Shown here piece by piece: positions 1 through 36,429 of a stretch of 36,429 nucleotides of DNA. Both the position numbers and the translations under genes were made by a program. Position 1 is the first letter of the stretch. Each line of letters begins with the position of its first letter. The notes under the pieces were generated by a model that worked only from the letters and a program-made list of their open reading frames with translations, searched no databases and had not been told where the DNA came from. This stretch comes from Bacteroidia bacterium. GTDB lineage: Bacteria > Bacteroidota > Bacteroidia > B-17B0 > Aurantibacillaceae. The stretch is from contig JAEUTM010000500.1 in the NCBI GenBank assembly GCA_016788025.1, positions 1 through 36,429 on the forward strand, written 5' to 3'.

Positions 1-45
1 GCGAACCAACTCGTAGTTCACTATGTAAGCCATTAGAGTTTAGTT

Positions 46-168
46 TGACGCAGATTTCTCAGATGGACGCGGATGAATACAATAATTCTATTTATAATCT
101 ACGTTAATTTAAACAAGGATTATACGGATTTTACTTAGCGATTTGCGAAATCCGCGCAATCTGCGCTA
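46..168. repeat. Inverted pair of CGCAGATT-type intergenic repeats
   Basis: Bases 46-76 carry GACGCAGATTTCTCAGATGG and its continuation. The reverse complement of about 126-168 carries a related run beginning GCGCAGATTGCGCGGAT. The two face each other across about 50 AT-rich bases and match at about 12 of 15 core positions. Sequences of this CGCAGATT type are commonly dispersed in intergenic DNA of Bacteroidota and other phyla (family knowledge, not tested here). It lies downstream of the hydrolase gene at 173-790. No ORF is supported in bases 1-172. Confidence 0.45.
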
Positions 169-172
169 GTTC

Positions 173-790
173 TTAAAATTCGGTTTTGGCTTTTGCTCCC
201 TCTACCAGCTCAGATTCAAACATATCTCCTGGTGAGATCATTTTTTCGTTCAAAGGAATTTTCCCGTCATACCGTTCTTCCAGCATTTCTTTTACCAGAG
301 GATGACTGAGATCAAAAGAACCTAAGGGTTTTAATTGTCCTACTTCTATGTTTAAGGCGCGTTTGTAGATTTTCCAGACATATTCGGAGCAGTACATTTC
401 TTCATCGCTCCAGTTAAATTCAAGGTCGTAATGTTTGTCGAGTTCTTTTGTGGCTAATTTTTTCATCACGCGGATCACAGAGTCTGTTAAGACGCTTCTG
501 TCTTTCAGGCGGCGCATTTCGTAACGTCCGTCTCCGCTAAAGGAAATAAATTCGGCGAGGGTGCTTTTCATTACTGGTTCCACGGCGTGGTAAACCATGG
601 GTTTCCCGTTCTCGAAAAAAACAATGCCTACGTGTGTGTATTTGGAGTGGGTGGCTAATTGTATGGCTCTGCCCTGCCCCTGGCTGTTAACGATAAATAC
701 AATGTCGCCGTCTTTGAGGCCGGTAAGATCTTGTGCAAATGTAAAAGAAGAGCACAGGAGGAACATGCAATGGAGGAGTAACGTTCGCAT
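173..790 (-). CDS. Secreted YiiX/YebB-type permuted papain-like hydrolase (NlpC/P60 superfamily)
   Basis: Predicted 205-residue exported cysteine hydrolase of the circularly permuted NlpC/P60 (YiiX-like) group, which act as amidases or peptidases on cell-wall or lipid-linked substrates. The ATG at 790 is chosen because the protein then opens with a signal peptide (Arg, hydrophobic core, end ...SFTFAQ at residue 20). An upstream in-frame extension to 874 would read through one copy of a duplicated intergenic repeat. Visible motifs are the DGDIVF strand near 27-32, the THVGIVF strand with candidate catalytic His53, and YCSEYVWK with candidate nucleophile Cys134. The His-before-Cys order is that of the permuted fold. 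The closest minus-strand neighbour, the amine oxidase, ends about 250 bases upstream, so this gene is probably transcribed alone. The substrate cannot be inferred. Confidence 0.8.
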   Translation of the reverse strand: MRTLLLHCMFLLCSSFTFAQDLTGLKDGDIVFIVNSQGQGRAIQLATHSKYTHVGIVFFENGKPMVYHAVEPVMKSTLAEFISFSGDGRYEMRRLKDRSVLTDSVIRVMKKLATKELDKHYDLEFNWSDEEMYCSEYVWKIYKRALNIEVGQLKPLGSFDLSHPLVKEMLEERYDGKIPLNEKMISPGDMFESELVEGAKAKTEF

Positions 791-825
791 GGGATGAGGC
801 TTTTTTAAAGTTAATGCAGAGAGTG

Positions 826-856
826 GGCTTTTGGTACAGGGATTAACATTAATTAT
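826..856. repeat. 31-base direct repeat, copy 1
   Basis: This 31-base segment, starting GGCTTTTGGTACAGGGATTA, is repeated exactly at 970-1000 in the same orientation. The copies start 144 bases apart. Copy 1 lies just upstream of the hydrolase start at 790. Confidence 0.9.
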
Positions 857-870
857 ACTAAAGAGATTTG

Positions 871-905
871 ACACGGAGGCGACAGAGGCACTGAGGCGCA
901 GAGAT
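871..905. repeat. GAGGC-type short intergenic repeat
   Basis: CACGGAGGCGACAGAGGCAC and the following TGAGGCGCAGAGA form a degenerate short-period purine-rich run. It resembles the CACAGAGGCACAGAG-like intergenic repeats scattered in many bacterial genomes (recalled, not searched). It sits between the two copies of the 31-base direct repeat. Confidence 0.4.
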
Positions 906-969
906 CCTGTAGTGTATTTGTTTGTTGCAAAGCACCGGGCATCCCCGCAATGAATGGCCTTGTTATGCA

Positions 970-1000
970 GGCTTTTGGTACAGGGATTAACATTAATTAT
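970..1000. repeat. 31-base direct repeat, copy 2
   Basis: Exact second copy of the segment at 826-856, placed 39 bases past the 3' end of the amine oxidase gene. The pair may mark a local duplication or the flanks of a small inserted segment (857-969). Confidence 0.9.
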
Positions 1001-1038
1001 GCCCGAAGGTGGCTGAGGCTCTCGAGGTCCACCTTGAC

Positions 1039-2337
1039 TTATTTAACTTTATACAATTCGGGGAGATCGCTTTTGAGGAGGGCTTCGGCGCTTTCGAGTG
1101 CGGCTTCCACGGTGCCGGTGGTTTGACCGAGAGCTTCGCCGGCAAAATAAATGGTTTGTTGCTCGGGTGTTTGGAGGATTTTTTTTGCGCTGGCTGTGGC
1201 CGGTGTTTCGTAAGAGTAGGCGCCGCGGGCGAAGGGATCGTTGGCCCAGTTAAACACCGATGCGCAAATAAGTTGTTCCCAGATAAAATCTTCGCTGGAA
1301 TTTAACGACTCGGCAAGGGTTAGCGCCGCAAAGCTCAGCAGTTCTCCATTATTAAAATTTTTAAGTTTCGCCGCCTGCGCACCGCCCGCCCAGGCTGTGA
1401 TTCCCGGCAAATGATCGTTAGGCCAGAAGATGGGAAAGGCGCCATCGTTCATTAAAAAACTAAGATCTTCTATTTGTGCAGATTCGTTCTTGTATTTTTC
1501 TTCCTTCCAGAAATACGATCTGAATTCCATCACCACTTTTATTACCGGACCATAACCCATTTGCAAGGCGGCCCGTATTTTTTCGGGAAGTGGCGGATTA
1601 AATTCTATGTGTCCTTTTTCGAACGGAGCCGACGTGAGAATACTCAGAGGAACTGTTAGCACTAATTTTAAAGCGCTGTACTCGCTGCCACCCTCGCATT
1701 TAATATTGACGCGTCCGGGCGTCCATTTCACAGCGGTTACTATTTTACCAAGCTGAATGTTTACGCCACAATTGATACACTGCCCACAAAGATATTCCAC
1801 CAGGCTTCCATAACCCTCGTTAATAATGTAAGCCGTTTGTGCACTGTCGTTCCCCCACTCTTTCAGCAGCGATTTCACGCTTACTTTGTCGGGATCGGCT
1901 GCGTCAAAGCCTTCGGCCATACGGTATGCAGCCTGCCGGAGTTCTTTGTATTGTTCGGCCACAAAATAATTTTCGAGGAATTCTCTCAGGCTGCAATCTT
2001 CTTCCTGTTCCTGCATTTTTTCAAGCAGGTCTTCCATATCTGGAATAAATTCGTCTACTTGTATAATTACATCTTCCCGAGAACGGTAAATCTCTCCTTT
2101 TTTTTCGATCAGTGTTTTTCCGGCCTCCTTCAGTAATTTTCGCGTGAGCGGTAATTTGCCATGGACAAATTCGGGACCGGCTTCCAGCACCTGGGAATAT
2201 TTTCCTCTGTAACTTTCGATGCGTCCCCCGGCACGATCGCGCGCTTCGAGGATGAGGACTTTTTTTCCTTCTTTCTGCAAACCGCGTGCAATGGATAAAC
2301 CACAAATACCGGCGCCTATGACAATGATATCATACAT
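1039..2337 (-). CDS. FAD-dependent flavin monoamine oxidase family protein
   Basis: 432-residue flavoprotein of the amine oxidase family, which oxidises amines using FAD and O2. It opens with a dinucleotide-binding motif (VIGAGICGLS, residues 6-15) followed by the FAD-ribose acidic residue and GG motif EARDRAGGRIE at 31-41. It closes with the family's second FAD contact, TIYFAGEALG plus TTGTVEAALESAEAL, near 393-418. GAYSYETP near 375 is also typical. No signal peptide is visible, so it is probably cytoplasmic. The length fits bacterial members. The DUF998 membrane protein gene ends 40 bases upstream on the same strand, so co-transcription is likely. The amine substrate cannot be predicted. 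Confidence 0.88.
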   Translation of the reverse strand: MYDIIVIGAGICGLSIARGLQKEGKKVLILEARDRAGGRIESYRGKYSQVLEAGPEFVHGKLPLTRKLLKEAGKTLIEKKGEIYRSREDVIIQVDEFIPDMEDLLEKMQEQEEDCSLREFLENYFVAEQYKELRQAAYRMAEGFDAADPDKVSVKSLLKEWGNDSAQTAYIINEGYGSLVEYLCGQCINCGVNIQLGKIVTAVKWTPGRVNIKCEGGSEYSALKLVLTVPLSILTSAPFEKGHIEFNPPLPEKIRAALQMGYGPVIKVVMEFRSYFWKEEKYKNESAQIEDLSFLMNDGAFPIFWPNDHLPGITAWAGGAQAAKLKNFNNGELLSFAALTLAESLNSSEDFIWEQLICASVFNWANDPFARGAYSYETPATASAKKILQTPEQQTIYFAGEALGQTTGTVEAALESAEALLKSDLPELYKVK

Positions 2338-2377
2338 GCCTTTTTACAGGAAAAAAGCGTGCCTGGATTTTTTTATG

Positions 2378-3019
2378 TCAATGATTTGTGAGAAACAAAT
2401 ATGCGATCAATATATTCCAAACCACGTAACATAAAACCAGTAAACGGTTAGCATAACCTGCCAGTGCTATCACCCCAGGAGGCACCTTATCTGGTGGTGC
2501 TGCATCGGGACCAAAGGCCACTCCCGCTTTTTTGAATCCCGAGAACATAATACCCATAGAGGTCGCCATTAGCACGCAGCTGATCCAAACCGAATGTGCC
2601 GAAGCGATTAGCAGAGTGCTGTAGTTCATCCAGGCTTCCAGGCCTGACAACTGATAAGCAATAAGCAGTGAGCCGGCGATGAGTGTTGGAACGCCGAGTG
2701 TAAAAGACAGGCCGTGCAGTTTATGTTTTACATCGAACAAGCCCCCCATAATGGCACCTGCACCGGAAACAAAAAAGAGTATACAGCCAACATTTCCCCA
2801 ACCTGAATTTAAAGTCTTCCAAAGCAAAAGACTTGCTAAAATGGAGCTGATGCCCCAGCAGAAAAAGAAAATACTAAGCAGCCATTTGTGTTTTCCCAAC
2901 GCATATTCGCTTACCATGCGCCAGCTTGGCTGTAGTTCGGGGCTTACGAAGTGCAAAATAAAAAGCGCAAGGAGTGAGATTGCTGCGCTGGCTATTGTTA
3001 ATGTAGCTATAACTGTCAT
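2378..3019 (-). CDS. DUF998 family integral membrane protein
   Basis: 213-residue protein with about six hydrophobic segments. It has the DUF998 hallmarks SPELQPSWRMVSEYALGKH (residues 25-43), a GxxxD-type segment with GGLFDVKHKLHG, and a C-terminal GYANRLLVL helix. DUF998 proteins are membrane proteins of unknown biochemical function. The ATG at 3019 gives a hydrophobic first helix. It is the first gene of a probable two-gene unit with the amine oxidase 40 bases downstream. Upstream lies a 340-base gap with repeats and no clear -7 box. Confidence 0.82.
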   Translation of the reverse strand: MTVIATLTIASAAISLLALFILHFVSPELQPSWRMVSEYALGKHKWLLSIFFFCWGISSILASLLLWKTLNSGWGNVGCILFFVSGAGAIMGGLFDVKHKLHGLSFTLGVPTLIAGSLLIAYQLSGLEAWMNYSTLLIASAHSVWISCVLMATSMGIMFSGFKKAGVAFGPDAAPPDKVPPGVIALAGYANRLLVLCYVVWNILIAYLFLTNH

Positions 3020-3096
3020 TTTTTATAAGTTTATTTATTAGATTGATAAATTGTTAGAGTTTATAATCGCTACTTTTTCCACAGAGATTTGGTTTC

Positions 3097-3308
3097 GCCA
3101 CTTTGTCTTGATACAAAGTGGCCAAAAATCAAGGCCAGTCGATTGCCAGCGCTCTCTTTTGTTTTGCAAGAGTGGTAAACTCTAGTTGATGAATCACCTA
3201 GCGACCACTCTAACAAAACAAAATTCACAGCTTATCATCTCCCCGACTGGCCAAGCCCACCGCGCGCAAGGATGAGCTAGAGGTAAATCACTCGATTTGC
3301 TAGCGCGG
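3097..3308. repeat. Multi-stem palindromic intergenic element
   Basis: The 340-base gap 3020-3359 has no convincing ORF but several inverted repeats. (1) GCCACTTTGT at 3097-3106 pairs perfectly with 3113-3122 across a 6-base loop. (2) GGCCAGTCG at 3133-3141 pairs perfectly with 3244-3252. (3) Nested inside, 3157-3175 pairs with 3205-3223 at 17 of 19 positions. (4) CCGCGC at 3260-3265 pairs with 3303-3308, with GCTAG/CTAGC and AAATC/GATTT nested inside. None is followed by a T-run, so these are not simple terminators. The element could be a dispersed palindromic repeat or a structured RNA. Stem 1 resembles a CACTTTGT...ACAAAGTGG repeat that I recall from Bacteroidota intergenic DNA. Confidence 0.65.
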
Positions 3309-3359
3309 AAACTTGTTTTCAACTCCCGTTGGACTCCAAGTGACAAGACTTAATTTATT

Positions 3360-3776
3360 CTAGTTGTTTTCTGTATATTTTTTGTAACTGTCGAGGATTG
3401 CCTGCCAGCCACCTCTTTGCATTTCAACAGGATTCTGGTTTTCAGGATCGAATTGCACGGTAACATCTGTTTTACCAGCATTTTCTTTAAAGTCTACAAT
3501 TGCTTCGCGTCCGTCTCCCATTTTGTAAGTAAAGGATTTACCGGGCTTAAGATCTGTATACACTGCTTCAAAATCGAAACCGAAACTTCCGTCTTTCGCT
3601 TCCATACGGGCTTTGTAAGTACCGCCTATTTTCATATCGTTGGATGCACTTGGACAATGCCAGCTTGGATCTGCGAAGTTCCACTTTGTGATGTGTTCAG
3701 GTTTTGTGTAATAGTCCCAGGCTTTTTTTGCGTTAGTGTTGAGGGTTGATTGGATTGTGATTTTTTCTGTTTTCAT
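3360..3776 (-). CDS. SRPBCC/AHSA1-type protein (second copy in ArsR operon)
   Basis: 138-residue START/SRPBCC-fold protein of the AHSA1 (Hsp90 ATPase activator homologue) group. It starts KITIQSTLNTNAKKAWDYYT, the usual first strand plus helix. HITKWNFADPSWHCPSA follows near 28-44, then the GGTYKARMEAKDGS strands, and it ends in the long C-terminal helix GGWQAILDSYKKYTENN. Such small hydrophobic-pocket proteins are of unknown substrate. It is the last gene of the arsR-AHSA1-doxX-AHSA1 row. A 62-base spacer carrying a short repeat separates it from doxX, so it may be less tightly coupled than the first three. Confidence 0.82.
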   Translation of the reverse strand: MKTEKITIQSTLNTNAKKAWDYYTKPEHITKWNFADPSWHCPSASNDMKIGGTYKARMEAKDGSFGFDFEAVYTDLKPGKSFTYKMGDGREAIVDFKENAGKTDVTVQFDPENQNPVEMQRGGWQAILDSYKKYTENN

Positions 3777-3789
3777 GGTGTTAGTATTG

Positions 3790-3837
3790 AGTAGTGAGTA
3801 TTGACGCTTCGACTACGCTCAGCGTGACAGTAGTGAG
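3790..3837. repeat. Short dispersed-type repeat flanked by 9-base direct repeats
   Basis: The segment GACGCTTCGACTACGCTCAG at 3803-3822, continued by CGTGACAG, matches a TTCGACTxCGCTCAGCxTGACA type of intergenic repeat that I recall from many Bacteroidota genomes. Its ends can pair (ACGCT with AGCGT). It is flanked by AGTAGTGAG at 3790-3798 and 3829-3837, which looks like a target duplication, although the flanks are low-complexity. It lies between doxX and the second AHSA1 gene. Confidence 0.5.
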
Positions 3838-3838
3838 G

Positions 3839-4219
3839 TTAGTGTTTGATGAGTTGAAGGTATTTTTGTCTGTTGTCGAACATGGCCCAGCCGAGTATGG
3901 CGAGAAGGATGATGACAATTGGGAGTCCGGTTGCATCTGTGATGGTGTTTACCATTAGGATTCCAACAAATACCGGCAGGAGAATCAATGCTCCGATGGC
4001 GCGTGTTTTCGGGATGATAAACAGCAAACCTCCGAGGATCTCTGCCACACCCACAAGTGGCATCAGCCAGCCGATTTGTGTAAAGGCTCCAAAGGCTTTG
4101 ACGATGTCTTCAGATACATTCTCCGGTAGGGGCATGTAGTGGAATAATTTATCGAGGCCACCGTTGATCATTATGAGTCCGAACAACAGACATACAGTAA
4201 ATAAGATTTTCCTTTTCAT
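3839..4219 (-). CDS. DoxX-like membrane protein
   Basis: 126-residue protein with four hydrophobic segments in the DoxX arrangement. The first helix runs into NGGLDKLFHYMPLP (20-33), the second carries GVAEILGGLLFIIP (57-70), then come GALILLPVFVGILMV and a last helix. DoxX-family proteins are small membrane proteins found with thiosulfate or oxidoreductive-stress functions, but the role of this subgroup is not settled. The start ATG at 4219 is 19 bases after the first AHSA1 gene, so it is almost certainly co-transcribed from the arsR promoter. Confidence 0.8.
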   Translation of the reverse strand: MKRKILFTVCLLFGLIMINGGLDKLFHYMPLPENVSEDIVKAFGAFTQIGWLMPLVGVAEILGGLLFIIPKTRAIGALILLPVFVGILMVNTITDATGLPIVIILLAILGWAMFDNRQKYLQLIKH

Positions 4220-4238
4220 GATTTCTGTTTTAAATGTT

Positions 4239-4745
4239 TTACCAGTTTTTAATTTTTAGTAAGAGTTCGTCTAATTTTTCAAGCGTGGCAGTCATACCGT
4301 CTTTCATGCCCATGTTGATCACGGTTTCAAGATCTTCCAGAGATTTATATTGCACGATGGTTTCTACCAGGGCATTCTCGCCTTTGTCGCTGAAAGTCAC
4401 TCTCCATCCGGCACGCGGAAGTTGTTCATTCACTTCACCTTTTTCATTGCTGAATGCATCAAGTGCTGTGTAATGATCCTGGTTTTTTATTTTCAGGTAT
4501 TCCGTATAACCCCAGTATTTAGTACCGTTTGGATCTACCATGGCATAGTGCCAGTGACCGCCTTCGCGGAAGTCCATTGATTTGGTTTCGGTGGTTAAAG
4601 GTTTTGGAGCGAACCACTGATCCAGTAATTCCTGTTTGGTATAACAATCCCAGACCAGGTTTTTGTTTGCCATAAACTCTCTTCTGATCGTGAGAGTGTT
4701 TTTTACCTTGTCGGCGATAAAATCGAATTGTAAATGCGCGTTCAT
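4239..4745 (-). CDS. SRPBCC/AHSA1-type protein (first copy in ArsR operon)
   Basis: 168-residue SRPBCC-fold protein. Motifs are the first strand and helix [19 protein letters not shown], then [11 protein letters not shown] (residues 40-50), [18 protein letters not shown], and the C-terminal helix [17 protein letters not shown]. These are standard AHSA1 landmarks. The start codon overlaps the arsR stop codon in an ATGA, so the two are translationally coupled. ArsR-AHSA1 pairs are common in bacteria and usually respond to an unknown small molecule or to cellular stress. It is only distantly similar to the second AHSA1 copy at 3360-3776. Confidence 0.87.
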
Positions 4746-5065
4746 TTTTTGTCTTTGTTTTGAATGGTTAATAATAAGTGATCAAGCTGACTGAATTTGC
4801 TTTCCCAGATTTTTCGGAATTGCTCCAGCCATTTGTCCACCTCTTTCATTTTTTGAATGTCGAGAACATAGTAGATCTCGCGACCCTGGTTTTCCGGTTT
4901 TACCAGTTCGCATTCGGTAAGGATCCTCAAATGTTTCGATACGGCTTGCCGGCTTGTATCAAAATGCTCGGCGAGGGCATTGGGCGTCATAGCCTGCAGT
5001 GCTATAAGTGCAATGATTGCTCTCCGGGTGGGATCTGCTATTGCCTGAAATACATCTCTTCTCAT
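4742..5065 (-). CDS. ArsR/SmtB family winged-helix repressor
   Basis: 107-residue winged-helix regulator. The ATG at 5065 is chosen over an upstream in-frame start because it gives the family N-terminus [18 protein letters not shown]. The longer version would also place its start inside the operator/promoter. The HTH is [20 protein letters not shown] (about 26-45) and the wing follows at [11 protein letters not shown]. No CxC metal motif is visible, so this is the metal-free ArsR subgroup that accompanies AHSA1/SRPBCC genes. It overlaps the next gene by 4 bases. It probably represses its own operon through the paired sites at 5080-5122. Confidence 0.9.
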
Positions 5066-5079
5066 TGTTTGTTGTTTTG

Positions 5080-5127
5080 AAACCGATTGGTTGCACAAAT
5101 GTATATGCAACTGATTGGTTTCGCAAA
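5080..5127 (-). promoter_or_regulatory. arsR operon promoter with paired operator-like repeats
   Basis: On the minus strand a -33 TTTG (5127-5124), a 20-base spacer and a -7 box TACATTTG (5103-5096) fit the Bacteroidota promoter. Two sites flank the -7 box: 5080-5095 (AAACCGATTGGTTGCA) and 5106-5122 (TGCAACTGATTGGTTTC). They match as an inverted repeat at 13 of 16 positions and share GATTGGTT in direct orientation. Each has an AACC...GGTT-like dyad. Binding at either site would cover the core promoter, which fits autorepression by the ArsR protein. Confidence 0.65.
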
Positions 5128-5253
5128 TTTATTTTGTTAAACCAGAGTTATTTTCTTGATTATCAATTAATTAAAATTAGGGGTGGGCGACCATTCGTTT
5201 CCTAAAAAGGGTTTGTTGGAATAAAAACGCGCTTCGGGCGGAGAGTAAAATCC

Positions 5254-5727
5254 TTAGTCTTTAAACTTCTCAATGCCTTTTTCCCTCTGCCAGCCGGCAT
5301 ATTCCATGGTAATAAGGCCAATGATAACACTGATACCAGATCCCTCGAAAAACATAAGCAGCGGTGGAGCAAGCCGCGGGGTGTATTCAATATCCATGAT
5401 GTAAAGGTTATTGAGATAAGGATCGAAAAAAGAATAGAAAAAGAGAAAAATGCTGAAGAGAAAAAAAGAAATAGTTCCCGTGACAATTGTAACACTGAAT
5501 ACTTCCAGGAAGGGAAAATGAATTTCTTGTTTCGCGAGACTTTTTACCTGCACAATGGATAGAATAGCAAGAATGGCGTAATTTATCGTCCGCATTCCCG
5601 CTACATGCAGCAGATTGGTGTATTTTACAATCAACATAAAAACAACATAGCAGGCACAGTTTATCAGTGCAAACAAAATAATGTTGCGTTTGGCTTTCTG
5701 GAAAGAGGTTCTTGTGGTTTTGAGCAT
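5254..5727 (-). CDS. Four-helix membrane protein, possibly DUF4199-like
   Basis: 157-residue protein with four predicted membrane segments: ILFALINCACYVVFMLI, NYAILAILSIVQV, VTIVTGTISFFLFSIFLFFY, and a last helix with EGSGISVIIGLITM. A DP motif (FFDPYL) follows the third helix. The pattern of a DP after helix 3 and an EG-rich helix 4 resembles DUF4199 proteins of Bacteroidota, but identity is too weak to be sure. The ATG at 5727 is preferred to a GTG at 5736. The gene follows holA by 73 bases on the same strand and could be in the same transcript. Confidence 0.6.
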   Translation of the reverse strand: MLKTTRTSFQKAKRNIILFALINCACYVVFMLIVKYTNLLHVAGMRTINYAILAILSIVQVKSLAKQEIHFPFLEVFSVTIVTGTISFFLFSIFLFFYSFFDPYLNNLYIMDIEYTPRLAPPLLMFFEGSGISVIIGLITMEYAGWQREKGIEKFKD

Positions 5728-5799
5728 ACCAGGCACACATCCAAAATTGTACCTGCTGAAGATTTTTGATTTATTTCAGAAAATTTGCGGGACAGCGAC

Positions 5800-6870
5800 T
5801 TAGTGCAGAATTTTAAACACCAGTTCTTTCAGTAATTCTCCGTAGGTAACAGAGCTGTTATCCACACCTTTTGATTTAAGGTCGGTTTCTTTGAGGTAAG
5901 AAAAGATCTGTTTGAGTTTGCCGGAGTTATAATTGCCGGCCGCACGGGCATAACCCTCTACAAAAAATGGATTCACGCCTAAAGCCTGTGCTGCAGCGAA
6001 TTTACTTTTGTCGGCCAGGAAATGGTATTTCAGAATTTTTGAGAAATAGCCGTAAAGAGAAATAAGTACCAGTGCTGCAGGATTTTCTTTTTCATTAGCT
6101 GCAAAATAATTAATAATGCGATTAGCCTTCAGCACATCCTTTTTGGCCAATGCATCCTGCAACTCGAACACATTATAATCTTTACTGATTCCAATATTAT
6201 CCTGGATCAGTTCTGTGGTAATCTCGGAGCCTGCCGGAAGATTAATGAGGAGCTTATCAATTTCATTTGAAATTTTACTGAGATCATTTCCCAAAAACTC
6301 GGCCATTAAAAAACTTGCCTTGGCCTGGATGTTATACTTTTTATCTTTTACATATTCATTGATCCATTCCGGCACCTGGTTATCGTAAAGTTTTTTTGTC
6401 TCCAGGAACACAGCGTTCTTTTGCAAAGCCTTTGCAATGGCGCTGCGTTTGTCTATGGCTTTGTATTTAAAACAAAATACCAGAATGGTAGTTGGCTGCG
6501 GGTTTGAAATGTATGCCAGAAATTGCTGTGCGGCAGAATTCGAATTGCTTTTTGAAGAAGAACTTCCGCCATCCTCATCACCCCCGGCGCTTTTGTTGAG
6601 TTCTTTTATATTCTGCGCTTCCTTAACAATCACCACATTGTACTCGCTCATCATCGGGAACTGCTTTGCGAGTCCCAGAATGCTCACCAGGTCTGTATCC
6701 TTTCCGTACACAACGGTTTGATTAAATTCCCGGTCGGCTTCTTCCAGCACATTTTTCTCGATATAATCTCCAATCACGTCAATATAATGCGCTTCCTCTC
6801 CGCTGAGAAAATACACAGGTTTGTAGATCTTCCGCTTAAGGTCTAATAATATCTGGTTTACTTCTTTCAA
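5800..6870 (-). CDS. holA: DNA polymerase III subunit delta (clamp loader)
   Basis: 356-residue delta subunit. It opens the beta sliding clamp inside the clamp-loader complex during DNA replication. The N-terminus LKRKIYKPVYFLSGEEAHYI (about 11-30) is the typical start of domain I. The central part (ATTILVFCFKYKAID and following) has the family's degenerate AAA+ fold without a working P-loop. The C-terminal helical collar runs from about 225 (ISKDYNVFELQDALAKKD) to the end. The only plausible start is TTG at 6870: an in-frame TAA lies six codons upstream and the next Met is far inside. That TTG overlaps the stop of the upstream sensor kinase as TTGA, so translation is probably coupled. Confidence 0.9.
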   Translation of the reverse strand: MKEVNQILLDLKRKIYKPVYFLSGEEAHYIDVIGDYIEKNVLEEADREFNQTVVYGKDTDLVSILGLAKQFPMMSEYNVVIVKEAQNIKELNKSAGGDEDGGSSSSKSNSNSAAQQFLAYISNPQPTTILVFCFKYKAIDKRSAIAKALQKNAVFLETKKLYDNQVPEWINEYVKDKKYNIQAKASFLMAEFLGNDLSKISNEIDKLLINLPAGSEITTELIQDNIGISKDYNVFELQDALAKKDVLKANRIINYFAANEKENPAALVLISLYGYFSKILKYHFLADKSKFAAAQALGVNPFFVEGYARAAGNYNSGKLKQIFSYLKETDLKSKGVDNSSVTYGELLKELVFKILH

Positions 6871-8852
6871 GCTGTTTGTTTGGTCTTTTTAACATCAAAA
6901 CTAAAGGTTGTTCCCTTATCCTTTGCAGTCTGCACGTTCAGTTTAGATTCCAGCTGTTCCACTAAAATAAACACCAACTCCATTCCGAGGGTCTTACTTT
7001 CAAAATAATTAAACCCTTCCGCGAGGCCTCTTCCATTGTCGGACACACTTACGGTAAAACTGTTTTCGTTTTCGGTAAGAGCCACTGTAATAAGGCCGTT
7101 TCTTCCTGTTGGAAAGGCGTGTTTGTAAGCGTTGGTAAGCAATTCATTTATCACAAGGCCCAGTGGTACCGCTCCATCGATGGTGAGTTTTTCATTACTT
7201 GGACTTATCTGTACAATGGTTGTGATATTGCTTTGCGACATGGCCGCCTCGATCTGATGTACTAACGTTTCCACATACTCGCCGAGATGAATGCTTGAGA
7301 TCGTAGATCTTTGATACAACATCTGGTGGGTTAAAGCAATGGCGTTGATGCGTTGCCTTGCCTCAAATAAAATAGTTTCTGTTTTTTCGTCTTCTATTTT
7401 ACCGATCTGCAAATTCAACATGGAGTTGATGATCTGAAGATTATTCTTTACCCGATGATGTATTTCTTTTATCAGCGCCTCTTTCTCCTTCAGCGTGTGC
7501 TCTATCTGTGCGTGCTGCACCTGGATCTGTTCGTTCTTATGAGAAAGCTGACTCTCGCGTTTTTTGAAACTTCTGTTATTTACAATCAGGATAATTATAA
7601 CAAAAAGCGAAACCAGGAAGCCAACGATAACATAGATGCGGAACAGATCTTCTTTTTTCTTTTCCAATTGCTCTTGTTTCTTGGAATTTTCTTTTTCGGA
7701 AAACTCAAGTCCTCTCCGCTCTATTTCCAACGCTATTCCCTGAGCAATTAATTTGGCTTCTCTCTCTGAAATTTCAAGGCTGTCATTTAAGATATGATAG
7801 TTCCGGTACATGTCAACGGCGGATTTATTATCACCAATTGACTGATAGTACTCCGCTTTTGCTTCCAGCAATTCAAGCTTGTCTTCGTCGTTTATTTTCG
7901 CTTTATCTGCTAACACATCCGCTGTATCGAGATAACGTTTTGCTGTTGCGTTGTCGTTTAAACCGATATAACAATCAATCAGTGGAACACAGGCGTTAAA
8001 ACCGCTTTGATAATGGTTGGTCCTGGTGCTTGCCCAAAGATCCTTCTTTAAAAGTTCGATTGCTTGTTTGTATTCTTTTTTTGCGCGGTAACACATACCA
8101 AGGTTTCCATCTACCAGACCATTATAAAATAAATAAAACAAAGGTCTCTTGGGATCAGGCACCGCCTTTGACAACTGCTCTTTTGCTTTATGAAAATAGA
8201 CTGCGGCGCTATCCGGGTTTCTCTCCGGATCAAAAAACACTCCCAGATCATTGTAATAATTAATCAAATCGTCGTTGGTGTGTTCTTTTTGTTTTTGAAA
8301 TTCTTTTCTGCGTTGCAGAATGGCTTCCGATTTAAGGCCAATGATGAAATACATGCTGCTGGTTGTGTAGCCGTAATCTATATACGTGGAATCTTTTTTC
8401 GGCCAGAGTTCCTGTAACTTAAATTCGTATTCGAATGCTTTGTTAAAATTATTGAGTTTGACATTTGCATTTTTAAGCATTTTAAAACAACGAAGGCTGT
8501 CATTCAGATTTGTTGCATGATGCCAAAGAGCGTTCTCCATCACCAGGATGGCTTCGCGGTAGTTCTTCTCATACATCCACTTGTCAAATTCAATCTTATC
8601 AATAAGTATTCTCACTGAATTGAACTGTTTGTTTACAGCACCTGACGCATCAATTTTTTGTTTGATCTGATAAATGCTGTCTTTAATCAAATGAAAAACA
8701 GGTAACAGGTCGCGGTGATTATAGGAAGCAGCGAGTTCTATTTTCTCCGAACTTTTTGCGGCTTCGAATGCTTTCATAAACTTGGCCGAATCGAACTGAG
8801 CCTGCGCAAAGCTTACAATACAAAACAGAATATATGTTAGTGTTCTTTTCAA
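6867..8852 (-). CDS. TPR-containing sensor histidine kinase (HisKA_2/HATPase_c)
   Basis: 661-residue kinase. The start is a TTG at 8852: a TAA lies in frame two codons upstream and the next Met is residue 26, which would remove the signal peptide (ends ...CIVSFAQA at 18). Residues 20-400 form a periplasmic TPR-like helical sensor, with repeats such as NLGMCYRAKKEYKQAIELL at 250-268. One membrane helix lies at 405-426 and a coiled coil at 428-460. The HisKA_2 box KEIHHRVKNN has candidate phosphoacceptor His465. The ATPase has N-box VINELLTNAYKHAF (568-581) and DNGRG (605-609). No response regulator is adjacent; its 3' end overlaps holA. Signal and partner are unknown. Confidence 0.9.
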   Translation of the reverse strand: MKRTLTYILFCIVSFAQAQFDSAKFMKAFEAAKSSEKIELAASYNHRDLLPVFHLIKDSIYQIKQKIDASGAVNKQFNSVRILIDKIEFDKWMYEKNYREAILVMENALWHHATNLNDSLRCFKMLKNANVKLNNFNKAFEYEFKLQELWPKKDSTYIDYGYTTSSMYFIIGLKSEAILQRRKEFQKQKEHTNDDLINYYNDLGVFFDPERNPDSAAVYFHKAKEQLSKAVPDPKRPLFYLFYNGLVDGNLGMCYRAKKEYKQAIELLKKDLWASTRTNHYQSGFNACVPLIDCYIGLNDNATAKRYLDTADVLADKAKINDEDKLELLEAKAEYYQSIGDNKSAVDMYRNYHILNDSLEISEREAKLIAQGIALEIERRGLEFSEKENSKKQEQLEKKKEDLFRIYVIVGFLVSLFVIIILIVNNRSFKKRESQLSHKNEQIQVQHAQIEHTLKEKEALIKEIHHRVKNNLQIINSMLNLQIGKIEDEKTETILFEARQRINAIALTHQMLYQRSTISSIHLGEYVETLVHQIEAAMSQSNITTIVQISPSNEKLTIDGAVPLGLVINELLTNAYKHAFPTGRNGLITVALTENENSFTVSVSDNGRGLAEGFNYFESKTLGMELVFILVEQLESKLNVQTAKDKGTTFSFDVKKTKQTA

Positions 8853-9120
8853 GTTCTTTTAGGATCTGTCTGTGTTCTTGGGTTGTTCAAATGAGTTCAG
8901 AATGTCCTGGCTTTATTAACGTGTAAATTTAAACACAAAGCAGGTTATATAAAAGGAATGTTTTTATTGCAGAATGCTGATTATTAAGTATCTGGATGAT
9001 TTGATTGTTGGGGGTGAACTGCTACTAAAGATAACAAGAAAAATGTATTAAGGATCGTTGTTTTTAAGGCCTTCGTCGAAAATTAAGAATGAGCTTACAA
9101 TTGTTCTAAGGAAGTCAAAT

Positions 9121-10662
9121 TTATCCGGCCCAGCCCTCACGATCGAGACTTCTGTACTGAATAGCTTCCGCGATGTGATTTGTTTCAATGTTCTCGGACT
9201 TGTCGAGATCAGCGATCGTACGGGCTACTTTTAAAATCCTGTCGTAGGCCCGTGCGCTTAGTCCTAAACGTTCCATGGCATTTTTTAGAAGCGAATTTCC
9301 TGTATCATTCAGTTCGCAGTATTTTTTAAGATGGCGCGTGCTCATTTGGGCATTACAATGTGTTTTCTCTTCTTTTTTATAACGTTCGTTCTGTATCGAA
9401 CGCGCCTCCATCACCCGTGCACGAATATCTTTGCTTTGCTCAGAATTTTGCTGTTTGTTTAATTCTCCAAAAGGGACCGGAGTTACTTCGATATGCAGAT
9501 CTATCCTGTCTAATAAAGGTCCGCTGATCTTATTCAGATATTTCTGTACAATTCCCGGAGCGCAGACACATTCCTTTTCCGGGTGGTTATAATAACCACA
9601 GGGACAAGGATTCATACTGGCAACCAACATAAAACTGGCCGGATATTCAACACTGAATTTTGCACGACTAATTGTGACAACCCTGTCCTCGATGGGCTGG
9701 CGCATTACCTCAAGAACAGTACGCTTGAATTCGGGCAACTCATCCAGAAACAAAACGCCATTGTGTGCCAGGCTTATTTCACCGGGTTGGGGATGATTAC
9801 CACCTCCTACCAGTGCAATATCGCTGATGGTGTGGTGTGGTGAACGAAATGGCCGGCGTGTAACAAGACCGCTTCCGCTTTTGCCTGTTTTACCGGCGAC
9901 ACTGTGGATTTTTGTTGTTTCGAGGGCTTCTTCTACCGTTAATGGAGGTAATATACTCGGCAAGCGTTTGCTTAACATGGTTTTACCGGCCCCTGGCGGA
10001 CCTATGAGAATAACGTTGTGGCCACCGGCAGCAGCTATCTCCAGTGCACGTTTAATATTTTCCTGCCCCTTTACATCCGCAAAATCAAAATCCGTAAAAT
10101 CAGAGCTATTCAGAAAAGCCTCGTTGAGCGTAGTTTCCGATCTTTGCAATTGACCCGCTCCGGTGAAAAAGTCTATCACCTGTTTTATGGTAGACGCTTT
10201 GTAAACCTCTATATCAGCCACTACGGATGCTTCCTCGGCATTGGCCTCGGGAACAATGATCCCTTTGAATCCGTTCTGTCGTGCATGAATTGTTATGGGC
10301 AGTGCACCTTTAATGGGCCTTATCTCGCCATCCAGCGAAAGTTCTCCCATAATTACATAATCTGAAATATCGGGTGCTTCAATTTGCCCACTTGCAGCGA
10401 GAATACCCATGGCAATAGTCAGATCGTAAGCCGAACCTTCTTTTTTAATATCCGCAGGAGCCATATTAATGGTTACCGCTTTACCTGGAATTTTAAGGTC
10501 TATTTGTTTTAAAGCAGTGTGGATGCGCTGCTGGCTCTCCTTTACAGCATTATCGGGCAGCCCCACAATCAAGAAGTTAACTCCTGTTCCAACACTCACT
10601 TCTACCGTTACTTTTGTAGCACTTATGCCTTGCACGGCATATCCATAGGTTTTAACCAACAT
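9121..10662 (-). CDS. YifB/ComM-family Mg-chelatase-like AAA+ ATPase
   Basis: 513-residue protein of the YifB family; its ComM members act as branch-migration helicases in natural transformation. The N-terminal Lon-like S5 fold begins [13 protein letters not shown] and includes [15 protein letters not shown]. The Mg-chelatase AAA+ core has Walker A GPPGAGKT (221-228), the [15 protein letters not shown] loop, Walker [12 protein letters not shown] and sensor [11 protein letters not shown], followed by more cysteines (ECVCAPG). The C-terminal Mg_chelatase_C domain carries [20 protein letters not shown]. Length is normal. It is a single gene, divergent from the secreted-protein gene at 10754. No dprA or other competence gene is in the window. 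Confidence 0.93.
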
Positions 10663-10698
10663 GTCGCAAATTAAACCAATTTCGGGCTAATTTTAATT

Positions 10699-10728
10699 TT
10701 TGGGTTTTTAATTTTTTTTGTAGGTTTG
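10699..10728 (+). promoter_or_regulatory. Bacteroidota-type promoter
   Basis: TTTG at 10699-10702, an 18-base spacer and an exact TAnnTTTG box (TAGGTTTG, 10721-10728) lie 26 bases before the ATG at 10754. This supports that start codon over an upstream TTG at 10730. Confidence 0.6.
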
Positions 10729-10753
10729 GTTGTTAACATCAACAACGAACCGA

Positions 10754-11191
10754 ATGAGAAAATTAGTTTTACTAAGCGCTATTTTATTATCAATCAATCT
10801 TATAGCCCAGGAAGAAAAACAAGTGGAGCTGAACTGCTACAACAAATGGGCAGCCAAATTTGAAGACCGGGGTGCAGAAGCGGTGAAAGATGGCGTTTAT
10901 GAAGACGTGATCGTGACCAACCGCCAAGGGGCAAAAGCTACCTGCCACAACGGAAAAGCAGAAGTCAGGAACGGAATCGTTGTGAAGTTTTATATCCTTT
11001 TAAGCGATGGATCGCATGAGGAGGTAAAACGCACCTGGAAAAACAACTCCGAAAAAAACGTTAATATCATCAACGGCATCAGTAAAACCATGGTTTCCGT
11101 GCACGGGGAACTTATCAACGTGCTTTGGCCTTCTATGATCAAGGCTAAAAAAGCCAAGCCAACAACGGCGCCCGATCCTACCGACGACTAA
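10754..11191 (+). CDS. Small secreted protein of unknown function
   Basis: 145-residue protein with a clear signal peptide (MRKLVLLSAILLSINLIAQ, cleavage near residue 19). The mature part is mainly beta-strand-like: ELNCYNKWAAKFEDRGAEAV, then VYEDVIVTNRQGAKATC, then VVKFYILLSDGSHEE. It has two cysteines (28 and 64) that could form a disulfide and a proline/threonine-rich acidic tail (TTAPDPTDD). I do not recognise a family. It has its own promoter at 10699-10728 and is followed 73 bases later by hemA on the same strand. No terminator is visible between them. Confidence 0.75.
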   Translation: MRKLVLLSAILLSINLIAQEEKQVELNCYNKWAAKFEDRGAEAVKDGVYEDVIVTNRQGAKATCHNGKAEVRNGIVVKFYILLSDGSHEEVKRTWKNNSEKNVNIINGISKTMVSVHGELINVLWPSMIKAKKAKPTTAPDPTDD

Positions 11192-11264
11192 GGACTGATT
11201 TTTCTCAGCTCCCGGTTCTGATTTTAGTCATCTATGACAATATGATGACAAAAGAAGTCCGTGG

Positions 11265-12518
11265 ATGTACCATATTTGTGGTATCATTTTGGATACGTTT
11301 AAAGTCATAGCATTTACGCACAAAAACCTTCCCCTGGAGCTGATCGGGAAGTTACACTTAAGCCAGGAAGAGCAGACTGATTTACTGTTAAAATTAAAAC
11401 AGCACTTTCAATTTGAAGAACTTCTGTTCTTAAGCACCTGCAATCGCATCGAGCTTCTGATTAAATCAACTTCTGATGTTGATGTAAGCCTCACAAAAGA
11501 AATTGCATTGTATCTTAATGGCAAACTGAATAACTATGAGGCTACACGTTTGGCGGATGCCGCTGAAATTTATGAAGGAGAAGAAGGGATTCAGCACATT
11601 CTGAAAGTGGCTTCTTCGCTTGAATCATTAGTAGTTGGTGAAAGAGAAATTATCACGCAGGTACGAAAAGCTTATGATTTCTGCAATGAACTTGGTCTTA
11701 CCGGTGATTTTATCCGTCTGGTGATCAGGCAAACCATTGAGACTGCAAAAGAAATTTATACCAATACAAATATTGCGAAGAACCCGGTTTCTGTGGCTTC
11801 GCTGGCATACAGACAATTGCGCGAACTCGGTATTAAAAACGATGCAAGAATTGTTTTTGTTGGCAGTGGTGAAACAAATACCATTCTGGCAAATTATTTT
11901 CAAAAACATAAGTTTGCAAACTTCACGGTATTTAACCGTACCCTTGCAAACGGCGAAAAACTTGCAAAGATGTTGAACGGAAGATCATTCGACCTCAAAA
12001 GCATCTCAACATACAGTGAAGGATTTGATGTGTTGGTTGTGTGTACTTCAAGTTCGGAACCGGTAATTACGGAAACTATTTTTGAAACATTAAAGGCGAA
12101 CGAGACTTCAAGAAAAGTAATTATCGATCTGGGGCTTCCTGCAAATGTTGCTGAAACAGCGGCAAAACATTCTCTTGTAAGTTACATTGATATTAACTCT
12201 CTCAGGATCCAGGCTGAAATTAATCTTCAGTTGAGGAAAGATGAAGTGATTAAGTGCGAAGAGATCATCAAACACAAGACGGAGCAGTTTAATTCACTTT
12301 ACGCCGAAAGACGTATTGAACTTGCTTTTGGAGAAGTTCCAAAACAAGTAAAAGCCATTAAAGATCTTGCAGTGAGAGAGGTATTTGCTAAAGAAGTTGG
12401 GGCTCTTGATCCTCAAAGCAAGGAAGTGCTTGAAAAAGTACTATCATATATGGAGAAAAAATACAATGCTGTAGCGATTAAAACAGCGAAGGAAGTTTTT
12501 CTGAGTGCCAGGAATTAA
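11265..12518 (+). CDS. hemA: Glutamyl-tRNA reductase
   Basis: 417-residue enzyme that reduces glutamyl-tRNA(Glu) to glutamate-1-semialdehyde with NADPH, the first committed step of C5-pathway tetrapyrrole synthesis. The catalytic Cys is in LFLSTCNRIELL (Cys59). The SLESLVVGEREIITQVRKAY segment follows at 118-137. The NADPH Rossmann strand is RIVFVGSGETN (195-205). The C-terminal dimerisation helix ends the protein. Family members usually begin close to the FKVIAFTHKNLPLE strand, so the true start could be TTG at 11289 rather than ATG at 11265. A weak -7-like CATATTTG lies between the two. A strong terminator follows 18 bases after the stop, so hemA ends its transcript. No other heme genes are nearby. 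Confidence 0.93.
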   Translation: MYHICGIILDTFKVIAFTHKNLPLELIGKLHLSQEEQTDLLLKLKQHFQFEELLFLSTCNRIELLIKSTSDVDVSLTKEIALYLNGKLNNYEATRLADAAEIYEGEEGIQHILKVASSLESLVVGEREIITQVRKAYDFCNELGLTGDFIRLVIRQTIETAKEIYTNTNIAKNPVSVASLAYRQLRELGIKNDARIVFVGSGETNTILANYFQKHKFANFTVFNRTLANGEKLAKMLNGRSFDLKSISTYSEGFDVLVVCTSSSEPVITETIFETLKANETSRKVIIDLGLPANVAETAAKHSLVSYIDINSLRIQAEINLQLRKDEVIKCEEIIKHKTEQFNSLYAERRIELAFGEVPKQVKAIKDLAVREVFAKEVGALDPQSKEVLEKVLSYMEKKYNAVAIKTAKEVFLSARN

Positions 12519-12535
12519 GAAACAAAATTCAATAG

Positions 12536-12566
12536 AAAGCCCGCCTGAAAGCGGGCTTTTGTTTTT
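12536..12566 (+). terminator. Intrinsic terminator after hemA
   Basis: AAAGCCCGC (12536-12544) pairs perfectly with GCGGGCTTT (12551-12559) across a 6-base loop. A T-rich tract runs to 12566. Confidence 0.92.
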
Positions 12567-12704
12567 CAGGATATACAAGCCCTTCAAATGACCAAATATC
12601 CGGATTCGCCGAAGCAAAAGCGCTTTTGATCTTAATTCCGACAGACAAGTGATTTCCGAAAATGGATTTTGTTACCTTTACGTATACCCCCTTCCCGAAA
12701 TCTC

Positions 12705-13076
12705 ATGAAAAAGACTGCATTTTTAGTTTCATTTCTCACAGCCATTACAATGTCCGCACAGGACAATAAAAAAGCTGTAATCGTTCAAAAACCGATAGAG
12801 CAAAAATCAGATAAGGAAAAAGCAGAAGAACAAAAGGCCGAGGAAAAACGACTTAAACGGGAAGAGGGAAAAGCCAAAGCGCTTGAAGAGCAAAAAAAAG
12901 AGGAGCGTGAAATAATGGAAGAGAATCAGAAGAAGAGAGAAAAACGCGAGAAGAAAGCCCTGGAAAAAGAAGAAAAAAAGAAAAAGAAAAGAGAAGAAAA
13001 GCGTCGGAAAGAAGTTGAGCGCGCTCAAAAAAAGGGAAACTCCGAACACGCTACTCCCGGTAAACTTGGAGGCTAA
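12705..13076 (+). CDS. Lys/Glu-rich exported coiled-coil protein
   Basis: 123-residue protein. The ATG at 12705 gives a signal peptide (MKKTAFLVSFLTAITMSAQ). Almost all of the rest (about residues 30-110) is charged, built of Lys, Glu, Arg and Ala with almost no hydrophobic residues. It reads as a single alpha-helix or coiled coil, followed by a Gly/Pro-containing tail. No family is recognised, and low complexity makes homology searches unreliable. It stands alone after the hemA terminator. A weak TACCTTTA -7-like box lies at 12673-12680. A charged-helix protein of the same general style is encoded at 17079-18737. Confidence 0.65.
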   Translation: MKKTAFLVSFLTAITMSAQDNKKAVIVQKPIEQKSDKEKAEEQKAEEKRLKREEGKAKALEEQKKEEREIMEENQKKREKREKKALEKEEKKKKKREEKRRKEVERAQKKGNSEHATPGKLGG

Positions 13077-13318
13077 TAACAAAGCTCCATTTTTTAAAGC
13101 TCATATCCCAACAACAAATTGCTGTTTACTGATTGTTCCTGTCACAAAACCCAGTTTCCACATCACCAGGGAACCCTGGCTATGTTCCGGAATTTATATC
13201 CATACCCTTACTGAAAATCCCTGTTGACGCAATTTGTTTCTTTCGCTTCTTAAGTGGTTCAATTCTGCCGCTATTATGCATATCGTTTATTCTTCTAAAT
13301 GATTTTAAATTCCTAACA

Positions 13319-14839
13319 TTGCCGGACAGATTGAGTGCCTTATCCAAATATTACTTTCTGCTGATTTTTTTTGTTTGCACTTCATTTTTTCTAAATGCGC
13401 AACCGGAGCATGGCCTGGTTGCAAGGTTTTCCTTTAATAATGGTTCTGAACTCGAAGAGCTCAGCGGTGCTAAAATTAAATTGGTAGGCACGCGGTCAAC
13501 TGATGACCGGTTCGGAAACAAAAACAATGCAGTGTATGTTTTCGGCAACAAATACAGTTATATTAATTTAGGTAACAATCCTACACTGAAACAGAAAAAT
13601 ATTACGATTTCTCTTTGGGTAAGGATAGAAAACCCTGTTTACAGTGGCTGGGGAAGAGAAGTAAACCCAATTATGATCACCAAGCGAAACCGTAATGTTG
13701 ATTTTTATGAAGCCTACAGCATGGGTTATTATTATGAGACGAAGAATGTAATTGGTTTATGTACAAAAGATTCCACGCGTGAAGTCAGCATTTCGGGCAC
13801 CCGCGAATTTAAATTAAGGAAATGGCATCACCTGGCTTTGACCTACGATTTCAACTCCCTTTCATTCTATATAGATGGTGAGCTTGAAAACACCATGAAG
13901 AAGGGTTTTGATCTGGAATTCGATCCTTTGGATTCTGTACTCATTGGTTCGACTGCCAGTTCAAAAAACTCCCGTTACCTGAACGCGATTGTAGATGATA
14001 TTCGATTTTACAACCGGGCCCTGAATGCAGACGAAATACAAATGCTTTATGATGAACCAGATCCAAACAGGACCTGGATTGCTCTTAAATGGATTGCCGC
14101 CTCCCTGCTGTTTATAGGACTGCTCATCATTCTAACATTATATATCCGCTACAGGACCCGCAAGACCCTAATAAAAGAAAAACAAAAACTTGAAGTACAG
14201 AACCTTGTTTTGCAAACCGAATTACGGGTAAACAGGGCATTGATGAACCCTCATTTTGTTTTTAATTCTTTAAACGCGCTTCAAAACCTCATCTTAAAAA
14301 AAGAATACCAACCGGCGAACGATTACCTGGTGAAGTTTTCAAGACTCATGCGCCTGATTCTTGAAAACAACATGTCAGATGACATCACACTCGATCACGA
14401 GATCGATATGCTGAAGCGTTACCTTGAACTTGAAGACCTGCGTTTCCATGGGAACATCAATTACAATATTGAGGTTGAAAACACTATTAGTCCGTCTTTT
14501 GTACACATTCCTGTAATGATGATCCAGCCTTTTGTTGAAAATGCCATTTGGCATGGTTTGCTTAACAAGGACGGTGAAAAAAAATTGAATGTCCGTTTCA
14601 GCAAAAGCGTAGAAAGTTATATCGATTGTGAAATTGAAGACAATGGGATCGGCAGGCGAAAAAACAATTCCAATCGTGAAAATAAATCCCTTGCTACAAT
14701 GTTCATCGAACAACGTTTAGAGCTGCTTAATAAAATACATAAATTAAACTGCCGTCTGCTTATTGAAGATAAACCCAATGAAAGCGGAACGTTAATCAAA
14801 ATCCGAATTCCAATACTTAACCCGGTAAGCCATGCTTAG
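13319..14839 (+). CDS. LamG-domain sensor histidine kinase, LytS type
   Basis: About 506 residues. No ATG is available in frame before the conserved part. TTG at 13319 (or 13331) places a signal peptide (hydrophobic core ...FFVCTSFFLNAQ, end near residue 28) directly before the sensor. Residues 32-246 are a LamG/concanavalin-like domain: LVARFSFNNGS, YINLGNNPTL, ITISLWVRIE, WHHLALTYD, FYIDGELENT, DDIRFYNRAL. One membrane helix spans 254-277, then a short coiled coil. The His_kinase (LytS) domain has candidate phospho-His312 in NPHFVFNSLN, N-box PFVENAIWHG (404-413) and DNGIG (441-445). It overlaps its response regulator by 8 bases. The sensor probably binds a glycan or similar ligand outside the cytoplasmic membrane, which is inference. 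Confidence 0.87.
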   Translation: MPDRLSALSKYYFLLIFFVCTSFFLNAQPEHGLVARFSFNNGSELEELSGAKIKLVGTRSTDDRFGNKNNAVYVFGNKYSYINLGNNPTLKQKNITISLWVRIENPVYSGWGREVNPIMITKRNRNVDFYEAYSMGYYYETKNVIGLCTKDSTREVSISGTREFKLRKWHHLALTYDFNSLSFYIDGELENTMKKGFDLEFDPLDSVLIGSTASSKNSRYLNAIVDDIRFYNRALNADEIQMLYDEPDPNRTWIALKWIAASLLFIGLLIILTLYIRYRTRKTLIKEKQKLEVQNLVLQTELRVNRALMNPHFVFNSLNALQNLILKKEYQPANDYLVKFSRLMRLILENNMSDDITLDHEIDMLKRYLELEDLRFHGNINYNIEVENTISPSFVHIPVMMIQPFVENAIWHGLLNKDGEKKLNVRFSKSVESYIDCEIEDNGIGRRKNNSNRENKSLATMFIEQRLELLNKIHKLNCRLLIEDKPNESGTLIKIRIPILNPVSHA

Positions 14840-15578
14840 AGCGATTATTGTTGATGATGAAATGAATGGTGTAGAAACGCTGCGAATGCTTATTGAATCT
14901 CTTGGAGAAGACGTAAAAATAGTAGCAGAGTCAACCAATCCGCTAAAGTCTAAGGAGCTGATAGAAAATTATAAACCGGAGATTGTTTTTCTTGATATCA
15001 ATATGCCAGGAATGACCGGTTTTGAATTGCTTGATAATCTGGCCTGGAAGAATTTTAACCTGATATTTACTACCGCACACCAGGAATATGCGGTAAGGGC
15101 ATTGAAGAATAATGCCATCGATTATCTTTTAAAGCCTGTTGACAGGCAGGAACTTTTAGCAGCAATTCTTAAAATAAAAAACAAAATCACCGAATCTCAA
15201 AATACGGCATACAATTACAACGAGTTATTTCAATGGTTAAAACCTGCGTACGACCACAAACTTCTGATTTATTCAAAAACTGGCGTGGAGCACATCAATG
15301 CCTCCAGTATCCTTTATCTTGAGTCACATTCGAATTACACCTCGATATTTACCATGGATGGCAGAGAAATTACCACAACCAAAACCCTGAAAGAATTTGA
15401 AAGCCAGTTATGTGTGAGTGATTCGGGTTTCATGCGCATTCACCATTCCTTTATTGTAAACCTGAACCATGTTGTAAGATATCTGAAAGGTGAAGAGACG
15501 GTATTGACGGTAAATGAGCATTCCATTCCGATTTCACGGAGCAAAAAGAAAATGTTCCACGACTGGCTGAAGATTTAG
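14832..15578 (+). CDS. LytTR-family response regulator
   Basis: 248-residue regulator and the evident partner of the LamG-LytS kinase, whose stop it overlaps by 8 bases. The receiver domain has the acidic pair in IIVDDE (8-9), phosphoacceptor Asp55 in VFLDINMPG, Thr in FTTAHQ and Lys in LLKPVD. The C-terminal LytTR DNA-binding domain starts around YSKTGVEHINASSILYLES and contains FMRIHHSFIVNLNHV and the SRSKKK ending typical of the family. LytTR regulators usually bind pairs of short direct repeats upstream of target genes. No such pair was recognised in the window. Length is normal. Confidence 0.94.
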   Translation: MLRAIIVDDEMNGVETLRMLIESLGEDVKIVAESTNPLKSKELIENYKPEIVFLDINMPGMTGFELLDNLAWKNFNLIFTTAHQEYAVRALKNNAIDYLLKPVDRQELLAAILKIKNKITESQNTAYNYNELFQWLKPAYDHKLLIYSKTGVEHINASSILYLESHSNYTSIFTMDGREITTTKTLKEFESQLCVSDSGFMRIHHSFIVNLNHVVRYLKGEETVLTVNEHSIPISRSKKKMFHDWLKI

Positions 15579-15593
15579 TCGGCCTGCTTCTTA

Positions 15594-16355
15594 TTATTTG
15601 GAGAAGGTCTGGTTTAAAACCGCTGCAAGCCTGAGGCCTGCTTTCAGTAGCTGCATCTTGATAACCGGCACTGCTTTATCTACATAAGCGTCGTCTAATT
15701 TTGCGCCCTTATAATCGTACACAGTGGAAAGTAGCGAACGCGATTCTTCCATCCATTTTAGCACGTCTGTTTTCTGGTAACGAACAATGTCGTTTTTATG
15801 CATTACCCCGGCAAGCTTGAGGCAGTCTTCTGCTGTCAGTTTCTGATATTCCAGAATTTCATCTTCCCAAACGTCATGTAAAGTTGTTGATTTAAAAAAG
15901 AATCTGAGTTTAACATTCTTTCCGTTCCTGTCTTTTACAAAACCACAGTTCACAGGGTTATGAATGTCCGCAACAAGATGGATAAGAACCTTCAGGGAAA
16001 GCAATGTTTCTTTGGAGCTGGTTGTTTTTTTGTTCTTAAGTGTATTGATGGTTTTTTCGAGGACAACTACAATATCCGGTGTTTTTCCCCTGACGTAGGT
16101 TTTGTCTGCTTCGATGCTTACAAAGTGCCATGGTAACATGAAATCGTAATTGATATTCATTTTTACCTCATCCATCCAGTAAGATGCCTTTTCAAAAGTA
16201 ATATCGTCGAGATAGGCATCGATAGAATCCATTACAGATTTATCAATGTATTGCCTGGCTATTTGCGCAACAATTTTATGACCGCGAGCACCCCATCCAA
16301 AAGCGGTACCGAAAGAACCCAGGAAAATAAAGCCAGCGAGAACGAATTTCTTCAC
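15594..16355 (-). CDS. Exported S1/P1-type nuclease with altered third zinc site
   Basis: 253 residues with a 20-residue signal peptide, then mature Trp1 (WGARGHKIV), whose N-terminus normally binds zinc. Aligned to P1 nuclease, conserved ligands are Trp21, His26, Asp62 (YWMDEVK), His77 (PWHFVSI), His126 and Asp130 (IHLVADIHNP), and His160 (LHDVWE). These cover the Zn1/Zn3 pair. Two ligands of the exposed Zn2 site differ: the His of the canonical HQPLH is Asn136 (HNPVN), and the Asp of HxVWD is Glu164. S1/P1 enzymes cut single-stranded nucleic acids and remove 3'-phosphates; activity here may be modified. The gene follows yceH by 58 bases on the same strand. Confidence 0.85.
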   Translation of the reverse strand: MKKFVLAGFIFLGSFGTAFGWGARGHKIVAQIARQYIDKSVMDSIDAYLDDITFEKASYWMDEVKMNINYDFMLPWHFVSIEADKTYVRGKTPDIVVVLEKTINTLKNKKTTSSKETLLSLKVLIHLVADIHNPVNCGFVKDRNGKNVKLRFFFKSTTLHDVWEDEILEYQKLTAEDCLKLAGVMHKNDIVRYQKTDVLKWMEESRSLLSTVYDYKGAKLDDAYVDKAVPVIKMQLLKAGLRLAAVLNQTFSK

Positions 16356-16413
16356 AATTTTAAAGTTAACGGATATTGATTAAATATTCAAACTATTTTT
16401 AATTGTAAACATT

Positions 16414-17064
16414 CTAATTTCCAAAGAGTTCTCTACGGATCTGTGCTAACTGCTCCTTTACTTCAGCTAGCTCTGATTCGAGCTGAACCACTCTTTGCTC
16501 AAGACCTCCTGTGGACCTTACTTCCCTTTCCGTTGCCACCTCTTCCCTGGCGGTATAAGAACCCAAAAGATGTATGTATCGCGCCTCCTTCTGCCCTGGT
16601 CTTTTTTCCAGTTCTTTTATAAAAGGTGGATTTGAGAACCTTAATTTTTGAACGGTATCCAAAACACCTTCAAGAGAAACAAACTCATGTAAGCGGTTAG
16701 CATTGGTATTCAATTCTCCCGGCGTTTGTGCCCCACGAATCAGCAAGAGACATATCACTGCCATTTCTGCATCACTCATTGGGAAAACCGTAAGAAAATT
16801 ATGTTTGAATTTCATTACGCGGCTTCCACCACCAACAGCTGTAGCTACCAAACTCTGACCCTTCAGGCTGTTAAGGGCCTGCATCACTTCCTCTTCGCTA
16901 TAATCTGTAACCGGAAATCTGGAAGTTTTCTGATTACAAGCTGCTGTAAGGCCATTGAGAGTCATTGGATAATAATCCGGTGTGATTTTGCTTTTCTCCA
17001 TAAGAGTTCCCAAAACTCTCTGTTCTGTGGCGCTTAGTACTGGTAATTGACTCTCTGATTCCAT
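16414..17064 (-). CDS. YceH family (UPF0502/DUF480) protein
   Basis: 216-residue protein of the YceH family, cytoplasmic with tandem winged-helix folds and unknown function. Landmarks are LSATEQRVLGTLMEKSKITP (residues 10-29), YYPMTLNGLTAACNQKTSR, the Gly-rich GGGSRVMKFKHN, the second half AEMAVICLLLIRGAQTPGEL, and a C-terminal coiled coil (RVVQLESELAEVKEQLAQIR). It starts only 14 bases after the long Ala/Lys/Glu-rich gene, so the two are probably one transcript, with the S1/P1-type nuclease next. Confidence 0.9.
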   Translation of the reverse strand: MESESQLPVLSATEQRVLGTLMEKSKITPDYYPMTLNGLTAACNQKTSRFPVTDYSEEEVMQALNSLKGQSLVATAVGGGSRVMKFKHNFLTVFPMSDAEMAVICLLLIRGAQTPGELNTNANRLHEFVSLEGVLDTVQKLRFSNPPFIKELEKRPGQKEARYIHLLGSYTAREEVATEREVRSTGGLEQRVVQLESELAEVKEQLAQIRRELFGN

Positions 17065-17078
17065 GACTCTGAGTTCTT

Positions 17079-18737
17079 CTATAATTTTTGCCTGATAACG
17101 TGATCGGAATTACTTTTCTTTTTCTTTGTCTTCCTGTTTCGCTCGTCGCTTCCCTTAGGCACAATAGTTTTTTTGTTTTCTGCAGGTGCAGCGTTTTGTT
17201 TAGGTTTCTCTGCCGGAGGAGGCGTTTCGGCCACCTGCTTTGTTTCCTTTTGTTTTTTAGATTCTTCCTCTTGTTTTTGTTCTTTCTCCCTTGCAATTCT
17301 TTCGGATTCTTCTTTCGCTTTGGCGTCTTTCTCTGATTTGGCCTTTTCTGCAGCCGCTGATTTTTCCTGCTCAGCTTTGTCTTTCGCAGCTTTGTCGGCA
17401 GCCTTCTTATCAGCGGCTTGCTGTTCGGCTAATTGTTTTTCTTTTGCTTCTTTTTCTCTGGCCAACTTTTCCGCATCTTGTTTCTCTTTCGCAGCCTTGG
17501 CGGCGTTTGTTTTGTCGGCAGCTTTTTTGGCGGCGGCCTCTTGTTCAGCCAGCTGCTTTTCTTTGTCAGCTTTTTCTTTTGCGAGCTTATCTGCTTCTTC
17601 CTTCTCTTTTGCTGCCTTGTCTTTAGCAAGCTTGTCTGCTGCCGCTTTATTTGCTGCCTCTTGTTCAACTGCTAGTTTTTCTTTAGCTGCTTTATCTTTT
17701 GCGAGTTTATCTGCTTCCTCTTTTTCTTTATCCGCTTTCTCTTTTGCGGCCTTTTCTGCGGCAGTTTTGGCAGCAGCGGCCTGCTCCGCAGCTTGTTTAT
17801 CTTTCTCGGCTTTTTCTTTCGCCAGCTTGTCGGCAGCTTCTTTCTCTTTGGCCGCTTTTTCCGCCGCAACTTTTTCAGCGGCCTTTTTATTAGCGGCCTC
17901 TTCTTCGGCTTTTTGTTTTGCCAGCTTGTCCGCCTCTGCCTTCTCTTTGGCTGCTTTTTCAGCGGCTACCTTATCTGCAGCTTCTTTGTCGGCCGCCGCT
18001 TTTTCTGCTGCTGCTTTTTCTGCCTCTTTTTTCGCGGCGTTGTCTTTTTCGCTTAAACATAGTCCTACTTTTTTTAATTGATCTGTTGGATAGGCTTCCC
18101 CCGGAATAGTGGCAAGAGCTTTTTCATAATTTTGTTTTGCCAGGGGACAATCATTTTTCTTTAATGCTGCGTCTCCTGCCTTAACGGCAGTAATGAACTT
18201 ATCAATAAGGGCATCTTCAGCATCTTTTAACCGACTCAGCGCACCAAGGATTTGATCGGTGTAGGCTTCGTCGTCATCAATTTTTTTTGAATCGGCCATG
18301 TAAGCAATTTTCGCCATTGGCTGTTTCAAAGCAGAATAGTCGATGCTGTAAAGTGGCTTCGCCATGATCACCCCTCCGATGTTAAATGTAGGTTTAAAAC
18401 GATCGTCTCCAATATCCGGCGGCACACCCAGGGTTGACACAGCAAACTTCTTCGGGTTGCAATTTTCATAAGACACCACCAGTTCATAGGTTCCGTTCCC
18501 GGGGATCGTAATCATAAAATCCCCATTGCTATTGCTTCTAACCTGGTTTATTTGCTTGCCATTCTGGAAGAGGCTGATAATTGCGCCTCCGATTGGCTTA
18601 TCGTCCTTCTCAACGGTATTTGTAAGTTTTAGTGAGCGATACTCCACGGTACTGCTTAACTCCAGGCTCCATTTAGGTTGCTGTGCCCAGCAAAAACATA
18701 CTATAAAATGGGCGATAACCGCCAGGTAGGTCCTCAT
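17079..18737 (-). CDS. Exported Ala/Lys/Glu-rich helical protein with N-terminal beta domain
   Basis: 552 residues. The signal peptide ends near residue 19 (...IVCFCWAQ). Residues 32-100 look like a carboxypeptidase-regulatory/CNA-B-type beta sandwich: DKPIGGAIISLFQNGKQI, SNSNGDFMITIPGNGTYELV. Residues 110-230 are helical with a TPR-like piece (AGDAALKKNDCPLAKQNYEK). Residues 233-495 are an imperfect repeat of AAxEKAAKEK and ADKLAKxKA blocks, similar in composition to TolA or long coiled-coil spacers. A proline-containing linker and a basic tail (KTKKKKS) end it. The combination suggests a periplasm-spanning structural protein, but no function is known. It is the first gene of a unit with yceH 14 bases downstream. 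Confidence 0.72.
   Translation of the reverse strand: MRTYLAVIAHFIVCFCWAQQPKWSLELSSTVEYRSLKLTNTVEKDDKPIGGAIISLFQNGKQINQVRSNSNGDFMITIPGNGTYELVVSYENCNPKKFAVSTLGVPPDIGDDRFKPTFNIGGVIMAKPLYSIDYSALKQPMAKIAYMADSKKIDDDEAYTDQILGALSRLKDAEDALIDKFITAVKAGDAALKKNDCPLAKQNYEKALATIPGEAYPTDQLKKVGLCLSEKDNAAKKEAEKAAAEKAAADKEAADKVAAEKAAKEKAEADKLAKQKAEEEAANKKAAEKVAAEKAAKEKEAADKLAKEKAEKDKQAAEQAAAAKTAAEKAAKEKADKEKEEADKLAKDKAAKEKLAVEQEAANKAAADKLAKDKAAKEKEEADKLAKEKADKEKQLAEQEAAAKKAADKTNAAKAAKEKQDAEKLAREKEAKEKQLAEQQAADKKAADKAAKDKAEQEKSAAAEKAKSEKDAKAKEESERIAREKEQKQEEESKKQKETKQVAETPPPAEKPKQNAAPAENKKTIVPKGSDERNRKTKKKKSNSDHVIRQKL
17252..18041 (-). repeat. Coding repeat region for the Ala/Lys/Glu helix
   Basis: This part of the 17079-18737 gene encodes about 260 residues of degenerate AEKAAKEKxEADKLAKxKA-type units. 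The codons vary between units, so the protein pattern is better kept than the DNA pattern. The complement contains a long open frame of Ser/Ala/Phe/Leu, which is a mirror artefact. Confidence 0.8.
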
Positions 18738-18843
18738 CTGCTTAAATCGGGAGAGTATGTTCTAAAATTAGAAAAAATATCCGGAGTAAAAACAAGTTTA
18801 GTGTTTAAAGCCCGGAATTATATGGTTCTTCGAGCCTGCTGTT

Positions 18844-19599
18844 TTATGAAATCCCTCTCGCCTTTTTAATGTTTTCGTAGGCTTCCTGCACCTTCTGGAA
18901 TTTTTCTTTTGCACCTTTTTGGTATTCTTCTCCCATGTGAATAACCTTGTCGGGATGGTAACGGATAGCCATCTGACGGTACGCTTTCTTAATTTCTTCC
19001 TCCGTAGCGCCAGGCTCTATTCCCAACACATGATAGTCGGCGTTCACATCCCTGTAGAACATGCTTTTAATGCTTTCAAAATCCGCCACGGGAATTTCAA
19101 GCATAGTAGCAATTCTCCTTAGAAGCTGCATTTCCTGCTCAGCTACGTTTCCATCTGCATTGGCAATACCAAACAAATAGTGCAAGAGCTGAATTCTGAC
19201 TTCCACCTGTGTTCTCAGATTAATGTCAGCACATATCCTTTCAAGTGGTATATCCGGACTGTCGAGAAAGTGTTTTAGGGTTTTGAGATGGCTGTTCAGA
19301 AACTGGGGTCCAAACTGCCTCGAGAAAAAGCCTTTTATATATTCCAGTTCCACTTTAAGCGGACGACCATCAGCTTTCATCATGGCAGCAGAAAGAGCCG
19401 TGATCATCGTGGCAAAATCCTCATGAGAACGCGAAGCCTGCTGCCGGTAATATTCAAAAACATCTTCCTTCCGTCCTGTTCCTTTTCCCTGCGACACGAA
19501 ACTATCTACCAGAGATCCCACCACAAAACCGATGATAGCTCCAAATAAATTCCTCCCGAGAACAAAAAAACCAATAAAGGCGCCAATAAATCTGTACAC
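18844..19599 (-). CDS. Membrane-anchored TerB-DnaJ co-chaperone (DjlA-like)
   Basis: 251 residues. A Gly-rich hydrophobic N-terminus ([25 protein letters not shown], about 6-30, written as two adjoining segments [10 protein letters not shown] and [15 protein letters not shown]) gives one or two membrane passes. Residues 57-182 are a TerB-like helical domain with the paired acidic motifs KADGRP (75-80) and NADGNV (147-152). A C-terminal J domain (188-250) has HPD at 215-217 in AIRYHPDKV. This is the DjlA order; such proteins stimulate DnaK ATPase at the membrane. The start is GTG at 19599, forced by an in-frame TAA five codons upstream. An exact -7 box lies at 19627-19620. Confidence 0.88.
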
Positions 19600-19619
19600 A
19601 GTCTTCGAATTTTAGACTG

Positions 19620-19627
19620 CAAATATA
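19620..19627 (-). promoter_or_regulatory. -7 promoter box for the TerB-DnaJ gene
   Basis: The minus strand reads TATATTTG, an exact TAnnTTTG, 20 bases before the GTG start at 19599. No good -33 TTTG was found at the usual distance. Confidence 0.45.
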
Positions 19628-19676
19628 CCATTCCGGTTTCAGTTCGTATAGCCAGAAATCCCTAAATGAAAAAAAA

Positions 19677-20879
19677 TTAATGCCCTCCGGGAATTGTGGT
19701 ATCTGCCAACGATTCCTGTTCTTTCCGGCTAAACATCATTCCCAACATCATGATAAACGCGGTGAGAATTATTACTTGTAGTACAAGTGATTTATTAACG
19801 AACTGCAATTGCTGCCGCGGATCGATGGCAAAAAATAATAAGATGGTAATGAGTCCTCTGGGCGCTATAAAGAGCAAGGGATGAAGTTTCATTCTAAAAA
19901 TGGCAAGAAAAAACGCGCGGATCAGGAAAATTCCTGCAACAATTGCAACGGCCCAGACAAAGGTTACAGGATTAAATATTTCGTCGGTTTCTATAAGGTA
20001 ACCAAACAACAAAAAGAACAGAGATCGAATCAGAAAGGTAACTTCGGTGGTAATCTCCCTGAATTTTTCCACCTCTCTTTCAATCTGCCTCGCTTTTAGC
20101 ATACGAATCCACTTATTCTTTTTGAACTCGTCGAGGTTGCCCAGAAAAAGTCCAAACAACAGGATAAAAATGAGACTCGGCAAATGATACTCTTTGGAAA
20201 TTTCATAGATCAGGATCACCATAAGTATAATCGGAACGAATTTAATATGATGATCTATTTTATGCAGTAGAAAAGACAACAACACGGTAGACAAAAACGA
20301 AATAAGCACTATGAGCAAAAGCTCCCATGAAAAGTGCATGATGGAATGTGCGTCAATTGTATCGTTCAACGAAAAGAAATTAAACAACAGTACACCGAAT
20401 ATGTCCGACAGGCTGCTTTCGTATACCACAAACTCACGCTGTGTCTGAGGCAAATTCCGGGCCGAGGAAATTGCAATTGCGCTGCTGATAATGCAGAGTG
20501 GGATAGCATTCACCAGGCAAACGTGCAGTGGCAGACCACTGAAATAGCTGAATATCCAAGCAAGAGTGAGTGCACACGCTATCAGTGGCAATAATGAAAT
20601 GCCTATTGACTTAGCTATTAAATTTCGTTTCGATTTATTCAATTCCAATTCCAGCGATCCTTCCAATACAATCAGGATCAGGCCAACGGTGCCAAGCAAT
20701 GGTAAAAACCCTGTGAGATCGGGAAGATGAATGTCCATTACGAGTGATAGCTGCTTACCAAGCCAGCCTGAAAGAAGTAGCAGGATAACCGCGGGGATCC
20801 GTGTATACGGAGAAGTGAGATCGAACAGATACGCCAGAAGCAACAGAATGCAGATGCTTATGATTATAGCTGTACTCAT
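19677..20879 (-). CDS. CPA-family cation:proton antiporter
   Basis: 400-residue integral membrane protein with about 11-12 helices and the sodium/hydrogen exchanger layout. An early LLLLSGWLGKQL segment is followed by TVGLILIVLEGSLELELNKS (about 69-88), then the unwound-helix region IISSAIAISSARNLPQTQREF, then YESSLSDIFGVLLFNF with a candidate ion-binding Asp. A conserved Arg lies in LFLIRAFFLAIF and PRGLITILLFFAI comes near the end. No C-terminal TrkA/RCK domain follows, so it is a short form. The cation (Na+ or K+) cannot be told. The 5' region has an inverted repeat GTATAT/ATATAC (20885-20901) overlapping a near-consensus -7 box. Confidence 0.87.
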   Translation of the reverse strand: MSTAIIISICILLLLAYLFDLTSPYTRIPAVILLLLSGWLGKQLSLVMDIHLPDLTGFLPLLGTVGLILIVLEGSLELELNKSKRNLIAKSIGISLLPLIACALTLAWIFSYFSGLPLHVCLVNAIPLCIISSAIAISSARNLPQTQREFVVYESSLSDIFGVLLFNFFSLNDTIDAHSIMHFSWELLLIVLISFLSTVLLSFLLHKIDHHIKFVPIILMVILIYEISKEYHLPSLIFILLFGLFLGNLDEFKKNKWIRMLKARQIEREVEKFREITTEVTFLIRSLFFLLFGYLIETDEIFNPVTFVWAVAIVAGIFLIRAFFLAIFRMKLHPLLFIAPRGLITILLFFAIDPRQQLQFVNKSLVLQVIILTAFIMMLGMMFSRKEQESLADTTIPGGH

Positions 20880-21003
20880 ACTTTGTATATGCTAAATATA
20901 CGAAGTCGGCTCGATTAAACCTTAGGCTCGGTTTTTACAGACTATAAGTTTTTGCTGCAGGCCACTAAATTTTGTATTTTGTGTCTGCAAAACTACCCCC
21001 TTT

Positions 21004-21708
21004 ATGGTAATAAAATTTCTCGTTTTATTCCTTGTCCTTCTTTTTCTCATTTTTTTAGGAAGTCTGCTTCTGCGGAAGAGCATTAATTCCTATAACCCTA
21101 AGACCTGGTTTATTACAGAGATCTTTTGGTTGAGTATTTCTTTCTCTGCAGTGTGTGCAGGGCTGATAGAAATTGAACGCCTTGAAAAAATGAATACTTT
21201 TAAAGAAAAGGAAAAACAATTGATGGTCGATTATGAGTCGAAAAAAAATCTATTGGCAGCGCAGACTTTTATTTTAAAACTCGACAGCAATCTAAGCGAA
21301 CGTGAAGCCGCAGGCGTTAAATGGTTTCATAAAATGAAAGCTCTTTTTGATGAGGGAATAAATACCAATCGATGGGAAGGCTTTCTGTTCTTTACAAGAA
21401 GTTATGTAATTAAAGAACCGGGCTGTTATGCAGATCTACAAAGTAATGCCTTGGAATACGGTTGGCCCGAAGATCCTAAAATGAAGGAAGAGGATATTTT
21501 CCTGAAAGAAGAAATTGTTTGGGTAGTTGATAGCCTAAAATCGTTTCAGAAGCATAAGGATAATGTTGCAAAGATGAAACCGGAGGAAATAACGAATTAC
21601 CTGGTACGGTATACCCTAATCGGAATGTTCCTCCTGGGCTTGTCACTAAAAGTTCTCAGAACCTATTCCGACTATAAATCCAAAGTAAAAACTTCAGGAT
21701 CCTTTTAA
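21004..21708 (+). CDS. Membrane protein of unknown function, three predicted helices
   Basis: 234-residue protein. Two N-terminal hydrophobic helices (FLVLFLVLLFLIFLGSLLL at 5-23 and EIFWLSISFSAVCAGLIEI at 39-57) are followed by about 140 charged residues starting with a Lys/Glu coiled coil (ERLEKMNTFKEKEKQLMVDY). A third helix (RYTLIGMFLLGLSLKVL) precedes a short basic tail. The middle part includes WFHKMKALFDEGINTNRWEG. I do not recognise the family. The H1-like/CFI-box gene starts 17 bases later on the same strand, so the two are probably co-transcribed. Confidence 0.68.
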   Translation: MVIKFLVLFLVLLFLIFLGSLLLRKSINSYNPKTWFITEIFWLSISFSAVCAGLIEIERLEKMNTFKEKEKQLMVDYESKKNLLAAQTFILKLDSNLSEREAAGVKWFHKMKALFDEGINTNRWEGFLFFTRSYVIKEPGCYADLQSNALEYGWPEDPKMKEEDIFLKEEIVWVVDSLKSFQKHKDNVAKMKPEEITNYLVRYTLIGMFLLGLSLKVLRTYSDYKSKVKTSGSF

Positions 21709-21724
21709 ATCTCAAAATACTCTT

Positions 21725-22222
21725 ATGGCAATAAAGAAAAAACCTTCAAAAAAAGTCGTTAAAAAACCAAATACCAAAGCGACCAAAAAAGTTGGAGCAA
21801 AACCTGCTAAAAAATCTACGGCGAAAAAAAAGCCCACCAAACTGAAGAAAGTTAATACTCTCAAAACAAAGAAAAAAAGAAAGCCCGAAACGCTGATGTG
21901 TTTTCTTACAACAGCCTGCGTGCATTATTATAACCTTGCGGACAACGGTTATGAACTGAATACATTAAGAAGCTATCGTGATACGTATTTGAAGTCAAGT
22001 CCGGCCGGTAAACGGCTTGTTGAACAGTATTACAGGATCTCGCCTGAAATTGTAAACTGCATAGAATCCGACAACGAAAAATCGGGGGTTTATGCGTTTA
22101 TTCACAATCGCGTTCTTAAAGCCTGCGGGCAAATAGAGCAGCAAAAATATTCTGCGGCAAGAACAACGTATAAAAATATGGTTGAACATCTTCTGTCGCG
22201 TTACCAGCTGTCATACCAATAA
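21725..22222 (+). CDS. Histone H1-like Lys-rich tail fused to a CFI-box-type domain
   Basis: 165 residues in two parts. Residues 4-53 are almost only Lys, Pro, Thr, Ala and Val (KKVVKKPNTKATKK, KKSTAKKKPTKLKK), like eukaryotic H1 tails and bacterial Hc1-type DNA-binding proteins. Residues 59-110 match the CFI-box pattern: CFLTTAC (59-65), ELNTLRSYRDTYLKSSPAG (78-96) and a tyrosine-rich QYYRISPEIV (101-110), followed by about 55 helical residues. The CFI box is a recognised C-terminal homology domain of unknown biochemical role. No signal peptide is seen. The basic tail suggests nucleic-acid or other polyanion binding (inference). It lies 17 bases after a membrane-protein gene and 4 bases before a DUF2461 gene. 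Confidence 0.78.
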   Translation: MAIKKKPSKKVVKKPNTKATKKVGAKPAKKSTAKKKPTKLKKVNTLKTKKKRKPETLMCFLTTACVHYYNLADNGYELNTLRSYRDTYLKSSPAGKRLVEQYYRISPEIVNCIESDNEKSGVYAFIHNRVLKACGQIEQQKYSAARTTYKNMVEHLLSRYQLSYQ

Positions 22223-22226
22223 AATT

Positions 22227-22916
22227 ATGTCCGCCTTTCAACTTAGTCTCTCTGCGTTTGATTTTCTCAAATCGCTAAGAAAGCATAACGACCGCGATTG
22301 GTTCAATGAACATAAAGATATTTATTTACGTGAACACGAACAGATCGTCCGTTTTGCAGATGCCCTGTTGCTTGAAATGAATAAACATGATGTTATTGAA
22401 ACCGAAAGCGGTAAAAAAAGTCTTCACAGAATTTACCGTGATATTCGTTTCTCAAAAGATAAAACTCCCTACAATATCCACTGGGGTGGAAGTTTCAGCC
22501 GCGCAACAAAAAAAAGAAGAGGCTCTTATTACTTTCACCTGACGCCAGGGACTTCTTTTGTTGCCGGAGGGTTCTGGGGACCAGTTCCAGAGGATCTTAA
22601 AAGAATCCGCGAGGAATTTTCCTACAACGAGAAAACGATTCGAAAAATTCTCCAAGCAAAACAATTCGTTAGTATGTTTGGAACGATGCAAGGAGAACAA
22701 TTAAAAACGACTCCAAAAGGTTTTGAGCCCGACGATCCGGCAATCGACCTTCTGCGTTACAAACAATTTCTTCTTATTAAAAAATTCAGCGATAAAGAAG
22801 TACTGGCTCCTGGATTCGTAAAAGTGGCAAGCGATACTTTTAAAGCCATGCGTCCGTTCCTGGACTTTATGACGGAGGCCTTAACTACGAATGTAAATGG
22901 TGAGGAGGTTGTTTGA
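22227..22916 (+). CDS. DUF2461 (TIGR02453) family protein
   Basis: 229-residue cytoplasmic protein. The ATG at 22227, 4 bases after the preceding stop, is preferred to an upstream in-frame start inside that gene. DUF2461 landmarks are FDFLKSLRKHNDRDWFNEHK at the N-terminus, the signature RIYRDIRFSKDKTPYNIHWG (about 67-86), GGFWGP, and the late LLIKKFSDKEVL segment. The function of the family is unknown. It ends 1 base before the end of the convergent FKBP gene, with no terminator visible between them. Confidence 0.88.
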   Translation: MSAFQLSLSAFDFLKSLRKHNDRDWFNEHKDIYLREHEQIVRFADALLLEMNKHDVIETESGKKSLHRIYRDIRFSKDKTPYNIHWGGSFSRATKKRRGSYYFHLTPGTSFVAGGFWGPVPEDLKRIREEFSYNEKTIRKILQAKQFVSMFGTMQGEQLKTTPKGFEPDDPAIDLLRYKQFLLIKKFSDKEVLAPGFVKVASDTFKAMRPFLDFMTEALTTNVNGEEVV

Positions 22917-22917
22917 A

Positions 22918-23370
22918 CTAATAAACCTCAGCTAATTCTATGTCGAAAATGAGAACAGAGTTGGCAGGAATATCCCCCACTGCCTGGTTCCCGTATCCTA
23001 AAGCGGAAGGAATAAGAAGAATGCCCTTGCCCCCTTTTTTGAAATAGGGAATTCCTTCGGTCCAGCCTTTAATTACGTCCTGAAGATTGGTTGTATATCC
23101 GTTTGCTCCACTTTGATCGAATACCGTACCGTCTGTTAAATAACCTTTATAGATAACCCTTACAGTTGATGTGGAGCTGGGTTTAGCGCCTGTTCCCTGC
23201 GTTTTAACAACATAATAAAGTCCAGTGCCTGTAGCTGTTGCTTCAAGCTTATTGTCTGCAATATACTGAGTGATCTTATTTTCGTCCTCCTCTTTTTGGT
23301 TAACAGTTTCTTTTTTCTTACAAGCAGAAAAACAAAGAAGTACACAAATAGCCCAAAGTAGTCTTGTCAT
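22918..23370 (-). CDS. FKBP-type peptidyl-prolyl isomerase lipoprotein
   Basis: 150 residues. The ATG at 23370 gives a lipoprotein signal (MTRLLWAICVLLCFSAC, lipidated Cys17). A longer version starting at 23403 would begin upstream of the -7-like box TATATTTA (23397-23390). The Cys is followed by KKKE, not the acidic export signal described for surface lipoproteins of Bacteroidota, so it probably faces the periplasm. The FKBP fold occupies about 60-150: VRVIYKGYLTDGTVFDQS, VIKGWTEGIPYFKKGGKGIL, IPSALGYGNQAVGDIPANS, LIFDIELAEV. It would accelerate proline isomerisation in exported proteins. It is divergent from the endonuclease gene at 23451. Confidence 0.9.
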   Translation of the reverse strand: MTRLLWAICVLLCFSACKKKETVNQKEEDENKITQYIADNKLEATATGTGLYYVVKTQGTGAKPSSTSTVRVIYKGYLTDGTVFDQSGANGYTTNLQDVIKGWTEGIPYFKKGGKGILLIPSALGYGNQAVGDIPANSVLIFDIELAEVY

Positions 23371-23450
23371 AATTTTCACAATAGGTTTGTAAATATACTC
23401 CATTAAGGCTTAACTTAGATTCTCTAAACTTTAATTCTTAAAATCACACC

Positions 23451-24080
23451 ATGGCAAAAACCGACTGGGCAAGTGCAATGAAACCCCTTATTACAAAATA
23501 CAAAGGCAAACCACATCCTCTGGAATATAAAAATCTTTATCAATTAGTGGTGATGGTGATCTTATCAGCGCAGGACTCCGACAAGAACATTAACAAACTT
23601 GCCCCGGATTTTTTTAAGGTATTTCCTGACATGAAGTCCCTGGCTAAGGCTAGCGAAGCCGAATTATTTAAACTAATCAGCAAGGTGAGGAACTTTGGGA
23701 ACAAAACGAAATGGTTAATGGAGCTTGCTTCAAAAGTTAAGGATGACAAAAATATTCCTTTAACCATGGAAGCTTTAACGCAACTTCCCGGAATTGGACG
23801 TAAATCGGCAAATGTTATTATGCGAAGCGCCGGGGTAAAAGCAGAGGGTATTATTGTTGACCTTCACGTAGTGCGTGTTGCTCCTCGTATAGGCATTGCA
23901 ACCGGAACCGATCCTAAAAAAATTGAAAAACAAATCATGGAAGTAATTCCAGAAAAAGACTGGGGCGAGATCGGTATGGCTATTTCTTTTCTGGGTCGCG
24001 AAATTTGCCGGCCGACGCATCCACAACACCACGATTGCCCGGTAAGTAAAAGCTGTGCCTATTTTAAATCACAACATTAA
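23451..24080 (+). CDS. Endonuclease III-like DNA glycosylase with a Cys-to-His cluster ligand
   Basis: 209-residue HhH-GPD base-excision enzyme related to Nth. The helix-hairpin-helix LPGIGRKSANVIM carries the catalytic Lys118 (Lys120 in E. coli). The catalytic Asp is Asp137 in IIVDLHVVRV. LSAQDSDKNINK matches the substrate-pocket LSAQ motif. The C-terminal loop keeps the exact C-x6-C-x2-C-x5-C spacing, but the second position is histidine: Cys186, His193, Cys196, Cys202. So the [4Fe-4S] cluster either uses a His ligand, is labile or is absent. The enzyme should still remove oxidised pyrimidines and nick abasic sites (family inference). Its transcript ends at the terminator starting 11 bases after the stop. 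Confidence 0.88.
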   Translation: MAKTDWASAMKPLITKYKGKPHPLEYKNLYQLVVMVILSAQDSDKNINKLAPDFFKVFPDMKSLAKASEAELFKLISKVRNFGNKTKWLMELASKVKDDKNIPLTMEALTQLPGIGRKSANVIMRSAGVKAEGIIVDLHVVRVAPRIGIATGTDPKKIEKQIMEVIPEKDWGEIGMAISFLGREICRPTHPQHHDCPVSKSCAYFKSQH

Positions 24081-24090
24081 TCGTGTAAAC

Positions 24091-24134
24091 AAAAAACCGT
24101 CCCTCCCGAAGCATCAGGACTGGGGCGGTTTTTT
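24091..24134. terminator. Bidirectional terminator between endonuclease and hsp20
   Basis: AAAAAACCGTCCC (24091-24103) pairs with GGGGCGGTTTTTT (24122-24134) with one G-T wobble and an 18-base loop. There are T-runs on both strands, so it serves the endonuclease gene (plus) and hsp20 (minus). Confidence 0.88.
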
Positions 24135-24158
24135 ATTTCGGAGAGTACCACCTGTTGC

Positions 24159-24614
24159 TTACTCAATTGAAATTACTTTTTTAGCATTCAGTTTAGAATC
24201 TTCCTGCTTTGCAACAGTGAGCGTTAAAATACCGTCCTTGTAAGAAGCGTTGATGGCTTCTGTGTCTACATTTTCAGGTAAACTGAAACTGCGGCGGAAT
24301 GTTCCATAGTGAAATTCTCGACGTGTGATTTTGTCAGACTCTTCTTTTTTCTCTTCCTTGCGTTCTCCTTTTACAGTTAAAACTCCATTTTCAACTTCAA
24401 TGGAAAAATCTTGTTTTTCCATGCCGGGAACGGCAAGATCGATTTTAAATTCTTTTTCTCTCTCTTTGATATTCACGGAAGGCATCCAGTTTTCAGTTTC
24501 ATCCGACCACAAGCGGTCAAAACTTTCTGAAAATAAAGATGGGAATCCGAATGAACGGTCGAACGTTGGGTAATGGCGAAGGCCATTGCTATTTCTGAAT
24601 TTTACGAGTGTCAT
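24159..24614 (-). CDS. Small heat-shock protein, Hsp20/alpha-crystallin family
   Basis: 151-residue holdase chaperone. The ATG at 24614 gives the usual start MTLVKFRN followed by an aromatic N-terminal arm (RSFGFPSLF). The alpha-crystallin domain spans about 40-140: WMPSVNIKEREKEFKIDLAV, VPGMEKQDFSIEVENGVLTV, FHYGTFRRSFSLPENVD, YKDGILTLTVAK. It ends in a short tail with a VISIE motif that may serve as the I-x-I oligomer contact. No CIRCE or clear promoter was found in the 80 bases upstream. It is the last gene before a 659-base gap without a gene. Confidence 0.93.
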   Translation of the reverse strand: MTLVKFRNSNGLRHYPTFDRSFGFPSLFSESFDRLWSDETENWMPSVNIKEREKEFKIDLAVPGMEKQDFSIEVENGVLTVKGERKEEKKEESDKITRREFHYGTFRRSFSLPENVDTEAINASYKDGILTLTVAKQEDSKLNAKKVISIE

Positions 24615-24810
24615 TGTTATTTGCTTTTTAGTTAAACATTTTGTTTTATAAAAGCGCGCTTGGCATAATGCTAACAAACAATATTCCATCCCCTAAAACC
24701 TGCCAAAACATTTGTGTTTTCACAGATCTTCACGAATGTTTCTGAAATTTTTTCCGGGAAATTTAAAATTTTGCGACACTTTGACTCATCGAAGTGTTTG
24801 AACACGCTGC

Positions 24811-24854
24811 AAAAAATAAAAGCCACAGTATGGAAGTACACTGTGGCCTTTATT
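24811..24854 (-). terminator. Strong orphan intrinsic terminator
   Basis: Arms 24815-24829 and 24840-24854 (AATAAAAGCCACAGT against ACTGTGGCCTTTATT) pair at nearly all positions with a 10-base loop. On the minus strand a T-rich tract follows (TTTATTTTTT, 24820-24811). The plus-strand T-tract is weaker. No protein gene on either strand ends near it. Confidence 0.85.
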
Positions 24855-25045
24855 CCTTTCCATCTTCCGGAAAGTAGATTTTAGATAACCGTATCCCGGT
24901 ATTGCTCTAGCGTTACCGTCGGTGTGTGGTTGATATATGTTGCCTTTATTGCAGCCTTTGTAATTTGTGAAAGTGCTGAAAGGTTACATAAAGAGTTACA
25001 AATTCTGTGCCAACGTCAAACTAAAATTGTTATTACAGAATTTCT
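24811..25045 (-). ncRNA. Candidate structured non-coding RNA
   Basis: A strong minus-strand terminator at 24854-24811 has no gene before it, since the next gene upstream, cheR, is on the plus strand. An exact -7 box TAACTTTG lies at 25057-25050 on the minus strand, though no -33 TTTG is at the normal distance. Three more stems fall between: 25000-25008 with 25035-25043 (9 pairs, AAATTCTGT/ACAGAATTT), CGGTA/TACCG at 24897-24901 with 24914-24918 (nested in ACCG/CGGT), and CTTTCC/GGAAAG at 24856-24861 with 24869-24874. No usable minus-strand ORF is seen. It does not look like tmRNA, SRP RNA or 6S RNA to me, and the class is unknown. The rest of the gap (24615-24810 and 25058-25259) shows only small AT-rich dyads. 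Confidence 0.4.
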
Positions 25046-25259
25046 AATACAAAGTTAGATCCTTTACATGACGGTTCTTCTGGGCAAATATTAATTAATT
25101 GTAATTTTCAGGAATTTTCACAATTGCGCTACGCGTGTTTAGCATACTGATTTTCACAGAGTTTATTTCTCTTACTTAAAGTATGCCGGTTGATGCACAT
25201 CTAAAAAATTTAAATCTCTGCTATTTTTTCAAATAGTTCTTTATGATTTAAAAATTACA

Positions 25260-25267
25260 CATCTTTG
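25260..25267 (+). promoter_or_regulatory. Near-consensus -7 box directly before cheR
   Basis: CATCTTTG matches TAnnTTTG at 7 of 8 positions and ends 6 bases before the ATG at 25274. That predicts a leaderless or nearly leaderless mRNA. No clear -33 TTTG is seen. Confidence 0.35.
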
Positions 25268-25273
25268 CCAGCG

Positions 25274-26086
25274 ATGTTTCTCCTCAACGAGGCCCAGATA
25301 GACACTGTACTTAAAGATTTATTAGAAGTTCATCTTTATGATTTTACTTTCTATTCGCGCGAATCTTTTAAACGGCGCATTAATCGTTTATATAAACTCG
25401 AAAAATACTCTTCGTTCCAGGATTTTCGTGTAAGACTCAGATCTGATGAAACTTACATTGATCATTTTATCGACCGTATTACAGTGAATGTAACTGAGAT
25501 GTTCAGGGATCATTCCTTCTTCAAAAAACTAAGAACAAATGTTATCCCCGAACTTGCGCAACGTCCGCTGATACGGATTTGGTGTGCGGGCTGTTCAACA
25601 GGCGAAGAAGTTTACTCTGTTGCAATGATGCTGCATGAAGCGGGCGTGTTAAACAAATCCGAAATTAGTGCAAGTGACATCAATCCAAGAGTTTTAAATA
25701 AGGCCCGCAAAGGTTATGTTCCTTCGAGTCTCATTTATCGTTACGCAAACAACTATACGTTATCGGGTGGTGAAAAAGATTTCTTCTCTTACTTTACGGC
25801 CACTGAAGATGGGCACAAAATTTCGGAGGCACTTTTTTCACGCATCCGGTTCTTTGAACACAGTCTTGCCAAAGGTGCATATTTTCATAAGTACGACCTT
25901 ATACTATGCCGTAATGTGCTGATTTATTTCGACCGGGAATTGCAGGATTATGCCCTGCAGACTTTCGATACGAACCTTTCACCTAACTCATACATTGCTT
26001 TAGGAGAAAAAGAAACGCTCAAGTTTTCACGAATTGCCAAAGACTTCGATCAACTGGAGCCTGAAAAAATCTGGAGAAAAAAATAG
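25274..26086 (+). CDS. CheR-type SAM-dependent protein-glutamate methyltransferase
   Basis: 270 residues. The N-terminal CheR helical domain (FTFYSRESFKRRINRLYK, about 21-38) is followed by the signature ITVNVTEMFRDHSFF (about 75-89). The SAM-binding fold has IWCAGCSTGEEVYSVAM (about 102-118), the acidic SAM contact in ISASDINPRVLNKAR and LILCRNVLIYFD. CheR enzymes methylate chemoreceptor glutamates, or other targets when no chemotaxis genes are present. There is no CheB, CheA or receptor gene in the window, and in Bacteroidota such orphans often serve other signalling. The ATG at 25274 is preferred to a TTG at 25265 that overlaps the -7 box. The gene is convergent with the PIN-PhoH gene (6-base gap). 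Confidence 0.9.
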   Translation: MFLLNEAQIDTVLKDLLEVHLYDFTFYSRESFKRRINRLYKLEKYSSFQDFRVRLRSDETYIDHFIDRITVNVTEMFRDHSFFKKLRTNVIPELAQRPLIRIWCAGCSTGEEVYSVAMMLHEAGVLNKSEISASDINPRVLNKARKGYVPSSLIYRYANNYTLSGGEKDFFSYFTATEDGHKISEALFSRIRFFEHSLAKGAYFHKYDLILCRNVLIYFDRELQDYALQTFDTNLSPNSYIALGEKETLKFSRIAKDFDQLEPEKIWRKK

Positions 26087-26092
26087 CCAGTT

Positions 26093-27439
26093 CTACAACA
26101 AGTCGTTTGCCAGGTTGGCCAATGCACTTCTCTCGCCCTTCTGCAAGGTTATGTGTGCGTATAAAGGCTGTCCCTTCAGTTTCTCTATAAGATAACTCAA
26201 TCCATTACTCTGTGCGTCGAGATATGGCGTATCAATCTGATTTACATCACCTGTAAATACGATCTTGGTGTTTTCCCCGGCGCGTGTTATGATGGTTTTT
26301 ACCTCGTGCGGTGTAAGGTTCTGCGCCTCGTCTACAATAAAAAACACATTGCTGAGACTTCTTCCACGGATGTAAGCCAGGGGACAAACCACTAATTTTT
26401 GCGACTCAACCATTTCGTTAAGTTGTTTGTGTTCTTTGTCTTTTTCAGAGAACTGGCTACGGATATATTTCAGGTTATCCCAGAGCGGTTCCATGTAAGG
26501 GTTGAGCTTACTGTTCACATCACCCGGCAAATATCCAATGTCTTTATTGCTCAAAGGAACAATGGGCCTGGCAAGGTAAATCTGGTGATAGTTGCGACGC
26601 TGTTCAAGTGCACCTGCAAGAGATAGCAATGTTTTTCCGGTACCTGCCACGCCTTGTATAGTAACCAGTTTAATATCCGGATTCATAATTGCATCAAGTG
26701 CAAAAGCTTGTTCCGCATTTTTTGGAATAACACCAAACGCAGCTGTTTTAATAACACGCTGCATGGTCTCGTCCTCCTGATTATATCTCGCGAGAACGCT
26801 TTGCGATCCGTTTTTAAGAATGTAATAGTGATTAGGTAATCCGTTTCTTTTTAATACCGGCTTCGCAGGAGTGTTGCCTTTATTATAGATAGAAGCGATC
26901 TGTTCATTTGTTGCTTTAACATCTTCGCTGTTCCCGGTATAAAGTTCATCTACCGATTTTATTTTACCAGTTTCATAATCCTGGGCAAGCAAATTTAAAC
27001 TCTTTGCTTTGATTCGCAGGTTCACATCCTTGGTTACCAATATAACTTTACGGCCGGGATTATTCTCCGACACAAACAAAGCGGTATTCAGAATCCTGTG
27101 ATCGGCTTTCTTTTCATCGAAAATCTTTTCAGCATTTACTTTTGAAGAGGTATTAAGTTCTATTTTGAACTTGCCCCGTGTAGGACCATTAATAGATGTC
27201 CAGTTTTGAAGACTCTCCTGACTATGTTTATCTATATAGCGTGTAAATTCCCTTGCCGAAAAATTCTTGGTATCGTTCCCCTTTTTAAAGTTATCTAACT
27301 CCTCGAGAACCGTTATCGGTATCACCACATCGTGCTCGTCAAAATTTCTCATCGCGGTGTGGTCGTAAATTATAACAGAGGTATCTAATACAAAGATTTT
27401 TTTTTCGCCGATACTTGTTTTGCCTGCTCTTTTCGCCAT
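26093..27439 (-). CDS. PIN-PhoH fusion protein (PhoH2 type)
   Basis: 448 residues. The N-terminal PIN ribonuclease domain (about 14-150) has its acidic residues at Asp19 (FVLDTSV), Glu46/Glu47 (VLEELD), Asp113 (KADHRIL) and Asp138 (VTKDVNLR). The C-terminal PhoH ATPase has Walker A GVAGTGKT (263-270), Walker B NVFFIVDEAQN (364-374), and a sensor motif IVFTGDVNQID (393-403). PhoH2 proteins are proposed to couple RNA unwinding with RNA cutting. All key residues are present, so it is probably active. It is a single gene with 305 bases to bioB, which is divergent. Confidence 0.93.
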   Translation of the reverse strand: MAKRAGKTSIGEKKIFVLDTSVIIYDHTAMRNFDEHDVVIPITVLEELDNFKKGNDTKNFSAREFTRYIDKHSQESLQNWTSINGPTRGKFKIELNTSSKVNAEKIFDEKKADHRILNTALFVSENNPGRKVILVTKDVNLRIKAKSLNLLAQDYETGKIKSVDELYTGNSEDVKATNEQIASIYNKGNTPAKPVLKRNGLPNHYYILKNGSQSVLARYNQEDETMQRVIKTAAFGVIPKNAEQAFALDAIMNPDIKLVTIQGVAGTGKTLLSLAGALEQRRNYHQIYLARPIVPLSNKDIGYLPGDVNSKLNPYMEPLWDNLKYIRSQFSEKDKEHKQLNEMVESQKLVVCPLAYIRGRSLSNVFFIVDEAQNLTPHEVKTIITRAGENTKIVFTGDVNQIDTPYLDAQSNGLSYLIEKLKGQPLYAHITLQKGERSALANLANDLL

Positions 27440-27744
27440 ATAAATAAATTAAATAACTTATGATAAATCTAGAAATACGTAATAGGGTTTGTTTGTTAAG
27501 CCGGAAATTGATTTGAACAGCAGTCTGTTTATTCTATCAAAATGATTGTGAGAGGTTTACCATTACTGCCAGAGATAGAAAAATGAGGATAAATCATAGA
27601 CTTAACAATTGGTTAAAGGGAAGGTATAAGATTAGCCAGATTTTTGCAGATTTTCTTACTAACACATTATCAATAGTCTAAAGTTTGACATAGAGTTTAG
27701 CATAGAAAGATTATTATTTTTGCGCCCGCTACTAAAAGTACTTT
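27440..27744. other. Divergent intergenic region phoH-bioB
   Basis: This 305-base gap separates the divergent PIN-PhoH gene from bioB. It is AT-rich. Features seen are a small dyad TTAAC/GTTAA at 27602-27616, a TTGACA at 27685-27690 and the bioB -7 box at 27715-27722. No ORF or repeat family was recognised, and no typical BirA operator (paired TTGTAAACC/GGTTAACAA halves with a long spacer) could be identified. Confidence 0.5.
27715..27722 (+). promoter_or_regulatory. -7 promoter box of the biotin operon
   Basis: TATTTTTG is an exact TAnnTTTG box 22 bases before the bioB ATG. The nearest TTTG upstream (27684-27687) is 27 bases away, longer than the usual 17-23. Confidence 0.45.
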
Positions 27745-28737
27745 ATGATAAGAACTGATTGGACCAAAGAAGAGATCGCAACGATCTATCATCGTCCCCT
27801 ACTAGACCTGGTGTTTGACGCCGCAACAATCCACCGCAATAATAACGATTACAGTGAGGTTCAGATAAGCTCTCTGATCTCCATTAAAACAGGAGGCTGT
27901 CCGGAAGATTGTGCTTATTGCCCGCAGGCAGCAAGATACAACACGGGTGTAAACGTTCATAAAATGATGAAGACCGAAGAAGTTATTGCAGCCGCCCAGG
28001 CAGCTAAAGATGGCGGATCGTCGCGCTTGTGTATGGGTGCTGCCTGGCGCGAGGTAAGAGACAACAGAGATTTTGATACAGTACTTGAAATGGTGAAAGC
28101 CGTAAACAGTATGGATATGGAAGTGTGTTGCACGCTTGGCATGCTGAACTACGAACAGGCAAAAAAACTGAAAGAAGCTGGGTTGTTTGCTTACAATCAC
28201 AATATCGACACCTCGGAAGAACACTACAAAAACATTATCAGTACGCGTCAGTACGACGATCGTCTTAAAACAATAGAGAATGCCCGCAAAGCGAATCTTA
28301 CCGTTTGTTCTGGTGGAATAGTTGGCCTGGGCGAAACGGAAGCAGACAGGATTGGTATGCTGCATTTATTGGCAACCATGCCTAAACATCCTGAATCCGT
28401 TCCCATTAATGCACTTGTTCCAGTGAAAGGCACGCCTCTTGAAAATCAGGAAAGGGTTTCTATTTGGGAAATGCTAAGGATGATAGCCACTGCACGAATT
28501 GTAATGCCAAAAACAGTTGTTCGACTTTCCGCGGGTCGTTTGGAAATGAGCATTCCTGAACAAGCTCTTTGTTTTATGGCCGGAGCAAATTCCATTTTTG
28601 CTGGCGACAAACTTTTAACAACACCGAACCCCGGATTTAATGAGGACATGCAGATGTTTGAGTTGCTCGGTTTAAAAGCTAGAAAGGCGTTTAAAGGAAC
28701 TGAACGCGAAGTGAGAGAAGAACGTGTGGAAATTTGA
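27745..28737 (+). CDS. bioB: Biotin synthase
   Basis: 330-residue radical-SAM enzyme that inserts sulfur into dethiobiotin, the last step of biotin synthesis. The SAM-cluster cysteines are Cys52, Cys56 and Cys59 in [12 protein letters not shown]. Other landmarks are [25 protein letters not shown] (a [2Fe-2S] ligand region), [22 protein letters not shown] and [11 protein letters not shown], which carries the conserved Arg of the [2Fe-2S] site. Length and motifs are complete. It is the first gene of bioB-F-D-A, and bioF starts 1 base after its stop. Confidence 0.97.
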
Positions 28738-28738
28738 C

Positions 28739-29890
28739 ATGAAAGATCTTCTGATTCCTGTTACTGATAAATTACAGCAGCTTCTCGATAAACGGAAAAA
28801 AGACAGCTTATACAGAAGCCTGCAGGTGCATGATTCCCTGATTGACTTTTGTTCCAATGATTATTTGGGTTTTGCACGTTCCGAAAAAATAAAACGCAGC
28901 GTGGCAGAAAAATATAGTCAGGCTGACCATCTTTCGGGCTCCACTGGTTCCCGTTCAATTTCAGGAAACACAAATTTTATTGAAGAACTCGAAAAACAAA
29001 TTGCCGCTTTTCATTCTGCTGAAACCGGATTGATTTTTAACTCCGGTTACGACGCAAACCTCGGTTTGTTTTCGTGCATCGCTCAGAAAGGTGACACTAT
29101 CATCTGTGATGAATTGATTCACGCCAGTATTATCGACGGTTGCCGTTTAAGTCACGCCTCGCGCTTGCGTTTTGCACACAATAATTTGGCTGATCTCGAA
29201 AAGAAACTCCAGTCTACCAGTGGACAAGTTTTTGTTGCTGTAGAGTCTGTCTATTCTATGGATGGAGATCAGGCTCCATTAAAAGAAATTTTGAGGCTTT
29301 GTGAACATTATAATGCCGCATTGATAGTTGACGAAGCGCACGCTACAGGAGTATTTGGTGCAAACGGAAAAGGCTTGGTTAATAGATTTGATCTGGAAAA
29401 AAATGTGTTCGCCAGGGTACATACTTTTGGTAAGGCTATGGGCGGACACGGTGCCATTGTACTTGGCAGTCAAACGTTAAGAAATTACCTTATCAATTTC
29501 TCCCGCTCATTTATTTTTACTACTGCGCTTCCGGTTCATTCTCTGCTTCATATCGAAGCAGTCTACAAAGAGATTGGTTCTCCTAAATTTGATAACTCCG
29601 CTTTACATATTCTTATTTCTCACTTTAGAGAACACTTTCCAAAATTTAATAACGATTGTTATTTGATCGATAGCATCAGTCCTGTCCAGTGTTTTGTGAT
29701 TCCGGGAAATGAAAGAGCGCGCTTTGTTGCAACACTGCTGCAGGAAAATGGATTTGATGTCCGGGCGATTCTCAGTCCTTCGGTTCCAAAAGGAAAAGAA
29801 CGTTTACGGATTAGTTTGCATTTACACAACACCAAAGAACAGCTCAATCTCTTATTCTCGACGCTTAAAGAAATTTTGAATCATGGCTGA
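28739..29890 (+). CDS. bioF: 8-amino-7-oxononanoate synthase
   Basis: 383-residue PLP enzyme that joins pimeloyl-ACP (or -CoA) and alanine with loss of CO2, the first step of the biotin ring pathway. Landmarks are FCSNDYLGFA (37-46), SGSTGSRSISGNTNFIEELE (66-85), VDEAHATGVFG and the PLP lysine in HTFGKAMGGHGA (Lys232). The ATG at 28739 is chosen, 1 base after the bioB stop, rather than a GTG at 28724 inside bioB. It overlaps bioD by 8 bases. All catalytic features are present. Confidence 0.95.
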   Translation: MKDLLIPVTDKLQQLLDKRKKDSLYRSLQVHDSLIDFCSNDYLGFARSEKIKRSVAEKYSQADHLSGSTGSRSISGNTNFIEELEKQIAAFHSAETGLIFNSGYDANLGLFSCIAQKGDTIICDELIHASIIDGCRLSHASRLRFAHNNLADLEKKLQSTSGQVFVAVESVYSMDGDQAPLKEILRLCEHYNAALIVDEAHATGVFGANGKGLVNRFDLEKNVFARVHTFGKAMGGHGAIVLGSQTLRNYLINFSRSFIFTTALPVHSLLHIEAVYKEIGSPKFDNSALHILISHFREHFPKFNNDCYLIDSISPVQCFVIPGNERARFVATLLQENGFDVRAILSPSVPKGKERLRISLHLHNTKEQLNLLFSTLKEILNHG

Positions 29891-30503
29891 TTACGTGATA
29901 GCTGGAATTGGGACAGGCGTAGGTAAAACCCTTGTGTCTGCGATTTTAACAGAAGCCTTAGAAGCTGACTACTGGAAACCAATTCAGGCTGGTGATTTGG
30001 AAAGTTCTGACACAATAACCGTTAAACATCTCGTTAGTAATAGTTCAAGCTTTTTCCATCCGGAAAGTTATCGGCTGAAAACACCCATGTCGCCACATGC
30101 CGCTGCAGACATAGACAATATATATATCGACCCGGAAAAAATAGTTCCTCCTGAAACAAATAAACGTCTGCTTATTGAACTGGCAGGTGGCCTTATGGTT
30201 CCGTTAAACAAAGATTGTCTTAATATTGATCTTCTTGAAAAATGGAAAATACCGGTGATTCTTGTTTCACAAAATTACCTGGGAAGCATTAATCACACGT
30301 TGTTGAGTTGTGATCTGTTAAGGTCCCGTAGTATTCCGGTACATGGTTTAATCTTTAACGGTCCGGAAAATAAAAGTTCTGAAGACTTCATTCTAAATTA
30401 CACAAAGCTAACCTGTATTGCGCGCATTCCTGAATTAAAAATTGTAAATAACGAAATTGTTAGAACGGTTGCATCCAAAATTAATTTAGACCTTTTCAGA
30501 TGA
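29883..30503 (+). CDS. bioD: Dethiobiotin synthetase
   Basis: 206-residue ATP-dependent enzyme that closes the ureido ring of 7,8-diaminononanoate to give dethiobiotin. The P-loop is GIGTGVGKT (8-16). The substrate lysine is in YWKPIQAG and SSDTITVKHL follows. LLIELAGGLMVPL contains the AGG motif close to the usual GAGG (Leu-Ala in place of Gly-Ala is a mild change). The start overlaps bioF by 8 bases, and the stop overlaps the bioA start in ATGA, so translation is coupled along the operon. Confidence 0.94.
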   Translation: MADYVIAGIGTGVGKTLVSAILTEALEADYWKPIQAGDLESSDTITVKHLVSNSSSFFHPESYRLKTPMSPHAAADIDNIYIDPEKIVPPETNKRLLIELAGGLMVPLNKDCLNIDLLEKWKIPVILVSQNYLGSINHTLLSCDLLRSRSIPVHGLIFNGPENKSSEDFILNYTKLTCIARIPELKIVNNEIVRTVASKINLDLFR

Positions 30504-31780
30504 GTGATTCTCTTACTTTCAGAGACAAACAAGTTCTTTGGCACCCCTACACGCAAATGAAAACCGCCAGAGATCCCGTTGGAATTGTTAGGGGCCAAGG
30601 CTCTTATCTGTTTGATGAACATGGCAAAAGATATATTGATGCAGTTTCATCCTGGTGGGTAAATATACATGGACACTCGCATCCTTATATTGCACAAAAG
30701 GTTTCGGAACAATTGCTGAGGCTTGAACATGTGATCTTTGCCGGATTTACACATGAGCCAGCCGTTCAGCTGGCTGAAAGATTGCTGAAAATACTTCCCA
30801 AAAATCAGTCAAAAGTTTTTTATTCCGATAATGGCTCAACGGCAGTGGAAGTGGCCATTAAGATGGCTATCCAGTTCTGGCATAACCAGGGAATTAAAAA
30901 AGAAAAGATCATTGTTTTCGAAAATAGTTACCATGGGGATACGTTCGGGGCCATGTCCGTGAGCGCGAGGTCTGCTTTTACCGCGGCATTCTCTTCTTAT
31001 CTGTTTGACGTTATTTCCATTCCACTTCCAAAAAAAGAAGTAAAGGAAAAAACAATTTCTTTTTTAAAACAAACTCTCGGGGAAAACAAAGACCAGATCG
31101 CGGCCTTTATTTTCGAACCTTTGGTGTTGGGTGCCGGCGGAATGTTGATGTATAATGCAGATACCTTAAACTCCCTATTGGAAATTTGTAAAGACAATGA
31201 TGTACTTTGCATTGCTGACGAGGTTATGACGGGCTTCGGGAGAACCGGAAAATTATTTGCCTGCAATCACCTGCCACAAGAGCCCGATATTATCTGTTTA
31301 TCGAAGGGACTTACCGGTGGAACAATGGCCCTTGGGCTTACCACTTGTTCGGAGAAAATTTATGAAGCATTTTTATCGGATGATAGGTTAAAAACACTCT
31401 TTCATGGTCACTCTTACACGGCAAACCCTATCGCCTGCACTGCTGGCCTGGCAAGTTTGGATCTCCTGCTTGAAGAAAACAACCTTAAGAACATCGATAG
31501 AATTTGTGCTCAACAGACTCGATTTGCAGAGCAATTGAGAACAATTGTGAAAATTGAAAACGTTCGCTGTACCGGAACCATTCTTGCATTTGACATCAAA
31601 ACTAACGAAAACACTTCTTATTTTAATTCTCAACGCGATAGACTATACGAGTATTTTCTTTCGAACGGAATTATTCTCCGCCCACTTGGCAATACACTTT
31701 ATATAATGCCCCCTTACTGTATTTCACAAACAGATCTGGAGGAGATATACCGGCAGATTCTAAATCTGTTCAAAGAATAA
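30500..31780 (+). CDS. bioA: Adenosylmethionine-8-amino-7-oxononanoate transaminase
   Basis: 426-residue class III PLP aminotransferase that moves an amino group from S-adenosylmethionine to 8-amino-7-oxononanoate. Landmarks are the N-terminal LWHPYTQM (13-20), SSWWVNIHGHSHP (50-62), the PLP-binding DEVMTGFGRTGK (240-251) and the Schiff-base Lys269 in CLSKGLTGG. LWHPYTQM and the WW pair distinguish BioA from general omega-transaminases. It is the last gene of the operon, and a shared terminator follows 3 bases after its stop. No bioC or bioH lies in the window, so pimeloyl-ACP must be made elsewhere. Confidence 0.96.
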   Translation: MSDSLTFRDKQVLWHPYTQMKTARDPVGIVRGQGSYLFDEHGKRYIDAVSSWWVNIHGHSHPYIAQKVSEQLLRLEHVIFAGFTHEPAVQLAERLLKILPKNQSKVFYSDNGSTAVEVAIKMAIQFWHNQGIKKEKIIVFENSYHGDTFGAMSVSARSAFTAAFSSYLFDVISIPLPKKEVKEKTISFLKQTLGENKDQIAAFIFEPLVLGAGGMLMYNADTLNSLLEICKDNDVLCIADEVMTGFGRTGKLFACNHLPQEPDIICLSKGLTGGTMALGLTTCSEKIYEAFLSDDRLKTLFHGHSYTANPIACTAGLASLDLLLEENNLKNIDRICAQQTRFAEQLRTIVKIENVRCTGTILAFDIKTNENTSYFNSQRDRLYEYFLSNGIILRPLGNTLYIMPPYCISQTDLEEIYRQILNLFKE

Positions 31781-31783
31781 AAA

Positions 31784-31812
31784 CCTCGCTTCCAAAATAA
31801 AAGCGAGGCTTT
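31784..31812. terminator. Bidirectional terminator after bioA
   Basis: CCTCGCTT (31784-31791) pairs perfectly with AAGCGAGG (31801-31808) over a 9-base loop. A-runs precede it and a short T-stretch follows. It sits between the convergent bioA and the AhpD-like gene. Confidence 0.75.
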
Positions 31813-31815
31813 AGG

Positions 31816-32310
31816 CTATTTGTTTTTAAGAGATTCCAGGTAGTTGTTCTGGTAGTTTGCAATTGTTTTGATCCCAATCAACGCAATGATCTCTGTTATT
31901 TCTCTGTCAGAAAGATTTTCCTGTAAAGCATCCCTCACCTGAGCCGGGTAAATATCAGAACCTGCATAATAAATATTCTCCGTTGCTTCGAGCAAAGTTC
32001 TAAGTCTCTCAGACTGCGGATTTCCATTAGCTATTATACTTTTGATGTCTTCTTCATTCATTCCTTCCTTTTTAAGAAGATAGCTGTGGCCTTTAATACA
32101 AGAGGTGCATTTATTCAGTACTGAGATTTTAAGTTCGATTGCATTTATTTCAAGGGAGTTGAACGAGGCTCCTTCCATAATTCGGTTTGCCTCGGTAAAT
32201 ACATAGGCAGCCTGCGGGCTTCTTTCTGCCAGTTCTTTTACAATCCCAGGAACGACTCCGAAGATTTGCATGGCGTGTTCAAACACGAGTTTTTGATTAA
32301 TTGTTTCCAT
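31816..32310 (-). CDS. AhpD-like / carboxymuconolactone decarboxylase family protein
   Basis: 164-residue all-helical protein. The redox motif is LNKCTSCIKGHSYLLKKEG with Cys68, Cys71 and His75, and a Glu lies ahead of it (about 54-59), as in the AhpD proton relay. Members of this fold with CxxC-x3-H act as alkylhydroperoxidase-type disulfide reductases. AhpD itself works with the peroxiredoxin AhpC, which is not present in the window. It is the last gene of an NTF2-like/DUF6526/AhpD row (3-base gap to DUF6526), downstream of a Crp-type operator. Confidence 0.85.
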   Translation of the reverse strand: METINQKLVFEHAMQIFGVVPGIVKELAERSPQAAYVFTEANRIMEGASFNSLEINAIELKISVLNKCTSCIKGHSYLLKKEGMNEEDIKSIIANGNPQSERLRTLLEATENIYYAGSDIYPAQVRDALQENLSDREITEIIALIGIKTIANYQNNYLESLKNK

Positions 32311-32313
32311 AAT

Positions 32314-32742
32314 TTACACGCGCATATTATCTGCTTTCCAATTTTTAATGCTTTGTTTAATCTGAACCGGACTTAAAGTCGTGGTTTTTTTGTCTTCCAT
32401 CAGGTTAATGAACTCGTCATCCGGAGCAAAACGCAGAGCTAAAATTTGAGCTGTTGAAAGCTCTGTTTCCCTGCTATCCGCATTCTTACCGCTTAAAAGA
32501 AAATACCTAAGTCTAAATTCAGAGTGAATGATTCTGTCCTGGTTCTTTTTAGCGTATTCCCGCGTTAAAAATGCAATCAGGTGAATAAAGACTGCAACAA
32601 TCAATAACAGTCCATTGGTAATGGAGAGCTGCATCCAGAGATTGAAAATAGCTGCAAGGATCAAAACAAGCGAAACGGGTACGACAAAATAGTGATAGAT
32701 CGGATGGATCCTCCTGTGATTTTTAAAATTTTGATTTGTCAT
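32314..32742 (-). CDS. DUF6526 family membrane protein
   Basis: 142 residues. The N-terminal pattern QNFKNHRRIHPIYHYFVVPV (4-23) with two hydrophobic segments (VPVSLVLILAAIFNLWM; NGLLLIVAVFIHLIAFL), then REYAKKNQDRIIHSEFRLRY, matches DUF6526 as I recall it. The C-terminal half is soluble and helical. Function is unknown. It lies 3 bases before the AhpD-like gene and 11 bases after the NTF2-like gene, so the three form one unit. Confidence 0.75.
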   Translation of the reverse strand: MTNQNFKNHRRIHPIYHYFVVPVSLVLILAAIFNLWMQLSITNGLLLIVAVFIHLIAFLTREYAKKNQDRIIHSEFRLRYFLLSGKNADSRETELSTAQILALRFAPDDEFINLMEDKKTTTLSPVQIKQSIKNWKADNMRV

Positions 32743-32753
32743 CTTAATTTAAA

Positions 32754-33116
32754 TTAATGGTTTGTTATTTCCGGCATATCGTTTACGACAAGCCAGCTGT
32801 CATTTTTCTTTGAAAGGTTTAGATAACTCCGCATGGTCATGTGCTCATTCTTTGTGATCAGCGAAACAATCGCCATTTCTTTTTCATGTTCGATAAACCG
32901 AACGTCAATTGTTCTTTTGGTGCCTCCTACCCTTTTTTCCTTTATCATGTTTAGGTATTGTTCCCTTGATAAAACAAGATTGGAATTTGTTTTGTTGAAG
33001 TTTGGAATTACAACTCTGAAGTTTTCGTCGAGGAAGTCAGCGACCGTTTCTGCGTTTTGTTGATCTATTTGCTGAATATATACTCTCAGCATATCGTCTA
33101 TTTTTTCTTTTTCCAT
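32754..33116 (-). CDS. NTF2-like (SnoaL/lumazine-binding-type) small protein
   Basis: 120 residues. The ATG at 33116 is chosen over a GTG at 33149. It begins with the two-helix part typical of NTF2-like folds (IDDMLRVYIQQIDQQNAETV), then strands FLDENFRVVIP, the loop LSREQYLNMIKEKRVGGTKR, and MRSYLNLSKKNDSWLVVNDM. Such proteins are small cone-shaped enzymes or ligand binders, and the substrate is unknown. It is the first gene after the Crp-type palindrome at 33206-33223, which sits about 90 bases before the start. Confidence 0.72.
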   Translation of the reverse strand: MEKEKIDDMLRVYIQQIDQQNAETVADFLDENFRVVIPNFNKTNSNLVLSREQYLNMIKEKRVGGTKRTIDVRFIEHEKEMAIVSLITKNEHMTMRSYLNLSKKNDSWLVVNDMPEITNH

Positions 33117-33177
33117 TGCTTTTATTTTGTTAAGGCTTATCAGAGACACACGCGTTTATCTTCTTCTTAAGCCGTTA

Positions 33178-33223
33178 CAAAGTTGAGAACATAGAAATGC
33201 ACCGCTTGTGATTTAAATCACAA
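33178..33223 (-). promoter_or_regulatory. Crp/Fnr-type operator with promoter of the NTF2-like operon
   Basis: TTGTGATTTAAATCACAA at 33206-33223 is a perfect 18-base palindrome containing TGTGA-N6-TCACA, the E. coli CRP consensus. On the minus strand a -7-like box CAACTTTG (7 of 8 positions) lies at 33185-33178. The palindrome centre is therefore about 40 bases before the expected start of transcription, the usual place for a class II activator. The gene for a Crp-family protein ends 27 bases upstream. Confidence 0.75.
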
Positions 33224-33249
33224 TCGTAATCTGCTTTGAAATTTTGTGT

Positions 33250-33855
33250 TTATTGGCCCGAACGGGCTGATTTACTGCGAATGCGGCTTAAGGTTTCTCT
33301 GCGGATACCCATAAATGACGCAATATACTGAAGAGAAACTCTCTGAAATAAAGAAGGAGATTTCTGCAATAAAAATTTATAACGCTCCTCGGGATCATAC
33401 AAGGTATACATATCCTTCAGCTCATTTTCTTCTACAATCATTGTTTCAAGGATAGCTCTCCCTACTGCCTGAAGTTCAACGGATTGGTCGTATAAAGACA
33501 TGAGCTCATTACGGCTTAACTTTGCGAATTGCATGGGTTCGAGTGCCTGAACATTGATTGTAGAAACACTTTGTGTCGACAAACTTTTCATATTTGTTAC
33601 ACAGACTCCCTCGAGATAAAGACCCGTCGTAATTTCATCTCCATCTCTATTGGAGTAGGATCTTGCACTTCCGCTAAAGATATAATAAACATGCTGACAG
33701 ATCTTACCTTCTTCGATGAACCGCTCCCCTTTGTTACAAGAGCCAACGCTCACTATCGGCTTCATTAGCTTCCAGGTTTCGTCGGAAAGCGGCGCATGCG
33801 CGCTAACAAATTTTCTGTAGGATTCCAATATCTGCTCTGCGTAGGTGTTTTCCAT
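33250..33855 (-). CDS. Crp/Fnr family transcriptional regulator
   Basis: 201 residues. The cyclic-nucleotide-binding-type beta roll covers about 30-125 (FIEEGKICQHVYYIFSGSAR is the conserved beta turn). The phosphate-binding part (GLYLEGVCVTNMKSL) does not match the classic GELAL...RSA cassette, so the ligand may not be cAMP. A long dimer helix follows. The HTH near 173-193 has the recognition helix IRRETLSRIR, with Arg186, Glu187 and Arg191 aligning with Arg180, Glu181 and Arg185 of E. coli CRP, which read TGTGA. A perfect TGTGA-N6-TCACA site lies just downstream, before the NTF2-like operon. It has its own promoter at 33904-33872. Confidence 0.9.
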   Translation of the reverse strand: MENTYAEQILESYRKFVSAHAPLSDETWKLMKPIVSVGSCNKGERFIEEGKICQHVYYIFSGSARSYSNRDGDEITTGLYLEGVCVTNMKSLSTQSVSTINVQALEPMQFAKLSRNELMSLYDQSVELQAVGRAILETMIVEENELKDMYTLYDPEERYKFLLQKSPSLFQRVSLQYIASFMGIRRETLSRIRSKSARSGQ

Positions 33856-33871
33856 CAGCGCTAAATCTGTT

Positions 33872-33904
33872 CAAATATAACAACAATAAAAAATCCCGGT
33901 CAAC
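33872..33904 (-). promoter_or_regulatory. Promoter of the Crp-family gene
   Basis: An exact -7 box TATATTTG (33879-33872) with GTTG about 21 bases upstream (33904-33901) lies 16 bases before the ATG at 33855. The -33 part falls inside the typA terminator loop. Confidence 0.55.
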
Positions 33905-33920
33905 CATTGCTAACCGGGAT
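33883..33920 (-). terminator. Intrinsic terminator of typA
   Basis: ATCCCGGT/ACCGGGAT arms (33893-33900 and 33913-33920, 12-base loop) are followed on the minus strand by a T-rich tract (33893-33886). It lies 17 bases past the typA stop. Confidence 0.88.
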
Positions 33921-33936
33921 CTATTAAAAGGTTATT

Positions 33937-35748
33937 TTATTGTGCCTCTAGCTGTTTAGCCATACGCTTACGCTCGTTCTCGTCGAGATAGATTTTTCTC
34001 AAACGAATAAAGTTTGGCGTAATCTCAACGTATTCGTCGCGTTGAATGTATTCCATCGCTTCTTCCAGGCTGAATTTAATTTTTGGAGCAATACGCATTT
34101 TTTCGTCCGTTCCACTCGCACGCATGTTGGTTAATTGTTTCTCTGTACAAACATTTACCACTAAATCATCCGGACGAATATGCTCTCCGATGATCATGCC
34201 AGGATAGATTTCTTCTCCTGCTTCTACGAAGAATTTTCCGCGATCTTGCAGTTTATCAATACTGTAAGCAACGGCCGTTCCTTTGTCTTTACTGATTAAC
34301 ACCCCAGCGATACGACTTGGAATGTTTCCTTTCCATGGTTCGTAAGCCTTGAAGCGGTGTGCCATAATAGCTTCCCCTGCAGTGGCAGTTAATACGTTGT
34401 TACGCAAACCGATAATTCCACGTGAAGGAATTTCAAATTCCATGTGTACTAAATCGCCTTTTGGCTGCATCACAAGCATATCGCCTTTACGCTGACTCAC
34501 AAGGTCAATTACCTTAGACGAAGATTCCTCAGGAACGTCAACCGTTAAAACCTCAATTGGCTCACATTTAACGCCATCAATTTCTTTAATAATTACCTGA
34601 GGCTGTCCTAATTGTAATTCGTAACCTTCACGACGCATCGTTTCAATCAATACCGATAAGTGAAGGATACCGCGTCCGAAAACTAAATAAGAATCAGGTG
34701 AAGATGTTTCTTCAACGCGCATTGCCAGGTTTTTTTCAAGTTCTTTATATAAACGATCACGTAAGTGACGCGAAGTCACAAACTTTCCGTCCTTGCCGAA
34801 AAAAGGAGAGTTGTTAATTGTAAACAACATGCTCATCGTTGGCTCGTCAATATGCATGGTCGGCATGCCTTCCGGATTCTCAAAATCAGCAACGGTATCA
34901 CCAATTTCAAATCCCTCGATACCGGTAAACGCACAAATATCCCCAGCAGTAACTTCAGAAACTTTTACTTTTCCCAAACCGTCAAACACATAAAGTTCTT
35001 TGATGCGTGATTTCTGAACACTGCCATTACGTTTTACTACGCTCACAGGCATGTTTTCTTTAATAGTACCACGATACACACGACCAATTGCTATACGACC
35101 GATATAAGTAGAATAGTCTAGTGAAGTGATCTGGATCTGTAAAGTTCCCTCGCGTTTTGGCGCAACAGGTATTTTCTCAAGAATAGTATCCAATAAATAA
35201 GTGATGCCATCGGTTGGTGTTTTCCAATCCGGACCCATCCAGCCTTGTTTACTTGAACCGTAAACAGTCGGGAAGTCTAATTGATCTTCGTTAGCTCCTA
35301 GATTAAAGAACAAGTCAAACACTCCGTCATGCACTTCGTCTGGACGACAGTTTGGTTTATCTACTTTATTGATAACCAACACTGCTTTTTTACCAGCTGA
35401 AATTGCTTTTTGCGTTACGAAACGTGTTTGTGGCATCGGTCCTTCGAATGCATCCACTAAAAGGATAACACCATCGGCCATATTCATGACGCGCTCCACC
35501 TCACCACCAAAGTCCGCGTGGCCTGGGGTGTCGATAATGTTAATTTTGGTTCCTTTATAAGTTACCGAAACGTTTTTAGCGAGAATAGTAATCCCGCGTT
35601 CACGTTCCAGGTCATTATTATCCAGGATCAGCTCCCCTGTTTGTTGGTTTTCACGAAATAATTTGCAGGTGTGCAGAATCTTGTCAACCAAAGTAGTTTT
35701 ACCGTGGTCAACGTGGGCAATAATGGCGATGTTCCTAATTTCAGACAT
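33937..35748 (-). CDS. typA: Ribosome-associated GTPase TypA/BipA
   Basis: 603-residue translational GTPase related to EF-G, involved in ribosome assembly and stress or low-temperature growth. The GTPase domain has P-loop AHVDHGKTT (11-19), switch ERERGITI, DTPGH and NKVDK. EF-G-like domains II, III and V follow, with DEPTMSMLFTINNSPFFG, HLSVLIETMRREGYELQLGQ and GDLVHMEFEIPSRGIIGLRN. The BipA-specific C-terminal domain includes GTAVAYSIDKLQDRGKFFV and TPNFIRLRKIYLDENERKR. Length is normal. It is a single gene with its own promoter (35767-35799) and terminator. Confidence 0.97.
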   Translation of the reverse strand: MSEIRNIAIIAHVDHGKTTLVDKILHTCKLFRENQQTGELILDNNDLERERGITILAKNVSVTYKGTKINIIDTPGHADFGGEVERVMNMADGVILLVDAFEGPMPQTRFVTQKAISAGKKAVLVINKVDKPNCRPDEVHDGVFDLFFNLGANEDQLDFPTVYGSSKQGWMGPDWKTPTDGITYLLDTILEKIPVAPKREGTLQIQITSLDYSTYIGRIAIGRVYRGTIKENMPVSVVKRNGSVQKSRIKELYVFDGLGKVKVSEVTAGDICAFTGIEGFEIGDTVADFENPEGMPTMHIDEPTMSMLFTINNSPFFGKDGKFVTSRHLRDRLYKELEKNLAMRVEETSSPDSYLVFGRGILHLSVLIETMRREGYELQLGQPQVIIKEIDGVKCEPIEVLTVDVPEESSSKVIDLVSQRKGDMLVMQPKGDLVHMEFEIPSRGIIGLRNNVLTATAGEAIMAHRFKAYEPWKGNIPSRIAGVLISKDKGTAVAYSIDKLQDRGKFFVEAGEEIYPGMIIGEHIRPDDLVVNVCTEKQLTNMRASGTDEKMRIAPKIKFSLEEAMEYIQRDEYVEITPNFIRLRKIYLDENERKRMAKQLEAQ

Positions 35749-35766
35749 GAGTAAATTTTAAGGCGG

Positions 35767-35799
35767 CAAAGATAGGCATTTTTTAGCAATTTGCCTCAA
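35767..35799 (-). promoter_or_regulatory. typA promoter
   Basis: An exact -7 box TATCTTTG (35774-35767) lies 18 bases before the ATG at 35748, with a TTG at 35799-35797 about 22 bases further up. The 304-base gap 35749-36052 otherwise holds a small GCGCT/AGCGC hairpin at 35883-35897 and the promoter of the next gene. Confidence 0.5.
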
Positions 35800-36017
35800 T
35801 TATAGCCACTTAAGAGCCAAAAAACCGTTAAATAATTGTGAATTAACGCCTCTGCATAAGAATCCAGGCTTTTTTTGCCCCCGCGCTCTTTAAGCGCCGA
35901 CCTTTTCGGGATCACCCTGTGTTCATTTACAGTTTGGTTTTCATATAATTTTAACGGGGCAATTAATCACCTGAAATCGTTTAGGATCCTTTCAGTTTTA
36001 GACCTACTGGATGAAAA

Positions 36018-36046
36018 TTTGCTTAATCTTTTTTATAATATATTTG
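36018..36046 (+). promoter_or_regulatory. Promoter of the VOC gene, leaderless type
   Basis: TTTG at 36018-36021, a 17-base spacer and an exact TATATTTG (36039-36046) end only 6 bases before the ATG at 36053. Transcription should start at or next to the start codon. Confidence 0.6.
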
Positions 36047-36052
36047 CTGCCT

Positions 36053-36429
36053 ATGAGCAAGTATATTATATCCGGTATTCAACAGGTTGGCATTGGAGTG
36101 TCCAATGTTCATGAAGGTTTTAAATGGTACAACAAACATTTCGGTATGGACATTCCTATCTTCGAAGAAGCAGCAGAAGCTAACCTGATGTTGCCTTACA
36201 CCGGTGGCAAACCTCATAAACGACATGCGATACTTGCCATTAACATTAAAGGTGGTGGTGGTTTCGAGATCTGGCAGTATACCAGTCGTACACCTCAAGC
36301 TTCTGCTTTTAAACCTCATTTAGGGGATCTTGGCCTTTTTTGTGCGAAAATAAAAACCGACGATATTCACGCAACTTATAATTATTTACAGTCACAAAAA
36401 GTAAAATTGCTTGCGAGTATTTCCGAAAA
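36053..36429 (+). CDS. VOC (glyoxalase/bleomycin-resistance) superfamily protein, 3' end outside window
   Basis: Open for 125 codons to the window edge with no stop, so the gene is cut by the window, not broken. It starts MSKYIISGIQQVGIGVSNVH, the first beta strand of a VOC module, followed by EGFKWYNKHFGMDI, the helix and FGM turn of the family. AILAINIKGGGGFEIWQY gives the end of the first module and a second begins at LGLFCAKIKTDDIHATY. In metal-dependent VOC enzymes the first strand usually carries a His ligand; here the aligned position is Gln11. The substrate is unknown. Confidence 0.83.
   Translation, partial: MSKYIISGIQQVGIGVSNVHEGFKWYNKHFGMDIPIFEEAAEANLMLPYTGGKPHKRHAILAINIKGGGGFEIWQYTSRTPQASAFKPHLGDLGLFCAKIKTDDIHATYNYLQSQKVKLLASISE

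Follow-up and report, generated by a model that had tools for sequence, protein, structure and literature searches.

The current work indicates that a short Crp-like regulator of 201 amino acids is very probably a local class II activator, which would bind a palindrome next to its own stop codon and serve the operon that follows. The regulator is encoded on the minus strand at 33250..33855 of the window, the whole 36,429-nucleotide stretch of Bacteroidia DNA analysed here. Comparison of sequences reveals that the site is present and conserved, that it keeps a fixed spacing to a promoter-like element and that it covaries with the recognition helix of the adjacent protein. Taken alone, the pairing of regulator and palindrome would be nothing unusual as a local regulatory circuit. 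The layout is not peculiar to this locus; across the sequences compared, it appears to be standard in a large family of Bacteroidota regulators.

The palindrome and its position

The sequence TTGTGATTTAAATCACAA, located at 33206..33223 and not assigned to a strand, is an exact 18-base dyad in the sequence and in a pattern scan, which bears out the TGTGA-N6-TCACA element of the initial annotation. It lies 26 nt past the stop codon of the regulator, between this codon and the operon, with regulator and operon genes all on the minus strand, and it is kept in two orthologous loci (L002 and L087). When the whole 4.13-Mb assembly was scanned, it was the sole TTGTGA-N6-TCACAA without mismatch. A chance palindrome beside an unrelated regulator might be suspected, as base composition predicts about five exact TGTGA-N6-TCACA sequences in a genome of this size; however, the figure is only about 0.04 for the window and 0.00016 for this intergenic gap. 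The orthologues keep the dyad at an exact spacing and the same position recurs across the family, leaving chance with an almost negligible probability. A second site in the window, with one mismatch (23364-23381), falls within the first part of a peptidyl-prolyl isomerase-like gene and resembles background.

Twenty nucleotides past the 18-mer stands CAACTTTG (33178..33185, minus strand), a predicted -7 promoter element resembling TAnnTTTG, the consensus of the Bacteroidota -7 element (PMC7366714). Its TTTG begins 33 nt from the dyad centre. With the transcription start placed a few bases past this box, the dyad centre would fall near -41, the class II position. The palindrome had been described as lying beside the regulator, centred about 40 bases before the operon start. 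It does adjoin the regulator, on the downstream side of the regulator gene and upstream of the operon, outside the regulator's own promoter. The distance holds for the transcription start predicted from the -7-like box, relative to which the class II-like position is supported, but not for the ATG of the NTF2-like gene (33116), which is 99 nt from the centre.

The regulator protein

The regulator joins a cNMP-binding fold (PF00027, 42.4 bits against a Pfam cut-off of 27.5) to a helix-turn-helix whose final element is the recognition helix, R186-E187-T-L-S-R191; the Arg-Glu-x3-Arg residues noted earlier at 186, 187 and 191 are thus confirmed in the 201-residue protein. Its AlphaFold2 model (pLDDT 95.9) matches the structures of FNR, CRP and NtcA, with E values down to 3.7e-13. 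In this model the helix 186-199 is the last element; the helix-turn-helix is present, the chain stops at the recognition helix and the beta wing of canonical CRP is absent. No Pfam match to HTH_Crp was obtained for the protein. The cNMP-binding-like domain corresponds to the sensor domain of the CRP/FNR superfamily, and the base-reading residues of the R180/E181/R185 type (here R186, E187 and R191) occur together with a matching operator, TGTGA-N6-TCACA. As modelled, the regulator appears to be a wingless variant of the CRP/FNR superfamily and not a canonical member.

The activating signal is probably not cAMP. The CRP equivalog NF008732 (NCBIfam) was not reached by the regulator, which scored 17.8 bits against a cut-off of 266. 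The phosphate-binding pattern of the cAMP-type pocket, GEL...RS, is not present in the protein, in which residues ~78-104 read YLEGVCVTNMKSLSTQSVSTINVQA. The FNR model NF008365 was not reached either (20.9 bits against 228), and an N-terminal cysteine cluster of the FNR type is absent, the only cysteines being C40, C53 and C85. Cys53 is nearly invariant in the alignment of the family that shares the RET recognition helix, which makes a redox or thiol signal conceivable.

Comparison with known regulators

E. coli CRP resembles the present system in fold, in the R-E-x3-R residues, in the TGTGA-N6-TCACA consensus and in a site centred about -41; unlike CRP, the present protein has no C-terminal wing, no recognisable cAMP-type pocket and apparently a single local target. 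HcpR of the Desulfovibrio type is also a member of the Crp/Fnr superfamily, with the operator wTGTGAnnnnnnTCACAw, the same R180/E181 code (PMC1274295) and a local regulon beside its own gene. HcpR, however, controls the hybrid cluster protein and senses nitric oxide via heme, whereas the present regulator is shorter and wingless, and no hcp lies beside it, the target genes being Lumazine_bd_2, DUF6526 and CMD. The closest solved relative by sequence is 3dn7, a cyclic nucleotide binding regulatory protein of Cytophaga hutchinsonii (E 2e-11, residues 14-195). It is also among the fold neighbours of the model and shares the short architecture but has the recognition helix TPEYLSE, and the 3dn7 entry names neither operator nor ligand. 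Crp-Pg of Porphyromonas gingivalis, a Crp homologue likewise from Bacteroidota, needs no cyclic nucleotides to bind a CRP-like box but is described as a global regulator binding its own and the mfa promoters (PMC12040651).

Orthologous loci

Orthologues of the regulator, each ~59% identical, were found at two further loci, L002 (genome G021; identical in sequence to L088, JAJONO010000024.1) and L087 (Chitinophagales UWPOB_CHIT5). The gene order is regulator-DUF6526-CMD in L002 and regulator-NTF2-like-CMD in L087. Alignment of the intergenic DNA of the three loci retains two blocks only, the dyad and CAACTTTGTA. The orthologous dyads take the forms TTGTGATTTAAGTCACAC and TTTTGATTTAAGTCACAA; in both loci TTKTGATTTAARTCACAM is followed by exactly 20 nt and then CAACTTTGTA. 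The gap is exactly 20 nt in 3/3 loci, and most of those 20 nt differ. The persistence of the palindrome where the genes are kept, proposed in the initial annotation as its own test, was thus found in two orthologous loci. These also support the pairing of regulator and palindrome, for which the phylum-wide family comparison provides the stronger evidence.

Operators at the stop codon in the RET family

A first contig scan with the single regulator protein as query found nothing. RET-helix relatives were then aligned, and an alignment-based contig scan gave 80 loci, from named genomes of Chitinophaga, Pedobacter, Chryseobacterium, Spirosoma, Larkinella, Sphingobacterium, Dyadobacter and others. 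In most of the 80 loci, TGTGA-N6-TCACA lies 3-20 nt past the stop codon of the regulator. Removal of near-identical proteins left 78 RET regulators, 67 of which have the site, with at most two mismatches, in the interval from -9 to +51 relative to the stop codon; the control counts at the same tolerance were 2/78 ahead of the start and 6/77 in the region farther downstream. The TGA stop codon doubles as the TGA of TGTGA in five RET loci (L107, L131, L133, L167 and L173). Autoregulation through the regulator's own promoter was considered and rejected, as none of 83 RET regulators has a site with at most one mismatch in the 300 bp upstream.

The spacing to the promoter is equally regular. Among 60 aligned RET sites, TTTG begins at +34 from the dyad centre in 44 and at +33 in 9. 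This regularity bears on whether the site activates or represses. A repressor at the -41 site could block the -33 contact, or could halt read-through from its own gene, and a signal would release it; the site does separate the regulator gene from the operon and shares bases with the -33 region, and an activating surface is not verifiable here. The rigid distance of 33-34 nt to the -7 box in 53/60 sites is, however, the mark of direct contact with RNA polymerase from a class II position, and a roadblock would allow variable spacing. Repression is therefore regarded as unlikely, and activation is preferred.

The same 60 relatives speak against an RNA feature. A perfect dyad just past a stop codon could represent a terminator, or a hairpin at the 3' end of the mRNA of the regulator, and not a protein site. 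Yet the arms are constant in these relatives, whereas central pairs 1-3 are complementary in only 57%, 38% and 70%, a T5 run follows the dyad in only 5/60, and the arms vary with the helix of the protein. The hairpin or terminator reading was rejected because of the non-complementary dyad centres, and is considered very improbable.

The proteins encoded downstream of 68 RET loci with the site are for the most part SnoaL-like (32 with SnoaL_2 and 26 with SnoaL, which are overlapping sets) or glyoxalase-like (21); Glycolipid_bind accounts for six. The site is missing in 11/78 RET regulators. Seven of these eleven, mostly of Chryseobacterium (L114, L116, L117, L118, L143, L152 and L158), form a group in which the ATG of the next gene is 20-54 nt away in six, the six with an identified next gene; six next-gene proteins of this group match Glycolipid_bind.

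Recognition helices and their operators

A further 100 paralogues, chiefly from related genomes, were added. Regulators with helices other than RET often carry another palindrome at the same position and with the same spacing to TTTG. The correspondence is as follows: RET with TGTGA, QET with TTTTGA/TCAAAA, PET with CTTGAT/ATCAAG, QVS with TTTATC, PVS with CTTATC, DTS with CTTGCC, TVH with GATAAC, RPS with GTAAC and RRT with GAGAC. Sites were also picked by symmetry (at least 5/6 pairs) and spacing alone, with their letters ignored. Under this rule a dyad with TTTG was present at the stop codon in 51/78 RET regulators and 48/125 regulators with other helices; of six control regions, one inside the gene, one antisense, two upstream and two farther downstream, each gave 0 or 1.

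The letters of these sites follow the helix. In CRP numbering, residue 180 predicts base 7 (R with G in 14/17, P with T in 22/24) and residue 181 predicts base 5 (E with G in 26/34, V with A in 7/8). Over 62 clusters, 0/5000 permutations reached either value; the clustering reduces the shared ancestry among regulators, of which some remains. In E. coli CRP, residues 180 and 181 make base contacts, and the correlation was reported earlier (PMC1274295, PMC12531629). Rodionov et al. (2005) described a matching correlation at the same two residues for HcpR, DNR and NnrR, and the R180/E181 code is therefore not new (PMC1274295). As a correlation between sequences, the covariation serves as independent confirmation that the adjacent protein would read the adjacent site.

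Two observations among the relatives may be added. The QET regulators (L009, L025, L028, L208, L222, L235 and others) carry TTTTGA-N6-TCAAAA in the corresponding position, which amounts to a natural switch of specificity by one residue. At L080:1504-2998, a relative with the RRT helix precedes an ArsM-like methyltransferase, and TTTTGGGACATTTGTCCTTT follows its stop codon.

Predicted mechanism

A signal-dependent dimer of the regulator would form and bind the palindrome past its own stop codon through Arg186, which would contact the outer G of TGTGA, together with Glu187 and Arg191. The bound dimer would lie ~41 bp upstream of the transcription start, beside the -7 box, and a good -33 element would not be needed. 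From the class II position it would touch RNA polymerase and switch on the NTF2-like/DUF6526/AhpD-like operon. In this scheme we infer the binding by a dimer, the activation in preference to repression, and the transcription start itself.

Scope within the genome and other possible binders

In this genome the regulator appears to serve this operon only. A perfect dyad followed by TTTG at +33 occurs at one place, ahead of this operon; near matches genome-wide are about twice as numerous as those of a reversed-pattern control and mostly unconvincing. The search for further copies thus supports the one-operon reach of the circuit, which had been called self-contained. The assembly is a MAG with 91.6% completeness and 5.1% contamination, and further sites may therefore be missing. 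Such regulators are numerous in Bacteroidota genomes, with 13 matches in this one and as many as about 25 in a relative. Paralogues in the present genome bear sites of their own, for example TTTTGATCTGGATCAAAA at C121 (QET), CTTGATCTGGATCAAG at C296 (PET) and TTTGACATATGTCAAA at C563 (QET), which supports separate one-operon circuits.

Another Crp/Fnr protein might be the main binder, with the adjacent regulator acting elsewhere or sharing the site. R-E-x3-R also occurs in two winged-type Crp proteins encoded in the genome, C276 with ARETLVR and C510 with HREAISR, and they are possible candidates for binding the same sequence. The gene of the HREAISR protein (L307, G000:C510) is transcribed divergently from a persulfide dioxygenase/rhodanese-like gene. 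A search of 295 genomes gave 25 strict TGTGA sites that have this promoter spacing and none of the reversed pattern; 3 lie behind a RET regulator, 1 behind another Crp/Fnr protein, and most are not beside a short regulator. The motif and the promoter spacing are therefore common to other Crp/Fnr proteins. Such strict sites elsewhere precede thioredoxin, persulfide-dioxygenase-like and DUF983-like genes that have no short regulator. Against another main binder, the covariation of site and helix across the short family tracks the adjacent protein, non-RET regulators bear other palindromes at the same place, and the site travels with the orthologous regulator in three genomes. A different main binder is thus quite unlikely, and the adjacent regulator is retained as the predicted one.

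The sites with the same spacing ahead of DUF983-like zinc-ribbon (L276, L277, L278 and L294), thioredoxin (L292 and L298) and persulfide-dioxygenase-like (L299) genes, names that are our reading of the N-termini, perhaps belong to a separate sulfur/redox Crp regulon.

The downstream operon

The three genes of the operon, all on the minus strand, agree with the NTF2-like/DUF6526/AhpD-like assignment made initially. The first (32754..33116) encodes an NTF2-like fold of the Lumazine_bd_2 family (PF12893, 29.9 bits against 22.1). The gene may instead begin at a GTG at 33149, which would lengthen it, and homologues at the same position are 33% identical in L087 and 28% in L075. The second (32314..32742) encodes DUF6526 (PF20136, 159 bits), with a 56% identical homologue in L002. 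The third (31816..32310) encodes a CMD/AhpD-like protein with CxxCxxxH (PF02627, 33.0 against 23 bits), and its homologues in L002 and L087 are 56-58% identical. It reaches the AhpD core model TIGR00778 (30.0 against 27.8 bits) and stays below the cut-offs of TIGR00777 (16.9 against 191.95) and TIGR01926 (37 against 81.8 bits).

The CxxCxxxH motif is kept in all three orthologous loci, and its retention would suit peroxide or thiol chemistry. Small-molecule chemistry fits the products, which are NTF2/SnoaL folds and AhpD-like proteins here and glyoxalase-like proteins in relatives. A role of the operon in small-molecule or redox chemistry is accordingly proposed by inference, and a detoxification role of the predicted circuit is plausible.

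DUF6526 was considered as a marker of the operon and rejected. It is found in 44/395 genomes of the class; in those examined besides the genome of the window, no regulator or CMD gene was found within 1.5-3 kb and no palindrome with at most one mismatch. DUF6526 is thus not tied to the regulator-palindrome switch. A glyoxalase-family gene (36011-36427) begins close to the window's end, on the far side of a large GTPase gene (33937-35748); no Crp site was seen next to the glyoxalase-family gene.

Implications of the stop-codon layout

As a class, the wingless Bacteroidota Crp-like regulators are reasonably likely to be one-operon switches, with the operator fixed at the regulator's own stop codon and at a set distance from the promoter of the next gene. 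Each member of the family would therefore label its own binding site. If true, hundreds of diverged helices would make up a natural table of protein-DNA recognition. The target and operator of most such regulators could be predicted from one locus, dozens of natural helices would be available for testing the R180/E181 code, and the lists of targets (SnoaL/NTF2-like, glyoxalase-like and AhpD-like) would suggest where the signals might be sought. Placed where it is, the operator may in addition curb read-through from the gene of the regulator. In the open-access papers searched, which did not include the 2013 survey of CRP/FNR target motifs (PMC3590769), no description of this stop-codon layout was found, and priority is not established; the open-access literature searched likewise gave no functional description of this class of regulators.

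Two longer regulators of the winged Crp/Fnr type, L274 (PREVISR) and L290 (PREVITR), have a TGTGA site at or overlapping the stop codon, and the layout may therefore extend past the short family.
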